From: a virus | IMG/VR virus record: IMGVR_UViG_3300044695_004134 | Span: 62,001 to 126,000 of that record | Strand: one strand, 5' to 3' | Length of the DNA: 64,000 nucleotides | In this document: piece after piece, positions 1 through 64,000 of the stretch | How the letters are laid out: every line of letters starts with the position of its first letter | Numbering within the stretch: the first letter of the stretch is position 1 | Program-made: the position numbers and the translations under genes | Notes under the pieces: generated by a model | What the model was told of the DNA's origin: nothing | What the model saw: the letters and a program-made list of their open reading frames with translations, nothing else | The model's database searches: none

Positions 1-435
1 TTGACATACAGCGTTCACACCTGGATGCTTTTCAAAAACTATAGATTGATCTTCATCATACACATCATCAAAATACAAAACACCAGAAATAAAACTGTTC
101 GGATGTGTATGTGTTCTATGTTCTCTATCCGAAGGTTTTTGATTGATCCATGACAAAACATCAACCATTCCTTTGATATCGTAGCCCATGACTTGGTTGA
201 CAAGCGTATTACTATTGACGAGAATCGTATTTCGAACGTTTTTCAACTCAGGCATTCTGAGCACCTGTTTATTGTCAGACAAATTCGACCACATCTCACT
301 GTTGGATTCACCATTCAGAAATTTTTCAGTGAAGGCTGGTGTTACATGTGTGGAAATAAGTGCGGTCTGTTCTGTTGTGGTTAGACTTATATCTTGAACA
401 AAAATTGCTGTTGGAAAAATAGGAATGACTTGCAT
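1..435 (-). CDS. Putative 2OG-Fe(II) oxygenase (partial, cut by window edge)
   Basis: The start is an ATG at 435 that overlaps the TAA of the upstream gene (TAATG). The product runs off the left edge, so only about 145 residues are visible. It begins MQVIPIFPTAIFVQD and contains HTHPNSFISGVLYFDD, nearly the same core as the neighbouring gene. The HxH..NSFISGVxYF block is typical of the phage 2OG-FeII_Oxy_5/TIGR02466-like family, whose members are presumed Fe(II)- and 2-oxoglutarate-dependent dioxygenases. The substrate is unknown. It is the third member of a tandem oxygenase set, so local duplication is likely. Confidence 0.75.
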   Translation of the reverse strand, partial: MQVIPIFPTAIFVQDISLTTTEQTALISTHVTPAFTEKFLNGESNSEMWSNLSDNKQVLRMPELKNVRNTILVNSNTLVNQVMGYDIKGMVDVLSWINQKPSDREHRTHTHPNSFISGVLYFDDVYDEDQSIVFEKHPGVNAVCQ

Positions 436-1112
436 TATATGGCGTCTCCATAATTAAAAAATGTTAATTCATTTTGAGAACCGACAGAGTATCTAGGAAC
501 TACATTGAATGCTAACGAATATCTATTTGAGTTAGTTCTGTTCGTTTCTACCATGTGTTTCAGATAAGATGGAAATAATACCAACTCACCTTGTCTTATA
601 TCCAATAAAATAGATTCCACAGCAAAAGTTGACTCCGATTTACTTTCTCTCGGTAAAGAAATCGTATTTTGTTTTGCCGCCACTACACCAGGATCACCAA
701 AAATTATTGGACATTTTTCAACGTTCGCATCAAAGTAGAAAACACCGGAAATGAAGGAATTTGGATGTATGTGTGGAACGTGTTCTTCGCCTGGTGATTT
801 GATTGATATCCAAGATAACACATCAATATATTCGGGTGCATTATAACCTAAGACCGTATTACCAACAATTTTACAATTGTCGAGTATAAACTTACGTAAA
901 TCCGCACATTCGGGTTTACGTAACACTTTAACATCATCTGAATGTGAGCCATATAGTTTTTTTACAGGAGCAATTTGCCGAAGTGTTTTGGGGTCAGTAA
1001 AGTTTGATTTAATTGTTTGTGTTCTCAAGAAATTTTGCAGCTTAACATCATCTTTGTATTTGAAAACACAAACGGGTATAGGAAACAATGCATGTACAGT
1101 AAATTCACTCAT
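435..1112 (-). CDS. Putative 2OG-Fe(II) oxygenase
   Basis: A 225-residue protein. I start it at MSEFTVHALF (1112) because that codon sits 1 nt after the upstream stop; a longer reading to 1148 would overlap the upstream gene. The core VPHIHPNSFISGVFYFD supplies the first metal-binding His. The C-terminal part has GELVLFPSYLKHMVETN, where the second His lies, followed by RYSLAFNVVPR with an Arg suited to 2-oxoglutarate binding. Family knowledge supports the dioxygenase fold; the substrate is not evident. It is a close paralogue of the gene at the left edge. Confidence 0.8.
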   Translation of the reverse strand: MSEFTVHALFPIPVCVFKYKDDVKLQNFLRTQTIKSNFTDPKTLRQIAPVKKLYGSHSDDVKVLRKPECADLRKFILDNCKIVGNTVLGYNAPEYIDVLSWISIKSPGEEHVPHIHPNSFISGVFYFDANVEKCPIIFGDPGVVAAKQNTISLPRESKSESTFAVESILLDIRQGELVLFPSYLKHMVETNRTNSNRYSLAFNVVPRYSVGSQNELTFFNYGDAI

Positions 1113-1113
1113 A

Positions 1114-1692
1114 TCAAAATGCCCATGAAACAAAAGACCAACGTTCACCCTCAGTTACGGTTGTGACTTCATGTGTATACATGAAGGTTGCTGGAAAAAT
1201 TAAAATATCACCAGCCCGAACTTGTATTTTCATATTATCAAACATAATAAATTCTCCTCCGGAATAGTTGTCATTCAAAACACCCACTATGCTAAGAGTC
1301 GGTCTACCAACACCTTTTTCAAAAAGTGATGAAATAGCATCATTGTGCTTAGCCATGTTTGAACCTGGTGTGTATCGATTTATTCTTGGATGGCTCATGT
1401 GTGCATACACGCCTCCCGTTACACCAATTTTATTGTGGTATGAAATTATAGCATTGTTTATAGCATCTATCAATATTTGAGCAGTTTCATCATCAACACC
1501 CTTTACCGACAATTCAGCTTCATCTCTACTATGTTGTTTTAATTTTCCAGTTTCCACATCTGTTGTGGTCCAACTGTGTTGTGACCAGGTATCATCCAGT
1601 TTCTGATTTTCGCTGATTATTTTCTGACAAATTTCGTCATCTAAAAATCCTCGGGCCACATAAATATAGTCAGTTAAATATGGTAAGTTCAT
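1114..1692 (-). CDS. PKHD-type 2OG-Fe(II) oxygenase (prolyl hydroxylase-like)
   Basis: A 192-residue protein. The start is the ATG at 1692, preceded by GAGGAGATAATTG. The motif INRYTPGSNMAKHND gives the HxD metal pair, and FMYTHEVTTVTEGERWSFVSWAF gives the distal His and the 2-oxoglutarate-binding Arg. The double-stranded beta-helix core between them includes GGEFIMFDN and AGDILIFPA. This matches the PKHD/prolyl-4-hydroxylase-like group that is frequent in aquatic T4-like phages. The target is unknown; candidates are proteins, glycans or nucleic-acid bases. It heads the leftmost oxygenase trio and is divergent from the tail-fibre gene. Confidence 0.85.
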   Translation of the reverse strand: MNLPYLTDYIYVARGFLDDEICQKIISENQKLDDTWSQHSWTTTDVETGKLKQHSRDEAELSVKGVDDETAQILIDAINNAIISYHNKIGVTGGVYAHMSHPRINRYTPGSNMAKHNDAISSLFEKGVGRPTLSIVGVLNDNYSGGEFIMFDNMKIQVRAGDILIFPATFMYTHEVTTVTEGERWSFVSWAF

Positions 1693-1719
1693 CAATTATC
1701 TCCTCTTCAAAATAAGAAT

Positions 1720-1727
1720 TATAAATA
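1720..1727 (+). promoter_or_regulatory. T4-type late promoter TATAAATA
   Basis: An exact copy of the T4 late-promoter -10 octamer, ending 34 nt before the ATG of the + strand fibre gene. It lies in the short divergent gap between this gene and the oxygenase at 1114-1692. In T4 this octamer is read by host RNA polymerase carrying gp55 and gp33. Confidence 0.8.
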
Positions 1728-1761
1728 CATAAATATATGTATAACAACATGGAAGTGCAAA

Positions 1762-2937
1762 ATGTCATCAATACTAAAAACGGATAAAGTTTCAGTAACC
1801 AACCCTCTATCATACACAAATGCACCATCGACTCCTGCGGTTTCAGGCACGATTGATATAGAGACTCAAAGTACGATGAGTGCGATTAACAAGAATCAAT
1901 TTTTCGGCAGCAGAATTAGGACTAGAATCTCCAGTGGAATAACTAGCAATGCGGCGCCAGCCGGCGCCAATTGGGCAAGAGGTACGGCAAATGGTGTTTC
2001 CGTTCTTGATTTTTATAGTTCGACTTCAGGTCCAGCTGTATCAACGGCATATGCACATTTATATACTACTACCAGTTCACCTGCGAGTACTGAAAATACA
2101 GATATATCAGCCCAAGTTGGCGCATACGACAATCCATCGTCCGGCCCAATTGGTCAACCTATGGTATACAGTAACCTTCCGACTATAGACTCAGGTTTAG
2201 CTGTGAATAATTTTGGTACGATTGTCAAAAATAGATTGGTAGTGGAAGGAAATGACAATGTTTCTACCGGTGTCAGTGCCATCGGACTTAAAATTGTCAA
2301 CAAAAGTCCTAACCCCGGTTCTGTCAACACGCCACTGGTATATCTACATCATAGAAGTCAATTTCCCACCACTGGTCCATCAGTTTATATGGCGTTTCAA
2401 AATGGACCTACAGAAACTGGTTCCATTTTTACTTCATCCACAACAACAAGTTATTCGACAAGTTCGGATTACAGACTAAAAGAAAATATCAATCCTGTTG
2501 AATCAGGACTCGACATTATTGCGGCACTTAGACCAAGATCGTGGACATGGAAAATAAATAATGAAGAAGATATGGGCTTTATTGCTCATGAAGTTCAAGA
2601 AGATGCGCCACAAATTGCAGGTTCAGTGAGTGGTAAAAAAGATGAAGTCATACGTTTTGGTAAACTAATTGATGCAAACGGTGATGCTAAACTTGCCATG
2701 GAAAGTGATGAGGAGTTACAAGTTCCAGAACCATCCGAAGAAGATGCCGCAAGATATGCCAGCGAAGGTTACACATGGACACACTTCAGAGATGAGCCTC
2801 TCTATCAAGGAATCGACACATCATTTATGGTTGCTCCGCTTGTGTCGGCAGTTAAAGAACTAAAAGCTATTGTTGACCAACAACAAGCGCAAATAACAAC
2901 ACTTGAACAGAGAATTACTGCTCTAGAGACTGCTTAA
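1762..2937 (+). CDS. Tail fibre/spike protein with C-terminal S74 chaperone domain
   Basis: A 391-residue protein and the only + strand gene in the first 25 kb. Residues 1-230 are rich in Ser, Thr, Gly and Asn, as in beta-rich fibre shafts. From about residue 234, SSDYRLKENINP begins an S74 intramolecular chaperone (endosialidase-type) domain. Ser235 and the Lys of RLKENI form the expected self-cleavage dyad. The block ALRPRSWTWK..DMGFIAHEVQE is also typical. The extreme C-terminus (about 365-391) is a coiled-coil-like segment. The domain should trimerise the fibre and then cleave itself off. A ribosome site (GGAAG) precedes the ATG. The 3' end overlaps the convergent neighbour by 4 nt. Confidence 0.88.
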   Translation: MSSILKTDKVSVTNPLSYTNAPSTPAVSGTIDIETQSTMSAINKNQFFGSRIRTRISSGITSNAAPAGANWARGTANGVSVLDFYSSTSGPAVSTAYAHLYTTTSSPASTENTDISAQVGAYDNPSSGPIGQPMVYSNLPTIDSGLAVNNFGTIVKNRLVVEGNDNVSTGVSAIGLKIVNKSPNPGSVNTPLVYLHHRSQFPTTGPSVYMAFQNGPTETGSIFTSSTTTSYSTSSDYRLKENINPVESGLDIIAALRPRSWTWKINNEEDMGFIAHEVQEDAPQIAGSVSGKKDEVIRFGKLIDANGDAKLAMESDEELQVPEPSEEDAARYASEGYTWTHFRDEPLYQGIDTSFMVAPLVSAVKELKAIVDQQQAQITTLEQRITALETA

Positions 2938-3650
2938 TAAGCCGAAACACTAAATTCATGGATTTCTTTGAATTTAGTGGCCTTCTTTGAAATCGAAACA
3001 TTGAATTCATCCACTCTGAACAATAGTTCGAGTGGATTAATCATTCCCTCACTCATAATTTTATTAAATAGCCTTTTTGCGACACGGCAATCTATGGCAT
3101 ATGCATGTACACCCGCCGCACAAACCCAATTATCATTATGTTGATGGTAAAACATATCTGATAACATGTTTATCGAATTAAATCTAGGGTGCATGAGATC
3201 ATGTCTGTCATGTAAAATTGAATCATGTTCCAGTATTATGACAGGTTTATTGGTCCTTATCGAATAATCCCATGCAGTCATATGATTGAAAATTCTACAC
3301 ACATCAGAATAACTTAAATGTTGTCCGAACAGTTTAACTTGATACGGCCAAGAATTTTCAACAAAACCTATAGGTATTTCTACACAACTAAATGATTCTG
3401 AGTAATAATCCTTTAATGAAATATTTGGAACAAATCTATCTGGATAATAAAAGGACGATACAATAACCGGCTTATAGCCCAAGTTTTCAACCGATTTTTT
3501 AGCTCTCTCCACGTAGGGTCCTGAAATTATCAACACAGTATCTATGACATCCTCAACGACCAAAGGTAAATTCAGTCCATTAACGGCTGTTCTAGTTTTG
3601 AGTATGGCACCACTCTGCACATCCCTCACAAGTGTGTTTATTTTATCCAT
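2934..3650 (-). CDS. GT25-like glycosyltransferase-related protein
   Basis: A 238-residue protein related to the C-terminal half of the next gene. Shared features are SYSDVCRIFNHMTAWDYSI, NKPVIILEHDSIL and GVHAYAIDCRVAKRLF. The ILEHD signature is the acidic nucleotide-sugar-binding motif of GT25 (LPS galactosyltransferase) enzymes. The start at 3650 lies inside the 3' end of the upstream gene, with GGAGACAAATT before the ATG, so the two are translationally coupled. Its place beside a fibre gene suggests a role in sugar modification of phage or host surface, but this is inference. Confidence 0.65.
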   Translation of the reverse strand: MDKINTLVRDVQSGAILKTRTAVNGLNLPLVVEDVIDTVLIISGPYVERAKKSVENLGYKPVIVSSFYYPDRFVPNISLKDYYSESFSCVEIPIGFVENSWPYQVKLFGQHLSYSDVCRIFNHMTAWDYSIRTNKPVIILEHDSILHDRHDLMHPRFNSINMLSDMFYHQHNDNWVCAAGVHAYAIDCRVAKRLFNKIMSEGMINPLELLFRVDEFNVSISKKATKFKEIHEFSVSAY

Positions 3651-5098
3651 AATTTGTCTCCATTATCTTTATTCCATGCAGGTTCTTGCATTACATCACT
3701 ATTTTTAACGATTCGGCTTACACCAGGCACAAAACATGTGGGCTTTCGATGATCGAAATTTTCGATGTCATATCGTTTAAGTGTTTCTGGTCTAATTGTT
3801 GACTCATCAAATGCGTTGGTGTTCTGTGCGGCAAAGAAACCTGATGTAATTATTGCGATATCATTTATGTTGACGAGTGTGTCGTTGGGTTGAGTCAGGC
3901 CTTGATTTATAACTGTAGTCAATAGCTTCTTTGCCGCATATGGATCTATTGCATATGCATGTTGACCCAACTGATACAAGTAGTTTTCATTTGCAACATT
4001 TAAAAATGGAAAATCATTGAAGGTATGCAATTCATTTTCTTTTAAATATTCCTGAAGCATACTTATATTTTGTAATTTTAATTTCGCTATTGCTTCATTT
4101 GTCCAGTACATATGTCCTAGTGTATCGACACAACACAGACCTGGCATTTTTGTATATTTTTTCAGCATCAATGCATCATGTTCGAGAATCACGATTGGTT
4201 TATTAATGCTCACACAATGTGCCCATAAAGCAATGTGACTCATTGCACATGCAATTTCGGAAGGCGACAATAGATGATCCGCAACCTTGATCCACTTGAT
4301 CCATTGCTGATCCTTCAAGTGATCCGGCGTTTTGATAACTTTTCTGTCTGTTCCATCGAAACCTGGAAATAGTTCATACTTCATACCGACAGCATTTAGG
4401 GAATCGACACACCTTGCTGTGCATTTTTCTGAAGTTTCATTTCCCGGAAGAGTGATAACATATGCACAATCTACAATTGTGTCGTAATTATTATATACAC
4501 TCAAGTGAGTATCCGTATTTACCTCAACCAGGTGTTCAACGATTTTTGGTTTTTTGTATATCCAATTATTCTGATAAATGTCAACGTTATCAAGTAACTG
4601 CATAATTGCTTGATGCACTCCATCATGACCTTTTTGGAAAACATCATTACCACATAGATATCCACCTGGCTTAACTTTATCGAACCATGCCATAATGTCT
4701 CTACGCACACCCTCAAGTGTGTGGTCACCATCAATGAAAACGAAATCTAGTGAATCATCCGCATACATTCCTGCAATGTTTGAACTGTCGCCAACTATAG
4801 TGTTCACATATTTTTTTACAGGTTCAATATTGCTTAAATATTCCTGATATAGTGTATCATTTATAATACACGGTAGATTTTGATGTTCTGGTGATCCTTT
4901 AAATGTGTCAACAACGTCAAATTTAATTTTTTTGCCAGAATTTTTAATTTCGACGGCCATAAAGGAAGTTGATTTTCCTTTCCATGCGCCAATTTCAACA
5001 AAATGTGCTCCGTCTTTTGCTGATTTAACCATCTCAGCGTATATGTTTGATTGAGGTGCATCAAACCAACCTTCAATACCCCAATGAAAATATTCCAT
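3638..5098 (-). CDS. Fusion protein: class I methyltransferase plus GT25-like glycosyltransferase
   Basis: A 486-residue two-domain protein. Residues about 1-170 carry a Rossmann-type methyltransferase: VEIGAWKGKSTSFMA (SAM-binding glycine motif), DFVFIDGDHTLEGVRRDI and VKPGGYLCGNDV, as in Methyltransf_24-type enzymes. Residues about 205-440 resemble GT25: CAYVITLPGN, SPSEIACAMSHIALW, NKPIVILEHDAL and GQHAYAIDPYAAKKLL. Both halves keep their key motifs. The fusion suggests that one polypeptide both transfers a sugar and methylates it or a neighbouring group. The gene overlaps the downstream paralogue by 13 nt. Confidence 0.8.
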   Translation of the reverse strand: MEYFHWGIEGWFDAPQSNIYAEMVKSAKDGAHFVEIGAWKGKSTSFMAVEIKNSGKKIKFDVVDTFKGSPEHQNLPCIINDTLYQEYLSNIEPVKKYVNTIVGDSSNIAGMYADDSLDFVFIDGDHTLEGVRRDIMAWFDKVKPGGYLCGNDVFQKGHDGVHQAIMQLLDNVDIYQNNWIYKKPKIVEHLVEVNTDTHLSVYNNYDTIVDCAYVITLPGNETSEKCTARCVDSLNAVGMKYELFPGFDGTDRKVIKTPDHLKDQQWIKWIKVADHLLSPSEIACAMSHIALWAHCVSINKPIVILEHDALMLKKYTKMPGLCCVDTLGHMYWTNEAIAKLKLQNISMLQEYLKENELHTFNDFPFLNVANENYLYQLGQHAYAIDPYAAKKLLTTVINQGLTQPNDTLVNINDIAIITSGFFAAQNTNAFDESTIRPETLKRYDIENFDHRKPTCFVPGVSRIVKNSDVMQEPAWNKDNGDKLWIK

Positions 5099-5108
5099 AA
5101 TTATCCTA

Positions 5109-5768
5109 TCACTTATTTTTCAAATAAAATTCAATATGCTCTACTAATGTATGTATATGATCTTCGGTCCTCTCAATGAAGATAAGTGGACTTTCATTCT
5201 CAACAGCCATAACAATCACAATCTGGTTGATCGGAACACCAACATGTTCTTCATACATGCCAGAATATGCAGTACACTGTGCAAAATAGTCCTGTATGTC
5301 TTCCTTCTGTTTAATCTTCTTAGAAGTTTTGAAGTCAATTACAGAGAGTACACCGTCCCATTCAGCAATCAAGTCAACACGACCAGCCATACCAATACGT
5401 TCAGACCATAGAGCCTGTTCAATGTAGTGTATATTATTGATTCTTTGCACAGAAGGAATCAGTGTGCGGAACATCTCCACAGCATCCGGCATTTCACGCA
5501 CCCAATCAATCTTTTCGTTCTTTAGGTACCGTTCTGCGAGGTCATGCACACGATTACCACGACCAGTTGCAAGTTTGGAAATACGGTTGGCTTCTACTTC
5601 ACCAACCTTATTTCTCCACTCCATGATTGCTTGTTTCTTCATTGCACCAACAACAGTCGTGACCGATGGCAAGCGTTTACCGCTAGGTGAAGTGTAGTAG
5701 CGTTTGCCGTCAGAGTGTGTTTCCGATTTTAGGTCAGGAAGGACCATTGGTGGGCAATGTGTAAACAT
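5109..5768 (-). CDS. PD-(D/E)XK exonuclease-like protein
   Basis: A 219-residue protein, started at the ATG at 5768 just after the upstream TAA. It has a RecB/Cas4-like nuclease core: GRGNRVHDLAERYL early, then GMAGRVDLIAEWDGVLSVIDFKTSKK, which holds the catalytic Asp, Asp and Lys (D-x(n)-DFK). The later QCTAYSGMYEEHVG resembles the QxxxY motif of RecB-type nucleases. Such proteins are common in T4-like phages and are usually thought to help degrade host DNA or process phage DNA. The exact substrate is not shown by sequence. Confidence 0.8.
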   Translation of the reverse strand: MFTHCPPMVLPDLKSETHSDGKRYYTSPSGKRLPSVTTVVGAMKKQAIMEWRNKVGEVEANRISKLATGRGNRVHDLAERYLKNEKIDWVREMPDAVEMFRTLIPSVQRINNIHYIEQALWSERIGMAGRVDLIAEWDGVLSVIDFKTSKKIKQKEDIQDYFAQCTAYSGMYEEHVGVPINQIVIVMAVENESPLIFIERTEDHIHTLVEHIEFYLKNK

Positions 5769-5769
5769 A

Positions 5770-6111
5770 TTAATCAAATAATTTTAGTGCATCTTCATAT
5801 GTAATATTCAGATTATAATTGGTGGAAAGATATTTGGCAAATACCTGTTTGCTTACGAATTTATTGTATTCGAATTCAAGTTGTTTTCTGAATGCTTCTA
5901 GTTCATACTGTAGCCGCTTTTCTTTTGAAAAAAGGTAAAACAAACCATTAATACCTAATGTTCTCCAAAACTGATTCACGTGAACCTTTTCATGTTCAAG
6001 GAGTGGAATGTTTCCTTTGACCGAAGGTCGTAAAAGTATGATGAAAGCCACAGTGTAACCTGCGAACCTTTTTGGCATCAAGTTCGTGTAGAACACTAGG
6101 TAATTTTTCAT
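5770..6111 (-). CDS. Small protein with HExxH-type zinc-protease motif
   Basis: A 113-residue protein with a hydrophobic stretch (GYTVAFIILLR) followed by LEHEKVHVNQFWR, which fits HExxH zinc binding. YELEAFRKQLEF could give the third ligand (Glu) downstream. This layout is seen in short membrane-associated gluzincin-like phage and bacterial proteins. Protease activity is not established. The start overlaps the upstream stop (ATGA). Confidence 0.5.
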   Translation of the reverse strand: MKNYLVFYTNLMPKRFAGYTVAFIILLRPSVKGNIPLLEHEKVHVNQFWRTLGINGLFYLFSKEKRLQYELEAFRKQLEFEYNKFVSKQVFAKYLSTNYNLNITYEDALKLFD

Positions 6112-6356
6112 TCTAATTCAACCTCAATTTGTTTGAAACGTTTCTCCTGAATCGTTTCTTCTTTCCAAACCTTCCGTGGATTACCACACATGATACAACC
6201 AGGACGACCACAATCTAATGCATGGTGTTTAGCCAGCTTATGCGGCTCTTTCACTTCAATGCCATGTGACTTCGCAATCTTTACCTGTTTCTTTATAGCC
6301 GTTTCATCAGCATGAATACGTTTGCTGTGTTTGATTTTGTCTCTTTCTGTACTCAT
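6108..6356 (-). CDS. Small conserved Cys-containing protein
   Basis: An 82-residue, highly basic protein. The central segment HHALDCGRPGCIMCGNPRKVW has three Cys residues and adjacent His residues, which could bind zinc, although a full four-ligand set is not obvious. It sits between PhoH and a metalloprotease-like protein, with ATGA overlaps on both sides. I recall similar short proteins next to phoH in other phages, but no function is known. Confidence 0.6.
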   Translation of the reverse strand: MSTERDKIKHSKRIHADETAIKKQVKIAKSHGIEVKEPHKLAKHHALDCGRPGCIMCGNPRKVWKEETIQEKRFKQIEVELE

Positions 6357-7123
6357 TCTGCATCCTCATATTTTAGTTTGGCGATAATGTAGTCCTTAAC
6401 AAGAGAACTACGGACAATATCATCAACAGTAAATTCAATCTTTGTAAATGCTTTCATGTGATATGCAACATCAAAGAATTTTAGAATACCTGAAACATCA
6501 TTCTTCTTCTTGTTCAAATCTGTTTGGCGGTAATCACCACACCAAATAATCTTTGAACGGTAACCAACACGTGTCATTACAGTGTCAATCTCCTCGAATG
6601 TCATGTTTTGCATTTCATCCACAATAATAATTGCATCATCAAATGACATACCACGAATGAAAGATGTTGAGATAAATTCTACAAAACCTTGTTCAGCCAA
6701 TCTTTGATAACCATCTTTTCTACCAAAAAGTGTATCACAAATTTGAACATATGGTTGTTGATAAATCTCCATCTTCTCCGTTACATCACCTGGTAAGTGA
6801 CCGATTTCTCGACCTTGTACGGCTGAACGTACAATAATAACTTTCTTAAATGGATTATTTTTATCCAGAACTTCTTCTAGTGCCTTGTACAATGCACAAA
6901 AAGTTTTACCTGTACCTGCTACACCATGTAGTGCTAAGAAATAGTCTCCTCTTTTGTATGCATCAAAGAACAATCTTTGATTCTCTGTCAATGGCTCAAA
7001 CGTTTTTAGATGGTCTAGTTTGATTTTTAGTGTATTGTTTATTGCGGGTTGATGTGTATGTGTATATTCATCCATACTAATAACATCATTCCTTTTTTGT
7101 ACCGGAGATTTTCTGCTGGCCAT
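6353..7123 (-). CDS. phoH: PhoH-like P-loop ATPase
   Basis: A 256-residue protein. After an N-terminal extension of about 45 residues comes LTENQRLFFDAYKRGDY, then Walker A GVAGTGKT (residues 67-74), the PhoH-typical RSAVQGREIGHLPGD, and Walker B IIIVDEMQN. GDYRQTDLN resembles a sensor region. PhoH-like ATPases are common in T4-like marine and freshwater phages; their role is unsettled, with RNA metabolism or helicase-type activity proposed. SD AGAGG precedes the ATG. Confidence 0.92.
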   Translation of the reverse strand: MASRKSPVQKRNDVISMDEYTHTHQPAINNTLKIKLDHLKTFEPLTENQRLFFDAYKRGDYFLALHGVAGTGKTFCALYKALEEVLDKNNPFKKVIIVRSAVQGREIGHLPGDVTEKMEIYQQPYVQICDTLFGRKDGYQRLAEQGFVEFISTSFIRGMSFDDAIIIVDEMQNMTFEEIDTVMTRVGYRSKIIWCGDYRQTDLNKKKNDVSGILKFFDVAYHMKAFTKIEFTVDDIVRSSLVKDYIIAKLKYEDAE

Positions 7124-7146
7124 TAATACCTCTTGTTGTTAGTTTA

Positions 7147-7428
7147 TTACCATTCCCTGCCCATTTTCGTTTTGTGAGATTTTGCTAACGTGTTTCCTGG
7201 GACAGTATCCTTAATTCTCTGAATAACCCCTTTCTCGAACGCTGAATCGTAAGACTTGGTTCCTGGAACGCTCATACGAGCCGCATCCGAGAACCTAGGC
7301 AAATCTTCTGGAGCAAAGTACCGCTCCAGATGTGTGTTATCTTCTTTGAATTTATCGTATTCGGATAGTTTAAGAATATGTTCCTCAACTTCACCGGTGT
7401 TTGAGTTTTTGAATGTGTAAGTAGGCAT
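7147..7428 (-). CDS. Conserved hypothetical protein (MPTYTF family)
   Basis: A 93-residue protein beginning MPTYTFKNSNTGEVEE. This N-terminus resembles FmdB-type zinc-ribbon proteins and a short protein common in T4-like cyanophages, but no Cys residues remain, so no zinc ribbon can form. The start overlaps the stop of the upstream oxygenase gene (TAATG). Function unknown. Confidence 0.6.
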   Translation of the reverse strand: MPTYTFKNSNTGEVEEHILKLSEYDKFKEDNTHLERYFAPEDLPRFSDAARMSVPGTKSYDSAFEKGVIQRIKDTVPGNTLAKSHKTKMGREW

Positions 7429-8006
7429 TATAAATTAAATACAATTGAAATACGTGGATCGGTTGATTGATTTGGTAACACTTCGTGATATAACCATGCA
7501 GGCCACATCAACAGTAAACCTGGATATGGTTTGTAATCAAAGTGTTTATATGCATACCAGTTTGTTGGATCTTTTACAAGAAACATGTAATCGAAAAAGT
7601 CCCTAAATGGTTGATTAGGTGAAAACCTAATGTCGGCGGAACCCGGTGGAGTTTGCAGATAGAAAATACCAGAAATAGAACACTGTGAGTGTACATGTTT
7701 TCCGTGTGCAGAACCTTCTTGGAAGTAATTCAAGAAAAAATAGGGATTGAAAATAACATTTGATTGATACCCTTGCAGTTCCAAGAATTCACGACCCCTA
7801 CCCATAATGAATTTACAGAATTCAGCATAGTCCGGATGCGTAGGTAAATCCAAATTCATGTTATGCGTAGTCTTACCGTTCGCATAAAAGTCTTGATTCG
7901 ATGGTTGTGTTTCAAAATAGTTCTTTACTTTGGGTAAAAGAACATCAACCCATTCTAGATGGTCTTCTCGACCAACTGTAGATGGGAAAAAATTATCAAG
8001 TATCAT
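7428..8006 (-). CDS. Putative 2OG-Fe(II) oxygenase (TIGR02466-like)
   Basis: A 192-residue protein started at MILDNFFPSTVG; the longer reading would overlap the upstream gene heavily. KHVHSQCSISGIFYLQTP carries the first His region, and GLLLMWPAWLYHEVLPNQS..RISIVFNL carries the distal His and the Arg. This is the same family as the tandem genes at the left end of the window but clearly divergent. Substrate unknown. Confidence 0.78.
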   Translation of the reverse strand: MILDNFFPSTVGREDHLEWVDVLLPKVKNYFETQPSNQDFYANGKTTHNMNLDLPTHPDYAEFCKFIMGRGREFLELQGYQSNVIFNPYFFLNYFQEGSAHGKHVHSQCSISGIFYLQTPPGSADIRFSPNQPFRDFFDYMFLVKDPTNWYAYKHFDYKPYPGLLLMWPAWLYHEVLPNQSTDPRISIVFNL

Positions 8007-8265
8007 ATGGTAAAAATACCTCAAGTTTTTTAAGTTTAGCCTCGATGGCGACATTTAAATCGTTCTCAGTGATATTTATGTCGGTTTCTTCCATCAGAAC
8101 TTTGATAATTGCTAAAACATCACCGATTTCGGTAATAAGAGACTGTCTATTTGTGATGCCTTGCCATTCACCATGCATTCCAAAACGATTAATTTTAGAT
8201 ACTGCTTGAATCACTTCTGCACATTCTTCTTGAAGTACGGCCATCACCGTTTGTGTATTTCTCAT
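7996..8265 (-). CDS. MazG-like nucleotide pyrophosphohydrolase
   Basis: An 89-residue protein with EECAEVIQAVSK and, further on, LITEIGDVLAIIKVLME. These match the ExxE...ExxD Mg2+-binding helices of all-alpha NTP pyrophosphatases. Length fits a single MazG-like domain. The start overlaps the upstream TGA (ATGA), which supports it over longer readings. Likely role: house-cleaning of nucleotides or lowering ppGpp-type signals, as proposed for phage MazG. Confidence 0.78.
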   Translation of the reverse strand: MRNTQTVMAVLQEECAEVIQAVSKINRFGMHGEWQGITNRQSLITEIGDVLAIIKVLMEETDINITENDLNVAIEAKLKKLEVFLPYDT

Positions 8266-8807
8266 TGTTGATACCATGTAGGGGTTGGACGTGAATTGAT
8301 TTTGCCTTGCCATGTTGCAAAGCCACGTTTTGAAATATTGTAATAGTTGTGATAAGACGCCAATGAATTACCTGGAATTTTTATATCATTTGGCATTGCT
8401 GGTGTCGGTTCAGTGAAGTCACCGATTTTAATTTTGCTTGGAGGGAAACGGAGGGCATCTTTGAGCCTTGCACATGCATGAATCTTACCATAACGAAACG
8501 TGTATTCTTCTAGCAAGTGTAGCCACATGCGATAGAGCCAGTGATAGTTGGACAGATTCATACGGCACCAGATAGCGGAAGGATGATTGATGTGTGATGC
8601 CTTCATCAACTGTTGCTCACGTTCATCATCAAGACACCAACGTTTGATTTTACGACCAGATGATGCATCGATATATTCTTCACCGTCAATCACACGGTGT
8701 GCAGTTGACATGAGTTGGGCGTATTCGATAATCATTTTGACAACGTGTTTTGAGATATGCATCTCAGCACAAGTTTTTGGATGTGGGTCAAGATAGAAGA
8801 TGTTCAT
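8262..8807 (-). CDS. Conserved phage protein, function unknown
   Basis: A 181-residue protein with a recognisable conserved pattern: MNIFYLDPHPKTCAEMHISKHVVKMIIEYAQLM, NHPSAIWCRMNLSNYHWLYRM, and EYTFRYGKIHACA. Many conserved His, Trp and Tyr residues suggest an enzyme. I have seen this pattern in T4-like cyanophage-type genomes but cannot name a biochemical role. GGTGAAAAC precedes the ATG. It is coupled to the MazG-like gene. Confidence 0.65.
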   Translation of the reverse strand: MNIFYLDPHPKTCAEMHISKHVVKMIIEYAQLMSTAHRVIDGEEYIDASSGRKIKRWCLDDEREQQLMKASHINHPSAIWCRMNLSNYHWLYRMWLHLLEEYTFRYGKIHACARLKDALRFPPSKIKIGDFTEPTPAMPNDIKIPGNSLASYHNYYNISKRGFATWQGKINSRPTPTWYQQ

Positions 8808-8811
8808 GTTT

Positions 8812-8994
8812 TCACCAATGGCGGATTACGCCTGCAATAATAAAAAAGTTTGTGATGATATACAATAATACAATAAGAGTGCGTATGATGGCAACCTTAT
8901 CGGCTTTGTGGTCATTTGGATGTGCTTTCTCACCCAATGCTTTAGCCCAGAGTGTCCACCAATATTTAAGGTATAATTTAAGTCTGTACCTCAT
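8812..8994 (-). CDS. Small membrane protein
   Basis: A 60-residue protein. The basic N-terminal half (YLKYWWTLWAKALGEKAHPNDHKADK) is followed by one predicted membrane helix (VAIIRTLIVLLYIITNFFIIAGVI). The start overlaps the 3' end of the glycosyltransferase gene by 17 nt. Function unknown. Confidence 0.6.
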   Translation of the reverse strand: MRYRLKLYLKYWWTLWAKALGEKAHPNDHKADKVAIIRTLIVLLYIITNFFIIAGVIRHW

Positions 8995-9790
8995 CTACAA
9001 TGTATCCTTTTTCTTTTAGGTTTTCAATATCCATTTCAAAATATGGATACAATATTGTAGCAGGAACCACAGGCGTTGTCAATACCATTTCTTGAATATT
9101 TTCGGGCCATCTTCCTTCCATTTCCATGAATCTCCATTTGTATAGGAAATTAGCCCATGATAGGCCTCTGTATTTGTGTGAACGTGATTGTTCCTCATAA
9201 CGTTCAGTGTGCGGCTCTGGACGTTTTGCAAGATGAACGGATGGTTGCCATACACGACCATGTGCAAAATCATTGATTGAAGATTTTTCTGGTAAGTATT
9301 TTATTGCTCTGAGAAAATAATCACCTTCACCAAAACCATAGTGAAAACGTTCATCCCACATGCCAATCTTCTTTACTGCGTTTGGTTTATATGCACACAC
9401 CATATCACCGGCATCATCGGCATAGAAATCATACTGTTCCATTACTCTGAGCAATCGTGGAATCCAATCGTAGTTCCAAATCGTGTCATCTTGTGCAGTG
9501 ACAACGATATCAGCATCAGGTTCATTTAGATTTTTGAAACCATGAATGAGTGCCGTGTTCCACATACGTGCAAGCATAGCAGTTGCAAAGTCTGGAGTTC
9601 CAGTATTATGAATCACGTTCACATGGTATACATACCGTGGTTCTATTACAAAGTTTGTATGATTATTGATGATGTTAACGTGAATATCGACACCATCGGG
9701 TATATGATTAAAACCTTCAAATAACGTATGAAGATTAATATCCAGGGCTAATGGATCCTGCCACGTTACAATGAAGATTTTAATTTTCAT
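8978..9790 (-). CDS. Family 2-like glycosyltransferase
   Basis: A 270-residue protein starting MKIKIFIVTWQDP. ADIVVTAQDDTIWNYDW provides the DxD-type motif, and FHYGFGEGDYFLRAIKY fits the acceptor-side acidic motif of GT-A enzymes. The last 90 residues are less typical and may be an acceptor or lipid-binding region. It probably transfers a sugar to phage DNA, phage protein or host envelope; context does not decide which. ATGA overlap with the upstream membrane protein. Confidence 0.75.
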   Translation of the reverse strand: MKIKIFIVTWQDPLALDINLHTLFEGFNHIPDGVDIHVNIINNHTNFVIEPRYVYHVNVIHNTGTPDFATAMLARMWNTALIHGFKNLNEPDADIVVTAQDDTIWNYDWIPRLLRVMEQYDFYADDAGDMVCAYKPNAVKKIGMWDERFHYGFGEGDYFLRAIKYLPEKSSINDFAHGRVWQPSVHLAKRPEPHTERYEEQSRSHKYRGLSWANFLYKWRFMEMEGRWPENIQEMVLTTPVVPATILYPYFEMDIENLKEKGYIVDEVQT

Positions 9791-10074
9791 GCAAGCATCC
9801 TAATCAAACCAACAGAATCAATTGTTACAAGTAACATGTAGTTAGCCAACATGCCAAATGATTTCCGAGTAAAAGCAGCCCAAGCATAGAGACCACAGCC
9901 AACAATCCAGATAGGATATAGAACAAGTAGTGGAGGACTGGGTACAGTAAGAGCCATGGTAATCGAACAGCCGATACTAATAGCCCAAGCCAACAACTCA
10001 ATGCAAAAACGAAAACGATTAGAACGCCAATCATCTTTAATCCATCCAAAGATACCTAAGAGTAAATTGTTCAT
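9787..10074 (-). CDS. Small integral membrane protein
   Basis: A 95-residue protein with three likely hydrophobic helices: CIELLAWAISIGCSITMAL, LLVLYPIWIVGCGLYAWAAF and MLANYMLLVTIDSVGLI. Similar small membrane proteins are common in T4-like phages. No function can be assigned. Confidence 0.6.
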   Translation of the reverse strand: MNNLLLGIFGWIKDDWRSNRFRFCIELLAWAISIGCSITMALTVPSPPLLVLYPIWIVGCGLYAWAAFTRKSFGMLANYMLLVTIDSVGLIRMLA

Positions 10075-10079
10075 TTATT

Positions 10080-10388
10080 TTATAGTTTTGGAATATCAAA
10101 CTCAACACCTTTTCCATCTTCTTGCGCTTTGATGGAGTTCGTTTCTTTCTTTGCTTTAGGGAAACGTTTTGCAATGTCTTCGGCGGTTACCGTGGACATA
10201 GCAAACTGCACAAATGCGGAGTAATCATCAGATACCGTCATGGTACGTGGACCACCAGCCTCTATTGCAGAAAAATAGAGAACACAACCACCAGCAACGA
10301 GTGGTGCAATCTCAATGATATTATCTAGATTGATAATAAGTTTGCAGTTCTTAGGTGCAATAGAATTAACTTCAACGAATGTAGCCAT
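10080..10388 (-). CDS. Hypothetical protein
   Basis: A 102-residue protein. The N-terminal half alternates hydrophobic residues, as in a small beta-rich fold (CKLIINLDNIIEIAPL); the C-terminal third is charged (KAKKETNSIKAQEDGKG). A good SD (AAGAGGTTATT) precedes the ATG. Function unknown. Confidence 0.6.
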   Translation of the reverse strand: MATFVEVNSIAPKNCKLIINLDNIIEIAPLVAGGCVLYFSAIEAGGPRTMTVSDDYSAFVQFAMSTVTAEDIAKRFPKAKKETNSIKAQEDGKGVEFDIPKL

Positions 10389-10397
10389 AATAACCTC

Positions 10398-10535
10398 TTA
10401 ATAAAAAAAATAAAAACCAATCAACATCATAAAACAAAAAACGCCAAAAGTCAAGGCGTATACCTTTTTCTTTCGGCGTTCTTCGATTTCTTGATATATC
10501 TTTACCTGTTCCAGGAATAACTCAAAATTGTCCAT
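10398..10535 (-). CDS. Small single-pass membrane protein (45 aa)
   Basis: Translates as MDNFELFLEQVKIYQEIEER, then a basic RRKKK, then a hydrophobic helix ending FYFFY. The amphipathic, charged N-terminus followed by a basic stop-transfer-like sequence and helix suggests a membrane-anchored peptide. It fills an otherwise empty gap in the same-strand gene run. Confidence 0.5.
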   Translation of the reverse strand: MDNFELFLEQVKIYQEIEERRKKKVYALTFGVFCFMMLIGFYFFY

Positions 10536-10562
10536 AATAAAACCAGAATTGTTTCAGATAGT

Positions 10563-10727
10563 TTATTTAGCTGTCACGGTATCAATCTGATTTTTTAAAA
10601 TTTCAACTGTTGCGGCTAATTCTTCGTTAACACGAATGCCATCTAAATTCAGTTCTTGGATTCTATTTTCCAATTGCTTCATTTCGGCAATCATCTTATC
10701 AAATTCTTGTTCAATTACGTTTTGCAT
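10563..10727 (-). CDS. Small coiled-coil protein (54 aa)
   Basis: Translates as MQNVIEQEFDKMIAEMKQLE and continues with heptad-like Leu/Ile spacing to VTAK. Strong coiled-coil character, no Cys. The start overlaps the preceding 28-residue ORF's stop region. Function unknown. Confidence 0.5.
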   Translation of the reverse strand: MQNVIEQEFDKMIAEMKQLENRIQELNLDGIRVNEELAATVEILKNQIDTVTAK

Positions 10728-10728
10728 G

Positions 10729-10815
10729 TTAGTACATTCCTGTATTCTTTGGATTCTTACGAAATTCTATTAGAAATTCGCAAAACATTTCCAGTGCTTG
10801 TTTAATTAAAGACAT
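10729..10815 (-). CDS. Possible micro-ORF (28 aa)
   Basis: MSLIKQALEMFCEFLIEFRK plus eight residues. A well-placed TTGGAGACAAAC precedes the ATG, and the spacing to both neighbours fits the local gene packing. No family known; real translation is uncertain. Confidence 0.4.
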   Translation of the reverse strand: MSLIKQALEMFCEFLIEFRKNPKNTGMY

Positions 10816-10831
10816 GTTTGTCTCCAATTAT

Positions 10832-11050
10832 TTAGACGGCCTTAGCCGCTTTTTGCACTGCGTTTGTTGCTTCTTCTGAAACGTGTGTGGAAATATCAGT
10901 GAATGATTTGAAAATTTGTTTTGTGAATGCGGTTTGTGCATCAACAAATGCGTTGAGTGGCTTACGAATCTTTTCATCAGTAATGAAAGCGGATACGAAA
11001 TACTTTTTGGAACCTTGGACGGTATCGATGAATGTGTCTGTTGCGAACAT
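10832..11050 (-). CDS. Hypothetical alpha-helical protein (phasin-like character)
   Basis: A 72-residue protein with DEKIRKPLNAFVDAQTAFTKQIFKSF and a C-terminal Ala/Val-rich helix. The amphipathic helical pattern is reminiscent of phasin-type proteins, but the resemblance is weak. It is the first gene after a sigma70-like promoter at 11115-11143. Confidence 0.55.
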   Translation of the reverse strand: MFATDTFIDTVQGSKKYFVSAFITDEKIRKPLNAFVDAQTAFTKQIFKSFTDISTHVSEEATNAVQKAAKAV

Positions 11051-11114
11051 TGTTTTCTCCTAAATTTAGCGAGGGTTAATAAAAATAGTAATCTATATTA
11101 GCATTACTACTTAG

Positions 11115-11143
11115 ATTATATAGGTTTCTATGATGCGGTGCAA
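11115..11143 (-). promoter_or_regulatory. Sigma70-like promoter TTGCAC-N17-TATAAT
   Basis: Read on the - strand: -35 TTGCAC at 11143-11138 and perfect -10 TATAAT at 11120-11115, spacer 17. It drives the gene starting at 11050 and probably the small genes below it. The same TTGCAC-N17-TATAAT pair recurs before the primase gene. Confidence 0.7.
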
Positions 11144-11167
11144 CATGGATTCCATAGAATGCCATGT

Positions 11168-11425
11168 CTAAAGTTTTTCAATGTAGTTGTATTGAAGGTG
11201 CCGTTTAGCCTCATGTACCGAATGGGTTTTGTGGCCATTGATATAGATGACCTTCGGTGAATACACCAAAATCTCACCCTCAATCATTTTCAGGCGATAA
11301 AAGGTTTTACCTTTTGAATCAACTTCTTTGGTCCGGATATCACGGAAATTCTCAGCGAGACCTGCCCACATAAGTGTTTCACGAATCTCATCCGAGATTA
11401 ACATACGAAAATAATTTGCGTTCAT
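11168..11425 (-). CDS. Hypothetical protein, predicted leaderless
   Basis: An 85-residue protein (MNANYFRMLISDEIRETLMW...). A TATAAT box ends 5 nt before the ATG, so transcription should begin at or near the start codon, with no room for a Shine-Dalgarno. The later SPKVIYINGHKTHSVHEAKRHL looks like a compact basic domain. No known family recognised. Confidence 0.6.
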   Translation of the reverse strand: MNANYFRMLISDEIRETLMWAGLAENFRDIRTKEVDSKGKTFYRLKMIEGEILVYSPKVIYINGHKTHSVHEAKRHLQYNYIEKL

Positions 11426-11430
11426 AATAT

Positions 11431-11459
11431 ATTATAACATAATCACATCAAAATGGCAA
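11431..11459 (-). promoter_or_regulatory. Early promoter TTGCCA-N17-TATAAT
   Basis: -35 TTGCCA at 11459-11454, -10 TATAAT at 11436-11431 on the - strand. Only 5 nt separate the -10 from the ATG at 11425, predicting a leaderless message. Confidence 0.7.
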
Positions 11460-11493
11460 GTGTTATTTCACGTTTGTTGCAAAAAAACAACAG

Positions 11494-11525
11494 AAAAAGA
11501 CGCACCAGGAACGTCCTGGAGCGCC
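11494..11525 (-). terminator. Rho-independent terminator
   Basis: On the - strand: GGCGC-T-CCAGGA, loop CGT, TCCTGG-T-GCGTC, then TTTTT. It follows the 66-residue gene at 11530-11730 and separates the AAA+ ATPase unit from the next promoter. Confidence 0.75.
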
Positions 11526-11529
11526 TAGG

Positions 11530-11730
11530 TCACTTAATGCTAGCCAGAGTGTCGACCAGTCGATTCCATTCACCAGGGTTCAGGAAAAACTCAACCTTAG
11601 ACTGGATGGCATCAGGAAACTTAGCACCTTGATATTTAATCGAAAGTGTTACATGTTTTAGTTCACGAATATCTTCAACATCGAGAAAATATTGATATTG
11701 TTGATATTGGTCAGAAATTTCATACTTCAT
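11530..11730 (-). CDS. Hypothetical protein
   Basis: A 66-residue protein (MKYEISDQYQQYQYFLDVED...). ATGA overlap with the AAA+ ATPase upstream and a terminator directly after it make it the last gene of that unit. No recognisable family. Confidence 0.6.
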   Translation of the reverse strand: MKYEISDQYQQYQYFLDVEDIRELKHVTLSIKYQGAKFPDAIQSKVEFFLNPGEWNRLVDTLASIK

Positions 11731-12953
11731 ACAAACCCCATTTTACGTTCAATTGTTTTCTTTGTGTTTGTGTTTTGTTCAAAAAACACATCGGCAATGG
11801 ACCATGATTCACGCTCACGGTTCAATTTAGTTCCAACTTTTGTTGCCAACTTTTCGGCTTGCACTTGAGTGAGTTCTTCAAAGTGTAGAATGTCATAGCA
11901 ACGACCTGGACGAATCAGTGCAGGATCAATATCACGAATAGATGGCAGGTTAGTGGAGAAGATTAGTTTCTTGTTTCGTGTAGTCACAAGACCGTCACCA
12001 ACGTTCAGAAACTTGTGCATCATTGTGTTACCTTCAGCACGTGCTTTCAGGAACATATCAGCATCTTCGAGAACGAGAACGTTCTTTTCACCTTCAATGA
12101 AGTTGGCGAACACATAATCTTTTTCCAACACATTTGAATCATAAGACACAATGGCAGATGCTTCAGAGTGTTGTAGTAGACCACGGATGAATGTAGTCTT
12201 ACCAGTACCTGGTGGTCCAATCAACAACAGAATAGATGCGGACGAATGCATGAAGTTATCGTAGAATTCGGCGAGTGTTTGACCATCAAGAAACGGGTAC
12301 ATTTCTTCAACGGGCATACGGTCATGGCGGAGTGGAATCTCAATAGAAGAACCATCAGCGGCATAAATCCATTCGATTTGGTTTGTTACAAACTCAAAAT
12401 CTTTTTCGAATTGTTTTTCATACTGTTTGACGAATTCATCATCACCAACCAGTTCAACAGATACATGTGTTGAATGAATGTTGAAAAACAAATAAGACAA
12501 AGAATCATCATTAAAGAAATATCCGGTTCCATTTTCATATTGAAAACGGCGGAGATCCTGAATTGTGTCGATGTAATCCAACCATTCTTTTTTGGTCGCA
12601 TACATGCTCAACCTAGTTTGAAAGGTTTCAAGTTGGCGTTCAGAACGCTCTTTTAAAATTTTGCTTATGAGCAGGTCCGCAATATCATTTGCACCTAAGA
12701 AAATTTCACCGTTATTATCATTCATTTGTATACCTTCATTTTTCCACCACAGTAATCTTTTTGGTGGTGTTTTGTGACCAATTCTTTTTGCTCTAAATTT
12801 AGACATATTGTTGATGCCAGCCCATATAACATGTTTTTTTCTAGTTTTCCTGGAACCACTCCGTGATTCACCTCTTCCAATTTCAGCAAGCCATCTGTCA
12901 ATCCTCTTGGATACAGCAGACCTGCTTTTAATGGTTCTAAACCTTCGGCGCAT
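11727..12953 (-). CDS. BCS1-like AAA+ ATPase
   Basis: 408 residues if read from 12953. An internal ATG at 12725 (MNDNNGEIFLGAND), with AAGG upstream, would give 332 residues and is a serious alternative because the extra 76 residues are an unusual, very basic stretch. The C-terminal half is a clear AAA+ module: Walker A GPPGTGKT (about residue 246), Walker B NVLVLEDADMF, sensor 1 KLIFSTNLPS and Arg finger DPALIRPGRCYD. The FSTNL..IDPALIRPGR pattern is like BCS1/FtsH-type unfoldases. Likely an ATP-driven remodelling protein with unknown client. Confidence 0.85.
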   Translation of the reverse strand: MRRRFRTIKSRSAVSKRIDRWLAEIGRGESRSGSRKTRKKHVIWAGINNMSKFRAKRIGHKTPPKRLLWWKNEGIQMNDNNGEIFLGANDIADLLISKILKERSERQLETFQTRLSMYATKKEWLDYIDTIQDLRRFQYENGTGYFFNDDSLSYLFFNIHSTHVSVELVGDDEFVKQYEKQFEKDFEFVTNQIEWIYAADGSSIEIPLRHDRMPVEEMYPFLDGQTLAEFYDNFMHSSASILLLIGPPGTGKTTFIRGLLQHSEASAIVSYDSNVLEKDYVFANFIEGEKNVLVLEDADMFLKARAEGNTMMHKFLNVGDGLVTTRNKKLIFSTNLPSIRDIDPALIRPGRCYDILHFEELTQVQAEKLATKVGTKLNRERESWSIADVFFEQNTNTKKTIERKMGFV

Positions 12954-13062
12954 CTACTTCTACCACCCATGTCGCCCAATCTTGACGCTTAATATTGTTT
13001 GTATCAATGTGATTGTCTGTACAAAATTTCCATGCATCAAGATAGAAGTGAAAAAATTCCAT
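12937..13062 (-). CDS. Small hypothetical protein (41 aa)
   Basis: Translates as MEFFHFYLDAWKFCTDNHID and continues to TWVVEVDAPKV. Its 3' end overlaps the possible upstream start of the ATPase gene. Regular protein-like composition and tight packing support a real gene. Confidence 0.5.
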   Translation of the reverse strand: MEFFHFYLDAWKFCTDNHIDTNNIKRQDWATWVVEVDAPKV

Positions 13063-13063
13063 T

Positions 13064-13255
13064 TTAAATTCCTTTTGCTTTATATTCAAAGTTCCAATAC
13101 GGTCGACCATCTATAGTATACTCTATGTTACCACGCCTGTCAACAGTTTCAAGCCATCGACAGTCATTGTTTGCCACAGTAACTGGAAACCATGCGAACC
13201 AATCGTGCCATTGCATTTTACCTGAATAGTCTTTTAGTCCACATTTTAGTTTCAT
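13064..13255 (-). CDS. Hypothetical protein
   Basis: A 63-residue protein started at MKLKCGLKDYSGKMQWHDW, where the ATG overlaps the upstream TGA (ATGA). Rich in Trp, Tyr and Asp. Function unknown. A good TTGACA-N17-TATACT lies inside it and could drive the ATPase genes downstream. Confidence 0.55.
   Translation of the reverse strand: MKLKCGLKDYSGKMQWHDWFAWFPVTVANNDCRWLETVDRRGNIEYTIDGRPYWNFEYKAKGI
13115..13143 (-). promoter_or_regulatory. Possible intragenic promoter TTGACA-N17-TATACT
   Basis: -35 TTGACA at 13143-13138 and -10 TATACT at 13120-13115 on the - strand. It sits inside a short gene and just upstream of the 41-aa gene and the BCS1-like ATPase. Confidence 0.5.
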
Positions 13256-13812
13256 GGAAATTTCCATCCTTTGGCTGTGTATTTTTCAACACGTTTATGT
13301 GAAAGTGCATAAGCATTCTCATGCTCATTCTTAATCAAATGTTTGTTGAGAATTGCATTGTATTGCTTCTTCGAAATGTAAAGTGTGTGGCTTGAAATTT
13401 TATACCACGGCATACAATGCACAAAATCAAATGTGCTTCGTGAATCAGCAGTAGCAAGTGTAATCACTTGGAGGCCATTTTTAAATGTGGTGGCATTTGC
13501 AGTCACCAATTTACCTTCAATCTGCACTTCAACATATTTTTCATCGGCATCTTGAATATAGTTTTTATCCATACCATGAATATATTGTTTGAAGTGCATT
13601 ATATCATTTGCATCATTTAAATACAAATCATAGTCTTTAGGTGTTTCATAATGCATGAGTGAAGAAATTGCACCGCCAGTTAAAATTGCTTTATCACGGA
13701 GAAAGTCGCTCAATTCCCGTGGAATTCCATCAAACATTATATTCAAGGTTGCAAACAAACGCTTTTTGACCTCATGTATTTGGTCAATTTGAATGTCTTT
13801 AAGTTCCGGCAT
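13252..13812 (-). CDS. Nucleotidyltransferase-fold protein
   Basis: A 186-residue protein. AILTGGAISSLMHYETPKDYDLYLND fits the GG...DxDxY head motif of the polymerase-beta-type nucleotidyltransferase superfamily. FDFVHCMPWY could supply the third acidic region. Phage proteins with this motif are widespread, with unknown transfer target. The last codons overlap the next gene (ATGA). Confidence 0.65.
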   Translation of the reverse strand: MPELKDIQIDQIHEVKKRLFATLNIMFDGIPRELSDFLRDKAILTGGAISSLMHYETPKDYDLYLNDANDIMHFKQYIHGMDKNYIQDADEKYVEVQIEGKLVTANATTFKNGLQVITLATADSRSTFDFVHCMPWYKISSHTLYISKKQYNAILNKHLIKNEHENAYALSHKRVEKYTAKGWKFP

Positions 13813-14128
13813 AATGCATCCTCAATATTTTAACTTGGTCATGTGGTGCAAGGTAACAACGAGCCTTTACAATGGTATCAAATGTTATGTTATCACGCAT
13901 TTGTGTGAATTCAACAAGACCATTTGAAATCATGTATTCACCCATTTGTTGAGCCATTGATGACCTCAGATATTGTTTCAATTCGTGGTCGGAACGAACA
14001 TCTACCATTTTATGTTCAGGCACACGAATTGTACCTGTCACCAACTTACCGCCGATTGGAACATCTTTATATGTGAAATTGATATCGGTATATGGGTCAA
14101 TACCCCAATTAGGAGTATTGATTGCCAT
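13799..14128 (-). CDS. Hypothetical protein
   Basis: A 109-residue protein (MAINTPNWGIDPYTDINFTY...). The layout, with a central helix region SDHELKQYLRSSMAQQMGEYM, is protein-like and the gene is tightly packed, but no family is recognised. Confidence 0.55.
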   Translation of the reverse strand: MAINTPNWGIDPYTDINFTYKDVPIGGKLVTGTIRVPEHKMVDVRSDHELKQYLRSSMAQQMGEYMISNGLVEFTQMRDNITFDTIVKARCYLAPHDQVKILRMHYAGT

Positions 14129-14484
14129 TATACAGTCTCTTGTGCAACATCGTTGGTTTCAGTAGGTTTTTGCTTTTCACGTTTGACTGGTGCCACAGGT
14201 GCAACAGGTTGAACGGGTTGAACCTTACCGATGTAACGACCTTCAGGAGAAAACTCTTGAAAGTTCACCAGTTGGTATGCAGTCACTTTCCGACCATCTT
14301 TGTAAACACGGACAATTCCACCATCTTTGCGGATGTTGTAAATGTTAGTGGAGAGGCGATAGAGAACACCTTCTTGGTCACTGCCCTTGAAGCAAGCCTC
14401 AATCTCTGCGGGAGAGACAGGCTTGCCAGAGAGCATAACACAAGCAATTTTTTCGTGACGGTTGATTTTAGTGGTAGTACGCAT
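14128..14484 (-). CDS. Putative winged-helix protein
   Basis: A 118-residue protein started at MRTTTKINRHEKIACVML, preceded by AAAGGATATATT. The segment KIACVMLSGKPVSPAEIEACFKG...LYRLSTNIYNIRKDGGIVRVYKDGRKVTAYQLV reads like a helix-turn-helix plus wing. The C-terminal tail (VQPVQPVAPVAPVKREKQ) is Pro/Val-rich and disordered. It has its own promoter, so a role in early gene control is possible. Confidence 0.5.
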   Translation of the reverse strand: MRTTTKINRHEKIACVMLSGKPVSPAEIEACFKGSDQEGVLYRLSTNIYNIRKDGGIVRVYKDGRKVTAYQLVNFQEFSPEGRYIGKVQPVQPVAPVAPVKREKQKPTETNDVAQETV

Positions 14485-14518
14485 AATATATCCTTTGAGA
14501 AAAAGTTTACCAGATTCA

Positions 14519-14547
14519 ATTGTAACAGAGTGGCAGTCTGGTGGCAA
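14519..14547 (-). promoter_or_regulatory. Early promoter TTGCCA-N17-TACAAT
   Basis: -35 TTGCCA at 14547-14542, -10 TACAAT at 14524-14519, for the gene starting at 14484. The element is enclosed in a 10-bp perfect inverted repeat (14524-14533 with 14548-14557). Confidence 0.65.
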
Positions 14548-14557
14548 CCACTCTGTT
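14524..14557. promoter_or_regulatory. 10-bp perfect inverted repeat around a promoter
   Basis: AACAGAGTGG at 14524-14533 pairs with CCACTCTGTT at 14548-14557, 14 nt apart. The -35 and spacer of the promoter lie within it. There is no T-run, so it is not a normal terminator. It may be an operator or an attenuator hairpin. Confidence 0.5.
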
Positions 14558-14573
14558 GTTAAAATACCACAGT

Positions 14574-15734
14574 TTAGAATGGTACTTCATCATCAGGTGA
14601 GGTCGGCATCACAGGTGCGGTGTTTGCCTCCGCCACTTTGATATCAACTTTCGAATACAGGTCAAGGAACGAATCCTTGGTTTCTTGGTCAAAACGATTC
14701 ACACAGAGTTGAATTGCCTTCGAACGGTCTTTGAAGATTGAATAAGTCTTTGCAATGTGGACCAAACGGCGAGTGGAGACAATCTCATCGACACCACCTT
14801 CGGCAAATGTCTTACGAATCACATCAGCCCACTTTACAAGATTTTCCGCAAACTCATCATCATTCAACAATGGTTTGAGAATCTTGAGTTCAACTTTGGA
14901 CTCTGGATATTCCTGTTCAACGGTGATGTTGAAACGCTCAAGGAACGCATCATCAAGAATCTGTGAGAGGTAACGACCTTCTTCAGAGCCACGGCCTTTG
15001 GTGTTTGCAGTAGCAACAACGTTGAAGCCACGTTTTGGATAGATGTATTCACCAGACTTTTTGTTGAAGTATGGCTTGCCTTCCAGAATACCTTGGAGGC
15101 ACATGAGTTTGTTAGAACCACGGTCAACTTCGTCAATCAAGAGAATTGCACCACGTTTCATGGCTGTCATCACAGGACCATCACGGTACACCACGTTACC
15201 GTCAATCAGTGTAGGACCACCAATCAGGTCAGATTCATCAGTCTCAACGGAGATGTTCACACGGATGCATTCACGTTTGAGTGTGGCACACACTTGTTCA
15301 ACCATCAGGGTTTTGCCATTGCCTGACATACCAGTAATGAACACGGGGAAGAATTCCTGTGATAGCACAATCGAGGTCAGGTCTTTGTAGAAACCAAAAG
15401 GAACATAGCCTTGGTATTTTTCAGGGATAGAAGTATCTGCATGGTCTTCAAGTTTCTTTTGACGGAGAACATGGACAGTGGCAGTTTGTGTCAATTCGAC
15501 AACGGCAGGTTCTTCCGTAACCATTGCAGTTACGGCATGACGCACAGCGTTTGGTGCATCAGGAAGAAGGTATTGACCACGACCGGAACGAAACTCTTGG
15601 CGAGTGACAAACCAGAAGGGATAAGGAACAGACCGTTCATCAACAACGTGTTGAATTTGGTCACGACTCAAAATTGCATTCTCACCGAAAATCTCAGTAG
15701 CGGCTTGGACGAATGCTTTTGCATTACGATTCAT
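14574..15734 (-). CDS. cobS-like: CobS/MoxR-like AAA+ ATPase
   Basis: 386 residues from MNRNAKAFVQ, chosen because GGAGAACTTT precedes it; an upstream ATG at 15746 lacks a ribosome site. Walker A GMSGNGKT (about residues 135-142), then the DESDLIGG and RGAILLIDEVDRGSN (Walker B) blocks, ATANTKGRGSEEGRY, and the Arg finger in DDAFLERF. This matches the MoxR/CobS AAA+ clade, which pairs with vWA proteins. A CobT-like vWA partner is at 29836-32037, some 14 kb away. Probably an ATP-driven chaperone; cobalt chelation is unlikely without other cobalamin genes. Confidence 0.88.
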   Translation of the reverse strand: MNRNAKAFVQAATEIFGENAILSRDQIQHVVDERSVPYPFWFVTRQEFRSGRGQYLLPDAPNAVRHAVTAMVTEEPAVVELTQTATVHVLRQKKLEDHADTSIPEKYQGYVPFGFYKDLTSIVLSQEFFPVFITGMSGNGKTLMVEQVCATLKRECIRVNISVETDESDLIGGPTLIDGNVVYRDGPVMTAMKRGAILLIDEVDRGSNKLMCLQGILEGKPYFNKKSGEYIYPKRGFNVVATANTKGRGSEEGRYLSQILDDAFLERFNITVEQEYPESKVELKILKPLLNDDEFAENLVKWADVIRKTFAEGGVDEIVSTRRLVHIAKTYSIFKDRSKAIQLCVNRFDQETKDSFLDLYSKVDIKVAEANTAPVMPTSPDDEVPF

Positions 15735-15760
15735 AAAGTTCTCCATAACAAGGTGTTTCT

Positions 15761-15789
15761 ATTATATCACAGTTTCTGCCACATGGCAA
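15761..15789 (-). promoter_or_regulatory. Early promoter TTGCCA-N17-TATAAT
   Basis: -35 at 15789-15784 and -10 at 15766-15761 on the - strand, upstream of the CobS-like gene. Confidence 0.7.
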
Positions 15790-15847
15790 CCATTTTTTGG
15801 TAGATATGTTGCATAGAAACAACAATCATGTACCAGTTTATATCCAT
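15767..15847 (-). CDS. Possible micro-ORF (26 aa)
   Basis: MDINWYMIVVSMQHIYQKMV plus six residues. AGAGGTGAAT lies directly before the ATG. The ORF overlaps the promoter of the CobS-like gene. Weakly supported. Confidence 0.3.
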   Translation of the reverse strand: MDINWYMIVVSMQHIYQKMVAMWQKL

Positions 15848-15897
15848 ATTCACCTCTTTCCATTCTTGTTTGTTGCATAAGTAGGTATGTCCATCCT

Positions 15898-16149
15898 TCA
15901 GAGAAGGTTAACCTGTATATCCACCTTAGTGGCCACCATCTTTTCATCATAATAGGTGTATGTGGTACCAAAACCACTAACATTTTCTCTTGCACAGGTT
16001 GCCAATGCATTCCATACTGCAACCCTTTGTGTGGTAAACACAAACTTATCTTCAAGGTCTTTCACCTTCATAATGAAGCCAACACCGTTCACGATAGCAC
16101 GGAACTTCTGAGTGTTATTCAGACCCCAAATCAGTTGTTTTGTACGCAT
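15898..16149 (-). CDS. Hypothetical protein
   Basis: An 83-residue protein (MRTKQLIWGLNNTQKFRAIV...) with a short alpha/beta-like pattern and a conserved-looking YDEKMVATKVDIQVNLL end. First gene after promoter 16179-16206. No family recognised. Confidence 0.55.
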   Translation of the reverse strand: MRTKQLIWGLNNTQKFRAIVNGVGFIMKVKDLEDKFVFTTQRVAVWNALATCARENVSGFGTTYTYYDEKMVATKVDIQVNLL

Positions 16150-16178
16150 TACATGCCTTTCACATTGAATAAGACTCT

Positions 16179-16206
16179 ATTATACCAGAAACCAAAAAAA
16201 AGGCAA
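16179..16206 (-). promoter_or_regulatory. Early promoter TTGCCT-N16-TATAAT overlapping a terminator
   Basis: -35 TTGCCT at 16206-16201, -10 TATAAT at 16184-16179. The -35 is the descending arm of the terminator at 16194-16220. Confidence 0.65.
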
Positions 16207-16220
16207 CCATAAAGATTGCC
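16194..16220 (-). terminator. Rho-independent terminator containing a -35 box
   Basis: On the - strand: GGCAA, nine-base loop, TTGCC, then eight T. It ends the unit upstream while its 3' arm also serves as the -35 of the next promoter. Confidence 0.65.
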
Positions 16221-16243
16221 CTTTGTTGTTTTTTTACAACACT

Positions 16244-16444
16244 TCACCAATAGCCATCGGAACAGCCAAGGACGTATTGGTAAACACTCAGCCGTCCTTC
16301 CGCACCAGTTTGGTACACCTCATTCGGTGTTTTACCATCAAATGCTTTATTCTCCGAATCCCACCATCCATCGACCAATTGTGTTGAACCTATCATGGCG
16401 TACAGATAACGATTGATATCAGATTTTACGATTGGCTCTTTCAT
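16244..16444 (-). CDS. Small protein with MbcA/ParS (DUF2384)-like domain
   Basis: A 66-residue protein. GWWDSENKAFDGKTPNEVYQTGAEGRLSVYQYVLG resembles the toxin-binding C-terminal domain of Xre/MbcA/ParS antitoxins (FxGxTPxExxxxG pattern). No RES-type toxin lies nearby, so it might act as an orphan antitoxin-like protein. ATGA overlap with the gene upstream. Confidence 0.55.
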   Translation of the reverse strand: MKEPIVKSDINRYLYAMIGSTQLVDGWWDSENKAFDGKTPNEVYQTGAEGRLSVYQYVLGCSDGYW

Positions 16445-16863
16445 TCTTCCTCGCCTTCAGGGTCATCAATTAAATCCAGTTCTTTGGTGTGTGCATCACA
16501 TGCAGTGTAAATCCATCCACGACCACGGCGTTTACCTGGAGCACCACATGTTTCACATGTAATGGTTGACATAGATTCAGCAAACCAAATGAAGTTGTGA
16601 ATTGTTTTATCACCACCATCACCATAGAATCGTAGAGAACCAAACTTTTCTTTTACTTGTGATGCAACAAATTGTTCAGTTCCTTCTTTTGCATTCTTAT
16701 CAATGTGCCATTGAATCTCACTACATAGCAAATTAATTAATGGGTACCAACCATCAGAACAATCGAAACCCCAACACATTGCAGTTGTGGTCATGTCACC
16801 ATTACGATTAGCAAAAATCTTTGGATAATCCTTGCATAGCTTTTTATCCAGTTCTTGTCTCAT
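16441..16863 (-). CDS. Conserved phage protein with C-terminal zinc-ribbon-like motif
   Basis: A 140-residue protein. CSDGWYPLINLLCSEIQ, SQVKEKFGSLRFYGDGG and STITCETCGAPG...WIYTACDAH form a pattern shared by many phage proteins of unknown function. The two CxxC/C-H groups may bind zinc. The start overlaps the upstream stop (TAATG). Confidence 0.7.
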   Translation of the reverse strand: MRQELDKKLCKDYPKIFANRNGDMTTTAMCWGFDCSDGWYPLINLLCSEIQWHIDKNAKEGTEQFVASQVKEKFGSLRFYGDGGDKTIHNFIWFAESMSTITCETCGAPGKRRGRGWIYTACDAHTKELDLIDDPEGEEE

Positions 16864-17066
16864 TACCAATCCTTCACATCAGTGATATCAATAGTTGTAT
16901 CTTTATTATCAAACAAATCAAACTTCACTCGAACATTTGCACCAATGCCAGATGAATGGTCAACTTCAACCTCAAAGTGTTTAATGTCTTTAAAGTGTTG
17001 TGCAATCTCATACAGCTTTTCAATCTGTTCGTGGTTTAAAATAATGTTCTTATTCTTAGCCATCAT
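16863..17066 (-). CDS. Hypothetical protein
   Basis: A 67-residue protein (MMAKNKNIILNHEQIEKLYE...). An acidic beta-strand pattern in the second half (FEVEVDHSS...VRVKFDLF). Tightly packed between neighbours. Function unknown. Confidence 0.55.
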   Translation of the reverse strand: MMAKNKNIILNHEQIEKLYEIAQHFKDIKHFEVEVDHSSGIGANVRVKFDLFDNKDTTIDITDVKDW

Positions 17067-17263
17067 TAACCACCATAATAATGAATAACAACATCAAGTG
17101 CTTCAAGCAATTGTGTATTGTACACCACATCTTCTGGATGCATCCATGCACCTTTCTTGTGTGCTTTCAATTCTTTTTTAACGTATTTTCTGTGGTCTTT
17201 GAGTGCCAACAAAGCAATACGGTCAGCCGTTTCATAATCAATTTCAAGTTTTTCTGTCATCAT
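17066..17263 (-). CDS. Hypothetical protein
   Basis: A 65-residue helical protein started at MMTEKLEIDYETADRI, with TTTGGAGAAC upstream. HRKYVKKELKAHKKGAWMHPEDV is basic. Function unknown. Confidence 0.55.
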   Translation of the reverse strand: MMTEKLEIDYETADRIALLALKDHRKYVKKELKAHKKGAWMHPEDVVYNTQLLEALDVVIHYYGG

Positions 17264-17724
17264 GTTCTCCAAATTTCGTTAAAGCCTTCTTCTTCAGTTG
17301 GTTCTTGCCATTTTGCAATCATATCATCCAACACCTCCAATGGTATCACCTTTCCAGGTCGGCTGGCAAGCCTTTTCTGAAGTTCTTCGGGTTCTGGGAT
17401 CCGAAAAACCACAGCAATCGCATAATATTCCGGAAGCATTCGGAATTTCTTCGCCCTTGTGAAAATTGTAGTGGATGTTTGGTCCCAGATAATGTCCTTA
17501 CCTGCATCACGTGCGGCATTCACGGCACCTGCCATCCTTGCAACAGCAACGGGCATGTATTCTTCAAACACTTCGGTATAGGTTTTACCAACACTTTCAG
17601 CCCATTCTTCCACATACTTGTCGGTGGAAATGTATGCACAATCTTTCATCCAAAATTCTTGGTTCTTCACCCAAGTGGACTTTCCAGAACCTGGTACACC
17701 GACCAGCATGTATAGTTTAGGCAT
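17260..17724 (-). CDS. P-loop kinase (AAA_33/polynucleotide kinase-like)
   Basis: A 154-residue protein with Walker A GVPGSGKST at the N-terminus (residues 9-17), STDKYVEEWAESVG (lid/substrate region), DAGKDIIWDQTST (Walker B-like) and FRIPEPEELQKRLASRPGK. This is the small kinase fold of the T4 Pnk 5'-kinase domain, but the phosphatase half is absent. Likely phosphorylates a nucleotide, polynucleotide or small molecule. Confidence 0.75.
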   Translation of the reverse strand: MPKLYMLVGVPGSGKSTWVKNQEFWMKDCAYISTDKYVEEWAESVGKTYTEVFEEYMPVAVARMAGAVNAARDAGKDIIWDQTSTTIFTRAKKFRMLPEYYAIAVVFRIPEPEELQKRLASRPGKVIPLEVLDDMIAKWQEPTEEEGFNEIWRT

Positions 17725-17857
17725 CGTTTAGTGTTTTCCTAATTTCAATCAATAAATCTCGCACAGCAAAATGATTAGCAAGTTCGGGATTAAATAGACC
17801 ACCCGAGAATAGGTAATCGGTGATTCTGTCTGACAATTCTTTAAACTGTTCGTTCAT
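17717..17857 (-). CDS. Hypothetical protein (46 aa)
   Basis: Started at MNEQFKELSDRITDYLFSGG, which lies inside the 3' end of the upstream gene; longer readings overlap it more. Short helical protein with an Mxx(Q/R)-type start resembling the MNERIQEL paralogues nearby, but it lacks their HFGVEE tail. Confidence 0.5.
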   Translation of the reverse strand: MNEQFKELSDRITDYLFSGGLFNPELANHFAVRDLLIEIRKTLNDA

Positions 17858-18299
17858 ATGTGGACGGTCCAAGTTTGGCATCAACCATTTTATGGTTTGT
17901 AATACCTTCAAAGAAGTTTTCATTGGGACGCTTAATCACATATGCCAAGCGGCCGCCAAAATATACAGCAAACTGCGCCAAGAGGTCCGATTCAATCACA
18001 CAAACATATGCAGATGTAATGGCTTGACCACCAACGCCACCAAAACCTAATGCGGTGCTAGACCAAGTTTGTACAAACATAGAATATACGGTTAGGTCAT
18101 ACAATGAATGTTTGCGAGACTTTTCAACATAACAATCAGCAGGTGCAATTGCAGTTTTCATTTCTTCACGGGTTAGTGTAGACCGCCATGCATCATGCTT
18201 GGCCCAATTACGGTCCTGATACTTGTATTCAGGAAATGCCTCATATGCGGCATGTGCCATAGCACCAGCGAGTGTTTCAATAGGGTTAGTTGCGTTCAT
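17841..18299 (-). CDS. Conserved phage protein, function unknown
   Basis: A 152-residue protein. The segment SMFVQTWSSTALGFGGVGGQAITSAYVCVI is strikingly conserved-looking and Gly-rich. I recall this pattern in phage proteins of unknown role. The start overlaps an HFGVKE-tailed gene through the shared GGAG-N7-ATG junction. Confidence 0.65.
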   Translation of the reverse strand: MNATNPIETLAGAMAHAAYEAFPEYKYQDRNWAKHDAWRSTLTREEMKTAIAPADCYVEKSRKHSLYDLTVYSMFVQTWSSTALGFGGVGGQAITSAYVCVIESDLLAQFAVYFGGRLAYVIKRPNENFFEGITNHKMVDAKLGPSTYERTV

Positions 18300-18520
18300 T
18301 CTTTAACTCCAAAATGTTCATCATACTTGTCTAACATTCGTGCAAATGCAGAGAATGATAACTCTTGTCGGTTTAGTTCAATACATTCTTTCGCAATCAA
18401 CTCGGCAAATTTTTGGTCACGAATATCATGCCAATCTGGATGGTACTCTCCCGGCTGTTGAATTTTGTTATCTGTATATTCATCGGCTTGTTCAGCCAGT
18501 TCTTGAATTCTTTTGTTCAT
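18296..18520 (-). CDS. HFGVEE-tail paralogue 1
   Basis: A 74-residue protein beginning MNKRIQELAEQADEY, with QKFAELIAKECIEL in the middle and ending EHFGVKE. It is one of five paralogues between 18.3 and 21.8 kb. The DNA of the tail supplies GGAG 7 nt before the next start codon, which overlaps its own stop. Function unknown. Confidence 0.7.
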   Translation of the reverse strand: MNKRIQELAEQADEYTDNKIQQPGEYHPDWHDIRDQKFAELIAKECIELNRQELSFSAFARMLDKYDEHFGVKE

Positions 18521-18858
18521 CTTGATATACTCAGTTCAGCATCAGGATTATCCCAACATGCATTACGATACTTGTATACAAAATTCTGAAGACCATCATA
18601 TGAACCCCAACCATTCTCAGGGTTAAAGGTCATAAAGTGGTTTGGTTCAGATAACAGAATATTCCATCCTTCATCCAGAAGTTCAGAAATATCTTTCGCC
18701 AACACCAAACCGTGCTCATCAGGTCGCCACAATACATCATACAGTGACAGTCCATTTGAGAGTTTAACCTCTTTGGCCATTTTACCTAGATTGTGTGTGA
18801 TGTTATTGTAATAAACAGATACGGGTTGTGTAACCATCAACTCAACATCAAGGCTCAT
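18517..18858 (-). CDS. Conserved hypothetical protein
   Basis: A 113-residue protein beginning MSLDVELMVTQPVSVYYNNITHNL. The NITHNL..MA.E and GWGSYDGLQNFVYKYRNAC segments look like a family seen in many phages and plasmids, with unknown activity. ATGA overlaps on both sides. Confidence 0.65.
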   Translation of the reverse strand: MSLDVELMVTQPVSVYYNNITHNLGKMAKEVKLSNGLSLYDVLWRPDEHGLVLAKDISELLDEGWNILLSEPNHFMTFNPENGWGSYDGLQNFVYKYRNACWDNPDAELSISR

Positions 18859-19292
18859 TTACTTTCTCTTTTCATATAGAAGTCACGAATCGCTCTTGCA
18901 TCATGAAGTGCATTATGTGGCACCATAGATTCATACTTAATGCTAAAGTCAAGTTCAAACTTAATATTCGTTGGCATTACAATTCGTTCACCTGGACCTG
19001 TAATCATTGCTTCACAGAAATATCGAATATCATCTGGCCAATCTGCAACGATTATAATTTCATCATATTCAATATTCAGGAGGTACCTTGAGAATGCGAG
19101 TTGAAACTCACTGTAACTCGCCGGTACTAGAAACATGTGTGGCGCAACGTTTACTTGAACCCATGTATCAAGTTGGTCTTTCACTTCAATTTCACAATAA
19201 AACTCTGGTGCGTTTAGATTCTCTGGCACCAAAGCCATTGACATTAGTTTACCACCGAATCCATTGAATTCGGTATCAAGAAAAAATCTCAT
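18855..19292 (-). CDS. DEDDh 3'-5' exonuclease-like protein
   Basis: A 145-residue protein. MRFFLDTEFNGFGG supplies the DxE of Exo I, IIIVADWPDDIRYF the Exo II Asp, and HNALHDARAIRDF the HxxxxD of Exo III. Length fits a minimal RNase T/ExoX-type DEDDh domain. It probably degrades short RNA or DNA 3' ends. Its ATG follows an HFGVEE tail junction. Confidence 0.8.
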   Translation of the reverse strand: MRFFLDTEFNGFGGKLMSMALVPENLNAPEFYCEIEVKDQLDTWVQVNVAPHMFLVPASYSEFQLAFSRYLLNIEYDEIIIVADWPDDIRYFCEAMITGPGERIVMPTNIKFELDFSIKYESMVPHNALHDARAIRDFYMKRESK

Positions 19293-19543
19293 TCTTCAAC
19301 TCCAAAATGTTTTTTAATATAATCCGCCGCAATGACAGGAGTGTGACCATAGTCAGTTTCAATTTCCACATACACATTAGGAAATAACCCAGCACATTTA
19401 CTGATAATCAACTCGGCGAACTTTTCCAACTCATAATCATATGAACATGACCAATCCACCACGGCATCAACTGGTGCGTGTTCCTCACCGTCCCACATTA
19501 GAAAACCGGCTTCATCGGCCAATTCTTTAATTAGTTTCTTCAT
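19289..19543 (-). CDS. HFGVEE-tail paralogue 2
   Basis: An 84-residue protein (MKKLIKELADEAGFLMW..., LEKFAELIISKCAGL, ending KKHFGVEE). Same architecture as the other four paralogues with a diverged middle. Coupled to the DEDDh exonuclease through GGAG-N7-ATGA. Confidence 0.7.
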   Translation of the reverse strand: MKKLIKELADEAGFLMWDGEEHAPVDAVVDWSCSYDYELEKFAELIISKCAGLFPNVYVEIETDYGHTPVIAADYIKKHFGVEE

Positions 19544-19770
19544 TTATAATCCTTACCAAAAATCTTCCTTTTGAATGCGGCAATTTCCATATCATCTTCA
19601 CGTTCAGCAATCACATTCATTTCAAACTCCGATGGATAATGACGGAGCAAAGACTTTGCATCCCTCCGAACGGATAGCGGCACACGTGGTGTTTTCTTTG
19701 GATCAAGTAGTGAGATAAGAAACTTTTCAGTTCGAATCACCGCATTGGTTCGTTCTATAGGTACAGTCAT
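19540..19770 (-). CDS. BPSL0761-like small protein
   Basis: A 76-residue protein beginning MTVPIERTNAVIRTEKFLIS, followed by LLDPKKTPRVPLSVRRDAKSLLRHYPSEFE. The pattern resembles the BPSL0761 family known mainly from Burkholderia-type bacteria, and hints at a betaproteobacterial connection. Function unknown. Confidence 0.6.
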   Translation of the reverse strand: MTVPIERTNAVIRTEKFLISLLDPKKTPRVPLSVRRDAKSLLRHYPSEFEMNVIAEREDDMEIAAFKRKIFGKDYK

Positions 19771-20198
19771 AGTTTTTCCACAATAATTTTATTTCCAAAA
19801 TCTTCACCAAATGAGATATTCTCATGGTAAACTTTCACTAGCCCTTTACGGGAGAGTCCTTCAATAGCAAGGAAACCACAGAATGAATTCATACGGAGTG
19901 TAATCCCATCAGCATCCTGTGATTGTTCGAGTCCTTCACCAGTGGCTAGCATCTCCGAAATCAATAGAATTTCCGAAAGGCGTGGGTTTTCCTCATTATC
20001 GGCAACCTTTAGTAGTGCGTCCACATCTGCATCAGTGAGGGACTTTAGAAAATCACCTGGTCGCATATAACCGGACTCAGAAAGGTCCATTGCCAGTGTA
20101 CGGGTAATGGGTAGAAAGTCCTTCTCCTTCATCACATTATCATATGAAATGACAATCGGACCGTCTTCAAAATCATTATCTTCAATTCGTTCGTTCAT
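19767..20198 (-). CDS. Hypothetical protein
   Basis: A 143-residue, acidic protein. MNERIEDNDF opens like the MNERIQ paralogues, but the rest (RPGDFLKSLTDADVDALLKVAD...) is different and the HFGVEE end is lacking. ATGA overlaps both ways. Function unknown. Confidence 0.55.
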   Translation of the reverse strand: MNERIEDNDFEDGPIVISYDNVMKEKDFLPITRTLAMDLSESGYMRPGDFLKSLTDADVDALLKVADNEENPRLSEILLISEMLATGEGLEQSQDADGITLRMNSFCGFLAIEGLSRKGLVKVYHENISFGEDFGNKIIVEKL

Positions 20199-20425
20199 AC
20201 AATTTTACCCAGAATTCCGTAAATTAATTCATCCAGTTCAGCCTGATAGTCTTTACCAATCCTACGCTTTTCATAGAGTGACTGGAGAATCATACGCATT
20301 TCATCACCATCAACAAAATTTAGATTATAGTCCTTACCCCGTTTTTCCAGTTCGGCAATAAGTGCATCATCGGAGAGTTCTTCAAGAATATCCTCAGAAT
20401 CAACATAGGTGTTTACGTACGGCAT
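20195..20425 (-). CDS. Hypothetical acidic protein
   Basis: A 76-residue helical protein (MPYVNTYVDSEDILEELSDD...). ALIAELEKRGKDYN could be part of a short helical pair. The start overlaps the upstream stop. Function unknown. Confidence 0.55.
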   Translation of the reverse strand: MPYVNTYVDSEDILEELSDDALIAELEKRGKDYNLNFVDGDEMRMILQSLYEKRRIGKDYQAELDELIYGILGKIV

Positions 20426-20835
20426 TATGCATTCTCCTTTTCAGTGCAAAATTTAGTGAATTGAACCCATGGACCAGTAAACAGGTGCTCACGTCCCCAA
20501 CCAAAAACGGTGATACGGTCAGAGTAAATGTGATACTCATATTCTTGACCACAATCATCGGTTGAAATTGGGTAGAGATAGAAACCACCAGCACCAACTT
20601 TAAAATGTGCTACCAATTGGGCGGCTAAGCAACCCATGCCATTAGCCAGTTTCCGTGTATCACCAACAGGAATACCATTGGTGATGGCTTCAAACTGATT
20701 CAAGAATGCGGCAAGTTCGGAGCCATGACCAGTTGGGTAGCCGTCAAACTGTCGGTACATATTGATAATAGGCTCAGGACCAGTGGTAGAGCCATAATGG
20801 TCGGTGTAAACAAAAGTGAGTGAACGTGTACCCAT
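20425..20835 (-). CDS. Conserved phage protein (MGTRSLTFVY family)
   Basis: A 136-residue protein opening MGTRSLTFVYTDHYG, then MYRQFDGYPTGHGSELAAFL. The same block is known in many phage and plasmid proteins with unknown function. It has a clear SD (CAAAGGAAATCTC) and the early promoter at 20871-20899. Confidence 0.75.
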   Translation of the reverse strand: MGTRSLTFVYTDHYGSTTGPEPIINMYRQFDGYPTGHGSELAAFLNQFEAITNGIPVGDTRKLANGMGCLAAQLVAHFKVGAGGFYLYPISTDDCGQEYEYHIYSDRITVFGWGREHLFTGPWVQFTKFCTEKENA

Positions 20836-20870
20836 GAGATTTCCTTTGGAGTTTGTTTGTGTATGTGTCT

Positions 20871-20899
20871 ATTGTACCAGAGTCCTTGGTACTTGGCAA
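20871..20899 (-). promoter_or_regulatory. Early promoter TTGCCA-N17-TACAAT
   Basis: -35 at 20899-20894 and -10 at 20876-20871. Drives the operon beginning at 20835. Confidence 0.65.
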
Positions 20900-20914
20900 G
20901 TCAGCTAGAAGTAT

Positions 20915-21079
20915 TCACTTTTCGAATGATTCAATCCATGCAACCAGAACCTTCCTAGCTTCGGTGCGGGAAATACCGAATTCCGTTTCCAGATACGGTG
21001 CCGCACCCCACATATTGGTTTCACCAGAATCCCGTAGTGCAACGAGATAATCAAAATATTCTTTAGTTTGTTCGTCCAT
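20915..21079 (-). CDS. Small conserved protein (54 aa)
   Basis: Translates as MDEQTKEYFDYLVALRDSGE and on through TNMWGAAPYLETEFGISRTE to ESFEK. The RDSGETNMWGAAPYL..EFGIS block is widespread in phages as a short protein of unknown role, possibly helix-turn-helix-like. Its ATG overlaps the TGA of the upstream paralogue. Confidence 0.65.
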   Translation of the reverse strand: MDEQTKEYFDYLVALRDSGETNMWGAAPYLETEFGISRTEARKVLVAWIESFEK

Positions 21080-21297
21080 CATTCAACTCCAAAATGTTTC
21101 TTTACGTCTGCAATACACCTACGGACTTCCATGTCCTCACGGTTCAAATCACCCATGAATCGTTTTTGAAGGACGGAGATAGTTTCTTTAGCAATCAACT
21201 CGGCGAACTTTTCAGTAAATGTAGTTTGCCAAACTCCAGGTCCCCAGCCTTCGGCCAAAGCAGCCTCTCTAGCAAGTTTTTGAATTCGTTCGTTCAT
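21079..21297 (-). CDS. HFGVEE-tail paralogue 3
   Basis: A 72-residue protein: MNERIQKLAREAALAEGWG, EKFAELIAKETISVL, ending KKHFGVE. The tail DNA gives GGAG 7 nt before the following gene's ATG, which overlaps its stop. Confidence 0.7.
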   Translation of the reverse strand: MNERIQKLAREAALAEGWGPGVWQTTFTEKFAELIAKETISVLQKRFMGDLNREDMEVRRCIADVKKHFGVE

Positions 21298-21509
21298 TCT
21301 TCAACTCCGAAATGTTGTTTAATTGATGTTTTGATGTTTTCTGCTTTGACAGACTGTCCCATATCATACTGGTCATATTCATCATCGTTGGATTCGTGCT
21401 CACATTGTTTTATACATTCACGCACAATCAACTCGGCGAACTTGTTAGAATCAAAACCACATTCAGTTTCTGATTGTTTCATTAGTTCTTTTAATAAAAT
21501 GTAGTTCAT
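21294..21509 (-). CDS. HFGVEE-tail paralogue 4
   Basis: A 71-residue protein: MNYILLKELMKQSETECGF, NKFAELIVRECIKQCEH, ending KQHFGVEE. Directly followed by paralogue 3 via GGAG-N7-ATGA. Confidence 0.7.
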   Translation of the reverse strand: MNYILLKELMKQSETECGFDSNKFAELIVRECIKQCEHESNDDEYDQYDMGQSVKAENIKTSIKQHFGVEE

Positions 21510-21778
21510 TCTTCAACTCCAAAATGTTTTTCAATCACGGCTATATTATCAACACATTGCATTGAGCAAATTTCATATTCCCCAGCCAACTGCCAATTGG
21601 CTTCTGTCGAATACAATTCAGAGAATCTTTCCGATTCGTTAAATAATACATCTCCACATTCGTGAATAATCGAGAGAGCGAATTTCTCTTTATCAAAAGT
21701 CACACGGTCAAAGCCATTATCCACACCATACTCAATGGTGGTAGCCTGTTCAATAAGTTCTTGTATTCGTTCGTTCAT
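21506..21778 (-). CDS. HFGVEE-tail paralogue 5
   Basis: 90 residues from MNERIQELIEQATTIEYG, with TGGAGATTATT before the ATG. KEKFALSIIHECGDVL in the centre and EKHFGVEE at the end. The first of three tandem paralogues in reading direction; duplication in place is the simplest origin. Confidence 0.7.
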   Translation of the reverse strand: MNERIQELIEQATTIEYGVDNGFDRVTFDKEKFALSIIHECGDVLFNESERFSELYSTEANWQLAGEYEICSMQCVDNIAVIEKHFGVEE

Positions 21779-21789
21779 AATAATCTCCA

Positions 21790-22011
21790 TCAATATGGAT
21801 ATGCGGAGAAAGTTTTTGCATCTTCCAGAAGGCAGTATGATGCACGGTTCAAGAATGAATCATTCTTTCGATGGGAACGTGGACCACGGTAACGGATTTT
21901 GTATTTACCAGGGTAATACGACCGAAACTCATTCAGAAGATGAATTGGTATGTTAGTGAACACTGCGGCAGTATCTCTCCGTGACCAGAAACGGAAAACT
22001 TCATGCGCCAT
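21790..22011 (-). CDS. Hypothetical basic protein
   Basis: 73 residues from MAHEVFRFWSRRDTAAVF, with GGAGAATTATT before the ATG. RSYYPGKYKIRYRGPRSHRKND is highly basic and could bind nucleic acid. Function unknown. Confidence 0.55.
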   Translation of the reverse strand: MAHEVFRFWSRRDTAAVFTNIPIHLLNEFRSYYPGKYKIRYRGPRSHRKNDSFLNRASYCLLEDAKTFSAYPY

Positions 22012-22144
22012 AATAATTCTCCATTTCAAATTTAGTAAAGTTTACATATTCTTGAGCATCAGAGAGAGTATAGAATGCTTCAAGAAAAGTACCAGAATAG
22101 AATACTTCATAGAAGATATCGAATTTTTTAGAGATATTAAACAT
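22001..22144 (-). CDS. Small hypothetical protein (47 aa)
   Basis: Translates as MFNISKKFDIFYEVFYSGTF and ends NYYGA. The start overlaps the upstream TAA (TAATG), and its 3' end overlaps the next start. Weakly similar in style to the 55-aa gene two steps upstream (both have YFDG/YSGTFLEA-type strands). Confidence 0.5.
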   Translation of the reverse strand: MFNISKKFDIFYEVFYSGTFLEAFYTLSDAQEYVNFTKFEMENYYGA

Positions 22145-22329
22145 TATTCTTCCTCCTTCAGAGCAAACATTTTAGCACCTTCGTCCATAAAGACAGAAAA
22201 CGCTTCCATAGTCTTTTCAGAATAGACCATACGACCATGTTTCTGGATGTCCTGTAGGACTTCAAGAAAACCAATAGAGAGAAAATTCCGTTCCTTTTCG
22301 AGAATGGAGATAGCAGTAGTAATTTTCAT
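22144..22329 (-). CDS. Hypothetical protein
   Basis: 61 residues from MKITTAISILEKERNFLSI, with GAGG upstream inside the previous gene. Helical, ends in acidic EEE. Function unknown. Confidence 0.55.
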   Translation of the reverse strand: MKITTAISILEKERNFLSIGFLEVLQDIQKHGRMVYSEKTMEAFSVFMDEGAKMFALKEEE

Positions 22330-22330
22330 A

Positions 22331-22498
22331 TTAAACCTCATAAACAGTTTGTTCAAGACGGGGATAAACCGCTTGAAATGTCATTCCTTTAGTATTAGAA
22401 TAACGGAGTTTCAAGAATGCACGAACCTTAGAAACTGATTCAAAATAACCAGTAGCTTCAATGAATGAACCGTCAAAATAAACAGAGTATTGTTTCAT
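22331..22498 (-). CDS. Small hypothetical protein (55 aa)
   Basis: Translates as MKQYSVYFDGSFIEATGYFE and ends LEQTVYEV. The strand-turn pattern resembles the 47-aa gene downstream, hinting at a shared ancestor. It is the first gene after the promoter at 22531-22558, with CAAGGAC upstream of the ATG. Confidence 0.55.
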   Translation of the reverse strand: MKQYSVYFDGSFIEATGYFESVSKVRAFLKLRYSNTKGMTFQAVYPRLEQTVYEV

Positions 22499-22530
22499 AA
22501 AAAAGTCCTTGTTGCGAGTTGATATAGTGT

Positions 22531-22558
22531 ATTATACACGATCCGTAGAGAATGGCAA
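22531..22558 (-). promoter_or_regulatory. Early promoter TTGCCA-N16-TATAAT
   Basis: -35 at 22558-22553, -10 at 22536-22531, - strand. It drives the run of small genes from 22498 downward. A GGTCAAG half-site of the palindrome family lies about 30 nt upstream. Confidence 0.75.
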
Positions 22559-22587
22559 CCTACTAGAAAAGTTCTCCATCCGTCCGG

Positions 22588-22719
22588 TCAAGTATTGAGA
22601 AATAAGAATTTGAATAGATGGTAAAATATGGGAATTATAAAGATTGTCCACATGAATACAAAAAGAATAATGAAAATCCACTTGAACAGAGTGAGTATAA
22701 AGCCAAAAAAATCAAACAT
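22588..22719 (-). CDS. Small membrane protein (43 aa)
   Basis: Translates as MFDFFGFILTLFKWIFIILF and continues hydrophobic to LFLNT. Almost the whole peptide is membrane-compatible. GAGGTGATTTAA precedes the ATG. The stop codon sits in a TTGACC half-site. Confidence 0.55.
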   Translation of the reverse strand: MFDFFGFILTLFKWIFIILFVFMWTIFIIPIFYHLFKFLFLNT

Positions 22720-22724
22720 TTAAA

Positions 22725-22928
22725 TCACCTCTTATAGTGAACCGGACGCTCATAACGACCTTCAGAGTCTCGATAAACGGAGACATAATGACCGTGCTTT
22801 GAACCATCATCGAAAGTGTAAGAGAAGGTAGAATTATAGGAGAGTGGAGGGAAATTCAGTGCCCATGATTCCAATAATCCTTCAGATTCAAGAGCAGAAT
22901 TGAGGGTGGGAAAGAAGTTTTGTTTCAT
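22725..22928 (-). CDS. Hypothetical protein
   Basis: A 67-residue protein (MKQNFFPTLNSALESEGLLE...). Tyr-, Ser- and His-rich C-terminal strand region. ATGA overlap with the leaderless gene upstream. Function unknown. Confidence 0.55.
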   Translation of the reverse strand: MKQNFFPTLNSALESEGLLESWALNFPPLSYNSTFSYTFDDGSKHGHYVSVYRDSEGRYERPVHYKR

Positions 22929-23164
22929 ACGAATAAATCTCCATAATATTCTTCATCAAAAGAATCAAAATCTTTTTGTATCCATTCAATAGTATAACCA
23001 GAAGAAGAATACTCAGAAGCCATTTTCTCCAACTCAGCAAGAGCCATAGAGGGAGAAAGTTTTCCAGAAGCCATCAGAGACAGGTTGGAGCAATGCATAA
23101 AGTTATTGGAATCTTTATGTGCGGAGACCTGAATGAATCGCTTGGGTGTGTTTGTGTGTGTCAT
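22925..23164 (-). CDS. Hypothetical protein, predicted leaderless
   Basis: 79 residues from MTHTNTPKRFIQVSAHKDSN. The start is set by the promoter: a TATAAT box ends exactly 7 nt before this ATG, so an upstream start is not available in the transcript. The middle (ASGKLSPSMALAELEKMASE) is helical and the C-terminus acidic. Function unknown. Confidence 0.65.
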   Translation of the reverse strand: MTHTNTPKRFIQVSAHKDSNNFMHCSNLSLMASGKLSPSMALAELEKMASEYSSSGYTIEWIQKDFDSFDEEYYGDLFV

Positions 23165-23171
23165 GGATGGT

Positions 23172-23199
23172 ATTATAGCGGTACTGGTAGGAATGGCAA
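23172..23199 (-). promoter_or_regulatory. Early promoter TTGCCA-N16-TATAAT, leaderless geometry
   Basis: -35 at 23199-23194, -10 at 23177-23172. The ATG at 23164 follows after 7 nt, the usual distance to the transcription start. Confidence 0.75.
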
Positions 23200-23301
23200 T
23201 AGCATAGTTAACGGGTGTGACGAAAATACAACATGGAACATTGGAACGTGTTGGATGACCAATATGCAATATAGTGCATGTGGAGAAAGGTGTTGAGAAC
23301 C

Positions 23302-23321
23302 TGTGGATAAACTGTGGATAA
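23302..23321 (-). promoter_or_regulatory. Two tandem DnaA boxes
   Basis: TTATCCACA twice on the - strand, start-to-start distance 11 bp, both matching the strict bacterial consensus. Host DnaA could bind here. Confidence 0.6.
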
Positions 23322-23435
23322 CTTTTGGGTGTCGCTGTATGTGTCGCAGGGTGTCGTGGGTGTTGGGTTGCTATTTAGTCTTAGTGTCTGGCTCTGAAAC
23401 GCCTGAAAATTTCACAGAGTGTCTCAGAGGTGACA

Positions 23436-23485
23436 GCACGTTTCCGCACGTTCCAGTGGGTTCCAGTGGGTTCCAGCACGGTTTG
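23436..23485 (+). repeat. Five 10-bp direct repeats (iteron-like)
   Basis: Units GCACGTTTCC, GCACGTTCCA, GTGGGTTCCA, GTGGGTTCCA, GCACGGTTTG run head to tail with a period of exactly 10 bp, so the same DNA face is presented each turn. Confidence 0.65.
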
Positions 23486-23559
23486 GAATGTTTTGCTCTG
23501 TGTGGGTGTCAGAATGTCTCAGAGTGGTGCTGGACGCCCATTGAAAAACCATCAGGCAG

Positions 23560-23603
23560 CCTCTACGTCCACCCCCAGTCTTGCTGTTCGAACCAATGGA
23601 TCC
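23560..23603 (-). ncRNA. Conserved early leader or small RNA element, copy A
   Basis: The 5' end of the transcript from the promoter at 23604-23632 shares a block with that of the promoter at 25678-25705: TTCGAA, AGCA(A/G)GACTGGGG and TGGAC, then GAGGCTG. No good ORF follows copy A, so it may be a short untranslated RNA. Structure not computed. Confidence 0.35.
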
Positions 23604-23632
23604 ATTGTACTCTAAAAAAGACCACCTGGCAA
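23604..23632 (-). promoter_or_regulatory. Early promoter TTGCCA-N17-TACAAT inside a terminator
   Basis: -35 TTGCCA at 23632-23627 lies in the loop and descending arm of the terminator at 23614-23642; -10 TACAAT at 23609-23604. It reads into the non-coding region. Confidence 0.6.
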
Positions 23633-23642
23633 CCACCAGGTG
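23614..23642 (-). terminator. Rho-independent terminator
   Basis: On the - strand: CACCTGG, loop TGGTTG, CCAGGTG, then GTCTTTTTT. It ends the AAA+ ATPase unit (24899 down to 23659). Confidence 0.75.
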
Positions 23643-23658
23643 TCTCATCTACGCAACA

Positions 23659-23883
23659 TCACTCCTCTTCGGAGAATCCTTCAATCAGCACTATCTGGTC
23701 CTCATAGTAGGACCTTTCCTCCTCCATGCACAGGTTACCCTCGACCTCGAACACCAGGTCCGTGGCCATCCTTTCGCCACAACCAGTGGAGGTCATCACG
23801 AATTTGATAATATCCTCGAATGCATCGCCATTGGTGATGCATGATTCAATATCGATAATCAAGTCTTTAAATTTGCTCATCAT
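23659..23883 (-). CDS. Hypothetical acidic protein
   Basis: 74 residues from MMSKFKDLIIDIESCITNGD; ends VLIEGFSEEE. The ATG overlaps the stop of the upstream 39-aa gene. A terminator follows 17 nt downstream of the stop. Function unknown. Confidence 0.6.
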   Translation of the reverse strand: MMSKFKDLIIDIESCITNGDAFEDIIKFVMTSTGCGERMATDLVFEVEGNLCMEEERSYYEDQIVLIEGFSEEE

Positions 23884-24002
23884 CAACCTTTCAATTTAGT
23901 GTATACTGTACGGGCGGTGAATGTAATATCAGGAATGCGGTGCTCACGCCGTGCCAACCAATTCACCATATACTTCCAACCAAATGCTTGTGTGTTCGTC
24001 AT
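23883..24002 (-). CDS. Small hypothetical protein (39 aa)
   Basis: Translates as MTNTQAFGWKYMVNWLARRE and ends VYTKLKG. An excellent AAAGGAGATATT precedes the ATG, and the stop overlaps the next start (TGATG). Basic and Trp-containing. It fills the gap below the AAA+ ATPase gene. Confidence 0.6.
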   Translation of the reverse strand: MTNTQAFGWKYMVNWLARREHRIPDITFTARTVYTKLKG

Positions 24003-24017
24003 AATATCTCCTTTAAA

Positions 24018-24899
24018 TTAACCGCAGATGGTGTATTCTGCAAGGTCTTTCCACTTGGCACCAGCAGACTTGCGGATTTTAGTGGTCTGGATGAGTGTAC
24101 GGAGTGACAATTCTTTCACCTCATCTTGGAGGTTGTCAATCAGGTCCAGAGCATCGGACTTTTCAGTCTTTGAATACTCTGGCATAAACTCAGGAAGGGA
24201 CACCAGGTGGCGCATACGCTCCACTTTTTGCTCGGTTGTCATTGTCAGGTCAACAGCCATGGAACGGGTGATGATGGCTTGGTCCATCGAATCGGAGGAC
24301 AGGTTAGAGATAAACACCACCCGGCCCTTGAATTCAAAGGATTGTGGGAGTTCGTCATCCTTCATGTCTGCACGCCATGAAATCACACGGCGGGAGTAGG
24401 AGTCCAATGCACCTTTGAGCAGGTTCAAGGACACTGGATCCTTCAGCACGGAATCGCAGTCGTCAAAAACAACCACGCCGTCCTTGTTTTCATACAGTGT
24501 ACGGTACAGGCCTTTTGGAGTGGAGTAGCCCTTGATAACACGGTAGGACTTGGTGGTGTTGATTTTGCCACCGACCTCGAATTCATCCAGGAGGGTAACG
24601 TCCTTCATGCCGGCATCATTCAGTGCCTTGGTGACGGTGTGGGACTTGCCAAGGCCACCGGGACCAGATACAACCACCGAGGACTGGTCACCTTTCACCA
24701 ACATGGCGACCATGTCAGACACGAAACCGAACCGCTGGTTGATGGTGAAGCGGGACTCCTTCACATTGACAGGAGCACCACCGGTGGCACCTGTAGCCTT
24801 GCGGATCACATAGTCCATGTGTTCCTTTTTGGCACGCTTGACCACCTTGCCGTTGATGTTGGCCACGTATTTGCCACCTACGAACTTGACTTCAATCAT
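24018..24899 (-). CDS. AAA+ ATPase (phage-type)
   Basis: A 293-residue protein. Walker A GPGGLGKS (residues 79-86), GVVVFDDCDSVL (Walker B), GRVVFISNLSSDSMDQAIITRSM (sensor 1 and Arg-finger region). The N-terminal 50 residues (KYVANINGKVVKRAKKEHMD) form a separate small domain. It resembles AAA ATPases found in many phages near replication or early genes, distinct from the BCS1-like and CobS-like ATPases elsewhere in this window. GC-rich codons compared with flanking regions. SD AAAGGAAATT. Confidence 0.85.
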   Translation of the reverse strand: MIEVKFVGGKYVANINGKVVKRAKKEHMDYVIRKATGATGGAPVNVKESRFTINQRFGFVSDMVAMLVKGDQSSVVVSGPGGLGKSHTVTKALNDAGMKDVTLLDEFEVGGKINTTKSYRVIKGYSTPKGLYRTLYENKDGVVVFDDCDSVLKDPVSLNLLKGALDSYSRRVISWRADMKDDELPQSFEFKGRVVFISNLSSDSMDQAIITRSMAVDLTMTTEQKVERMRHLVSLPEFMPEYSKTEKSDALDLIDNLQDEVKELSLRTLIQTTKIRKSAGAKWKDLAEYTICG

Positions 24900-24927
24900 A
24901 ATTTCCTTTTTTCTTTACAATGGTTGG

Positions 24928-24955
24928 ATTATACAGGTACCACTTAGAATGGCAA
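24928..24955 (-). promoter_or_regulatory. Early promoter TTGCCA-N16-TATAAT
   Basis: -35 at 24955-24950, -10 at 24933-24928, upstream of the AAA+ ATPase; preceded 7 nt upstream by a TTGACC-N5-GGTCAA palindrome. Confidence 0.8.
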
Positions 24956-24962
24956 CCAATAC

Positions 24963-24979
24963 TTGACCGGACAGGTCAA
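24963..24979. promoter_or_regulatory. Palindromic operator-like site, copy 1
   Basis: TTGACC-GGACA-GGTCAA, a perfect 6-bp inverted repeat with a 5-bp spacer. It lies 7 nt upstream of the -35 of the AAA+ promoter and overlaps the stop codon of the preceding gene. Confidence 0.6.
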
Positions 24980-25263
24980 CATTCAGGGTCAAAATCCGCC
25001 CACTCTTGGGCTTCGTCCGGCTGACCGTCATCCTCATCCTCGGACTCCATCTCATCCTCGGTGAGACCTTCCACGAAGGTGTCTTCCTCGGTCAAGGAAT
25101 CCACGTAGTCGTTAAAGGAGCACCGGTATGCCACCGGGTCGACCTCACGCAGGACCTCGGAAGCGGAATAGGTCATACCGCACAGTTCCACCGGACCTTC
25201 ACAGTCGTCCAGCATCTCATCAAACCATGCATAGGCGGTGCGCTCAGATATTAAACGGGACAT
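24976..25263 (-). CDS. Conserved acidic phage protein
   Basis: A 95-residue protein: YAWFDEMLDDCEGPVELCG, then ASEVLREVDPVAYRCSFNDYVDS, then a very acidic C-terminus. The LREVDP.AYR..F.DYVD block is familiar from many phage proteins of unknown function. It is the first gene of a promoter-palindrome module (AGGAAAG before the ATG). Confidence 0.65.
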   Translation of the reverse strand: MSRLISERTAYAWFDEMLDDCEGPVELCGMTYSASEVLREVDPVAYRCSFNDYVDSLTEEDTFVEGLTEDEMESEDEDDGQPDEAQEWADFDPEC

Positions 25264-25295
25264 TTTCTTTCCTTTTCTTTCACAATATGGATTGG

Positions 25296-25323
25296 ATTAT
25301 ACAGGTTTCGGTAGGTTTGTCAA
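25296..25323 (-). promoter_or_regulatory. Early promoter TTGACA-N16-TATAAT
   Basis: Consensus -35 at 25323-25318 and -10 at 25301-25296 on the - strand, with the second palindrome 7 nt upstream. Probably one of the strongest promoters in the window. Confidence 0.82.
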
Positions 25324-25330
25324 CCAATAC

Positions 25331-25347
25331 TTGACCGGATTGGTCAA
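25331..25347. promoter_or_regulatory. Palindromic operator-like site, copy 2
   Basis: TTGACC-GGATT-GGTCAA; same position relative to its promoter as copy 1 (7 nt) and again overlapping a stop codon. Confidence 0.6.
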
Positions 25348-25553
25348 GAATCGAATTCGCAGGATTGAGTGTTGTACAGGTACAACGCCTCGCCCTCATT
25401 CAGGATGGCCGCCACTTCCATGGCTTCCTGTTCGGAATCAAATGATTCTATGGAGGTGCCCATGCGGACACCATTCACCAGTGGAGACCAGCGGACCACA
25501 CGGAAGTCCATGGTTTTGTCGTGGTATTCGGCGGTGTAGGTTTTGTTCATCAT
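25344..25553 (-). CDS. Hypothetical protein, predicted leaderless
   Basis: 69 residues (MMNKTYTAEYHDKTMDFRVV...). A TAGAAT -10 ends 7 nt before the ATG. The sequence also sits in frame behind a longer ORF beginning at the TATAAT of a second upstream promoter, but no ribosome site supports that reading. Function unknown. Confidence 0.6.
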   Translation of the reverse strand: MMNKTYTAEYHDKTMDFRVVRWSPLVNGVRMGTSIESFDSEQEAMEVAAILNEGEALYLYNTQSCEFDS

Positions 25554-25560
25554 GTCGTGG

Positions 25561-25588
25561 ATTCTACAGGTTCCAGCAGGTTTGGCAA
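25561..25588 (-). promoter_or_regulatory. Early promoter TTGCCA-N16-TAGAAT, leaderless geometry
   Basis: -35 at 25588-25583, -10 at 25566-25561; 7 nt to the ATG at 25553. Confidence 0.65.
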
Positions 25589-25628
25589 CCATGCTTGCAA
25601 TAGTCGACCAAAATGGTGGGTTATTAAT

Positions 25629-25677
25629 ATAACGCCCAGCCTCCGTGTCCACCCCAGTCCTGCTTTCGAATAGGTCC
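25629..25677 (-). ncRNA. Conserved early leader element, copy B
   Basis: Transcript 5' region below the promoter at 25678-25705. It shares with copy A (23560-23603) TTCGAA, AGCAGGACTGGGG, TGGAC and GAGGCTG. The message then runs into the second promoter and the gene at 25553. Could be a structured leader. Confidence 0.35.
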
Positions 25678-25705
25678 ATTATACCAGAACCAGCCGGTTT
25701 GGCAA
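25678..25705 (-). promoter_or_regulatory. Early promoter TTGCCA-N16-TATAAT
   Basis: -35 at 25705-25700, -10 at 25683-25678. Divergent from the + strand promoter at 25753-25780, with only 47 nt between the two -35 boxes. Confidence 0.75.
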
Positions 25706-25716
25706 GTAACCAAATA

Positions 25717-25783
25717 GTTCTCCATCCTTCCGGTGGGTCATTCCGAGGATGGTTGCCATTCTCGCTGGTTCTGGTATACTCCG
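25717..25783 (+). repeat. Promoter module, copy 1
   Basis: Nearly the same sequence recurs at 25985-26047: TCCGGT, then GTCATTCC/GTATTCC, then GGATGGTTGCCATTC and CGCTGGTTCTGGTATA. Here the palindrome is degenerate. Confidence 0.6.
25753..25780 (+). promoter_or_regulatory. Early promoter TTGCCA-N16-TATACT (+), leaderless geometry
   Basis: -35 at 25753-25758, -10 at 25775-25780; the ATG of the next gene begins 7 nt later. Confidence 0.75.
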
Positions 25784-25787
25784 TTCC

Positions 25788-25988
25788 ATGATAAAATCAA
25801 TTCAACCAACCGACCGCAAGGTCCAAGCCCAATACCTGCTGGACGGTGTATTGGTTACAATTTGCAAGCCTGCCCGCCCCCGTAGGTCGGAACGGACTTG
25901 GTCGGCTGGTGCCAAGTATTCGGTTGCCAACCTTGGAGCCAAGGGTACCAACCTGCGGAATGCTGGCTTGAACCATGCCAAAGGTTGA
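25788..25988 (+). CDS. Small basic protein, predicted leaderless
   Basis: 66 residues (MIKSIQPTDRKVQAQYLLDG...). Very basic: PARPRRSERTWSAGAKYSVANLG. The -10 ends 7 nt before the ATG. The stop codon is in TTGACC of the third palindrome. Might bind nucleic acid or a host protein; no family recognised. Confidence 0.55.
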   Translation: MIKSIQPTDRKVQAQYLLDGVLVTICKPARPRRSERTWSAGAKYSVANLGAKGTNLRNAGLNHAKG

Positions 25989-26001
25989 CCAATCCGGTCA
26001 A
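25985..26001. promoter_or_regulatory. Palindromic operator-like site, copy 3
   Basis: TTGACC-AATCC-GGTCAA, 15 nt upstream of the + strand promoter at 26017-26044; it overlaps the stop codon of the gene before it, like copies 1 and 2. Confidence 0.6.
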
Positions 26002-26016
26002 GTATTCCAAGGATGG

Positions 26017-26044
26017 TTGCCATTCCCGCTGGTTCTGGTATAAT
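26017..26044 (+). promoter_or_regulatory. Early promoter TTGCCA-N16-TATAAT (+)
   Basis: -35 at 26017-26022, -10 at 26039-26044. Drives the GP88-family gene, whose ATG is 30 nt downstream. Confidence 0.8.
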
Positions 26045-26074
26045 ACAGTCATACAATCAAGCAAAGGTCAAAAA

Positions 26075-26824
26075 ATGAATTTACTCTCCACTGGCAACCC
26101 TAAGGTCCTCAAAGGCATGGCTCAGGGTTACAATACCTACATCCTGCACCTCGCTCCAGCCGACCTGTCCGGTTATGAGACCTGCGCCAAGCGGACCAAA
26201 GGTTGCACGGTGGCATGCCTGAACCTCGCAGGACGTGGTGGCATGTTCAAAAAAGGTGAAACCACCAACGTTATCCAGCAGGCTCGAATCCGCAAAACCA
26301 AAATGTTTTTCCAAGACCGTGAGATATTCATGAGCCTTTTGGTCAAAGATATTGAATTGGCTATTAAACAATCCGCCAAAATCAATATGGTCCCAGTGAT
26401 TCGCCTTAATGGCACTTCGGACCTGGCCTTTGAAAAGTATGCCGCAGTCCGTAATGGTGTGGAATATAAAAACATTTTCATGGCATTCCCTGAATTACAA
26501 TTCTATGATTATACCAAGATTCTCGGCCGCAAAATCGCCGATTATCCAAACTATTCTCTGACATTCTCGGCAGCCGATGGTAATGATACGGACGTAGCCA
26601 AGGCAATTGCCCAAGGTTATAACGTGGCAGTGGTATTCGGTATTAAGAAAACCCTCCCAATGCCTGCCGATTATCTGAGTATGCCAGTTTTTAATGGCGA
26701 TGAGTCGGACCTCCGTTTTCTGGATCCAAAAGGCTCGATTATCGGCTTATATGCCAAAGGCAAAGCCAAAAAAGATACCACTGGTTTTGTAAAATACCCC
26801 GCCATTATGATGGCATCCGTTTAA
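26075..26824 (+). CDS. GP88-family protein
   Basis: 249 residues from MNLLSTGNPKVLKGMAQGYN. The conserved block ILHLAPADLSGYETCAKRTKGCTVACLNLAGRG has the Cys residues typical of the GP88 family (first named from a mycobacteriophage gene 88 protein). ARIRKTKMFFQDREIFMSLLVKDIE and VIRLNGTSDLAFEKY also match. Radical-SAM-like behaviour has been guessed for this family because of its Cys cluster, but activity is unproven. AAAGG lies upstream; expressed from its own early promoter. Confidence 0.85.
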   Translation: MNLLSTGNPKVLKGMAQGYNTYILHLAPADLSGYETCAKRTKGCTVACLNLAGRGGMFKKGETTNVIQQARIRKTKMFFQDREIFMSLLVKDIELAIKQSAKINMVPVIRLNGTSDLAFEKYAAVRNGVEYKNIFMAFPELQFYDYTKILGRKIADYPNYSLTFSAADGNDTDVAKAIAQGYNVAVVFGIKKTLPMPADYLSMPVFNGDESDLRFLDPKGSIIGLYAKGKAKKDTTGFVKYPAIMMASV

Positions 26825-26840
26825 ACTGAAAGGAAACATT

Positions 26841-27062
26841 ATGTCCAAAATCAAGCTCCCATTTGAATGCATGGTTGGCACTGAAAATGAGGTTATAACC
26901 AATCCATTCTCAGGAGAATCCATTACATTATCTCCAGAGGCCGTGGCGGTATATGATACCATTATGGGTTGCCAAATGGTCGGTGATTATAAGAGAATGC
27001 AAAAAGGACTGGATTGGTTTCGCCGCCATTATGCCCGAGAATATATGGTCCTCCTGGATTGA
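26841..27062 (+). CDS. Conserved hypothetical protein
   Basis: 73 residues (MSKIKLPFECMVGTENEVIT...). NPFSGESITLSPEAVAVYDTIMG and DWFRRHYAREYMVLLD look like a short conserved phage protein of unknown function. GAAAGGAAAC precedes the ATG; same operon as GP88. Confidence 0.65.
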   Translation: MSKIKLPFECMVGTENEVITNPFSGESITLSPEAVAVYDTIMGCQMVGDYKRMQKGLDWFRRHYAREYMVLLD

Positions 27063-27095
27063 TCCAGTACGTGGCTGGAGAACTAAGGTTCTAGG

Positions 27096-27124
27096 TTGCC
27101 ATTTTCACGCCCTTCCGCCATAAT
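27096..27124 (+). promoter_or_regulatory. Possible promoter TTGCCA-N17-CATAAT (+)
   Basis: -35 at 27096-27101, -10 at 27119-27124, in the gap before the 65-aa gene. The -10 is weaker than in the others. Confidence 0.5.
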
Positions 27125-27155
27125 CCAATCCATGTTGAATTTGAAAGGAAACAAA

Positions 27156-27353
27156 ATGACAAATCAAGACTTGGCCAAGGCACTGGTGGCTGCCATTCAG
27201 GACCGCCAATTCGCCCGTGGCGAGGAACTCCACGCCGCCAACTCTTACACCGTTGGCTACCTTGAGGGTCTCATTGGTACACTCTGCCACCTCAGCCCCA
27301 AGGCTAAAAAAGAGGTTATGAGCACCTTGGTATACGTTTCGACCAACAAGTAA
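27156..27353 (+). CDS. Conserved hypothetical protein
   Basis: 65 residues from MTNQDLAKALVAAIQDRQFA, with GAAAGGAAACAAA before the ATG. YTVGYLEGLIGTLCHLSPKAKKEVMSTL is typical of small phage proteins. Function unknown. Confidence 0.65.
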   Translation: MTNQDLAKALVAAIQDRQFARGEELHAANSYTVGYLEGLIGTLCHLSPKAKKEVMSTLVYVSTNK

Positions 27354-27365
27354 GGAGTAATACTA

Positions 27366-27596
27366 ATGACTGATTTTGAGACCAAGTGCTACGGCATGAC
27401 CGAAGCCGATATCCGGAGCCAGTACATGGGCTCCATCACCGCTAAATTCTCCGGCTTGGAGATGGTGGTCATGTCCATCCTGTCCGATTGTCAGGAACTC
27501 GGTGCCATGGGTCGGAATGAGGCAGTCCGTAAACAGTTGAACGTGGCTAAATTCATCCTCTCGGAAATGATGGATGCCCGTGGCCATTCGGTATAA
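27366..27596 (+). CDS. Conserved hypothetical protein
   Basis: 76 residues (MTDFETKCYGMTEADIRSQY...). MVVMSILSDCQELGAMGRNEAVRKQLNVAKFILSE is helical. TAAGGAGTAATACTA gives a strong ribosome site. Function unknown. Confidence 0.65.
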   Translation: MTDFETKCYGMTEADIRSQYMGSITAKFSGLEMVVMSILSDCQELGAMGRNEAVRKQLNVAKFILSEMMDARGHSV

Positions 27597-27610
27597 GGAA
27601 AGGAATCATT

Positions 27611-27712
27611 ATGTTTTCAGAAAATAAGTGGGAAGACCTTGCATTCAAGGTGGTGCTGGTGCTAGGTGTGGTGGTTGTGTTGCTGGACCTGGTGTACTGG
27701 AGACCAGGTTAA
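27611..27712 (+). CDS. Small membrane protein (33 aa)
   Basis: Translates as MFSENKWEDLAFKVVLVLGV, then a hydrophobic Val/Leu run, ending YWRPG. GGAAAGGAATCATT precedes the ATG. The last gene of the + strand early operon, directly before a terminator. Confidence 0.55.
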   Translation: MFSENKWEDLAFKVVLVLGVVVVLLDLVYWRPG

Positions 27713-27737
27713 AGGTTGGACACCAGTTGGTGGGGAG

Positions 27738-27759
27738 AGGCGCTTAGGCGCCTTTTTTT
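27738..27759 (+). terminator. Rho-independent terminator (+)
   Basis: AGGCGC, loop TTAG, GCGCCT, then seven T. Ends the + strand early operon. Confidence 0.85.
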
Positions 27760-27933
27760 GCGCTTAAAAATCTGGGGCACTGTACCTTAAAGGTAATACT
27801 ATGTAAGTAATTTTGTGCTATGGCCCAAACTCTTTTTTCCCTAAATTTATTTTCTGGGGCCCCTAGCACATTTTCGAATTTTTCACTTTCACATCCCTCT
27901 GGAATTTTCTCCGGACCCCCTACACGGTTTTCG

Positions 27934-27962
27934 AAAAAAAAGGAGTCACTCTCGGACTCCTT
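27934..27962 (-). terminator. Rho-independent terminator (-)
   Basis: On the - strand: AAGGAGTC, loop, GACTCCTT running into eight T. Ends the operon coming from 28 kb and above. Confidence 0.85.
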
Positions 27963-27996
27963 CTATACCGTTCTACGGTTTCTCTACACTTCTCTA

Positions 27997-28182
27997 TTAC
28001 TCCGCTACATCTCCAGCTAAGTCTTCTAAACCGATCAATTCTTGCGTTTCTAAGATATTCGCTCTCTCCTGTGCGGCTTCTTCTGTTGTGAAGTATCCAG
28101 TCTGTACAAACAGTCCTTTTTCTTCGTCTGCGTAGTCTACAATGAAGTGTTCACCTTCTGCTCTTACTGTGGTCTTTGACAT
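27997..28182 (-). CDS. Hypothetical protein
   Basis: 61 residues (MSKTTVRAEGEHFIVDYADE...). Short beta-beta-alpha pattern with acidic end. A late-promoter variant lies upstream at 28217-28224. Function unknown. Confidence 0.6.
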   Translation of the reverse strand: MSKTTVRAEGEHFIVDYADEEKGLFVQTGYFTTEEAAQERANILETQELIGLEDLAGDVAE

Positions 28183-28215
28183 GTCGTTATCTCCCTATGG
28201 TGTGTGTTGACACTT

Positions 28216-28416
28216 CTATTTATTTTCCCACGCCCAATGCACTACACACCAGTCTTCGATGCAACGCTCTTTTGAGATATCGGCTTCTAAACCATTCTGA
28301 ATCATCTTGGTTGACCAATACGTGTAGTAGGACTTCAGGATTTGTTCCTCTGTCCATGTCTCCACAACATCTTGTCCAAACTCTCCCGGGAAGGTGATAC
28401 TCCATCTTTTAGTCAT
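28216..28416 (-). CDS. Conserved hypothetical protein
   Basis: 66 residues (MTKRWSITFPGEFGQDVVET...). WTEEQILKSYYTYWSTKMIQNG and ERCIEDWCVVHWAWE are Trp-rich and conserved-looking. Overlaps the next gene upstream. Function unknown. Confidence 0.6.
   Translation of the reverse strand: MTKRWSITFPGEFGQDVVETWTEEQILKSYYTYWSTKMIQNGLEADISKERCIEDWCVVHWAWENK
28217..28224 (-). promoter_or_regulatory. Possible late promoter AATAAATA
   Basis: One base from the T4 late octamer, with the TAAATA core intact, 34 nt before the ATG at 28182, the same distance as at the fibre gene. Confidence 0.4.
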
Positions 28417-28648
28417 AGCTTTTCAGTCTCTTTATTGTGTTTGGCTTTACTATGAGGATTGTATTCTTCGTCTTTGGAAACGGAAGGTCGAGATGCACTG
28501 ATACTCTTGGTCCTTCCTCCTTAGAGATTTCTGTGTCGTTCCCTACCGTTCCAATAAAGGGTATGCCCTCATGGCGTCCGGAAATTCGCTCACCCATCTC
28601 GAAAGTCGGTTTATACCTGTTCTCTTTGAAGTATTCAGCTAGGGTCAT
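28409..28648 (-). CDS. Conserved hypothetical protein
   Basis: 79 residues (MTLAEYFKENRYKPTFEMGE...). RISGRHEGIPFIGTVGNDTEISKEEGPRVSVHLDLPFP reads like a small beta-barrel (SH3-like). Function unknown. Confidence 0.6.
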   Translation of the reverse strand: MTLAEYFKENRYKPTFEMGERISGRHEGIPFIGTVGNDTEISKEEGPRVSVHLDLPFPKTKNTILIVKPNTIKRLKSYD

Positions 28649-28895
28649 TCAACAGGCCTTCAATCTCTTTTTTGACTTGGGACCTACAAAATTCGAGGTT
28701 GTCTTTATCGTAGGTCGTATATGTCTTATCCCTTAGGTCGGCTCTCTCCACGGCACTCACTGCTTCTTTCAACGTGAGTTCAATTACTTTCTGTGTATAG
28801 CCATACTTCATTTGTTCTGAAGTGTAGATCGTATTTTCTTTCGGATAATCACGATTAGCACTTTCAAATATCTCGATTGTTTTTGTTTTAATCAT
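28635..28895 (-). CDS. Hypothetical protein
   Basis: 86 residues (MIKTKTIEIFESANRDYPKE...). LKEAVSAVERADLRDK and CRSQVKKEIEGLLND are helical and charged. Overlaps the next gene by 14 nt. Function unknown. Confidence 0.55.
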   Translation of the reverse strand: MIKTKTIEIFESANRDYPKENTIYTSEQMKYGYTQKVIELTLKEAVSAVERADLRDKTYTTYDKDNLEFCRSQVKKEIEGLLNDPS

Positions 28896-28896
28896 T

Positions 28897-29292
28897 TTAA
28901 TCTATCCATTCTAGAATTTCAAAATATTCTTCGGCACGTTCCTTAGCATGTTTAAAGGAGGTCGCAAGAATTTCTAATTCAAGTATATCATCTTCGAGGT
29001 GCATTGTAAATGGACAATCGTTTGCTTTTTTGGAAGAAATAACGTCACCAACGTCAATTCTACCTTTTACTTTGTAGAATCTTCCGTTTTTAATGCGATC
29101 AAGAAAATCATACGTTTCTTCGTGTACAGATACCACACCTTCAAACCAAACTTCGGCTTCTTCTTGGGTTTCAAACTCTGGTGAGAGTGCGGCTCCGGAA
29201 CCCGGATTAATCCAAAACCAGACTGCATTCTCCATGTTCGCTTGACGATACTTGATAAGTGCGGCTTTGAATTGCTTTTTCTGAACCGTCAT
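28897..29292 (-). CDS. Hypothetical protein
   Basis: 131 residues (MTVQKKQFKAALIKYRQANM...). NAVWFWINPGSGAALSPEFETQEEAEVWFEGV suggests a small alpha/beta domain. ATGA overlap with the oxygenase gene upstream. Function unknown. Confidence 0.6.
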   Translation of the reverse strand: MTVQKKQFKAALIKYRQANMENAVWFWINPGSGAALSPEFETQEEAEVWFEGVVSVHEETYDFLDRIKNGRFYKVKGRIDVGDVISSKKANDCPFTMHLEDDILELEILATSFKHAKERAEEYFEILEWID

Positions 29293-29834
29293 GGCTTCTT
29301 AGAGAAGAAAAGCTGGATCGAAATTCTAGGTGGCGCTGACGTTGCTGTTGGTGTCGTACAATGCCATTCTCTCTCTGTTGAGTAAATAGCAGTGTTATAC
29401 TGTGGACAATAGAACTGACCTTGTTTAGGATTGTAACCATATTCATCAACACCCTTATTCTCCTCTGTCCATGCGAACCAACCACCCCAATTCGAATCCC
29501 ATTCTTTGTTGAGATAAATTGACATAGCATCATAGTCTGCATAGTCGGGATGCCAGTTTACACAAGAGGTCTGAAATCCAACGTAAAAGATGGCCGCAGA
29601 AGAATGTGGAAGGTAATCCAACTTACCACGGTTGACTAACTCATAGTAAATTGGATTCTTCCATTCATCAGAGAGCGCACGTGAAAGAATCGTTCCGTTC
29701 GTAGCATACTTCAGAACATCAACCCATTTCATTTGGTTTGATGCCCAAACATCGCCAGCCTTTGTCTCCTCGTTCCATGCTAGGAGTTGTTGAATGAACT
29801 CCTGAGAAAGGACATCATCTAAAATTTTAATCAT
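29289..29834 (-). CDS. 2OG-Fe(II) oxygenase-like protein
   Basis: 181 residues from MIKILDDVLSQEFIQQLLAW; the start follows the upstream stop by 1 nt. CVNWHPDYADYDAMSIYLNKEWDSNWGGWFAW supplies HxD, and YSTEREWHCTTP...RISIQLFF supplies the distal His and Arg. This is the fifth dioxygenase-like gene in the window, closest to the PKHD/prolyl-hydroxylase style. Encoded just below a CobT-like protein. Confidence 0.75.
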   Translation of the reverse strand: MIKILDDVLSQEFIQQLLAWNEETKAGDVWASNQMKWVDVLKYATNGTILSRALSDEWKNPIYYELVNRGKLDYLPHSSAAIFYVGFQTSCVNWHPDYADYDAMSIYLNKEWDSNWGGWFAWTEENKGVDEYGYNPKQGQFYCPQYNTAIYSTEREWHCTTPTATSAPPRISIQLFFSKKP

Positions 29835-29835
29835 A

Positions 29836-32037
29836 TTATGCAATCAAGTTAATGAAGCGGTTCAACACGATACGATTTGAGACACGGTTGCTTGTATACT
29901 TTGCGAAAGCAGAGACAAGACCACGGGTTGTCGTTGAAGTAACTTCGAATTCGTCATCTTCGTCAGTGTCCAGTTTATCTGAACGGATAAAGTAATATTC
30001 ATCGTATCCAACGTTATTTAGATACGTGAAGTTGTTCTTGCGGAACTCTGCCACACGGTGATCGATTTTACTTTCTTCCGACTTCGGTGAATACATTACA
30101 AGTGCATGACGAACATCACGTACTTTTGCAACATAGAAACCAACCACGTTTGCATCTGTACGTTGCTTGAGTAGTTGAAGGAGTGCAGTTGTTTGAGCCG
30201 CACCACGTGAACCATATCCAGAACACTCAGTCACTTCAACTGATGCTTTGGTAATCGGATCACGGAAGAAACTTCTCATTTTCCAATTAGAATCAACTGA
30301 AGACCAATCATACCGTTCACCTTCAACAGCATCGATACGACCATACAGCGTAGAGCCTTCACCATCAGTCAGAAACACACTGTTCACAATTTCAAGTTTG
30401 TTTTCTGTCTTGAACTTCGGAATAACTTTGAATGCGGCAATGACTGCCTCATTCAGTGGTGTTCCACCAAGTTGAAGAATCTCTGGTGGTTCCATGTTTG
30501 AACATGTACCACGGCGACCTGTACCATAATCAAGGAGATATGATGCCATCTTGGTGAATTCATTCGCACTCATTTTGTGTGAAAGAATGTTCAGGAGTGA
30601 AAATGGGTGGACAACCAAGTCACCGACTTTCAGTTTCTGTGATTTCAGTTTTTCTTGGCTCAGAAGTTGGCAAGTCGAGAATGCATATACATCAAAAGGA
30701 ATGTTTACCTTTTTGCAGAACATTACAAGGTTCAAAAGTTGCTTTACTGTGGGTGACATATGGTCACACATAGAACCAGACCAGTCGATAAACATCACCA
30801 GACCATGAGACTTACCGTTAGGCACTTTAGTGAGCCTAGCGAAAATGTCATCAGTGAATTTGTATTCGTGAATTTTTGAAAGATTCAGTTCACCAGTCTT
30901 GGAGACTTTTGCACGTGTTTGTTGTTCAGCATTTTTACGCATTTCGAATTCTTTCACAAGGTAAGAAACAACCTTGTTAGATTCGGTGCGGAACTTACTG
31001 AAGTTTGCCCGCATTTTATCTTCGTTGAACCATTCTTTACGGATTGGATCAGTATTGTGTTCCATAACTTCTTTAATCAGAGTTTTGTGGTCAACAACAA
31101 TATTCTCAATAAGAATCTCGGGAATGTTTGAATACATCACATCTTTACGGTTTTCACCGGAATACAATTGTTTTTCCTTTTCACGGAAAGCATTGTCTGT
31201 TTCAGATTCAATCTTTACATCATCTGAGCCGGCAGAACCAGTTCCACCAGTTTCTGGTGTTTCAGATTTATCTAAACCAATATCTTGTTCGGTTTCTTCG
31301 GCATTACCAGAAGGTTGTGTTTCAATATTTGCCTCTTTGGCTTCACCTTCTTTTGGTTCACTGACACCTTTTTCTTGGTCTTCACCTTCATTAAAATCAA
31401 AATCAGTAGGTCCTGTGTTCCCAATTTCTGGTGACATTTCTTCACCAGGTTCGACCTTTGGTGGTTTGGATTTTTGTTCTTTGGATTGTTCTTTCATAAA
31501 CTTTTGAATTTTCATGGCAATTGCCAGAGTTTCTTCAAACGTTTCAGCATCTTCAACTTCACGTACCAAAGAATATTCTTCGGAAGTAAAATCGATACCT
31601 TGAGCCGCACCACCTTTTGTGTAAAGGTTAATACGGTCAATGAAATTCATGGAATTCAGATTTCTACCTTCAGTGCCAAAGAAGTCCATCTCCATCAGTT
31701 CACGATAACCTTTTACAAAGGAAATACGAATACCAGGAAATCTACGTTTGATTTTCTTTTCGATACGTGCATCTTCGCACACATTAAGAATTGAACGATT
31801 GACTTTGAGGTCAACGACAGAATCGTGCCAGCCTTTTTCAGGCGTTTCTAGTGCATGTCCAACTTCGTGACCGAGTAAAAGGTCAATAACTTCGTTGGAT
31901 AGATTGCCGTTCAGAACAGGAACGGTGAGAACACGGTTTTTGATATCGAAAAATGCTGTCGGAACCTGACGTTGTTCGACAATCAGGTTTTCCGTAGCCA
32001 TGAGGCGTGCAAGATTTGATTTTGATTCAACTAGCAT
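29836..32037 (-). CDS. cobT-like: CobT-like protein: zincin motif plus vWA domain
   Basis: A 733-residue protein. N-terminal HEVGHAL (His57, Glu58, His61) with the likely third ligand in NVCEDARIEKK forms a metallopeptidase-like (zincin) motif. Residues about 195-290 are acidic, Glu/Gly/Pro-rich and probably disordered. The C-terminal half holds GLVMFIDWSGSM (MIDAS DxSxS, about residue 417), typical of a vWA domain. This resembles CobT-type partners of MoxR/CobS AAA+ ATPases, and a CobS-like gene is present at 14574-15734. Likely a metal- and ATP-dependent remodelling pair; the client is unknown. TTGACA-N16-TATAAT precedes it. Confidence 0.82.
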   Translation of the reverse strand: MLVESKSNLARLMATENLIVEQRQVPTAFFDIKNRVLTVPVLNGNLSNEVIDLLLGHEVGHALETPEKGWHDSVVDLKVNRSILNVCEDARIEKKIKRRFPGIRISFVKGYRELMEMDFFGTEGRNLNSMNFIDRINLYTKGGAAQGIDFTSEEYSLVREVEDAETFEETLAIAMKIQKFMKEQSKEQKSKPPKVEPGEEMSPEIGNTGPTDFDFNEGEDQEKGVSEPKEGEAKEANIETQPSGNAEETEQDIGLDKSETPETGGTGSAGSDDVKIESETDNAFREKEKQLYSGENRKDVMYSNIPEILIENIVVDHKTLIKEVMEHNTDPIRKEWFNEDKMRANFSKFRTESNKVVSYLVKEFEMRKNAEQQTRAKVSKTGELNLSKIHEYKFTDDIFARLTKVPNGKSHGLVMFIDWSGSMCDHMSPTVKQLLNLVMFCKKVNIPFDVYAFSTCQLLSQEKLKSQKLKVGDLVVHPFSLLNILSHKMSANEFTKMASYLLDYGTGRRGTCSNMEPPEILQLGGTPLNEAVIAAFKVIPKFKTENKLEIVNSVFLTDGEGSTLYGRIDAVEGERYDWSSVDSNWKMRSFFRDPITKASVEVTECSGYGSRGAAQTTALLQLLKQRTDANVVGFYVAKVRDVRHALVMYSPKSEESKIDHRVAEFRKNNFTYLNNVGYDEYYFIRSDKLDTDEDDEFEVTSTTTRGLVSAFAKYTSNRVSNRIVLNRFINLIA

Positions 32038-32064
32038 GTGTTTCCTTGTGAGTCTGTAGTATGT

Positions 32065-32092
32065 ATTATATCATACCGACAGGAAATGTCAA
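32065..32092 (-). promoter_or_regulatory. Promoter TTGACA-N16-TATAAT
   Basis: Consensus -35 at 32092-32087 and -10 at 32070-32065. Directly upstream of the CobT-like gene; an A-tract (AAAAAAACAACA) lies upstream of ATGACTTGAC. Confidence 0.82.
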
Positions 32093-32118
32093 GTCATGTG
32101 TTGTTTTTTTGAGACAAA

Positions 32119-32442
32119 TTACTCTTTTTTCGTAATAATTAATGTTCCGGCTTCGGAAACTTCGAGATTTAGTGTGTCTCCTTCTTTCCAGCCAGTCTCC
32201 GCAATTAATTCGGGTGGAAAAGTGAGAATTCCGTCTCCGGAACCGTCTCCGGCGTCTTCTATGAACATTGGACCATAAGTTTTAGGTTTCGGATTTACCC
32301 ATTGATGCACAACATCCGTTAATTCTTGCCAAGGTTGTCGTTTTTTGACTAATTCTTCGTCTAATGCAAAGTAAATGTCGTTTGCCAACTCAGGATCACT
32401 CTGAATAATCGCTTTTGCGAGTCTTTGTGTATCACTGGACAT
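32119..32442 (-). CDS. Protein with C-terminal AbrB/MazE-like domain
   Basis: 107 residues from MSSDTQRLAKAIIQSDPELA. The C-terminal GDGILTFPPELIAETGWKEGDTLNLEVSEAGTLIITKK is a swapped-hairpin AbrB-type DNA-binding pattern. The N-terminal half is helical. Could be an early or middle gene regulator; overlap with the gene upstream. Confidence 0.65.
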   Translation of the reverse strand: MSSDTQRLAKAIIQSDPELANDIYFALDEELVKKRQPWQELTDVVHQWVNPKPKTYGPMFIEDAGDGSGDGILTFPPELIAETGWKEGDTLNLEVSEAGTLIITKKE

Positions 32443-32581
32443 AATCAAACTCGGAAAAAACGATTTTATTTTGTTTTTCTGCGACCAATAGATTCACATG
32501 CATTAAAGTTTCCATAATTTCTTCATAACTCATCTTTTCCAACTTTTCGGTGATTTCTTGCATTTCATTTTCAGTAAGCAT
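32432..32581 (-). CDS. Small hypothetical protein (49 aa)
   Basis: From MLTENEMQEITEKLEKMSYE, preceded by AAAAGGATAATT. Helical and acidic. Function unknown. Confidence 0.5.
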   Translation of the reverse strand: MLTENEMQEITEKLEKMSYEEIMETLMHVNLLVAEKQNKIVFSEFDYVQ

Positions 32582-32699
32582 AATTATCCTTTTGGCGGTG
32601 CTTAGGTTGACGGACGTACTTAACATCAATCCTGTGTTTTTGTGCAGGTTTGATAGGGGTACGACAAACTGGTTTTGGTATCTTAATTAAAATCTTCAT
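32571..32699 (-). CDS. Small basic protein (42 aa)
   Basis: Translates as MKILIKIPKPVCRTPIKPAQ and ends KDNYAY. GGAGATAAAA precedes the ATG. Very basic (KHR, RQPKHRQK). Overlaps the next start by a few bases. Function unknown. Confidence 0.5.
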   Translation of the reverse strand: MKILIKIPKPVCRTPIKPAQKHRIDVKYVRQPKHRQKDNYAY

Positions 32700-32701
32700 T
32701 T

Positions 32702-33037
32702 TTATCTCCGCATCTTTGCCATGTCTTGTGCTTCTTCCACAGAAAAAACAGGAACAGCATTGGACTTGTGGAGAGTGCCAATACCTAAAATTTTGTCGCC
32801 GGTATAAACTTGTTTAGGTTTGAGAGTTCCGCCGTCCATCATCGAGGAATTCAATGATGGAATTTTTGGTGTTTCACGCACATTTTTACCTAAACTGTAA
32901 ACCCAAGGTTTGACAGCCGGAACAACCTTTTTGATTGTTGGAACCTGGTGCTTAGCCAACCAAACCTCATATTCTTCCCGTTCTTTTTTGGGTTTGAGTT
33001 TGGGTTTGGATTTTCCTTGTCTCACGTATATCATCAT
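32702..33037 (-). CDS. Conserved hypothetical protein
   Basis: 111 residues. The C-terminal YTGDKILGIGTLHKSNAVPVFSVEEAQDMAKMRR is a recognisable conserved pattern in phage proteins of unknown function; the N-terminal half is basic and disordered-looking. GGAGATATATT precedes the ATG; promoter at 33064-33092. Confidence 0.7.
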   Translation of the reverse strand: MMIYVRQGKSKPKLKPKKEREEYEVWLAKHQVPTIKKVVPAVKPWVYSLGKNVRETPKIPSLNSSMMDGGTLKPKQVYTGDKILGIGTLHKSNAVPVFSVEEAQDMAKMRR

Positions 33038-33063
33038 AATATATCTCCAAAACGAATAAGTGT

Positions 33064-33092
33064 ATTATACTCGTTCCATAGATAAAAGTCAA
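33064..33092 (-). promoter_or_regulatory. Promoter TTGACT-N17-TATAAT
   Basis: -35 at 33092-33087, -10 at 33069-33064. Shares ATGACTTGAC and an upstream A-tract with the promoter of the CobT-like gene. Confidence 0.75.
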
Positions 33093-33108
33093 GTCATTTG
33101 TTGTTTTT

Positions 33109-33294
33109 TTACAACTTACTGTAGCGTTTAGCTAGATGTCCATAATCTTCATCTTCATGTTGACGCTGGCGCATTCTCCGTAATTCTGCCGCTTCCTTCT
33201 TACGCTTTTTGTTTCTATTAAATTCCTTTGTTGAATTATATTCACTAGAATATTCTTCGTCAAAAGGACGAAACTTAGGAACAAATTTTCCCAC
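33109..33294 (-). CDS. Small basic protein (GTG start)
   Basis: 61 residues, MGKFVPKFRPFDEEYSSEYN, then KRKKEAAELRRMRQRQHED. The start codon is GTG with CGGAG upstream. Looks nucleic-acid binding or structural-disordered. Its stop falls within a GTTGTA7CAAC repeat. Confidence 0.5.
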   Translation of the reverse strand: MGKFVPKFRPFDEEYSSEYNSTKEFNRNKKRKKEAAELRRMRQRQHEDEDYGHLAKRYSKL

Positions 33295-33312
33295 TTCTTT
33301 TTACTCCGTAGT

Positions 33313-33735
33313 TTATAGTACATCAGGAATGTTATCATGGATAAACTTATAAGTCAATCCTTTAACACCCAAATCTTTCTTAAAAATTCCAATAACAACA
33401 TCCGCTTCACGGGGTTCGAGAGATTCTAACAAAACCATCAGAATTTCTTCCGCACGTTTTGTTGTCAATTTCTCGGCGGTTTCATTACCAACACGGAACA
33501 TGTAAAGTCGTTTAAGTTCAGTATCAAGTGAGGCATAAGAGATTCCAGGTTTTGTATCTGGTTTCTTATATCTTTCAGGATAATCTTTAAACTTCCATTC
33601 CATTTCAGGTCGATATGCCAATTGAAGCACCAATTTTAGTGTTGGTGTCCAATTATTAGCAAGTACATTAATCTTATCTTGTTTCGAATCTGCTTTTGCA
33701 AATTCATCAAACACTTCATAAACATTTTTTCTCAT
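33313..33735 (-). CDS. Conserved phage protein (possibly DUF6433)
   Basis: 140 residues (MRKNVYEVFDEFAKADSKQD...). NNWTPTLKLVLQLAYRPEMEWK and TAEKLTTKRAEEILMVLLESLEPREADVVIGIFKK match a short family common in T4-like cyanophages, which I believe is DUF6433. Function unknown; placed next to RNase H. Confidence 0.65.
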   Translation of the reverse strand: MRKNVYEVFDEFAKADSKQDKINVLANNWTPTLKLVLQLAYRPEMEWKFKDYPERYKKPDTKPGISYASLDTELKRLYMFRVGNETAEKLTTKRAEEILMVLLESLEPREADVVIGIFKKDLGVKGLTYKFIHDNIPDVL

Positions 33736-34586
33736 TAAAATTCCTCAATTACTTCCATTAGGTTTTTCAGCTTCTTGTCCATGAAGTAATTAATTAACTT
33801 GGAACGTGGAGCCGGCTTTGTGTTATTATATGTATCAATAATCGAATTTTTAATATCACCGGGAATCTGACGTAGGTCAATCAGTGTTTGATTTCTGGAG
33901 AAACCAATACGTGCATTTTCATCTTCCCAGTCGCCATAATTTTCATTCAATAATTTATCAAGTCGATTTTTATTGATGGGTGTTTGTCTTAAATCACGAA
34001 CAAAACAATCAGCAGGCGAAAGCACATTTGGAATGCCATCACCCTTATCACCTTTGATAATCTTCTCTTTGAGTTCTGCTACAGGATTTTCAGACTTGAT
34101 ATATTTCTTTTGTGCAGGATTGTATTGTTTTACATTCTTGTACATTTGAAGTTGTAGGAAGTCACCATCAGAAGAAAGGATGAGAATTTTGTTATCACCA
34201 CCGGCATAGATTGGTGTGAGTGTACCGATAATGTCATCGGCTTCTGCACCATCAACATCAATGACTTTGTATGGAAAGTTTTCTTTGAGTTCTTGCTTTA
34301 GATTGCCAAGGATGTCAAAAATGAGGTGCCAGTCGAGGTCGGACTTTTCACGTGACTTTTTACGGCCGGCTTTGTAGAATGGAAAGAATTCTTTGCGCCA
34401 ATATTTTTTATTGTCACAACAAAGCACAACTTCACCATACTCTTGGCGAAATTGTTTAACGTGGCCACGAATGATATTGAGTACCAAGTGGCGAACTAAA
34501 CCTTCTTCAAGTTTCACGTTTTTTTGACCAGCAATTTGAGCCATCAATCCAGATAGCAAAACCTGGTTCAAATCAATGAGAATCAT
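33735..34586 (-). CDS. rnh: T4-type RNase H / 5'-3' flap nuclease
   Basis: A 283-residue protein of the FEN/RNase H (T4 rnh) type. MILIDLNQVLL opens with the first Asp; VVLCCDNKKYWRKEFFPFYKAGRKKSR and DVDGAEADDIIGTL give further metal ligands; LSSDGDFLQL and IIKGDKGDGIPNV supply the remaining Asp residues and the helix-hairpin-helix. It removes RNA primers from lagging strands. AAGG upstream; a strong promoter at 34617-34645. Confidence 0.9.
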   Translation of the reverse strand: MILIDLNQVLLSGLMAQIAGQKNVKLEEGLVRHLVLNIIRGHVKQFRQEYGEVVLCCDNKKYWRKEFFPFYKAGRKKSREKSDLDWHLIFDILGNLKQELKENFPYKVIDVDGAEADDIIGTLTPIYAGGDNKILILSSDGDFLQLQMYKNVKQYNPAQKKYIKSENPVAELKEKIIKGDKGDGIPNVLSPADCFVRDLRQTPINKNRLDKLLNENYGDWEDENARIGFSRNQTLIDLRQIPGDIKNSIIDTYNNTKPAPRSKLINYFMDKKLKNLMEVIEEF

Positions 34587-34594
34587 TTTATACC

Positions 34595-35689
34595 TTATTT
34601 AATTACTCGTAGAAGGATTATATCAGAATTTATACGTCCTGTCAAGGCTTGTTCAACAGCATTAATGTCTGTGAGAACTTTTCTTAGTGCAACTTTACCA
34701 GCTTTCAATGTTGCAGGCAAAACAACTTCCGGTTTACGGATGGTTTTCTGAACAGAGGTTTCTTCATTGAAATTAATGAGTGTTGTACCTTTGATATTCA
34801 GTCCACCGGCATCCGTTGCATTGTAGCATCCAAGTTTCCTTGTTTTGGTGTTAAATACCCACAACTGTGACGCACCAATGATATCAGCAGGATTAATAGA
34901 AGCGGCCTTATATTCATTGTCTTCCTTTTTGAATTGTAGTTTTTCAATGACCTTATCAACAGGCTTCACTTTCTTTTTCCTAGGAGCACGTGTGAGTTTT
35001 GCCGTATGTGCAATTCTTGCACAATCTTCGATAATGCGTTTCAGTAATGAAGCATATTCTTTGAGTTCCTTTTTCGAAAGGAAAGAATAACCTTCAACAA
35101 GTTGTTCATCTTTACCCTTGATTGCTTCTTCGATTTCTTCCAGTTTCTTTTGATAAACAGGAAGGATGTGTTTCGTATGGGCACCTTTAATGTCCAAAGA
35201 ACGCATCAAATCATATGGATCAAAAACTGTTTTAAAGTCACGTACAAAGAAACAATCATCAATTGAGCCTTCTATTTCTCCGATGTAGTCCCGTGTTTTT
35301 TCGAGCACACGTTCTTGAATAGAAACCACAACCTTAGGTTCAGTTTCTTCAACTTCTTTTTTAACTGGTGATTTATTCTTGAGTTCTTCAATGAATGTGA
35401 AAATCCATTGTTCGTTTTTCTCCGTAAGCGGTGCACCACGGAGTTTCATGCGGCAAACAAAGCCTAAATTTTTAAAATCAGCATCGGAAATCTTTTCGAC
35501 AGATTCGATTTCTTTTTTTGGTGCGCCAATTTCTTTGAGATAAGAAAGCGTGAACTTTTTGCTTTCTTTTGAATCTGAATGATAGTTATACCAATTCAAT
35601 GCGGTAGACAGTGAACTTTCGCCATTTTTCCAAGACGGTTCACCGCCTGCCAGTGCTTTTTCAAAATCTTTAACTGATGCGTGTCTCAT
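34595..35689 (-). CDS. Conserved T4-like phage protein, function unknown
   Basis: A 364-residue protein. Central basic stretch RAPRKKKVKPVDKVIEKLQFKKEDNEYKAASINPADIIGASQLWVFNTKTRKLGCYNA is a familiar conserved core of a T4-like cyanophage-type protein. The Lys-rich segments suggest nucleic-acid or head association. Overlaps the next gene by 20 nt. A promoter lies in its 3' end. Confidence 0.65.
   Translation of the reverse strand: MRHASVKDFEKALAGGEPSWKNGESSLSTALNWYNYHSDSKESKKFTLSYLKEIGAPKKEIESVEKISDADFKNLGFVCRMKLRGAPLTEKNEQWIFTFIEELKNKSPVKKEVEETEPKVVVSIQERVLEKTRDYIGEIEGSIDDCFFVRDFKTVFDPYDLMRSLDIKGAHTKHILPVYQKKLEEIEEAIKGKDEQLVEGYSFLSKKELKEYASLLKRIIEDCARIAHTAKLTRAPRKKKVKPVDKVIEKLQFKKEDNEYKAASINPADIIGASQLWVFNTKTRKLGCYNATDAGGLNIKGTTLINFNEETSVQKTIRKPEVVLPATLKAGKVALRKVLTDINAVEQALTGRINSDIILLRVIK
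34617..34645 (-). promoter_or_regulatory. Promoter TTGACA-N17-TATAAT
   Basis: Perfect -35 and -10, in the 3' end of the upstream gene, 30 nt before the RNase H start. Confidence 0.78.
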
Positions 35690-35951
35690 GTGTGGTAACA
35701 GCCTTAACAGAATCGGTTCGGAAAGAACGCCAACCGTTGCTTTCCATATCCCATACTGCTAGTGTATCAGGATTCTCTTTCCTTGGCAAGGCCTCAGTCA
35801 AAAGTTGTTGCCCCTCTACAACAGGTTTTTGTGGTAGATATTCTGGCAAAAGTGTACACTTTAGTTCACGTTCCGTTCCATCAACTTTAGTGAACACAAC
35901 CGTAGAAACGGTATTGGACAAAATTTCTTTCAATTCATACTTATCAAACAT
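35670..35951 (-). CDS. Small SH3/WYL-like protein
   Basis: 93 residues (MFDKYELKEILSNTVSTVVF...). KVDGTERELKCTLLPEYLP and LAVWDMESNGWRSFRTDSVKAV match a short conserved protein of T4-like cyanophages with small beta-barrel character. Function unknown. Confidence 0.6.
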   Translation of the reverse strand: MFDKYELKEILSNTVSTVVFTKVDGTERELKCTLLPEYLPQKPVVEGQQLLTEALPRKENPDTLAVWDMESNGWRSFRTDSVKAVTTHETRIS

Positions 35952-36318
35952 CTTTCATTTCCTTTTCATAATATTCAATATACTCTGCCGTTCTTTCACT
36001 GAGTGAATTAAATGCACCATCAACGAATTCGGCTGACGTTGTGGTAGTTTTAGCAACCAACCCCAAGAACCCATTATCTAACATATTTTCAATATAGTCA
36101 ATAGGTGAAGTCAAGATTGCCTGAAATTTTTCCGGCATTTGTGGTGGATCTTCCGGAAAAATGATGATATCATACAATTCTCCGCTGGAATTTCCAGGTA
36201 CCTTTTCACCGGCGTCTTTATATTGGAAGCCACAAATCTCTAAATCGCCATCATCATTTCGATAGAAGTTTATACCATCAAATGGTTCAGTCTTTAATGC
36301 TTGCCATGATTCGCTCAT
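35944..36318 (-). CDS. Hypothetical acidic protein
   Basis: 124 residues (MSESWQALKTEPFDGINFYR...). Acidic with a Pro-rich middle (FPEDPPQMPEKF). Overlaps both neighbours. Function unknown. Confidence 0.55.
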   Translation of the reverse strand: MSESWQALKTEPFDGINFYRNDDGDLEICGFQYKDAGEKVPGNSSGELYDIIIFPEDPPQMPEKFQAILTSPIDYIENMLDNGFLGLVAKTTTTSAEFVDGAFNSLSERTAEYIEYYEKEMKDV

Positions 36319-36724
36319 TGAATGCCTTTATATGTGTCTTTCGAACTTTCACCATGATCCATGCGTTGTAATAATCATTTGATTCTAATACACATCTGTC
36401 AAATTGTTCTTTAGCCTCAAGATAACCACATTCACCTTTTGTTTTACATAGGTGAATTATCTCTCTCTTGAAGTTTTCTTTTCCGTGAACCTGTACATCA
36501 TTTTGTAATTCTGAGTTTGAACCATAATACATTTGCCAATCAGAAAATGCTTTAATCTTTTTTCTTTTACCCTTAATCACTTTAGTTCTTATGGAATAAA
36601 AAAACTTTTTACCTATGTATTTTTTACCGGTTGTTAAATGTGTTATGACGTACACGAAACCATAATTGTCACCAATGTTCGGTTCCGTAAATTCACTGTC
36701 TTTGTATATCCAATTTATTTCCAT
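36287..36724 (-). CDS. GIY-YIG-like endonuclease
   Basis: 145 residues. YGFVYVITHLTTGKKYIGKKFF is a GIY-YIG start (GxVY..YIG), then DWQMYYGSNSELQ and ENFKREIIHLCKTKGECGYLEAKEQF, consistent with the nuclease core and its catalytic Glu. Could be a homing endonuclease or DNA-processing enzyme. Overlaps the next gene. Confidence 0.7.
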   Translation of the reverse strand: MEINWIYKDSEFTEPNIGDNYGFVYVITHLTTGKKYIGKKFFYSIRTKVIKGKRKKIKAFSDWQMYYGSNSELQNDVQVHGKENFKREIIHLCKTKGECGYLEAKEQFDRCVLESNDYYNAWIMVKVRKTHIKAFNERIMASIKD

Positions 36725-36900
36725 TCCTCGTTCTCATCAAAGTCCTCATCATCTATATATTCTTCGTTGAGGACTTCAATTCTTTCACCGCAAAATGGGC
36801 AAAAGGACGGGCTTTCTTCTGACACAAAATCTTCTTCAAATGCAACTTCAAAAGTTGATTCGCATTCTCCACATTCTGCTGTTATTAGTTTCTCCGACAT
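36715..36900 (-). CDS. Small zinc-ribbon protein
   Basis: 61 residues with CGECESTFEV and FCPFCGERIEV, i.e. two CxxC knuckles, followed by a strongly acidic tail (DDEDFDENEEW). GGAGTAAAC precedes the ATG. Possibly a transcription- or repair-related zinc protein. Confidence 0.65.
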   Translation of the reverse strand: MSEKLITAECGECESTFEVAFEEDFVSEESPSFCPFCGERIEVLNEEYIDDEDFDENEEWK

Positions 36901-36909
36901 GTTTACTCC

Positions 36910-37896
36910 TTAATTTGCCCAAACGTCACCCCAGTTTCCTGTTGTGGCGCCTTTGGCATAGTCTGTTGCACGATTTTCAAAGAAATTTGTATGTGTAGGC
37001 GCATTAATCATTTCTTCAACCCATGGTAGCGGGTTCTTCTTGACTTTCATAATACCTTTCAGACCTAAAGAGATAAGGCGGCGATCCGTGATGTAACGAA
37101 TGTATTTCTTAACATCTTCTGAATTCAAACCTTCCATAGCACCCATAGAGAATGCTAAGTCAATAAATTTATCTTCAAGCTGAACCATACGTTCAGCAAT
37201 TGTGTAAATCTTACTCTTTAGTTCATCATTCCAAATTTCTTTATTTTCTTCTATGTAGGTCCTGAATAATTTAATCATTCCTTCGGCGTGCATTGTTTCA
37301 TCAACAATAGACCAAGTAACAATCTGCCCCATACCCTTCATCTTACCGGTGCGTGGGAAATTCAACAACATAATGAATGAGGAGAACAACTGCATACCTT
37401 CAGTGAAAGCGGAGAACACTGCAATATGTTCTGCTGTGGATTCTTTTGTGCTATTACGGGATGATATATCCATTAAATACTCATGCTTGTCTCTCATTTC
37501 TTGGTAGTCCAAGAATTGATTGTATGTTGTTTCCGGAAGACCGAGTGTTTCAATAAGGTGTGAGTATGCGGCAATATGAAGTGCTTCCCGTGCGGCAAAC
37601 CCAGATAACATCATACGAACTTCTGGCTGTGGAAAATATGGAAGATAATTACGCACATAACCACCAGCAACGTCAATGTCACCCTGTGTAAAGAAACGGA
37701 AGATGTGTGTTAGAAATTGCTTTTCTTCATCTGATAATTTATTTTTCCAGTCTTTTACATCCTCCGACATTGGCACTTCTGTGTGAAGCCAATGCGATTG
37801 TTCATGCTTAAGCCATGTATCATAAGCCCAAGGATAATTGAATGGCTTAAAATGATTTCTTTCGTCTGTTAGTTTAGAAGTCATTTTTTTAATCAT
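36910..37896 (-). CDS. nrdB: Ribonucleotide reductase small subunit (class I)
   Basis: 328 residues from MIKKMTSKLTDERN, where ATGA overlaps the thioredoxin stop. Metal ligands: Asp in GDIDVAGG, Glu and His in AAREALHIAAY (about 104 and 107), EGMQLF Glu, and VDETMHAEG Glu/His. The radical Tyr is present at about 111. It forms the tyrosyl radical for the alpha subunit encoded downstream on the same strand run. Together with ThyX and thioredoxin it supplies dNTPs. Confidence 0.92.
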   Translation of the reverse strand: MIKKMTSKLTDERNHFKPFNYPWAYDTWLKHEQSHWLHTEVPMSEDVKDWKNKLSDEEKQFLTHIFRFFTQGDIDVAGGYVRNYLPYFPQPEVRMMLSGFAAREALHIAAYSHLIETLGLPETTYNQFLDYQEMRDKHEYLMDISSRNSTKESTAEHIAVFSAFTEGMQLFSSFIMLLNFPRTGKMKGMGQIVTWSIVDETMHAEGMIKLFRTYIEENKEIWNDELKSKIYTIAERMVQLEDKFIDLAFSMGAMEGLNSEDVKKYIRYITDRRLISLGLKGIMKVKKNPLPWVEEMINAPTHTNFFENRATDYAKGATTGNWGDVWAN

Positions 37897-38138
37897 GCTT
37901 CTATCCAATTCTTCAAAATTTCTTTTGTTACTAAACCAGTCATTCTTTTGACTTCAACATTTCCATCAAGGATGACCAATGTTGGAACTGAGCGAATTCC
38001 ATATTCTACTGCTAATTCTGTATGGATGTCAATATCAATAACTTCGATAGGAAGATTTGTATTACATTCTTCCAATTGCATCGCCATTGATTTGCAAGGT
38101 TGGCACCAAGATGCCGTAAATCTTAAAATTCTTTTCAT
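37893..38138 (-). CDS. Thioredoxin-like protein
   Basis: 81 residues with ASWCQPCKSM (CxxC active site) and VPTLVILDGN (cis-Pro). Shorter than typical thioredoxin but with the expected strand order. Next to NrdB, so likely a reductant for the reductase. ATGA overlaps on both sides. Confidence 0.88.
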   Translation of the reverse strand: MKRILRFTASWCQPCKSMAMQLEECNTNLPIEVIDIDIHTELAVEYGIRSVPTLVILDGNVEVKRMTGLVTKEILKNWIEA

Positions 38139-38575
38139 TTGTCACACCAAGAGGTTTTGGCTTCGCCGTAATATTCACGTGCGAAACCGTTGTTAATTAA
38201 CATCATTCGTAGGCTCTTACCGTCCAATAAAACATCACCGAGTACACGACCACCATATTTGTCCCAAGCCATCAACACAACTTGGCGTTTTTGTGCCGCA
38301 TTGATTTGTGCTTTAGTAAAAGCAGTTGCCGCTTGTCCACGTGCGTCTTCACTTGGGCAAGATGCACGATGGCCTTTCTCAGGTGTATCAACACCAAATA
38401 CACGAATACTCAATTCTTTTTTCAGTGGATCTGGCAACCAGTTAGCCTGGAATGCTATTGTATCACCATCCACAACTCTTGTCAATACCGCATCATAAGT
38501 TACACCTGCTTTTTCTTTTTGTGCAAATGCTGGTACTATACAAAGTGCTAGTATTATTGTTATTATTTTTTTCAT
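38135..38575 (-). CDS. Secreted staphylococcal-nuclease-like protein
   Basis: 146 residues. A signal peptide (MKKIITIILALCIVPAFAQK) is followed by a SNase domain: RVVDGDTIAF, IRVFGVDTPEKG, and WDKYGGRVLGDVLLDGKSL. Catalytic Arg and Asp residues are present. The signal suggests periplasmic action, perhaps on host or competing DNA. Placed between thioredoxin and the NrdA-linked gene. Confidence 0.78.
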   Translation of the reverse strand: MKKIITIILALCIVPAFAQKEKAGVTYDAVLTRVVDGDTIAFQANWLPDPLKKELSIRVFGVDTPEKGHRASCPSEDARGQAATAFTKAQINAAQKRQVVLMAWDKYGGRVLGDVLLDGKSLRMMLINNGFAREYYGEAKTSWCDK

Positions 38576-39210
38576 TTTTCTTTTCTTTCGTACATGTAAG
38601 TGTCTGTATCACCAAGAGACCATTTGGCTTCGGTTTCAACAGACCATTTTTTGGTTGATACTTTAAAATCCGGATATTTTAATTCCCTAGGATTACTAGA
38701 GGGTTCAAACACAATCATTCTATTATTTGGCTGACATGCAAATTGTCCATTATCACATTTAATAAAATTATATGATTTATGGTCCTCAATATCTTCAGAG
38801 AAGCCAGTATCTATAGTATTAAAATCTGAATGTGCAGAATCTACAGTGAACATATATTCACCATACATCCAACCACCATTTTTCAATTTAAATTTACATT
38901 TCATGGATTGAAGTTGCGCCTTCTTCAATACCGTGATATCATAACTTAAACAGTCCCATAGTTGTAAATAATCTAATGGCAATGGTTCACCCTCAATAGG
39001 TTTCCAACAGTATGCACTGATCGGCAACTTATCATAAAGTGCGCCATATTCATTTAAATAAGATTCGATCCTAAAGGCTTGACCCCTTAGAGATTTAATA
39101 CTTATCCACCAACAAGGGACAAATTCACCGAATCCTTCTTCAAAATCATAAAGAAATTCTTTACGAATGAAACATTTAACGGCAGGTAAGTTTGCAATTA
39201 TGTGTGACAT
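38572..39210 (-). CDS. Hypothetical protein between nrdB and nrdA
   Basis: 212 residues (MSHIIANLPAVKCFIRKEFL...). Rich in Tyr, Trp and acidic residues, with DFNTIDTGFSEDIEDHKSYNFIKCDNGQFACQPNNRMI. I recall a protein of this style between nrdA and nrdB in other T4-like phages; role unknown. Confidence 0.6.
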   Translation of the reverse strand: MSHIIANLPAVKCFIRKEFLYDFEEGFGEFVPCWWISIKSLRGQAFRIESYLNEYGALYDKLPISAYCWKPIEGEPLPLDYLQLWDCLSYDITVLKKAQLQSMKCKFKLKNGGWMYGEYMFTVDSAHSDFNTIDTGFSEDIEDHKSYNFIKCDNGQFACQPNNRMIVFEPSSNPRELKYPDFKVSTKKWSVETEAKWSLGDTDTYMYERKEK

Positions 39211-41022
39211 TTAACCCTCACAGGCGATACAGTCATTACCTTCTGCAATTGCAGTCATATCAATCTCTTTGATTACATCACGTTCAATTCTCTTGGAGAC
39301 TTTATCAGCCTTTGCCAATTTTTCTGAACGGCAGTAATAAAGGGTTTTCACACCTTTTTTCCATGCTAAGAAGTGAATGGCATGGATGTATTTGATGTGG
39401 GAATCTGGACGGAAGAACACGTTTAAAGATTGTGCTTGGTCAATATAAACTTGACGGTCTGCCGCATGTTCAATCACCCAACGTTGGTCAATTTCCATGG
39501 AAGTTTTGAAAACTTCTTTAGTGTTTTCGTCCATCCATGTCAAATGTTGTACAGAACCATCATTAGCAATAATTGAAGACCAAATTTGTTGATACTCATC
39601 TTCACCTTTTGGTGTCAATGCTGAATCATTTGGATCCAAATATTTCATAATGACTTTATCTAGCCAACGGTTCTTATTTAAAAATGCGCCCGATAGAGTG
39701 TCCTGACGGTAAGCATTAGCACGATAAGGCTCAATGCTAGGGCTAGTATTTCCCATAATGATAGACGAAGAAGCATTTGGAGCAATAGCCATAACATGAC
39801 TGAAACGCTTGCCAGTGCCCACGGCATCGGGTGCTTCACCACGTTCAGTGCCGAGTTGAAGATTCGCCTCATCTAGTTTCTCCCTAATATTTTTAAAAAT
39901 CTTATTATTTAAAACTTTTGCCATTACTCCTTCGAACGCAACGTTGTTTTTCTGGAGAAATGCGTGAAAGCCCAAAGCACCAACACCGATGCTCCGCTCA
40001 CGGCTAGCACTGTATCTCGCTCTTGATATGCTATCAGGAGCATTATTAATGAAGAACTGCAAGACGTTATCGAGCATCTCAGCCACGTCCCGAAGAAATA
40101 GTTTGTTATCTTTCCAATCATCATAATACTCCAAGTTCAAAGAAGATAGACAACACACAGCCGTGCGTTCCTCATTCGTAGGAAGAATAATTTCTGAACA
40201 AAGGTTCGATTGGTGAATCTTTAAACCCTTATCTTTCAGGAACTGTGGCATTCCACGATTAGATGTATCAATATAGTGAATGTAAGGTTCACCCGTGTGC
40301 ATACGTAGTTCTAGAATTTGTTGCCAGAGGTGTTTAGCGGATACAACTTCACGCACTTCACCTGAATGTGGATCCACCAGTTTCCAGTCATCATTTGCAG
40401 TTGGATCGACCATACACTTTTCAATGATTTGCATAAAATTATCGGTGATGTTAATTCCATGGTGGAGGTTCAAACAACGGACATTTGGATCACCCGTTGG
40501 CTTACGCATCTCTAAAAAGGGAATAAGGTCAGGATGACTAATATCAAGGTAGGCAGCATAAGAGCCACGGCGAGTGCGTCCTTGACGATACGCAAGACTA
40601 GAGGCATCGTAAATTTTGAGGTGAGGCATAACGCCAGTAGACTTATCATCCGCCGAGCGTATCCCAAAGCCGATGCCAACACCGCCGCCAAACATAGACA
40701 GCCAATTAGTTTCAGAAAGATTATCAACTAGACCCTCCGCAGTATCTTCAACATAGTTGAGAAAACAAGAAATAGGTAACCCACGCTTACTACGACCATA
40801 AGAAAGAATTGGAGTAGAATAACTAAGCCAATGATTAGAGGCGTAAGTATACAAACGCTGAGAATGCTCCGGATTAGAACCGAAAGATGATGATACATAT
40901 GCAAACCTCTGTTGTGGTGATGTTTCATCATCACGCATGTATGATTCTTTTAATCGTTTGATACCCAATTCGTCAAACAGTTTATCTTTTTCCAAATCTA
41001 TTTGGATGCCCATATATTCCAT
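39211..41022 (-). CDS. nrdA: Ribonucleotide reductase large subunit (class I)
   Basis: 603 residues, shorter than Escherichia coli NrdA because the N-terminal ATP-cone is missing. Catalytic motifs present: ISCFLN (redox Cys), SNLCSEI (Asn-Leu-Cys-x-Glu), AVCCLSSLNL (second Cys), PSIEPYRANAY, and C-terminal DCIACEG with the CxxC-type pair. AAAGG lies upstream of the ATG. Reduces ribonucleotides to dNTPs with NrdB. Confidence 0.93.
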   Translation of the reverse strand: MEYMGIQIDLEKDKLFDELGIKRLKESYMRDDETSPQQRFAYVSSSFGSNPEHSQRLYTYASNHWLSYSTPILSYGRSKRGLPISCFLNYVEDTAEGLVDNLSETNWLSMFGGGVGIGFGIRSADDKSTGVMPHLKIYDASSLAYRQGRTRRGSYAAYLDISHPDLIPFLEMRKPTGDPNVRCLNLHHGINITDNFMQIIEKCMVDPTANDDWKLVDPHSGEVREVVSAKHLWQQILELRMHTGEPYIHYIDTSNRGMPQFLKDKGLKIHQSNLCSEIILPTNEERTAVCCLSSLNLEYYDDWKDNKLFLRDVAEMLDNVLQFFINNAPDSISRARYSASRERSIGVGALGFHAFLQKNNVAFEGVMAKVLNNKIFKNIREKLDEANLQLGTERGEAPDAVGTGKRFSHVMAIAPNASSSIIMGNTSPSIEPYRANAYRQDTLSGAFLNKNRWLDKVIMKYLDPNDSALTPKGEDEYQQIWSSIIANDGSVQHLTWMDENTKEVFKTSMEIDQRWVIEHAADRQVYIDQAQSLNVFFRPDSHIKYIHAIHFLAWKKGVKTLYYCRSEKLAKADKVSKRIERDVIKEIDMTAIAEGNDCIACEG

Positions 41023-41026
41023 AGTT

Positions 41027-41386
41027 TTAACCTTTTATAATTTCTTTAATATTCGGTGGTGTCCAGCCTTCGGGCTTCAATACTTTTCCATCTTCACGTT
41101 TAATAACTTTTCCTGTCGAGGAGATTTTACTTAGGTTACTTCTGGCCACCTCATCCCAAACTTCTTGTTGTGGAATTTGTAACGTGTGTTCAAGACCTTC
41201 AATGACCCACTTCAAATCTGCACATGCATCAGCAATTTCAACAATGTCTCTATTAGCAAATGCGACCATCAATTCTTTGAATTCTTCAAGGATTAAATCA
41301 ACGTAGAGATTTGCTTGCGGTCCATAATTATTTTCTTTTTGGTCACATGCATCCATAAAAGTTTTTACATCATTACGGCTGTCCAT
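41027..41386 (-). CDS. MazG-like NTP pyrophosphohydrolase
   Basis: 119 residues. LILEEFKELMVAF and IVEIADACADLKWVIEG give the ExxE..ExxD metal helices; PPNIKEIIKG closes. The C-terminal SNLSKISSTGKVIKREDGKVLKPEGWTPP is typical of the phage MazG/HisE-like group. Second such protein in the window. Confidence 0.78.
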   Translation of the reverse strand: MDSRNDVKTFMDACDQKENNYGPQANLYVDLILEEFKELMVAFANRDIVEIADACADLKWVIEGLEHTLQIPQQEVWDEVARSNLSKISSTGKVIKREDGKVLKPEGWTPPNIKEIIKG

Positions 41387-42041
41387 CGATATACTCCTTA
41401 ATCATTGGGAAAATTGGTTCAATTGCATTTGCACATGCTACTGCAACATCACGGTGTTCTTTTTGTGTTCCGTTACCTGAACGGAGTTGTATGTAGTGTA
41501 CCCAGGAACGGAGAGTTCCGTTCATGTACATTCGGGATTTTGTGTTACCCTCAGGCAATACGGCACGTGCCTGTTCTTTTGCAATACCCTTATCTAAAGC
41601 CCATTTGTAAACATCGCTTGTACGTTTCAACAAATCATTTTGCAAATTTTCCCATTGATATGCAAGCTGGCGCTGTTCATCGGCCATCAAATCCATTTCA
41701 ATAGAATTTTGGCGATTCTTTGTGTCTTGCAATCTTGCTTCACGTAGTTCAAAGCCTAGGTCATCCGCACGTGCGTACCGCTGTGAAAATTCTTGAAATG
41801 CAAAGCTACGGTGACGTAGAATCTGCCTTGCAATGTCACGTGTGGTTTCAATCTCCATGCACACGGAGACCATCTCCAATGGCGACCAATGCTGGTGCTT
41901 AATCAGATAACGCACCAGCTTCTCGGCAGTGTCTGAATTGTTTTGGTTCGATGGATTAGAAACACGTGCGGCAAACGCCACCTGTTCCAAGAGATTCATA
42001 CCATCGGGACTTTGAGAATAATTAATTAATTTCACATTCAT
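41373..42041 (-). CDS. thyX: Flavin-dependent thymidylate synthase
   Basis: 222 residues from MNVKLINYSQSPDG, chosen from the ATGA overlap with the primase stop. The ThyX signature RHRSFAFQEFSQR (RHRxxSxxxxSxR style) is complete. Converts dUMP to dTMP using FAD and methylene-THF. Sits with NrdA/NrdB and primase. Confidence 0.93.
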   Translation of the reverse strand: MNVKLINYSQSPDGMNLLEQVAFAARVSNPSNQNNSDTAEKLVRYLIKHQHWSPLEMVSVCMEIETTRDIARQILRHRSFAFQEFSQRYARADDLGFELREARLQDTKNRQNSIEMDLMADEQRQLAYQWENLQNDLLKRTSDVYKWALDKGIAKEQARAVLPEGNTKSRMYMNGTLRSWVHYIQLRSGNGTQKEHRDVAVACANAIEPIFPMIKEYIDGQP

Positions 42042-43060
42042 ACTTTTTTCCATTGAATAAATTCCATCTTTGCTCTCAGATTCACAAAGGTGTTTTTGTT
42101 AATGATATCAACGATTTCATCACTGGTAAAACCAGACAGAATCATATCGTTAATGTCCTTTTCTTGCATCATCTCCGGCCAAATACAAATTGCAAAGTGA
42201 TTTTCAATTGCTTTGTCCATTAATTTGCATATATCTTTGTTTCTAGGTTCATTATCGAAAACTAGAACCAACTTCTCTCTTGGTATATAATTGACCGCAT
42301 TTGCTAAGTTAGCATCAGCAGTAGCAACGGCATTAGGAAGAAAAAGTGAATCTATTGGACCTTCTGTAACGTAAACTTTTTCCTCTTTGTTTACTCTGTC
42401 GAGGCCAAATATTTTTATACTTTCTTCGGCTAATTTAATTGTGATGTAGCGTATCTTCGAATCACGGAGTGAACGACCTTGCACGGCCAATAAAGTACCG
42501 TCAATATCGTAAAATGGGATAATAAGTCTTGGATCATCTTCTTTCAAATCTTTATCGTGGTCTGGAAGTAACTCATCGATAAAGGTTTTGAAGTCATGTG
42601 CATAATATAGTGTATTATATGTATCCTCTGGAATTTTTCGTCCTATGCAATACTTTGCGGCATAGTGATCCATTGGAAGGTCAATAATCTTTGGTAAATT
42701 GATTTCTTTCCGTTTTCTGAACACTGGTGTTTCAAACTTCAATTCCTGCTTTTCAGGCTTTGGATAGTTTTGATTTCCAGTTTCACCGTTCGTATAACGT
42801 TCCATGGAATATTCTTTTACCATGTTTGCATCAAGTAGATTGATGAAGTTGTACATGGTATGACCAACACCGCAATTCTGACACTTATAAAAGTAGTCAT
42901 TCTTTTTGCGGTAAACATAACCACGTGCTTTGTGTAGGTGTTTCTGTGAGTCGCCACAGAACGGGCACCGGAAATTAAACAGGTCTTCTTTTTTCTGAGT
43001 GAACCGGTTTAATTTCGGCGAGAGAAGTTTGAGATATTTTCGGTCAATAAAAACGGACAT
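42038..43060 (-). CDS. 61: DNA primase (T4 gp61-like)
   Basis: 340 residues. Zinc finger Cys32, Cys35, Cys60 and Cys63 (CPFCGDSQ..YKCQNCG). TOPRIM region: YVTEGPIDSLFLPNAVATADANLAN and LVLVFDNEPRNKDICKLM (DxD-type). It makes RNA primers at the fork with the gp41-type helicase encoded at 62.5-63.9 kb. Promoter 43090-43118. Confidence 0.9.
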   Translation of the reverse strand: MSVFIDRKYLKLLSPKLNRFTQKKEDLFNFRCPFCGDSQKHLHKARGYVYRKKNDYFYKCQNCGVGHTMYNFINLLDANMVKEYSMERYTNGETGNQNYPKPEKQELKFETPVFRKRKEINLPKIIDLPMDHYAAKYCIGRKIPEDTYNTLYYAHDFKTFIDELLPDHDKDLKEDDPRLIIPFYDIDGTLLAVQGRSLRDSKIRYITIKLAEESIKIFGLDRVNKEEKVYVTEGPIDSLFLPNAVATADANLANAVNYIPREKLVLVFDNEPRNKDICKLMDKAIENHFAICIWPEMMQEKDINDMILSGFTSDEIVDIINKNTFVNLRAKMEFIQWKKV

Positions 43061-43089
43061 AACAACGCATCATAATGTAAGGTTCTGTC

Positions 43090-43118
43090 ATTATAGCACA
43101 TTTTTACCTGGAGTGCAA
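43090..43118 (-). promoter_or_regulatory. Promoter TTGCAC-N17-TATAAT
   Basis: -35 at 43118-43113, -10 at 43095-43090; same -35/-10 pair as at 11115-11143. Upstream of primase, ThyX and the RNR operon. Confidence 0.72.
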
Positions 43119-43138
43119 GACCAGTTGTGGTAATTATT

Positions 43139-43441
43139 TCAAAAAAGTGAAAGAAGTTTTTCCGAATGTCCTGCAATCCAGCCACCAACAGCAAGGCCAC
43201 CGGCAATCATCCAAGTCCATTTGTCTTTTAATTTCTTAAGTTCGGAAAGGTCCTTGGCCAAAGCGGCATGTTGTTCACAAGAAGCACTATACATCTTTTC
43301 AAGTTCACCTTTTAGGTCATCACGGGTTTTGTCGAGACAATCGTGCATGTCTTTGACATCCACTTTAAGTACATCAATTTTTTCATTGATGTTTTCTACC
43401 TTGGTCTCAACAATACTAAGCCTTTCTGTTGTAGTTGCCAT
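43139..43441 (-). CDS. Coiled-coil membrane protein (holin-like or lysis accessory)
   Basis: 100 residues: long charged heptad region, then KLKDKWTWMIAGGLAVGGWIAGHSEKLLSLF, a C-terminal hydrophobic segment. This matches XhlA-like or similar phage membrane proteins. It may assist lysis; its position beside holin-like genes supports this. Confidence 0.55.
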   Translation of the reverse strand: MATTTERLSIVETKVENINEKIDVLKVDVKDMHDCLDKTRDDLKGELEKMYSASCEQHAALAKDLSELKKLKDKWTWMIAGGLAVGGWIAGHSEKLLSLF

Positions 43442-43444
43442 GAT

Positions 43445-43645
43445 TTACTTCTTTTCTGGAACCTTGGTACCTTCAAGTTTCTTATGAACTTTGATGGTCT
43501 TGCATTCTTGTTGTGGCTTACCTGCTTTATCTAGAACAGGTTTTCCATCTTTGGTCATTTTATCGATGCAAACTTTTTCGGTTTCAGCACCAAAAGAAAG
43601 TGTTGTTGCCAATGTAAGTGAAAGTAACGCTATGAACTTTTTCAT
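43445..43645 (-). CDS. Small secreted protein
   Basis: 66 residues with a signal peptide (MKKFIALLSLTLATTLSFGAE) and two Cys in the mature part. Basic C-terminus. TAGGAGTTTAAA precedes the ATG. Function unknown; lysis region context. Confidence 0.6.
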   Translation of the reverse strand: MKKFIALLSLTLATTLSFGAETEKVCIDKMTKDGKPVLDKAGKPQQECKTIKVHKKLEGTKVPEKK

Positions 43646-43661
43646 TTTAAACTCCTAAAAA

Positions 43662-43886
43662 TTAATATTTTTTGTGACTTGCAAATTTCTCTGATGCAGT
43701 AAAACCTAAACCTGCCACAACAATATACATCATACTATCGAAAAGTGCCGAATCGACAGTCTTTCCGAAAAACACATTACCAATAAAAGCGGCAGAACAC
43801 ATAATAAAAGCGAGTAAGGTTATAACTCTCTTGGAACTCCAAGATTCATTATGACCATCACTCAACATACTTCTTAAGAAAGTCAT
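43662..43886 (-). CDS. Holin-like membrane protein
   Basis: 74 residues with two likely membrane helices (VITLLAFIMCSAAFIGNVFF and FDSMMYIVVAGLGFTAS), short charged ends. Size and topology fit a class II holin, but no specific family is certain. Confidence 0.5.
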   Translation of the reverse strand: MTFLRSMLSDGHNESWSSKRVITLLAFIMCSAAFIGNVFFGKTVDSALFDSMMYIVVAGLGFTASEKFASHKKY

Positions 43887-44398
43887 AGTTCAGGTTGTGG
43901 TGCTGGAGGTGGTGCTAGTTTTCCACCGAAACCCATCATAACACCTGATGTTGCAACTGGCGCAGGTGTCATGTACCCACCATTTGCACCCATAGATGAA
44001 AATGCTGGTTCAACTTTTGAACCCATTGCACCCATTGATGGGAAAGATGAAGATTGTGAAACGGCTGGTGTTTGTGCAACCGTTGCTTTAGCGGCTTGAA
44101 CTTGATTCTCGCTTGCTTGTTTCATCAATGCCATTTTGGCTTCAGTTTCTTCTTTTGAGCCACCAGCTAACATGATACCCGATAGTGTACCAGTTAAGAA
44201 TGTGGCGATAGGCACAATCAACTCAAAAAACTTTTGGTCGATTGGAGAGATTGCATTGAGTGGTTGTGTAACAAATATTAAAGAATAAAGAACAACAAAA
44301 ACAATACCTGTCAATGTTAGAGATAAGCATACACCAATGAAGAACTTCAGTCGAGCCATCAACTGTTCTTCTGTGTACATTAAGTTATTATTTTCCAC
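43883..44398 (-). CDS. Membrane protein with Pro/Gly/Met-rich tail, lysis region (GTG start)
   Basis: 171 residues from GTG at 44398 (AAGGAGCAAATT upstream). Two membrane helices (FFIGVCLSLTLTGIVFVVLYSL and FELIVPIATFLTGTLSGIMLAGG), then a long Ala/Ser/Gly/Met-rich C-terminus ending PPPAPQPEL. Could be a holin-type or structural membrane protein. Confidence 0.5.
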   Translation of the reverse strand: MENNNLMYTEEQLMARLKFFIGVCLSLTLTGIVFVVLYSLIFVTQPLNAISPIDQKFFELIVPIATFLTGTLSGIMLAGGSKEETEAKMALMKQASENQVQAAKATVAQTPAVSQSSSFPSMGAMGSKVEPAFSSMGANGGYMTPAPVATSGVMMGFGGKLAPPPAPQPEL

Positions 44399-44690
44399 AA
44401 TTTGCTCCTTGTTGTACTGGTTGGCAACTTGGTGTTGCCGCATTTAATTGTTGTTTTGCCAATATATTTTGTGGTTCTTCTGGAGGACCTAATCTAGGAT
44501 CACGTTGACCTTTGAACACGTGTTCAATGCAAGTTCGTGTTACATCACATGTTGGTTTTTGACAAATCTTTTTATCCCAATTTTCTGGGTCTTGACATGG
44601 ATAACGGAATCTATCACCACCAAAAATAGCTAGTGCAAGTGGTAGTACAACAAGAAGTGCTAACCATTTAAACATTTTCTTGTCGTTCAT
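44388..44690 (-). CDS. Small Cys-rich membrane/secreted protein
   Basis: 100 residues; N-terminal hydrophobic stretch (KWLALLVVLPLALAIFGG) then six Cys in the mature half. Lysis-region context. No family recognised. Confidence 0.55.
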   Translation of the reverse strand: MNDKKMFKWLALLVVLPLALAIFGGDRFRYPCQDPENWDKKICQKPTCDVTRTCIEHVFKGQRDPRLGPPEEPQNILAKQQLNAATPSCQPVQQGANCGK

Positions 44691-44691
44691 A

Positions 44692-45315
44692 TTATGCTCC
44701 TAATACATGTAGAGCATGTTCATAGTGTTTGATGCGGTCTTCTAAACCAATCGTTCCGCCATTGATACGCTTCGTGAGTGTAACGATATCACCTTTGTCT
44801 GCCCATTGATTCAGGTTGTTTGTTTCCCAGAACCAACAGGCCGATTGTGCGGCGCCTTCAAATGTAGCAAGATATTCTGAGGCTTCATCTGGAGATATAT
44901 GTAGTGATGCGGCAAACCAAGTATAGTTCTGTTTACCGGTTAACTGAATGAGTCCACGACCACAGTATTTGTAGCCGTCACCTGATGCTTCGTCTCCGTT
45001 ACCCATACGGCTTGCATAAACACGATTTGCGATAGCTTCTTGCTTATTTGGACGTGAGCAATATTCGTTAGCGATTGCATCATCGGGAAAATACTTAGGA
45101 AAAATCTTACGTAGCGTAGCTGGCTTATAATTTAGATTTTCTTTGAGTGCAGTGAAACCACCAGATTCGTGGGCACACTGTGCAATGAATGCGGCTATAC
45201 GCTGTGGTGTATTGATTTCATAATCTGGCAATAATTGTGCCAAAGCGCCATGCCAATGTTCAACATATGGATTTTTTGGAAGTAGTTGTTTTAATTGTTG
45301 TAATGTTAGTTCCAT
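44692..45315 (-). CDS. GH19-type endolysin (lysozyme-like)
   Basis: 207 residues. QCAHESGGF (catalytic Glu50), EYCSRPNKQEAIANRVYASRMGNGDEASGDGYKYCGRGLIQLTGK, and LTKRINGGTIGLEDRIKHYEHAL are the pattern of chitinase class I/GH19 phage endolysins. Degrades peptidoglycan. No signal peptide, so a holin is needed to release it. Confidence 0.9.
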   Translation of the reverse strand: MELTLQQLKQLLPKNPYVEHWHGALAQLLPDYEINTPQRIAAFIAQCAHESGGFTALKENLNYKPATLRKIFPKYFPDDAIANEYCSRPNKQEAIANRVYASRMGNGDEASGDGYKYCGRGLIQLTGKQNYTWFAASLHISPDEASEYLATFEGAAQSACWFWETNNLNQWADKGDIVTLTKRINGGTIGLEDRIKHYEHALHVLGA

Positions 45316-45578
45316 TATTTTAATCCTTCAAAAATGTTCTTTTGTATTTGATACCATTCAATCCATGCATCATTTTTCACAGCACATGTATAATATTCAG
45401 TATAATTCGTGGTGATAGTTTTTGAAATGTCACTTAGTTTCGCTTCATCATTAACTTTATTTAATTGTGGACATTTTACTAATAAATGCTGAGGTACTTC
45501 AGGAAACTTTGCAACAACTGGAACTGTGGTGGAACAACCAGTGAGTAGTGCAACAAATAAAATGGTTAGATATTTCAT
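45315..45578 (-). CDS. Outer-membrane spanin-like lipoprotein
   Basis: 87 residues with lipobox LLTGCSTT near residue 15, then FPEVPQHLLVKCPQLNKV. A lipoprotein of this length next to an inner-membrane coiled-coil protein is the expected o-spanin partner. Would connect the outer membrane during lysis. Confidence 0.65.
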   Translation of the reverse strand: MKYLTILFVALLTGCSTTVPVVAKFPEVPQHLLVKCPQLNKVNDEAKLSDISKTITTNYTEYYTCAVKNDAWIEWYQIQKNIFEGLK

Positions 45579-46027
45579 TTTGGTGCCTCTGCCGCTTTGT
45601 TGTGCATCTGTATAAATTCTTTTGGAATTTCACACTCACCACCAGGTAAAAACTTTGTGTCGTATTTGACTATTTCTTTATCGACATATTTGATAATATC
45701 TTGGCCACGTTCTTTGACAATTTGTGTCTTTGTCACGACCTTTGTTTCTATCTTTACATTTTCTTTCACGGATTCAACTTCAGCCGCTTGAATCTTTGCT
45801 TCAAGTTCTTTAACCTTGGCTAACCACGCTTCCTCATTTGAAATGGCACCGGACATGTATGTACCCAACACTATGAGTATGATTGAACCAATTTGTATGG
45901 GTGTTTTATAAATGTAAATTGCTGGAAGTGGAATGAATCTGAGTAAGTAGGTTACAGCAAGGCCAACAAGACCTATAGCAAGTATGGCATAAAAAAACCA
46001 GAAAGGTAACCACTTAAGTATCCACAT
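45575..46027 (-). CDS. Inner-membrane spanin-like protein
   Basis: 150 residues. Three hydrophobic stretches at the N-terminus, then a periplasmic coiled coil (EAWLAKVKELEAKIQAAEV...TKVVTKTQIVKERGQ). ATGA overlap with the lipoprotein. The membrane-anchored coiled coil plus the lipoprotein fits a two-component spanin. Confidence 0.6.
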   Translation of the reverse strand: MWILKWLPFWFFYAILAIGLVGLAVTYLLRFIPLPAIYIYKTPIQIGSIILIVLGTYMSGAISNEEAWLAKVKELEAKIQAAEVESVKENVKIETKVVTKTQIVKERGQDIIKYVDKEIVKYDTKFLPGGECEIPKEFIQMHNKAAEAPK

Positions 46028-46028
46028 T

Positions 46029-46217
46029 TTACATCTTTGGAGTCTTACGTGTAAATGTTGGTGCCATCACGACACGCCTTTTCTTTTTCAAATTCACACC
46101 AGGTTCTCCACCTTTTTCACCCGTGCCGGCGATGGCGCCCGTGGAGACTACATTGGACGGTCCAGTAGATCCACCAACGGCACCGTCCTCCAACATGAAT
46201 TGCTTGAATGTTTTCAT
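46029..46217 (-). CDS. Small capsid-targeting-signal-like protein
   Basis: 62 residues beginning MKTFKQFMLEDGAVGGSTGP. The first 11 residues resemble the T4 capsid-targeting sequence (MKTYQEFIxE). The rest is Gly/Ser-rich then basic (KKKRRVV). Suggests an internal head protein. Confidence 0.5.
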   Translation of the reverse strand: MKTFKQFMLEDGAVGGSTGPSNVVSTGAIAGTGEKGGEPGVNLKKKRRVVMAPTFTRKTPKM

Positions 46218-46600
46218 ATCTTTCTTAGTATCTCAGCCACATTCATATCGATAAGTATATCGGAAGAAATTATATCTTTTCCGTTTATACCTTTGATTGA
46301 ATCTGGCATATAATTTAGATAAATTAAAAATGTTTTTAGAACATCATAATCAACTTCATCAATTCTAAAAAACAATATCCTTGTTGCTGGTTCTGCACCA
46401 AATACATTATAAAGCAAAATCAAATGATTTAATATTAAACGTTCTTTAAGAGACTTTGTGATTTTGTAACGCCTGAAAAGTCTTTTTAGATATTTCGTGC
46501 GTTTCAAATCTCCCTCAAATTCACTCATGACATAATGTGGTGAATTATATGCCTTCATGGCATACATCATAAAATTGTCTTCTGTCAAATCATCGATCAT
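46214..46600 (-). CDS. Conserved T4-like phage protein
   Basis: 128 residues from MIDDLTEDNFMMYAMKAYNSPHYVMSEF. FEGDLKRTKYLKRLFRRYKITKSLKERLILNHLILLYNVFG is typical of a conserved cyanophage/T4-like protein. Helical. Function unknown. Confidence 0.65.
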   Translation of the reverse strand: MIDDLTEDNFMMYAMKAYNSPHYVMSEFEGDLKRTKYLKRLFRRYKITKSLKERLILNHLILLYNVFGAEPATRILFFRIDEVDYDVLKTFLIYLNYMPDSIKGINGKDIISSDILIDMNVAEILRKI

Positions 46601-46633
46601 AATGATAAATGGGTGACTTACGCCACCCAAATA

Positions 46634-47182
46634 TTAAATAATAACTGCGCCGTTGCCAGTCATACTGCCTGCCGCAACCAATGTTTCATATTGTGTGCGA
46701 TTAGCACGACCACCCATTGTTACTGTGAATGCGGCATTTCCGGAAACAGGAACTGCTGTAGGTGTAGTCAGGTATAGACCACCAGTGTTAATAGTGATAG
46801 ATAGTACTGCACCATTCTGTGCAACAGCGACTGTTGCATTAGCGGCTGTGTTACCTGTACCACCATCAGAGAATGTTACGAAACTGTTTGTTCCAAAAGC
46901 GCCTGCGTTTGCACTGATAGAAAGAACAGGACCCATACCAGCGGTTCTTTGAACCCAACCAGCATGTGCCATTTTCGTTGCGGCAGGTGTTACTTGTGTG
47001 TTTGATGCTTCTTCAGTATCGACACCATAAACACCGACTGCCACAGAAAATGCTTGTGCTACGTTAGCATTAGCAAAAATTACGTTAGCATTTGCACGTG
47101 TTGGTGCTAAGTTTAAAGCGGTGCCTGCATAAATTGGTACGCCGGTGTTTGCATCGGTCATTGTCCAGAAAGCTGTTGACAT
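46634..47182 (-). CDS. Structural protein candidate
   Basis: 182 residues (MSTAFWTMTDANTGVPIYAG...). Low-complexity Ala/Asn/Thr/Gly content with repeated NAN and GGTGNTAANATVAVAQNGAVLSIT segments, as in decoration or tail structural proteins. AATAAATA late-type box 32 nt upstream. Confidence 0.6.
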   Translation of the reverse strand: MSTAFWTMTDANTGVPIYAGTALNLAPTRANANVIFANANVAQAFSVAVGVYGVDTEEASNTQVTPAATKMAHAGWVQRTAGMGPVLSISANAGAFGTNSFVTFSDGGTGNTAANATVAVAQNGAVLSITINTGGLYLTTPTAVPVSGNAAFTVTMGGRANRTQYETLVAAGSMTGNGAVII

Positions 47183-47214
47183 TTTTAATTTCTCCTTGAA
47201 AGAATTCTATTTAC

Positions 47215-47222
47215 TATTTATT
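47215..47222 (-). promoter_or_regulatory. Possible late promoter AATAAATA
   Basis: One mismatch to TATAAATA, keeping the TAAATA core; 32 nt before the ATG at 47182. Confidence 0.5.
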
Positions 47223-49245
47223 GTTTCTGTGAATTGGGTCTGGTCTTAAGAACAGGCTCGATTTCAACGGTGTCACGTGGCTTTCCTGTCATAGTAGTGC
47301 CACCCTGTAATGTAATTTTGGCTGTGGGTAATTTACCACCCTTATCAGTTTTTTCCCAATCATACATGCTTTCATTTTTACCCTTCTTTTTATAGATGGA
47401 TTTAATGATGCGTGCAGATTTCATGTTCTTTTTACGGTGTTCCGATTCCATAGCCTTGACGGAATTTGTAGCTGACATTGGTGAATCTTCGATGCCACCA
47501 ATACCCTCTTGCACAACGTCTTCTTTGACAGACTTCCAACCACCACCTTTTGACTTATACCATTTAGATGCCCAACCGTTTGCATATGCAGAAGGATAAA
47601 CATCAAACTTGGAACGTGCCATTGATTTTGCTCTCGACCAAAGTGCTGGATTCGTTGGACTATTTTTTTCGTCCATTTGTTCAGCTTCTTCATTTTTTGG
47701 AACACAATCGGGTACCATTTTTCCACCCTTCATTTTCATTCCAACTTTTTTGTGAGTGTCCCAACATGCTTCATCAACTTCTTCTTCACTGAGTTTACCC
47801 TTGCCGTAATTTGAAACATTAACGGGTTTACCGCCCTTGCCTGCTCTGTCTGCAACTGGATCATGTCTTCTCTTTGTTGCAACAGCGGCCGCACGTTCAC
47901 TCTTACTGAGTTCAGAGCGTTTTTCTTTTGACATGCATTTTGGTTTTGGTTCACCTGGTTCTCTGGCGCACGGACCTGCTACCTCACCTTTTGAATTGAT
48001 TCTTTTCCAATCACCTTCTGGATCAGTCTTGCTGAACCACTTACGCAAGTCTTCACGTGTGATGTGACTATCAAGTTCTCCATTGTCGTTTTGATTTTTC
48101 AGTTCGTTGATTTTTTTAGCATCATTATCAAACTGTTTTCTAGTAGCTTTCATTATACCAGAAAAGCGTTTGTTACCTTTTGCAACATCACCAGCTTTAT
48201 CAGCGGCAGATGCTTGAGCACCAGCGGCTTTCTTGTAACGACCAAGAAGGTCGGAAGAAAGTTCCTCGATATGTTCAACTTCTTCTGAATGATATTGTTT
48301 TTGAATCTGATTACCATATGCGCTGATATCCAACTTCTTAGGAGTTTTGTCGGCATATGTACCCAAACGTTTGTCCGCATCGGCACGGTTGATACCCTTA
48401 GAACGCTTATTGGCTGTCGCATGATATTCTTTACTGCCAATTTCACCGGCATGACGAGCCACTGCATTTGCGCCGAGTGATTTGTGTGCGGCAGTTTTGT
48501 AACTTTGAAGTGTAGTTGGTTTCAATTCATCAATACGTTCAATTTCCTCTTTGATTGCAACAATTTTATTGTACATGTCCATAGACAATGCACCTTCACC
48601 ACGCATGTTGATTAGATTCTCTACAACTTTGTGTAGGTCCATATCAGTCTTTGCATCTTCACGTGCATACTCCAGAACACGAATTAACAATGGAATGTCC
48701 ATTGTTACGGTATCTTTTTCATCAACCGCTTCTTTCACTGCTTTCTTTTCTTCATTCCAATCATCACCACGCTCACCCATACCCGAGGTTTCTTTCATGT
48801 GGCGCATCTTGAAAATTCTGAATTCTGAAGAACGTGAGTATGCTTTCTTTTGATTTCCGTCCATAGACAAAGGATTCAAACCCTTTGACTTAATGAAAGA
48901 CATTAGAAGACCTGTGCCTGCTTCATCGAGTTGTTCAGTTTCTTCTGTTTTCAGATTTTGCTTATCACGGTCAAAAGTATGACCGGTTTTGTAACGCTTG
49001 AATGCATTTGAACGTGCATATGAAGAACGCTGTGCAAACGTCATAAACTCTGGATTGAATCCAAGTGAACGGATGTACTTCATCAAAAGGCCGTCCTCAT
49101 TTAGGGCTTCCTCTTTGACGGGTTGTGCATATTTTGCAGACCAAGGCTCCATTGGATCCTCGTATGGTGAATCGCCAAGTTTGCCCATAACAGACTCTTT
49201 CTTGGCCTTCAACATATCCTTGACTAATTTACCAGCTTTGCTCAT
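47218..49245 (-). CDS. Large repetitive structural/internal protein
   Basis: 675 residues. Contains EE-type acidic linkers, repeated SYARSNAFKRYKTGHTFDRDKQN / AYSRSSEFRIFKMRHMKE units (about 70-150), a segment HIEELSSDLLGRYKKAAGAQASAADKAGD and later VGMKMKGGKMVPDCVPKNEE. Similar pieces occur in the next gene. The style matches internal head or scaffold-associated proteins of T4-like phages. Confidence 0.6.
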   Translation of the reverse strand: MSKAGKLVKDMLKAKKESVMGKLGDSPYEDPMEPWSAKYAQPVKEEALNEDGLLMKYIRSLGFNPEFMTFAQRSSYARSNAFKRYKTGHTFDRDKQNLKTEETEQLDEAGTGLLMSFIKSKGLNPLSMDGNQKKAYSRSSEFRIFKMRHMKETSGMGERGDDWNEEKKAVKEAVDEKDTVTMDIPLLIRVLEYAREDAKTDMDLHKVVENLINMRGEGALSMDMYNKIVAIKEEIERIDELKPTTLQSYKTAAHKSLGANAVARHAGEIGSKEYHATANKRSKGINRADADKRLGTYADKTPKKLDISAYGNQIQKQYHSEEVEHIEELSSDLLGRYKKAAGAQASAADKAGDVAKGNKRFSGIMKATRKQFDNDAKKINELKNQNDNGELDSHITREDLRKWFSKTDPEGDWKRINSKGEVAGPCAREPGEPKPKCMSKEKRSELSKSERAAAVATKRRHDPVADRAGKGGKPVNVSNYGKGKLSEEEVDEACWDTHKKVGMKMKGGKMVPDCVPKNEEAEQMDEKNSPTNPALWSRAKSMARSKFDVYPSAYANGWASKWYKSKGGGWKSVKEDVVQEGIGGIEDSPMSATNSVKAMESEHRKKNMKSARIIKSIYKKKGKNESMYDWEKTDKGGKLPTAKITLQGGTTMTGKPRDTVEIEPVLKTRPNSQKQ

Positions 49246-49248
49246 TGC

Positions 49249-50277
49249 TTAGTCCTTTTTAGCGGCCTTCGTTGCTGTTGCATAAATTACAGATTTCGCA
49301 TCTTTACCGTAACGCTCTTTGAAACCTGCAAGAGATTTTTTCATCCCCTTAACGATACGTTCTTTTTCACCAGTTTCACCTTTAGTTAGAGTGCGTTCAT
49401 CAACTTGTTCAACTTCTTCTTTGTTTAGACGAGCAACAGCACGATGTATTCCTTGATTTCTAACTTTCATCTTATGTTTAAATGGCGCTCTAGCTGCGGT
49501 CACTGCATCAGCGGCTGTCTTTAAACCTGCTTGTACTGCATCATGTTTACGTAAAGGATTTTTATTTCTACCTTTTAATGGGTCAAAACCTCCCGTACCA
49601 GAGTTGGTTTTTGCCATTGCTGTTCTTAAAGCAGAATGTACACCCGTGAAGTTTTGGTCATGCTGAAAGTTTTTAGAAAAATCTTTATTAGCAGCATCCT
49701 TGTAACGCTTAAGAGTGTTTTTGCTTAGTTCATCAAGCTGTTCATATTCTTCAGTTTGCATAAAGTTTTCGATATCTTCCGCAGTAAATTCAAGTTCATC
49801 AACTTCTTCCTTAACGTTACCTGCAACGTCTATCATCACTTTCTTTGGAGCAAATGGATTAGAAGTTTTACCTTTAACACGACCAGCGAGTGTATCTGTC
49901 GTTACTTTATCAGGATCAATTTCTTCTTTTTTCACTGGTTCATCATCTTTAACAGGCTTCCTGCTATAAACAGTTCCTGTGGAGATTTTTTTAGAATCAA
50001 ATCCAGCTTTTTCACCCGGTTTGGTAGGAATCTGACTCTTGTAATTTTTATAGTCGAAAGGATTGTTCGCTTCTTCTACACTTTCTTCTTTCATTGGCTT
50101 CTTTTCACCACGAAGAATTTTGAAGTCGTGAGCATCAATCTTATTATTCTTATTTTTATCAATCTTGTGTTGATTGCCCTTGAGTGCTTCCATCTTAGCC
50201 TTAAAATCGGCTTCATTGATATCTTTGATGAGGTCAGCAACAACATCGGTTTGGGTGAATACGTTTTTGTTGAACAT
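49249..50277 (-). CDS. Repeat-containing structural protein
   Basis: 342 residues (MFNKNVFTQTDVVADLIKDI...). LDELSKNTLKRYKDAANKDFSKNF resembles the IEELSSDLLGRYKKAAG unit of the preceding protein; acidic linkers and a basic Ala-rich end (ATATKAAKKD). GGAGACACAA precedes the ATG. Probable internal/structural role. Confidence 0.55.
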   Translation of the reverse strand: MFNKNVFTQTDVVADLIKDINEADFKAKMEALKGNQHKIDKNKNNKIDAHDFKILRGEKKPMKEESVEEANNPFDYKNYKSQIPTKPGEKAGFDSKKISTGTVYSRKPVKDDEPVKKEEIDPDKVTTDTLAGRVKGKTSNPFAPKKVMIDVAGNVKEEVDELEFTAEDIENFMQTEEYEQLDELSKNTLKRYKDAANKDFSKNFQHDQNFTGVHSALRTAMAKTNSGTGGFDPLKGRNKNPLRKHDAVQAGLKTAADAVTAARAPFKHKMKVRNQGIHRAVARLNKEEVEQVDERTLTKGETGEKERIVKGMKKSLAGFKERYGKDAKSVIYATATKAAKKD

Positions 50278-50293
50278 TTGTGTCTCCGTTAAA

Positions 50294-50587
50294 TTAGCAG
50301 TTCCATTTGCGTAGTGATAATGCTTTTCTAGTTGGTCTACCTTTTTCGTCCTTCATTGGACCTGGCATTCCACCCATTCTAGCACAGAATGATTTTCTTC
50401 TATTGGCAGCTTTGCTTCCGGGTTTTAATTTGGAAGGTGGCGTAGTTACAGCCATCGATAACTTAGAACCTGGATTTTCTCTACGATAGGAAGCAATACC
50501 CTTCTGGTTCAAACCACCTTCTGGGTTTTTACCTTCTTTGCGCTTCCAAGCGGCAGATTCTTCTAGAAATTTTTTGAAACTTATCAT
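50294..50587 (-). CDS. DUF6321-like protein with capsid-targeting-like start
   Basis: 97 residues beginning MISFKKFLEES, then AAWKRKEGKNPEGGLNQKG, a core conserved in T4-like cyanophages (I believe DUF6321), ending ALSLRKWNC. Basic and Gly/Pro-rich. Likely an internal or virion protein; ATGA overlap with the next gene. Confidence 0.65.
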   Translation of the reverse strand: MISFKKFLEESAAWKRKEGKNPEGGLNQKGIASYRRENPGSKLSMAVTTPPSKLKPGSKAANRRKSFCARMGGMPGPMKDEKGRPTRKALSLRKWNC

Positions 50588-52497
50588 TTCTTTTTCTTCT
50601 TTGTTGGAGGATTAACGGGTATCTTATTCAGAGTATCCATTGGTTCTTTATTCGATGGTCCGTAATAGCCACCGGTGACTCCCATTTCTGTGCTAGGAGA
50701 ATCAATTGATTCTTTTCTAAACTTATTGAAAGATTTGCGTGTCACCTCTGCGGTACTATCATATTTATGTTCAGTCTGTTCTCTATATGTCACTTGACCA
50801 AGACCAGCCATTGGATAAACTGTACCAGAACCACGTGTATCATATTCGGGAGATACACCTGCCACCTTTAAGACTTTGCCTGCTTCGGCGTTTGAGGTTT
50901 TCTGCCTCTTGGATTTTTGTTTGTCTGCGTCTTGCTGGAAGCGGGGTTCTTTTGCTGGACCTTTGGTGGTGATGGTTGGGCTACTGCTTTCGTAGGTTCT
51001 GAAGGTGTAGCTGGAGTTTGAGGTAATTCCTCCGTCTTTAATGTCGTCTGGCTTACCTTGTCTTCTGACAAGTTCGCAACTTGGACAGATGTTGTCGGCA
51101 AGTCTGTAGCGTTTGTAAGAACCGCTTTTTTGGTCGGACCGTCCAGAGGATGTGGCTTTGTCTCCACAGGTGCAACTTGGTCCTTCGGCAAGAACAGCTT
51201 TGCTATTTGTTTTAGTTTCTGAAACATATTTTTTGTATCCCTTTTCTAATGTAGGTTTTGTTATAAAGTTTTCAAACATCTTATTGATGTTGTGTTTTTT
51301 GTGCCTAACCCTCCAAGATTCGGCGATTTCATTCTCAACGGGGGTATCAAAGAACCAGTTAGTCATTTCATATATGATAGAAATGTCTTCCTCTTTCTCT
51401 GACGTTTCAATTTCATTTGCTTCATTCAAGTCGATAGAGTTGTCAAACTCCAAATACTTTCTGAATTCCTGATTGAATTTCTCTGCAACAAGTTGTGTTA
51501 CTTCCCATCTTTCTTGGCGAACAGATTCAGCCATCATTCTTTCATGGCCCTCGTTACGCTTTCTTGATGATTCATTTGTTGTGTTAACAAAAACCATCAT
51601 AGTTTCGTAGCCGAGTTCTTCGAGTTCTTCACGAATGGCAATAATGTTGTATTGTTCGTTTGTTGTACCAGTGATAATCAAAGGCTGACGCTGGCGGATT
51701 GCTTCACGGCGAGTGTCACGTGAAAACTCATAGAGTTTATGTTTGTCGTTGAGAATTGATATTGCTGTCGTTGAAGTAATTTCAACTGCATTTTGTTCAG
51801 CAATAGCTTCACGTATAACAATATCTTTGCCTGAACCTGGACCACCAGAAATAAAAATAGCTTTGAACATTCCGTGGTTCACGTTTTCGTGTATACCCAT
51901 ACCTTTGCGAACATCACGGAATAATTCTTTGGCATGTTTCTCTTGCACATGTGGTGGAATACCCTGACGGAAAGAAGCAAAATCACCACTGTTTGCATGT
52001 TCACGCATTTTCGATGCTGACATACCTTCTGCACCCTCGGCATCGGGGTCACGGTGACCGGCAGACTTTACCTCAATCTTTTTGAAGTTGTAAAGTTTAC
52101 CTGGACCCTCACCATTGTATTGGTGGAGTTTCTTTTCATATTCCGGAATACGGTCTGAGCCTGCAACCATTACTAAATGGTCATGACCCATAGCATGTAG
52201 TCTAGCCGCATGTTGCAAGAATGTTGGCATTTCTTTGCTGGAAGATTCGATGTTAGCACCAGGAAAGAAACGTTTTGCGTGTAGCAATTTACGTTTAACG
52301 TCTAATGGATTCTTCTTAGCATCCACAGAATGTGAAATAACAACATGGTGAGGTGCATTATAATCGTGTGCGATTTCTTGAACACGGTTAACCAACTTTT
52401 CGTGACCAATAGTTGGTGGATTCATACGTCCAAAAGCCATAACAACAGGCTTGTTTGTTTGCATGTCTTCTTCTATTTTTTGTAAAAACTTTTTCAT
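50584..52497 (-). CDS. Nucleotidylyltransferase plus P-loop kinase fusion
   Basis: 637 residues. After MKKFLQKIEED, AFGRMNPPTIGHEKLV (residues 21-36) is a HIGH-superfamily cytidylyl/adenylyltransferase motif, with VVISHSVDAKKNPLDVKRKLLHAKRFFP and EGMSASKMRE as the ISxTxxR-like end. From about residue 215, ISGGPGSGKDIVIREAI is a P-loop kinase domain. The rest is low complexity with a Cys-pair (CTCGDK..CPSCEL). The two-enzyme layout recalls NadR-type architecture; in T4-like phages the N-terminal domain is called cytidylyltransferase. The N-terminal start weakly resembles the capsid-targeting sequence. Confidence 0.75.
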   Translation of the reverse strand: MKKFLQKIEEDMQTNKPVVMAFGRMNPPTIGHEKLVNRVQEIAHDYNAPHHVVISHSVDAKKNPLDVKRKLLHAKRFFPGANIESSSKEMPTFLQHAARLHAMGHDHLVMVAGSDRIPEYEKKLHQYNGEGPGKLYNFKKIEVKSAGHRDPDAEGAEGMSASKMREHANSGDFASFRQGIPPHVQEKHAKELFRDVRKGMGIHENVNHGMFKAIFISGGPGSGKDIVIREAIAEQNAVEITSTTAISILNDKHKLYEFSRDTRREAIRQRQPLIITGTTNEQYNIIAIREELEELGYETMMVFVNTTNESSRKRNEGHERMMAESVRQERWEVTQLVAEKFNQEFRKYLEFDNSIDLNEANEIETSEKEEDISIIYEMTNWFFDTPVENEIAESWRVRHKKHNINKMFENFITKPTLEKGYKKYVSETKTNSKAVLAEGPSCTCGDKATSSGRSDQKSGSYKRYRLADNICPSCELVRRQGKPDDIKDGGITSNSSYTFRTYESSSPTITTKGPAKEPRFQQDADKQKSKRQKTSNAEAGKVLKVAGVSPEYDTRGSGTVYPMAGLGQVTYREQTEHKYDSTAEVTRKSFNKFRKESIDSPSTEMGVTGGYYGPSNKEPMDTLNKIPVNPPTKKKKK

Positions 52498-53690
52498 ATG
52501 TTTCTGATTCCTGCAAAGTTTCTACGGGAAAATTCTGCACGATTAACAAATTTATCTGATTCTTTTCCATGATGAAAGACATAACCTTCTGGATTAGCCG
52601 CTTCACCACCATGTTCATGTTGAAACTCTTGGTGCTGATTCATTACATTAATGAGCACATTTTTTGCTTTCTGTAAATGCTGGTGCATCTTAAACAAATT
52701 ATTGTAGTGTTTTCGGTTTCGGTCAACTTTACCCAATTCATCTTTTAAATCATTTTGTTTAGAAGTTCGGTTCTTTTCAACTTTCAGCTTGTCGATTTCT
52801 TTATTCTTCTTATTTTCTAACCAATTGGAAAAATTCTGATGGTTTGGCGTTTCACCTGTACGAACAGTGTGGTTCATATAAGTTTCTAAGTGGCCACCGG
52901 CACCGTGATGTGTTGATGTTCCTGCATACATGTCCGAACCATGTGTATCATGCACAGATTGTGCGGCCGCAATGTGTTTGTTGAATTCAGCACGATCTTT
53001 AGGACCGAAATGTACTTTTGATGTATCCATTCTAGGATCAACCGAGAATACATCAGAGTGTGGTTTGAAATTTTCATGGTCAACTTCATGTGAAGCATTC
53101 AGGCTTCCCGCATCTTTACCTGTATATGAAAGGTGTGTAACAACACCAATCTTTGCTTTTTTAACTGAGTCACCATGTGTTCCATGTGCAGTATAGGTCA
53201 AGCCGGATGGATTTGGATGAAAAGAAACACCACCACTCTTTGTTGGCGTTTTATCTTCGTGTGAGAACATCATGTCACCTTGATATACACCTTTTTTAGG
53301 TGCAACTTTGGGTAAATGCTTTAGTGCATCTCCTAATTTCTTTACTAAACCAGGTGCGTGTCCGTGGTTTTTTTCGATATCAGCAGATGTGTAATTAATT
53401 TTTGGTGTCTTATTGAATGCTGATTTTGATGCTACAAAAAACTTACCTGTCTCTGGGTGATGGCCATACACAATAGCAGGAGAACCATCATACTTTGTTG
53501 TAAGTTCGGAAGTTTTTTTACCCTGCTGTATATGTTGCGCGGCCGCAGTTAATGAAACGATAGCATGTTTAGCACCACTCTCTCCGTTCTGGAGTGGGCG
53601 ATCTTCTATGTGCGTAAGATGTTTAATCTGACGGCTTGCTCCTTCTTCAGGATCTTCTTGCTCTTTTAAAAATATATTAAATGTTTTCAT
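52494..53690 (-). CDS. ATP-dependent ligase-like protein, capsid-targeting-like start
   Basis: 398 residues beginning MKTFNIFLKEQEDPEEG. TTKYDGSPAIVYG carries the KxDG nucleotidylation motif (Lys66), YQGDMMF a motif III-like block and PEGYVFHHGKES...KFVNRAEF motif IV/V-like strands. Resembles DNA/RNA ligase or mRNA-capping superfamily folds, with a His-rich middle. In T4-like phages similar proteins occur without a known role. The start fits the T4 capsid-targeting pattern, so it may be packaged. Confidence 0.68.
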   Translation of the reverse strand: MKTFNIFLKEQEDPEEGASRQIKHLTHIEDRPLQNGESGAKHAIVSLTAAAQHIQQGKKTSELTTKYDGSPAIVYGHHPETGKFFVASKSAFNKTPKINYTSADIEKNHGHAPGLVKKLGDALKHLPKVAPKKGVYQGDMMFSHEDKTPTKSGGVSFHPNPSGLTYTAHGTHGDSVKKAKIGVVTHLSYTGKDAGSLNASHEVDHENFKPHSDVFSVDPRMDTSKVHFGPKDRAEFNKHIAAAQSVHDTHGSDMYAGTSTHHGAGGHLETYMNHTVRTGETPNHQNFSNWLENKKNKEIDKLKVEKNRTSKQNDLKDELGKVDRNRKHYNNLFKMHQHLQKAKNVLINVMNQHQEFQHEHGGEAANPEGYVFHHGKESDKFVNRAEFSRRNFAGIRNI

Positions 53691-53691
53691 A

Positions 53692-55029
53692 TTAGTGAAC
53701 TTTGGCTGGAATTACGTTCCAACCATGTACGTCCGATTTGAATGCATTGCTTTTAGTTTTAGGTGAATAGTGTGCTAAGGTGGTCAAACTTCCGTCTTTT
53801 TCAACCTTATGTATGCTCACTCTATCACCATGTTGTGTGGCGGCATATTTCGAATTTTTATTTTTAAACACTCTATTCAGAGGTGATTCACTTCCTGAAG
53901 TAACAGTTGCATGTACTTTAGTTAAAGTGTCACCTTTAGCATGTATTTTTGACCAAGGCATACTTGTTGTTGGAGTCAAATGATTCTGCAACATTTTTCC
54001 AATCATATTATGACCTTCTTGACCAATATTATTTATTAAATGTGATAGGTGGTCATGAAATTCCGATGAAATTTTTGTTTTAACTGGTTTTGCTTTTTCG
54101 TTTGCCGTGGATTCCAAATCTGTCATTTTTTGATCGGATTTCTTTTTCTTCCTTTCAACGTCTAGTATTCTTGATCTATTGGCCGCAGAAATATCACCAT
54201 AACCCATGGCCTTATGTACTTTTCGTAATCCATCTCTGGAAACTTTTTCCGAATCAAGCACCCTGGTTTCGTGGTGTAAAATACCCTTCATATCAATAGC
54301 AGGATTCTTCGCTGTGATAGCACTAGATTTACTTGACGATTTTAACGAAAAACCTTCATAGTGTGAATCATCAGGTGTTCTGGCGAGTGAAGAATTTTTA
54401 ACTTCAACTGCAATGTCTGATGGATTTTCTTGCGAGTCGTTATGTTTACCTTTAGTGAAACGTCCAATATCACCAAGTTTTGATGTGTGGCCAACATCAG
54501 TGATCTTTGCATCAGGACCATGTTTTAACATTATTGCTTCTAAGGCGGCACTAGCCATCTCTTGGCCATGTCGTTTTCTAATACCAACTTGCTGTGCATT
54601 TTTTCCCACGGCTAGTTTACGAATAGCTTCTTCGTGTGGTTGAGTTTCTTTATAATGTTCATCAGTTCCATATGTACCCAAATCTTTATGTTTGTGGCCT
54701 AACATATGAATGGCAGCAGAGTATTCTGAGATTTTTCCTGCGGAATCTGGTGTCAATCCAGCTTCTTCATGTAAAGATTCGGAATCGTAACCCGCTTTTT
54801 CTAAGTCCGACTTTGATGGTGTATCTGATCCATTCGACCAGTGTACGAGTTTGGTTACCTGATTTAAATCTTTATTAAAAAATACCGCGTGTTTGCCGCG
54901 GACATTATTAAACACATGAACATTAATATCATGACCATCTGAAGTTTTATAGGAATGGTGTGGCTTTAGTGCCGAGTATTTGTGGTCTTCACCGAAACTT
55001 TCATTAAGCCAGTGTCTAAAGGGTTTCAT
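53692..55029 (-). CDS. Possible PD-(D/E)XK-type protein with capsid-targeting-like start
   Basis: 445 residues beginning MKPFRHWLNESFGEDHK. PSDIAVEVKNSSLARTPDDSHYEGFSLKSSSKSS suggests a PD-(D/E)XK nuclease core (D...ExK). A basic coil (RILDVERKKKKSDQKMTD) lies in the centre. Function uncertain, but co-location with the ligase-like and transferase-kinase genes is notable. Confidence 0.5.
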   Translation of the reverse strand: MKPFRHWLNESFGEDHKYSALKPHHSYKTSDGHDINVHVFNNVRGKHAVFFNKDLNQVTKLVHWSNGSDTPSKSDLEKAGYDSESLHEEAGLTPDSAGKISEYSAAIHMLGHKHKDLGTYGTDEHYKETQPHEEAIRKLAVGKNAQQVGIRKRHGQEMASAALEAIMLKHGPDAKITDVGHTSKLGDIGRFTKGKHNDSQENPSDIAVEVKNSSLARTPDDSHYEGFSLKSSSKSSAITAKNPAIDMKGILHHETRVLDSEKVSRDGLRKVHKAMGYGDISAANRSRILDVERKKKKSDQKMTDLESTANEKAKPVKTKISSEFHDHLSHLINNIGQEGHNMIGKMLQNHLTPTTSMPWSKIHAKGDTLTKVHATVTSGSESPLNRVFKNKNSKYAATQHGDRVSIHKVEKDGSLTTLAHYSPKTKSNAFKSDVHGWNVIPAKVH

Positions 55030-55083
55030 TTATTACTCTCCGAGATGCGACTGTCAACACACTTTGGTCAACTCTTTACTTAT

Positions 55084-55809
55084 TTAGTAACCCCAAATCT
55101 TAATATCCACCCATTTATCCATATCTTCTCTAATCAAGGAATGCTTTCCAATGTTAAATTTACCATCCGTAAAAGGGTGGTCAATATCAATACGTTCAAC
55201 TGGTATAGAATTTCTTAGTAGTTGCTCATGTAGCATTTCGTGGCCACAAAGAGGAACACCGAGGCGCCTCAAATTTAAATATGTTGAAGCGTAAACATTC
55301 ATTGTGTCTGGATCAGCAATGGCAAATTGGTCATTCAATAATGGATTAGGTCCATCAGTGTCTTTCGATATATACACTTTGCCTTTTTCCAGAGAAGAAA
55401 AGTCTATGACTTTATTGAGTGCTAGGTCAAACCTACTTCGTATAACAAAGTCATATTTTACATCATTTAAAACTTGATGGCGAATTCTCAGGTCGTTTGC
55501 TTTATAAATTGAATAAAACATTGACGTACAGAAATTAGCTGGATGTGAAGCATTCGGAACAAACATGTCGGAGTTTGTTGTTGCCGGTAATGGCATATCG
55601 TATGCCAGATATATTGGATCGTAGATGAAATTTATATCTTCATACATCTTCATCTGGATTATACCACCCTGTGGTTTCCATGTATGGCAGAAAACATCTA
55701 CATTGTAAATATCTAAAAGATTTCTCTTAATGTAGTTTTTTGCTTGAAATAAACTTCTAGCTTGTCCCGACAGACACAGTGCTAGTTTCAGAGATGAATT
55801 TTTCGACAT
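55084..55809 (-). CDS. Glycosyltransferase-like protein A
   Basis: 241 residues from MSKNSSLKLALCLSGQARSL. VDVFCHTWKPQGG, YDFVIRSRFDLAL and the ending share their layout with the gene at 56233-56946 (same L.LxGxxR..DxFxHTW, YD.VIR.R.DL). Resembles LPS/exopolysaccharide sugar-transfer enzymes of phage and bacterial clusters. Overlaps the GDPD-like gene by 53 nt. Confidence 0.6.
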   Translation of the reverse strand: MSKNSSLKLALCLSGQARSLFQAKNYIKRNLLDIYNVDVFCHTWKPQGGIIQMKMYEDINFIYDPIYLAYDMPLPATTNSDMFVPNASHPANFCTSMFYSIYKANDLRIRHQVLNDVKYDFVIRSRFDLALNKVIDFSSLEKGKVYISKDTDGPNPLLNDQFAIADPDTMNVYASTYLNLRRLGVPLCGHEMLHEQLLRNSIPVERIDIDHPFTDGKFNIGKHSLIREDMDKWVDIKIWGY

Positions 55810-56236
55810 AATCAGTACAGACTCCAATAAGGTTTCGACCCTTTATATATTCCCAATAGGAAGGACACCTTTCAGGCATGACCGCAACTGATTTGCTTGT
55901 TAATTTTTTTCCGGGATATGTCCAAATAACATCATTTGATGTTAGTGTGAAATCATCTTCTTGGTGCCAAAAATAAACATACTTGAATGGTCTACCAATT
56001 AATTCGTGTAGTGCATCTAAGTTTTTACAGTGTAGCCAAAGGCCTTGTTTGCCGATGAATTCTTCTTTGACCATATATTGTGGCTCATCATGCCCCAGCC
56101 ACCACTGGTCTTTTATCCACCAAAGATCAATCTCACAGTCATATCCTTTTTCCAACGCCAATAGGATTTGACTGGGACGATTTTCTTTTCCTTTGTCGGG
56201 TCCTTCAAATAGACCACGATGTGCAATCATTTTCAT
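55757..56236 (-). CDS. Short GDPD-like phosphodiesterase
   Basis: 159 residues. MIAHRGLFEG with ENRPSQILLALEKGYDCEIDLWW and WWLGHDEPQY gives the HRG, ENT-like and ExD/H motifs of glycerophosphodiester phosphodiesterases. It is shorter than the usual 230-residue domain, so the activity may be altered. Its place in a sugar cluster suggests trimming of a phosphodiester-linked glycan; this is inference. Confidence 0.65.
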   Translation of the reverse strand: MKMIAHRGLFEGPDKGKENRPSQILLALEKGYDCEIDLWWIKDQWWLGHDEPQYMVKEEFIGKQGLWLHCKNLDALHELIGRPFKYVYFWHQEDDFTLTSNDVIWTYPGKKLTSKSVAVMPERCPSYWEYIKGRNLIGVCTDYVEKFISETSTVSVGTS

Positions 56237-56946
56237 TGATAGAGACTCTTGTGTTTGTATTCACCAAGTGGTGTATGCATAATCGTTTTGTTAATCATAA
56301 ATTCTTCCCATGGCAATCCAAGTCTGCGGATGAATTGTTCAGAGATAACATGTGGACACAAAAGACCGGTTTCATTATAAACTTGTGGTAAGAAATGCAA
56401 CACTTTTGAAAATAGACACATTGAGAAGAAATTACCAACTTGAATCATGTCAGATGTTCCCTGACCCATATGGTTTCTATAGCCGAGTGTATAGAATTTT
56501 TGTGGATTGAAATCTGGTAATGGTTCATTGAAAGTTAAATCTGGACGCATACGAATGACTAAATCATATTGCTTACCAGTTTTAAACATATGGTCTTCAA
56601 GCATTAACATACCTGATCCAAGTTTATACAACATGGAGACAATGTTCTTGGGTACATGATAAAAGTTTTTATAAAACTCGGCACGTTTAGCAAAGTCTTC
56701 TTTGTGGTCATTATAATCTTCAACAATGAAATCGATGGGTTTGTATGTTTCAATGATTGCTTCATTATCAATCATTGGTGCATCATCAACAATTCCAGCT
56801 TCGCTGTGTGGGTCCCAGTATGCTTCATCGCCCCATGTGTGTATGAAAATATCTGGATTATATCTGTCAACGATATGTTCTTTAAAATTGGGATAAACTT
56901 GTTCCCAACAACGCATGTGACCTGTCAATACTACTGCTACGTTCAT
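56233..56946 (-). CDS. Glycosyltransferase-like protein B
   Basis: 237 residues. VVLTGHMRCW, PDIFIHTWGDEAYWD, YDLVIRMRPDLTF and EQFIRRLGLPWEEF match the layout of gene A (55084-55809), so the two are paralogues. A sugar-transfer role is inferred from the cluster. Confidence 0.6.
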   Translation of the reverse strand: MNVAVVLTGHMRCWEQVYPNFKEHIVDRYNPDIFIHTWGDEAYWDPHSEAGIVDDAPMIDNEAIIETYKPIDFIVEDYNDHKEDFAKRAEFYKNFYHVPKNIVSMLYKLGSGMLMLEDHMFKTGKQYDLVIRMRPDLTFNEPLPDFNPQKFYTLGYRNHMGQGTSDMIQVGNFFSMCLFSKVLHFLPQVYNETGLLCPHVISEQFIRRLGLPWEEFMINKTIMHTPLGEYKHKSLYQ

Positions 56947-57554
56947 GTTTTCCTCACGAAATATAAATTATCTTCATTCACTTGTGACGTAATTTTATCA
57001 ATCACAAATCCATTCTGTTCCAAAAAGTCAAGTGCTTCCTGTTTGGTGTGTTGTCCTTTATATAGACTAACTTCCTCTGACTGTGGAACTTCAACAACAC
57101 CAGATTGTACCATCGATATTTTTTCACCAAGGCCTTTGAGTACAGCTAAGTCTGAACCTTGTGCATCAATATGTAAGTGGTCGATACAAGTAATTTCGGA
57201 TGCAAAAATTGTTAACCAAGTATCAAGCCTATAAACATTAATTTTCTTTGAGCCACGTACAACAAAGTCTGTGCGACCCGGCCATGTTTCGGATAAATTG
57301 TCTGAAAAATCATTAAGTGATGCTGAACCAGTGTCACCTTCAACCATATGGAAATCTGCTTCACCATCAAAATCGGAGATAGCTTGTTCGTAAACATGAT
57401 AACGGTCTTTCATGTTTCTCGCTTCTGCCGCAATACGTAGCAGTCTAGCAAGTTCAGGTGTAGGTTCAAACGCATAACAAATAACATTTGGATTATGCTG
57501 TGTCACATTAAGCGAGTCTTGGCCGTGATGGGCACCAACATCAAATAAAATCAT
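56943..57554 (-). CDS. FkbM-family methyltransferase
   Basis: 203 residues. MILFDVGAHHGQDSLN (SAM-binding), CYAFEPTPELARLL and DHLHIDAQGSDLAVLKGLG (FkbM acidic motif) are clear. Probably methylates a sugar hydroxyl. ATGA overlap with gene B. Confidence 0.85.
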   Translation of the reverse strand: MILFDVGAHHGQDSLNVTQHNPNVICYAFEPTPELARLLRIAAEARNMKDRYHVYEQAISDFDGEADFHMVEGDTGSASLNDFSDNLSETWPGRTDFVVRGSKKINVYRLDTWLTIFASEITCIDHLHIDAQGSDLAVLKGLGEKISMVQSGVVEVPQSEEVSLYKGQHTKQEALDFLEQNGFVIDKITSQVNEDNLYFVRKT

Positions 57555-57556
57555 TT

Positions 57557-58939
57557 TTACTCCTTGTGATTGTCCAAGAAGTAATTCAGGTCTTCAGGTG
57601 TACCGATACCCCACATCTTCTCAATATTTTTAACACGAATCTTTTTACCATCACCGATTGCCTCATTGAACACGGGGCAAGTATAGAATTCACCGTTGGT
57701 TCGAATGTTCTTAGAAATCATTTGTTCAGCATACTTAACATAGTCTGAACCGTGACGCCAGTAGTAGATACCAACTGTTGCTTCATCTGAAATAACTTTC
57801 TTCTCTGCAACTTCGGATACAAAACCATTTTCATCAAGTTTTGCGTAGGACCATTTTGGATGTGTTGCTTTGAATGTTAGAATACCACCATCGATAGAAT
57901 CCGCTGAGAATGCATACATACATTCATTTGAGTTCCATTCAACGAATTGGTCTGAGTTTGCCATAACCAAAGGTGCATCATTGTCGATGTGTTCTTTAGC
58001 AAGCAAAGTCGTACAGGCGGCACCTTCCGTGATACCATCAACTTGCACAATCTTGCAACCAGGTGCAATTAGATTCAACAGGTACTTCAAATTATATGTT
58101 TCATAATGATCCTTTTGGACCAAGAAAATATAGTTTGCTTCGATGTTCAAGTTTTCAACCACAACTTGAATCATCGGCTTACCACGGACTTCAATGAGTG
58201 GTTTTGGGAAAGTGTAACCAGCTTGTGCGAAACGTGAACCAGCGCCAGCCATCGGAATCAAAACGTTCAATTTCTTGTCTCTCCATGGTAGAGACTTTTT
58301 GCTTGTACCTTCAATTGTATTCATAAGGTCATAAATCCTTTGCATCATATGTTCAGAGTTAACTTCTTTTGCATTTTCGACCGCAAGCAAATGTGCTCCA
58401 GAATCTAATGCACCTTGGCGTCCAATATGACTATCTTCCACAATAATTGTACTTTTAGGAAGTGCATTTAGCGCAGTCATACATTTCCAGTACATTTCTG
58501 GATATGGCTTCGTGCGTGATACATCCTCATTACTGACAAAATAATCAACTTCATCCATCACACCAATACTTAGTAGAGATAATTTTACAGTTTCACGAAT
58601 AGAGTTTGATGCAACTGCAATTTTATAACCACGTGCTTTAATCTGACGGAAGATAGTCTGTAGCAAATATTCTTTACAGAAGCCACGAACAAGATTAAAT
58701 GTTGCATCTTGTTTATCTTTCCAAACTTGGTCATATACGGATACAGGTAGACCTTTTTGCTCGGTCAGCATCTTCAGTTTTTTGGTCGTATTCAGACCAT
58801 CATATTTACTGAGATGTTCCTCACGTGTGATTACGAATTCTTCACCGACTTTGCGTAGTGCATCATTCAACGCATCATAATGCAACTCACGTGAATCGAT
58901 TAAGACACCATCAAGATCAAAAATAACCAATTTACTCAT
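57557..58939 (-). CDS. Fusion: HAD phosphatase plus nucleotidyltransferase
   Basis: 460 residues. N-terminal HAD domain: DLDGVLIDS (residues 8-16), VASNSIRETV and VEDSHIGRQGALDSGA. From about 225, LNVLIPMAGAGSRFAQAGYTFPKPLIEVRGKPMIQ is a sugar-nucleotide pyrophosphorylase motif with VMANSDQFVEWN. Likely makes an activated sugar after dephosphorylating or isomerising a sugar phosphate, feeding the nearby transferases. Confidence 0.85.
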   Translation of the reverse strand: MSKLVIFDLDGVLIDSRELHYDALNDALRKVGEEFVITREEHLSKYDGLNTTKKLKMLTEQKGLPVSVYDQVWKDKQDATFNLVRGFCKEYLLQTIFRQIKARGYKIAVASNSIRETVKLSLLSIGVMDEVDYFVSNEDVSRTKPYPEMYWKCMTALNALPKSTIIVEDSHIGRQGALDSGAHLLAVENAKEVNSEHMMQRIYDLMNTIEGTSKKSLPWRDKKLNVLIPMAGAGSRFAQAGYTFPKPLIEVRGKPMIQVVVENLNIEANYIFLVQKDHYETYNLKYLLNLIAPGCKIVQVDGITEGAACTTLLAKEHIDNDAPLVMANSDQFVEWNSNECMYAFSADSIDGGILTFKATHPKWSYAKLDENGFVSEVAEKKVISDEATVGIYYWRHGSDYVKYAEQMISKNIRTNGEFYTCPVFNEAIGDGKKIRVKNIEKMWGIGTPEDLNYFLDNHKE

Positions 58940-59762
58940 GTTTGTTAAACTTTCTTAGAATTGAACGAACGTCTTCAATAGGTGCATCAAGTGGCATCTT
59001 ATGAAGTTCATACATATCAGGATTTTTAAAATAAGACATTAGCAATAAACCTTGGTCATCATCAACAAGACCAATGCTCATCAAATATTCAAGTGCTTCT
59101 TTCATTTCAACAGACAAAACTTGCCATTGTTCTTTTTGTGCAACGAATACACCACCAATAATGAACACTACATTATTTTGTACAGCCTGAGAAACTTGTT
59201 GTTTTGCTTGCCTGAATTCTGGATCACGATAATTAAAATAGTGCATCAAACCTGGAGTGAAATCATATTCCCAAGTTTTATTTAAAGGAATATGTTCGTC
59301 ATCACGGCAATAACCAAAGTCAACCCAAGCGGCAAATTCATTCGTGATTAGACCACGTTCAAATGCGTCTGAAACATAGAATGCTTTGAGTGATGTAACA
59401 CCAACATAGTCTTTAGACCAGTATTCTGGATTACGAACTTGATATGGATTAATTTTTTTGACGAACTCAGGTGAGGTTTGAATTGCTTCAATCTTATCAC
59501 GGAGTTCTTTATGAATGTTGAAGTAATCGTATTCAACTACTTTAACATTAGGAGAAATTGCGGCTAAACGTGGCGCAATATCAGGTGAAGTGTAAACAAT
59601 AATTTCTGTATCAATCTCACACATGCGTGTGAAGTGGTCGATGTATTTGTCAACAGAACGCTGTAAATAATGTGGAAGTGGCCCACCATTTTTCTCTGTG
59701 TTTGTTGACCAGTCGCCACGACCGATATCATAGAAGGCAGTTACGATGCTAATTTTGCTCAT
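58932..59762 (-). CDS. HtrL/YibB-like protein
   Basis: 276 residues beginning ISIVTAFYDIGRGDWSTNTE, with YVGVTSLKAFYVSDAF and FAAWVDFGYCRD. This is the HtrL/YibB (WlaTC) pattern of LPS-associated glycosyltransferase-like proteins. Overlaps the HAD-transferase gene by 8 nt. Confidence 0.72.
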   Translation of the reverse strand: MSKISIVTAFYDIGRGDWSTNTEKNGGPLPHYLQRSVDKYIDHFTRMCEIDTEIIVYTSPDIAPRLAAISPNVKVVEYDYFNIHKELRDKIEAIQTSPEFVKKINPYQVRNPEYWSKDYVGVTSLKAFYVSDAFERGLITNEFAAWVDFGYCRDDEHIPLNKTWEYDFTPGLMHYFNYRDPEFRQAKQQVSQAVQNNVVFIIGGVFVAQKEQWQVLSVEMKEALEYLMSIGLVDDDQGLLLMSYFKNPDMYELHKMPLDAPIEDVRSILRKFNKHE

Positions 59763-59785
59763 TTCAAAGTCCCATATTTATTAAA

Positions 59786-60682
59786 TTATGATTTATACAA
59801 AAAGTATTTAGGCGAACTGCCGGTATTTGTTTCCGCCGTGAGATTTGTTCCATATTTTTTAGAGAAATATTCCATCCATTCTGGAACACGGTCGTATTGA
59901 TGCACAATAACAAAAGGAATTCCGTCAGAGTTTATAATACGTCCATCTTCTGTAATTGTAGGTGCTTCTTCCAATAAATAAGGTTTCAGTTTTTCCACAA
60001 GGTCGGGTTTGTTTGACACATGTGCATTCACAGCCCATGCATCCTTTAATCTCGTCACATGTGTTTTAGTACTCCAGATTTTTGTACCTAACAACATATT
60101 GTAAGCGGCTTGGTCGCAAACCCAATCAGCACGATTGAGTGAGAATTGATATAGATAGAAACATAATTCTCTAATCAATTCAGAACGTCCTGCTAGAACA
60201 CCAACGTTACATATTTCATTTTCTTTCACTTCGTTATAGAAATAATCACCAAAGTTTTTGCGAATGTTTTCTCTGTTCCAGTCCTCATCTTTTACTTTGA
60301 TAGACTCTGACGATGCAACAAGTCCTGTTGCATACATTGGATCAATATAACCTTCGAGATATTCAAAAGGATTTGATTGGAATATAACATCACGAACATC
60401 AGTTGAAACGACATAACGATACACCCCTTCATTCTCTTTCAAGAAATTATAGATGTGTATGAATCGTTGCATATGGATCATCATCTTGTCATTGTGTGGA
60501 ACTGGTATGACAATAACACCTTCTTCAATCAACTTCTTTACCAATTCAGGTGTAGTTCCAATTGCAAATAGAATTGTGTCACCTGTGAAGCCGGTGTCTT
60601 TGATAGATTGTACCCAAGGTTTGAGTACGTCATAATCTGTGTAGTTATTAAATGCGCCTATTATTAGGTCTTTTTGCGCCAT
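59786..60682 (-). CDS. Nucleotide-sugar transferase-like protein
   Basis: 298 residues. DLIIGAFNNYTDYDVLKPWVQSI, VSTDVRDVIFQSNPFEYL (DxRD-type) and CNVGVLAGRSELIRELCF match GT-A-like enzymes common in bacterial surface clusters. Acceptor unknown. Confidence 0.65.
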   Translation of the reverse strand: MAQKDLIIGAFNNYTDYDVLKPWVQSIKDTGFTGDTILFAIGTTPELVKKLIEEGVIVIPVPHNDKMMIHMQRFIHIYNFLKENEGVYRYVVSTDVRDVIFQSNPFEYLEGYIDPMYATGLVASSESIKVKDEDWNRENIRKNFGDYFYNEVKENEICNVGVLAGRSELIRELCFYLYQFSLNRADWVCDQAAYNMLLGTKIWSTKTHVTRLKDAWAVNAHVSNKPDLVEKLKPYLLEEAPTITEDGRIINSDGIPFVIVHQYDRVPEWMEYFSKKYGTNLTAETNTGSSPKYFLYKS

Positions 60683-61398
60683 GGGTATTCTCCATTCATT
60701 CTCTGTTTCATCACTTCATTTCCTTTAATAAAGAAAACATCTTGTACCGAATCTGCTCGGCTTGCTACCCTGTAGTTTACAGTATACTCACCATTCGTGT
60801 CAAATTTTTTACACATCTGCATCATAAATGGTGATAGAATTCTATCAACTTCTGGTTGCTCCTGTGGGTGCCTTGCACGGCGATACCAGTAAGGAGAGAA
60901 TTGAATTGCCGCCGCTTTGGGAATCATAAAGCAATTCACATCAATAAATTTATCATTGATAACCGAGGTCCATTTACCAAGAGATTCACAATCATCATTA
61001 CATATGTATGTACCCTCTTGTGATACAATTTTTCTGAGGGAATAAGCCCATTCATTGCCATGTTGAATAACATCAACAAGAGATTCGATATGATGATCTT
61101 CATACCAATTATCTTGGTCAAGGAAACAGATATACTCACCCTCTGCAATATAAGACATTCCACCATAAATTCTATGGCCATTGTATTGATCGTAACCTGT
61201 ATTATATGGGAGTGAGAATGCTGTGGAACGTGTTGCACCTTCCATGAGTTGTGTGGCTCTTGCACCATACTTGTCGAACCCGTCAACAACAACAAGGTGT
61301 TGTATGTTTTGGTATGTTTGTCTGTCGATTGATTTCAATACATCACTTAATTGGTCACTAGCCGTAGTTGGCGTAATGACCGTCACCAATGGTTTCAT
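60664..61398 (-). CDS. Family 2 glycosyltransferase
   Basis: 244 residues. MKPLVTVITPTTASDQLSDVL (GT2 opening) and YICFLDQDNWYEDHHIESL (DxD) are plain. The C-terminal region DKFIDVNCFMIPKAAAIQF supports the GT2 call. Overlaps the upstream transferase by 19 nt. Confidence 0.82.
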   Translation of the reverse strand: MKPLVTVITPTTASDQLSDVLKSIDRQTYQNIQHLVVVDGFDKYGARATQLMEGATRSTAFSLPYNTGYDQYNGHRIYGGMSYIAEGEYICFLDQDNWYEDHHIESLVDVIQHGNEWAYSLRKIVSQEGTYICNDDCESLGKWTSVINDKFIDVNCFMIPKAAAIQFSPYWYRRARHPQEQPEVDRILSPFMMQMCKKFDTNGEYTVNYRVASRADSVQDVFFIKGNEVMKQRMNGEYPWRKKT

Positions 61399-61401
61399 AA
61401 T

Positions 61402-61683
61402 TTAGCTCCGTGTCACCTTAAGAATTTTCTGTATCTGTGCTTCAATAACTGGTCCACGATTTGGCCACTTAATGATTGGTTGATCCGCAGTTTTGAGTAG
61501 TTTCATCAAAAAAGGAATGATAAGTTTTTCAGCCTCGGCCAGTCTTGCTTTGTACTGTTCTACTGTATCTTGTTTTTGTGAAATGAGAGAGTTATATTCT
61601 TCTTCATCGGTAGCGGTGAATCCGAAATCAAAATCATCATCATATTCATTGAGAATTTTTTGGGTATCTTTGTCTAGTGGCAT
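61402..61683 (-). CDS. Conserved T4-like phage protein
   Basis: 93 residues. LAEAEKLIIPFLMKLLKTADQPIIKWPNRGPVIEAQIQKILKVTRS is a conserved ending of a short T4-like protein; the N-terminus is very acidic. Role unknown; may be structural. ATG follows the upstream gene. Confidence 0.65.
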   Translation of the reverse strand: MPLDKDTQKILNEYDDDFDFGFTATDEEEYNSLISQKQDTVEQYKARLAEAEKLIIPFLMKLLKTADQPIIKWPNRGPVIEAQIQKILKVTRS

Positions 61684-61684
61684 A

Positions 61685-62434
61685 TTAAATAAAACAGGAG
61701 AGATTTAGTTGGTCTTTTCTAATTGTAACAGATTTTCCGTCAACTGGCGCTATATTAAATGGTGATTTTTTATTTGCGGGTATTGAGAACTGCATTTCAA
61801 ATGTAAACTGGTAATTACCCCCACCTTTGTATTGTACACGGGCTCGATATGTTGCCTTAGCTGATTTACCAAACATTGGAACATCTTTTAACTTTAATGG
61901 ATTTTTAGAACCCATCAAATAGAAACCATGTGTACCAACATTCACATAAAACGTATCTTTTTTATTGTAGTATTCTTCAATCTTGCTTGCCGCAATTTCA
62001 CCACGAATATCTGAAAATGTATCACGGTCTCTTTCATATCTCTGCTGGTTTGTTAATTTACCAGCAGTGGCTTCCCATAACAAATCTTTATCTCTTTTAA
62101 ATGGAATTTCTTTCCATTGTTTTTTTATAATATCGAACAGTCCGACTTCTTCTGCTAAATCGGCGATGAATTGTTTTTCATCATCATCTTTTTTAATGTC
62201 ACCAAATTTCCATGGATTCTTTTTGTCTTTACTGTCATATTTCATCACAAGAGAACCGGCTGATGCGGCGGTGATTTTTAATTCACAACCAGCCTTCTTC
62301 TTTTTATATTCAAGCATCAGGTCTGGCTGGTCACTGCCAGCGCCAGCAGGAATAAAATTCTTAGGTACAAACCCCAAAGGTTTTAATATATCTGCGGCAT
62401 TCACTTCGTATTGAAAACCTTGTTGTGCGGCCAT
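61685..62434 (-). CDS. Putative PD-(D/E)XK-like late protein
   Basis: 249 residues from MAAQQGFQYEVNAADILKPLG; an earlier ATG exists, but TATAAATA at 62457-62464 places the late transcript start just upstream of 62434. QPDLMLEYKKKKAGCELKITAASAGSL gives the D...ExK of a PD-(D/E)XK-type fold. Late expression suggests a role in DNA processing or the virion. Confidence 0.6.
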   Translation of the reverse strand: MAAQQGFQYEVNAADILKPLGFVPKNFIPAGAGSDQPDLMLEYKKKKAGCELKITAASAGSLVMKYDSKDKKNPWKFGDIKKDDDEKQFIADLAEEVGLFDIIKKQWKEIPFKRDKDLLWEATAGKLTNQQRYERDRDTFSDIRGEIAASKIEEYYNKKDTFYVNVGTHGFYLMGSKNPLKLKDVPMFGKSAKATYRARVQYKGGGNYQFTFEMQFSIPANKKSPFNIAPVDGKSVTIRKDQLNLSCFI

Positions 62435-62456
62435 GTATAAACACTCCAAATGAAAG

Positions 62457-62464
62457 TATTTATA
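62457..62464 (-). promoter_or_regulatory. T4-type late promoter TATAAATA
   Basis: Exact octamer on the - strand, overlapping the end of the helicase gene by 5 nt, 22 nt before the ATG at 62434. Confidence 0.82.
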
Positions 62465-63860
62465 CTTTGAACCCTCCAAAATCTTTCTTCTTGAAGTTAC
62501 CATTTTGTTGTTGTGGAGGTCTTTGTGTTGGATTGTGTCCGGCATCAGCTAGACCAGATTGTGCATCTTGTTCCACATCATACAGCTTCATCTTAGACCT
62601 GTCAACACCGAGTACGAATCTTTTGAATTTTGATGGATCGGAATATCTATTCTTCAACTGTTTCACCATAATCTGACCGAGTGCTTCAAGTTCTTCGGAA
62701 GAAATGAGAGCAAACATCAAGTCAGCGGTTGCTGGCAAACCGAAACTTTCACTTGTATCTTCGAGTCCGGGGTCGGATGAAGTAAAACCGGACCGTGTTG
62801 TTTGTGTAGCAGATACAACTGGGACTCCGAATTCAACGGCAAGTCCTCGCAATTCCTCTGCAATGGATTTAACATAAGTGTATGAGTTGATGTTTGCACC
62901 TGCCTTAATCCTCGATGAACAACAAATATTAAGATAATCAATGAAGATAATATCAGGTACAAAAGATTTTTTAAGGTTAAGTTCATTTAACAAGGTTCTA
63001 AAATGTACAGCAGATGCAGATGCTGTTGGATATTCTTTAATAATTAATTTACCTGTAGTCATCTCTTTGACACGCTTGACCTTTTTATCATACAGGTCTT
63101 TGGGAAGTTGAATCAAATCATCAATAGAAACGTTCAGTAAGTTTGCATCAATACGTTCTGCAATCTTTTCTTCTGCCATTTCCATTGTGATATACAATAC
63201 GTTCTTACCTTGTGACATAGCACCAGCGGCGACATGACACATAAAAAGGGACTTACCAACACCAGTGCCAGCCAAGGCGATATTAAGGGTTTTCTTAGGT
63301 AGACCACCCTTCGTGATTTTGTTGAAGTAGTCAAGGTCGAACGGAATTCGTTCTTCTGTTCGGTGATAGAATTCATATCGCCCATCAGAGTCCTCCAAGT
63401 AATCGTGACCAACAGAGTTATCAAAACTTACTGCAAGTGCATCGGATAGAATTTTAGGAATCGCACCCTTGTCATTGGTCTTATCTTTACCATCAAGGAT
63501 GGAAATAGAATTTAAGACTGCATTATAAATGGCTTTTTCCTGGCAGAACTTTTCAGTTTTGTCGATGAGCCAATTGTTATCAGTTTTTTGTTCCGTCTTT
63601 GAAGATTGTTCAATTTCTTGTAGATAAGTTTCGCACTTCTCCACTTCTTCATTTGTGAGATTACGCCTCTCTTTGATGGCCAATGTAATCGCTTCAACTG
63701 ATGGTGTACTATTGTAAGCATTTGTAAATGATAAGATTTCATCATAAATTACCTTTTCGGACCTGTCTGTGAAGTATTCATCTTTGAGGAACGGTAAAGA
63801 CTTCCTCAAATAATCTTCATTCGTTATCAGGTTCCTCAGAATAGTCTGTTCCAACTTCAT
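62460..63860 (-). CDS. 41: Replicative DNA helicase (T4 gp41/DnaB-like)
   Basis: 466 residues from MKLEQTILRNLITNEDYLRK; longer readings overlap the upstream gene. Walker A GTGVGKS (about residues 195-202), NVLYITMEMAEEKIAERID, Walker B PDIIFIDYLNICCS, and SATQTTRSGFTSSDPGLEDTSESFGLPATADLMF match gp41/DnaB-type replicative helicases. Works with the gp61-like primase at the fork. Confidence 0.92.
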   Translation of the reverse strand: MKLEQTILRNLITNEDYLRKSLPFLKDEYFTDRSEKVIYDEILSFTNAYNSTPSVEAITLAIKERRNLTNEEVEKCETYLQEIEQSSKTEQKTDNNWLIDKTEKFCQEKAIYNAVLNSISILDGKDKTNDKGAIPKILSDALAVSFDNSVGHDYLEDSDGRYEFYHRTEERIPFDLDYFNKITKGGLPKKTLNIALAGTGVGKSLFMCHVAAGAMSQGKNVLYITMEMAEEKIAERIDANLLNVSIDDLIQLPKDLYDKKVKRVKEMTTGKLIIKEYPTASASAVHFRTLLNELNLKKSFVPDIIFIDYLNICCSSRIKAGANINSYTYVKSIAEELRGLAVEFGVPVVSATQTTRSGFTSSDPGLEDTSESFGLPATADLMFALISSEELEALGQIMVKQLKNRYSDPSKFKRFVLGVDRSKMKLYDVEQDAQSGLADAGHNPTQRPPQQQNGNFKKKDFGGFKV

Positions 63861-64000
63861 CAATAATTCCTTTATCAATATTATTTGACATGATACTAAC
63901 CAAAACATCACCAATGTGATTCTTGAAATTCATGTCAGTTTCAAGTTCTTCTTTTAGTAAAGGAGACTCTAACACATTATACACGAATTGGAGATAGATG
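63817..64000 (-). CDS. Partial hypothetical protein (C-terminus)
   Basis: Frame open to the right edge: ..YLQFVYNVLESPLLKEELE then MNFKNHIGDVLVSI and ..SEEPDNE. Acidic. It overlaps the helicase start by 44 nt, so it belongs to a gene just upstream of the helicase, in a position occupied by a small replication gene in other T4-like phages. Confidence 0.5.
   Translation of the reverse strand, partial: IYLQFVYNVLESPLLKEELETDMNFKNHIGDVLVSIMSNNIDKGIIDEVGTDYSEEPDNE

Follow-up and report, generated by a model that had tools for sequence, protein, structure and literature searches.

Predicted leaderless genes at a repeated promoter cassette of a T4-like phage

The window, a stretch of 64,000 nucleotides, covers bases 62001–126000 of a 166,193-base virus record. 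Matches of the primase-helicase to cyanophages and to Pelagibacter phage HTVC008M indicate that the virus is of the T4-like type, and its genome includes about 30 tRNA genes and one tmRNA gene. Between small genes, a terminator-like stem-loop and a host-type promoter are repeated as a cassette, some copies of which lack the stem-loop; gene turnover is observed at one cassette. The G+C content of the cassette-rich region (24001–28000) is 48.6%, versus 37–41% in the rest of the window. At four promoters, the -10 box lies only a few nucleotides before the ATG of a small gene:

23172–23199, minus strand: promoter of 23164, TTGCCA-N16-TATAAT, then ACCATCC, then ATG
22925–23164, minus strand: predicted leaderless gene 23164, 79 aa; N-terminus MTHTNTPK, CA-rich first codons
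22725–22928, minus strand: second gene (MKQNFFPTL...) of the 23164 unit, with GGAG inside gene 1
25561–25588, minus strand: promoter of 25553, TTGCCA-N16-TAGAAT, then CCACGAC, then ATG
25344–25553, minus strand: predicted leaderless gene 25553, 69 aa
25753–25780, plus strand: promoter of 25788, TTGCCA-N16-TATACT, then CCGTTCC, then ATG
25788–25988, plus strand: predicted leaderless gene 25788, 66 aa
11431–11459, minus strand: promoter of 11425, TTGCCA-N17-TATAAT, then ATATT, then ATG
11168–11425, minus strand: fourth predicted leaderless gene, 11425, 85 aa; 5 nt from the -10 to the ATG

The four candidate proteins match no family in Pfam or PHROGs, and AlphaFold models of the 23164 (mean pLDDT 80) and 11425 (68) proteins have no PDB match at E ≤ 0.001. 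Relatives of 23164 were absent from the bacterial genomes and the phage record collection searched.

An earlier note had described 23164, 25553 (both minus strand) and 25788 (plus strand) as carrying TTGCCA, a 16-nt spacer, a -10 box, exactly 7 nt and an ATG, and we found every one of these elements in place (these are the N7 genes below). For 11425, the 5-nt spacing that it gave was borne out, but the promoter spacer is 17 nt rather than 16. Its description of neighbours under the same promoter family also held: their -10-to-ATG distances are 28–32 nt (28 for 24899, 32 for 25263, 30 for 26075 and 32 for 22498), with a Shine-Dalgarno (SD)-like site, AAGGA or AAAGG. The leadered controls and two stem-loops of the cassette are:

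24928–24955, minus strand: leadered control promoter, CCAACC-ATT..AAAAAAGGAAATT-ATG; gene 24018–24899
24963–24979, minus strand: stem-loop TTGACCTGTCCGGTCAA, directly before the promoter at 24955 (cassette unit)
25296–25323, minus strand: leadered control promoter (TTGACA), CCAATCC-ATA..AAGGAAAGAAA-ATG; gene 24976–25263
25330–25348, minus strand: stem-loop CTTGACCAATCCGGTCAAG, directly before the promoter at 25323 (cassette unit)
26017–26044, plus strand: leadered control promoter, ATG at 30 nt; GP88 gene 26075–26824

Two further promoters of the family (25705–25600 and 23632–23560, both minus strand) lead into similar sequences without an evident gene, TTCGAA..GACTGGGG.TGGAC..GAGGCTG, which are also present in several relatives. 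These gene-less sequences have no Rfam match, and their single-sequence folding energy is not unusual.

At one offset, 3 of 40 strong promoters have an ATG-led ORF of at least 40 codons (p ~0.0014, a rough guide only, based on the genome-wide frequency of such ATGs and an offset picked after the data were seen), and the CAT start-site context of this promoter family makes an ATG at that offset about one-in-four likely. Because the offset was chosen post hoc, we do not rely on this p value and take the conservation of the spacing in orthologs as the main evidence. The tmRNA gene (L005:1368–1742, genome 61368–61742, minus strand; tag ANDSEYRLAA) has a near-consensus promoter of its own, which recurs together with the sequence after it in G002, G003 and G005; its -10, too, is followed after 7 nt by an ATG, so that an ATG at this offset alone is no proof. 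Among minus-strand candidates that we rejected, genome 61749 is this tmRNA promoter, genome 59519 falls within an ORF whose conservation extends to either side of the apparent promoter, and at 13143, in the two genomes compared, the ATG overlaps the apparent 3' end of the frame before it. Genome 137043 has a frame of 4 codons only, and genome 142712 an unconfirmed 38-codon frame. In IMG/VR-wide pattern scans, 11 of 112 sites at N7 versus 3 of 93 at the control N12 looked like gene starts among the matches listed, figures that are suggestive only.

Orthologs were gathered from viral contigs, whose haplotypes are not fully independent because of shared ancestry. The earlier note had pointed to related promoters as a check on the spacing, and these agree with it: exactly 7 nt are kept for the N7 genes and 5–6 nt for 11425. 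All four other distinct sequences of 23164 orthologs that share the promoter family (72–90% identical) have 7 nt, as do the four other distinct upstream sequences of 25553 orthologs (67–72% aa). The one ortholog sequence of 25788, 92% identical, reads TACAAT-CCATTCC-ATG, again with 7 nt. The length is fixed while the letters vary (ACCATCC/ACAACAC; CCACGAC/CCAACCC/CCAAGAC; CCGTTCC/CCATTCC); in L303, the promoter spacer differs and ACAACAC replaces ACCATCC, and the length is still 7. In the 11425 family, the distance is 5 or 6 nt across 8 distinct start sequences, counting that of this phage, with aa identities as low as 66%. One of its members, L355, has a 16-nt spacer plus 6 nt in place of 17 plus 5, leaving the -35-to-ATG distance unchanged. 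In L360–L364, the promoter upstream of the 11425 orthologs lies within an inverted repeat ending GTGAGGTTTTTT, a terminator-like hairpin that overlaps the promoter and an SD-like GAGG.

The substitutions indicate where the proteins begin. Initiation at a downstream codon had been named as an observation that would speak against leaderless messages; instead, purifying selection begins at the promoter-proximal ATG in 23164, 25553 and 11425. Pooled pN/pS in the first 12 codons versus the 36 nt directly upstream of the ATG, read in the same frame, is 0.36 versus 0.89 for 23164, 0.38 versus 0.79 for 25553 and 0.10 versus 3.0 for 11425; 25788 shows too little variation for this measure. The next in-frame ATG is missing in G002 for 25553 and in L355–L357 for 11425, and the in-frame ATG upstream of 25788 (at 25749) is not conserved, being absent in G004/G005.

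The candidates lack the SD that is usual in this phage, where the median duplex energy is -4.0 kcal/mol for ORFs of at least 100 aa versus -0.7 at random positions. The four candidates have SD duplex energies of +0.9, +0.2, -2.8 and +0.6, and their leadered neighbours -3.4 to -5.6. Distant orthologs of 23164, and likewise those of 11425, have an SD leader. Within the 23164 family, 5 leaderless members (mean SD energy +1.3) stand against 19 distinct leadered ones (mean -5.5), the majority of which have a clear SD; in the 11425 family, the count is 8 leaderless (-1.8) versus 6 leadered (-6.3). Both forms also occur at nearby copies of one promoter: in G004/G005, GGTTGCCATTCTCGCTGGTTCTGGTACAATCCATTCCAT is present twice, once continuing as GATAAAATC, which ends in CCATG and opens the leaderless 25788 ortholog, and once as AGTAAATTGAAAAGG...ATG (CCATAGTAAATTGAAAAGG..ATG; CCATA plus an SD leader), which opens an SD-led gene. 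Gene content can change at such a promoter as well. The second gene (MKQNFFPTL...) follows the 23164 gene in G000, G003, G005 and G006, and in G000 and G003 a GGAG inside gene 1 directly precedes it. G002 lacks gene 1, and there gene 2 begins 7 nt from the same -10 and would itself be leaderless.

Upon comparing the promoters themselves, we noticed a shared start-site context. CAT begins 5 or 6 nt after the -10 in 16 of 32 promoters, and any other offset accounts for at most 2; this set comprises the distinct TTGCCA-type promoters of this phage and its relatives that have no ATG at offsets 5–8. Sigma-70 promoters classically start transcription in this context, with the A of CAT as +1. At the same position the three N7 genes read CATG, and 11425 reads TATG. 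Because the SD-led siblings carry CAT at this offset, transcription of the leaderless genes is expected to start (+1) on the A of their ATG. Leadered and leaderless members thus appear to share one start-site design and to differ in what comes after it. CAT followed by G also occurs at a presumed non-coding transcript (G002:58989 and G003:32720), with no gene beginning there.

The coding starts of the N7 genes are rich in A and C. After the ATG, the A+C fraction is 0.77–0.80 in these three genes (96th–99th percentile of 216 ORFs of the phage); 11425, at 0.47 (21st percentile), has no CA-rich start. Within the 23164 family, the mean is 0.85 in leaderless versus 0.62 in leadered members. CA repeats near the start raise leaderless translation, and leadered translation too (PMC9031893). 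The extra N-terminal residues of the leaderless 23164 protein, MTxTNT, have a pLDDT below 50 in the AlphaFold model, a low confidence in keeping with an effect at the RNA level and not in the protein fold.

Conserved spacing, a coding boundary with selection from the ATG, the lack of an SD, the CAT context and SD-led distant orthologs together support the leaderless reading of the earlier note well, with the transcription start standing as a prediction. We consider it very probable that 23164, 25553, 25788 and probably 11425 are leaderless genes that arose by cassette joining at the transcription start. In this mechanism, a phage-wide cassette (stem-loop, host-type promoter and a C-A-T context 7–8 nt after the -10) would have been reused before many short genes. 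At most cassette sites, CAT would be followed by a leader of about 25 nt with a Shine-Dalgarno. At 23164, 25553, 25788 and probably 11425, by contrast, the ORF would have been joined with the A of its ATG on the transcription start, and the message would then open with the start codon and be translated by leaderless, 5'-AUG 70S-type initiation (PMC9031893), aided by the CA-rich coding start at the three N7 genes. 11425 is the weakest of the four: its spacing is conserved but tighter, at 5 nt, it needs an unusually close start, and it has no CA-rich beginning. For all candidate genes, we infer that the promoters are active, that transcription starts at exactly this base, that translation is leaderless and that timing is early. 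As to the timing, the host-type promoters, which differ from the T4-late-type TATAAATA sites, suggest that 23164, 25553, 25788 and 11425 are transcribed early.

The genes could be real and their messages nonetheless leadered, if transcription began further upstream and ribosomes loaded on an SD-less leader (for example through S1 on A/C-rich unstructured RNA). A same-family promoter does lie at 25705, about 120 nt upstream of 25553 and with no clear terminator after it, so that read-through could add a second, longer message for 25553, and CA-rich sequence aids leadered messages as well. Yet the sequence upstream of 23164 and 25788 diverges in relatives while promoter and spacing persist, each ATG is directly preceded by a conserved -35/-10 pair close to consensus, and leadered relatives use a real SD; we regard such upstream starts as improbable. 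The ATG at +1 might otherwise be a by-product of the CAT context without translational meaning, with translation beginning at another codon. Indeed, CAT is kept at the same place without a gene start, and CATG stands at the presumed non-coding transcript. Against this, protein-level selection starts at that very ATG, relatives of 25553 and 11425 lack the next ATG in frame, and SD-led 23164 orthologs begin at nearly the same residue, within a few positions of the same place; no alternative SD-led start was seen. This makes a mere by-product highly improbable.

The earlier note had also suggested that leaderless messages could suit the first minutes of infection. Joining of an ORF at the shared cassette initiator yields leaderless genes by itself, so that an early-infection benefit of 70S initiation is not needed to account for the pattern. 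Leaderless translation as a selected early-infection device, for example one resisting control of SD-led initiation, would add to cassette joining. The leaderless state is retained across 66–72% protein identity, it is kept or regained when the gene content at the promoter changes, and within the 23164 family CA-rich start codons occur only in leaderless members. But many relatives have SD-led orthologs, most larger genes of the phage are SD-led, and leaderless and SD-led genes stand side by side under the same promoter, which leaves a selected device conceivable but doubtful. Rather unlikely, in our estimate, is the further idea that the cassette initiator CAT may double as a start codon, letting a captured gene be expressed without bringing its own ribosome-binding site, with switching between leaderless and SD-led forms being an evolved choice of translation mode in infection.

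Bacterial leaderless genes carry TANNNT some 12 bp upstream of the start codon (PMC3160421, PMC12340547), and in bacteria a -10-like signal at such a distance is accepted as the hallmark of these genes (PMC3160421). The phage candidates resemble them in having the -10 directly before the ATG, no SD and the start codon at the predicted transcription start. They differ in that the bacterial genes lie on chromosomes and are common in Actinobacteria and Deinococcus-Thermus, whereas here only about four genes of an otherwise SD-led phage are concerned, and in that a near-consensus -35 is also present. Leaderless phage messages are established for lambda cI and for middle and late genes of phiYS40 (PMC3594737). 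Like these, the candidates are phage genes with a 5'-terminal AUG, here predicted. Lambda cI is a prophage repressor, and most middle and late genes of phiYS40 are leaderless; in the T4-like phage, by contrast, it would be a few genes with host-type promoters, which have SD-led siblings and orthologs. The cassette itself recalls the promoter-terminator cassettes called PeSLs in T4-like phages (Arbiol 2010 and Comeau 2014, as cited in PMC4503421). The likeness is one of layout: a stem-loop and a host-type promoter repeated at small-gene boundaries in a variable region. We know of no description of a leaderless PeSL variant joined at its initiator. Less usual would be the natural switching of orthologous phage genes between leaderless and SD-led forms under one cassette. 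Such natural pairs in related phages, with both forms under one promoter sequence in one relative, make the evolution and use of leaderless initiation directly testable. Moreover, small ORFs that start right at a -10 box can be real, and SD-based gene finders may miss or mis-start them.

One site combines both forms:

27096–27156, plus strand: mixed case, TTGCCA-N17-CATAAT-CCAATCC-ATG; a second, SD-led ATG follows 24 nt downstream in the same frame

The pattern is found in four contigs, with the ATG 6–7 nt after the -10 and in frame every time. E. coli messages with a 5'-terminal AUG plus an internal SD are known (PMC4965119); 27132/27156 has a similar sequence pattern, one AUG lying at the predicted 5' end and a second, SD-led one 24 nt on. 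It differs from them in that, in all four contigs, both AUGs share a frame. The AUG at the predicted 5' end and the SD-led AUG could thus possibly act as a dual start.

Follow-up and report, generated by a model that had tools for sequence, protein, structure and literature searches.

The 64,000-nucleotide stretch of DNA analysed here, referred to as the window, covers positions 62001-126000 of an IMG/VR virus record of 166,193 bp. The T4-type Gp23 capsid protein encoded in this record is ~65-68% identical to Gp23 of Methylophilales, Stenotrophomonas and cyanobacterial phages, and no DNA-level match to the 12-kb region was found among cultured phages. We worked from sequence only, on metagenome-derived records that are possibly fragments, and collected relatives through the neighbouring AAA+ gene (24018..24899) as anchor. 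As related sequences do not represent independent events, kinship was handled by means of clusters and distinct strings.

Positions 23200-23658 had been reported in a preliminary description as gene-free, lying in a GC-rich island near a divergent switch at 25.6 kb. This stretch indeed looks non-coding, because indels between relatives disrupt any frame, and a coding gene was rejected on these grounds. The island is borne out as well (GC 0.45-0.52 versus ~0.38), and the strand switch is present but merely local. One end of the stretch carries a promoter on the minus strand (TTGCCA-16-TATAAT, 23172..23199), which separately serves the next gene (22925-23164), the other end a terminator and a second promoter (23642-23604). 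Strong promoters of the form TTGNCA-16-TATAAT recur at window positions 22558, 23199, 24955, 25323, 25705 and 26017; they drive small early-type genes, and 17 were found versus 7.5 in shuffles.

The product of the anchor gene, an AAA+ ATPase (phrog_1250, minus strand), is less probable as an initiator: its best Foldseek matches are MoxR/CbbQ/NorQ-like folds and dynein AAA+, with ORC and Cdc6 chains also in the list, and judged by its predicted fold it looks MoxR-like. A 733-aa protein at window 29836-32037 belongs to a cyanophage-type 'peptidase' family (phrog_459) and may, by analogy with NorQ-NorD, be the VWA-type partner of this ATPase.

A promoter and a structured RNA element

A conserved minus-strand block became apparent when the relatives were aligned; it adjoins the second promoter and lies upstream of the DnaA boxes on the same strand. 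In order, there come the intrinsic terminator of the upstream gene (23615..23642, conserved in relatives), whose 3' arm holds the -35 of a sigma70-type promoter, this promoter, TTGCCA-17-TACAAT (23604..23632; TATAAT in L004, L006 and L007), and then TTGGTTCGAACAGCAAGACTGGGGGTGGACG. The earlier reading missed this promoter and the structured RNA behind it, which are the most conserved parts of the stretch. The RNA element, termed type A (23529..23600, minus strand; covariance-model match 70 bits), contains a near-invariant 10-nt loop, GUUCGAACAG (23584..23593), in which CAG can pair with CUG at 23576-23578. The loop is enclosed by covarying stem A (23581..23596), with its 5' strand at 23594-23596 and its 3' strand at 23581-23583 (UUG/CAA here). 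A second, diverged copy, type B (25609..25678, minus strand; 22.7 bits), follows its own promoter, TTGCCA-16-TATAAT (25678..25705, minus strand).

In type A, the three bases 5' of GUUCGAACAG pair with the three bases 3' of it, and all 33 distinct sequences have a canonical middle pair, with five pair types in total (shuffles: mean 14.5, maximum 27). In type B, UUCGAA and GGGRUGGACG are retained while the hairpins between them differ, and the outer pair is canonical in 28 of 28 distinct hairpins (AT 10, CG 8, GC 8, TA 2; shuffles: mean 11.7, maximum 21). Because the search patterns included the family-defining flanks, ascertainment accounts for part of the flank invariance; the patterns left the covarying partners largely unconstrained. 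Compensatory base changes across divergent sequences, the mark of a structured RNA, are thus found in both types. The CAG/CUG hairpin of type A has the stem bases within its loop, which makes a small pseudoknot likely; this assignment and a GUUC/GGAC pairing are based on invariant bases. The case for structure rests on covariation, because minimum-free-energy folding alone gave no unusual stability (z 0.8, 1.6 and -0.4). RNAalifold on a MAFFT alignment placed all pairs in invariant columns and did not recover the covarying stem. A leaderless peptide encoded by the element (MVRTA...) was also considered and is disfavoured, as the stems covary and the reading frame varies between relatives.

The element (UUCGAA-hairpin-GGGRUGGACG) occurs at ~80 loci in IMG/VR phage contigs. 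Pattern scans located the block in otherwise unrelated contigs of up to 364 kb, the large ones mostly encoding Gp23, and a type B scan with the hairpin left free returned ~45 loci. The covariance model identified second copies in the window genome and several others, and many genomes hold two or three. Almost every copy is preceded by a near-consensus sigma70-type promoter, with 6-11 nt from -10 to loop in most cases and ~30-49 nt in the rest; since the promoter lies just upstream, the transcript is predicted to begin with the element or close to it. Intrinsic terminators follow the RNA at 7 of 76 loci, versus 8 of 207 control windows, and are thus a weak candidate for its end. Among the gene families recurring within 3 kb are the GP88-family (25 of 82 loci; in the window PF17338 at 26096..26824, plus strand), a GIY-YIG-like small protein (23), the p95 family (22) and a convergent 65-aa protein (18). 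Such neighbours recur at window 26096-26824, L068, L077, L138 and other loci, suggesting a conserved early locus.

The flanking genes have no fixed orientation relative to the element, and therefore the RNA is not generally a leader; the exception is L132, which has a gene and its ribosome site directly behind the element. This bears on the idea that the 5' structure attaches to the very polymerase by which it was transcribed and enables that enzyme to pass early-operon terminators, as HK022 put RNA does. Two copies in many genomes, the promoter-proximal position and the ~70-nt length are as in HK022 (PMC9378689), and in the window group the downstream genes do lie on the same strand. In G006, L066, L067, L141 and L147, however, most or all of them lie on the opposite strand, a separate promoter often follows the RNA, and the DnaA boxes described below would be left unexplained; we thus consider a put-like function improbable. 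The opposite-strand genes, which leave the RNA without a same-strand gene to serve, count instead in favour of a replication origin. In L135, L144, L153 and L062, a conserved GTGGGAAGATCC-like start follows an opposite-strand promoter downstream of the element, which points to an antisense transcript running towards the RNA.

Covariance-model searches of Rfam 15 returned no family match at gathering score, and blastn together with model R1 on 10 phage genomes gave sub-threshold matches only among cultured phages. Neither T4 nor plasmids yielded a credible match, and the single hit in bacterial genomes, in Streptomyces, misses the rest of the element. A literature search retrieved no relevant paper on the exact sequence. 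Within what could be searched, neither the RNA family nor its association with DnaA-box arrays appears to have been described. DnaA boxes as such are sites of a common type. Tandem TTATCCACA is also present in phage contigs that lack the RNA element. In L031 and L046, which encode a protein homologous to the 70-aa protein of the window, tandem DnaA boxes occur with no RNA element nearby.

DnaA boxes and repeats downstream of the element

Two strict DnaA boxes 11 bp apart had been claimed for the stretch, and both are present as perfect TTATCCACA on the minus strand (23302..23310 and 23313..23321), their starts 11 bp apart. The window has a single such pair (TTATCCACA-N0-6-TTATCCACA), and none arose in 100 dinucleotide shuffles. 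Single TTWTNCACA boxes show no excess in the window (13 found, 14.5 expected), and strict boxes number 6 in the full 166,193-bp record versus 4 in the reversed control. The unusual feature is the box pair only, not single boxes.

Relatives with ~90% AAA identity or more (L002/L023, L004/L005, L006, L007 and L022) carry two to three tandem TTATCCACA spaced by 11-12 bp, and those at 77% or less have no DnaA boxes downstream of the AAA gene. The boxes are thus kept in close relatives, with the exception of L003, which has lost them despite an AAA gene 99% identical and a box region otherwise near-identical to that of the window phage. At 700-800 nt past its AAA gene, L003 has four short palindrome-like repeats (ACACTACCTATAGTGT type) in their place. 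The preliminary description had named a lack of boxes throughout the close relatives as a refutation, and this pattern is not what the relatives show. Accidental boxes in an intergenic region undergoing decay would agree with the chance-level count of single boxes; conservation in relatives, the shuffles, and the unbiased enrichment and phasing across unrelated phages described below led us to reject this explanation as extremely improbable. Conservation and recurrence beside the same RNA element in unrelated phages support the window boxes as a predicted DnaA-binding site.

The other repeats proposed for the stretch are confirmed in part. GTGTCG is not enriched window-wide (20 versus 18), but three copies (CGACAC) do cluster at 23329..23356, in a block conserved in relatives, GCGACACA(T)CCAGCGACA. 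The 10-bp iteron-like repeats at 23436..23485 are real; only 2.7 units (23450-23476) are perfect and the flanking ones degenerate, so that the count of five was generous.

To follow the boxes across phages, element-bearing loci were grouped by downstream similarity into 45 clusters, 41 of which were usable. An unbiased count of all 9-mers over the 500 nt that follow the element puts TTATCCACA first by number of clusters (10 of 41), tied with its overlapping shift GTGGATAAC. As the RNA pattern found most loci, the boxes were not selected for. Downstream of the element, 39 boxes lie at 0-250 nt and 4 at 250-500 nt, those of the window group being ~260-350 nt away; upstream there are none within 1.25 kb. 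Enrichment amounts to 35 boxes in 16.8 kb versus 2 in 365 kb for type A, and to 30 in 21 kb versus 16 in 444 kb for type B. Spacings are mostly 11, 12 and 21-23 bp, hence the boxes are helically phased, and such clusters of consensus boxes in helical phase are a feature of DnaA-dependent origins of the oriC type.

About three quarters of the clusters have no strict boxes. The stretch downstream of the element is repeat-rich (median percentile 0.92), often so at box-less loci too, and where DnaA boxes are missing, AGTGTGA repeats are raised ~twentyfold. The AGTGTGA/AAGTGTGA repeats, seen downstream of the element in L066, L131 and L053, are possibly another iteron set.

This distribution also bears on two further explanations. 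A small regulatory RNA gene might act in trans on host or phage targets, with DnaA on the downstream boxes blocking or tuning transcription as a roadblock. The strong promoter, the conserved 5' structure and the independence from neighbouring gene orientation fit this idea, as do boxes on the transcribed side only and the scarcity of intrinsic terminators after the RNA, which would make another stop useful. Nevertheless, boxes in both orientations (51 and 17) and phased multi-box arrays exceed what a roadblock needs, most clusters have none, and the window-group boxes are remote from the element; we regard this reading as possible but unlikely. Alternatively, the boxes could be a decoy like E. 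coli datA, replicating phage DNA titrating DnaA and halting host initiation, with the RNA an unrelated neighbour. Phased clusters of consensus boxes, multiplied by phage copy number, would suit a decoy, for which no unwinding element is necessary. It leaves unexplained, however, why the boxes are confined almost entirely to the 500 nt that follow the RNA, and the window phage has only two; a decoy thus seems to us a poor prospect.

Discussion

As judged from these comparisons, the conserved element is real in environmental T4-like phages, and a similar arrangement exists in unrelated phages. By sequence, the module has a near-consensus host-type promoter ahead of the structured RNA. Behind the RNA lies non-coding, repeat-rich DNA, which in the window phage and about ten other phage groups contains helically phased DnaA boxes. 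Such a module is origin-like, and we consider an origin the most likely of the explanations, plausible with chances just short of even.

The preliminary proposal of a replication origin is favoured by the conservation of the DnaA sites and their recurrence beside the RNA, and weakened by the box-less L003 and by the lack of both an AT-rich unwinding element and a GC-skew switch. AT content is not raised in the window or in most box-bearing loci (L201 being an exception). The proposed skew analysis revealed no switch at the element in G000, G010 and G006, although this is a weak test because skew tracks gene strand. Boxes missing from most clusters and two to three copies in many genomes also count against an origin, as do the replisome that T4-like phages encode for themselves and the MoxR-like look of the neighbouring AAA+ protein.

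In an origin, host RNA polymerase would, early in infection, transcribe the RNA into the DnaA-box array. The duplex would be opened jointly by host DnaA on the boxes and by transcription, acting through supercoiling, an R-loop or a primer, and the phage replisome could then start there. The RNA structure would probably stabilise the transcript or hold a protein at the site. That this new RNA class and host DnaA constitute a dedicated replication start site, common to environmental T4-like and giant Gp23-bearing phages, is a more far-reaching proposal, which we advance tentatively and with some doubt.

How replication starts in T4-like and giant environmental phages is known only from a few models. 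A structured RNA combined with host DnaA sites offers a direct, testable and easily found candidate, and the element could serve as a metagenome marker for such candidate sites. Even if it is no origin, it represents an RNA family with covariation support, outside Rfam 15 and absent from the cultured phages searched.

Among known systems, the E. coli datA locus likewise has clustered DnaA boxes; it differs in that, to our knowledge, no promoter-RNA element exists there. Bacterial oriC can have an upstream promoter transcribing into it, as in mioC-oriC, and the window shares with this type the phased TTATCCACA boxes and a promoter aimed into them. The window module has fewer boxes and no AT-rich unwinding region, however, and the phage that carries it, being T4-like, is expected to bring its own replisome. 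HK022 putL/putR RNA is structured, ~70 nt long, near a promoter and present twice per genome (PMC9378689), all features of the element described here, yet put forms two long stem-loops, whereas the window element is a short hairpin or pseudoknot that often has no downstream same-strand operon. With the R-loop origins oriF and oriG of T4, of which oriF uses a transcript R-loop (PMC3016281), the module shares a promoter that transcribes into the origin; those origins combine a MotA middle promoter with an AT-rich unwinding element (PMC3016281), which was not seen in the window. T4 oriE consists of an early promoter and 12-nt iterons (PMC3016281). Its repeat unit differs from that of the window and DnaA is unmentioned in that review, but both are found in a T4-like phage and join an early-type host promoter to non-coding tandem repeats, which in the window are evenly spaced and partly degenerate, the early timing being deduced from the host-type promoter.
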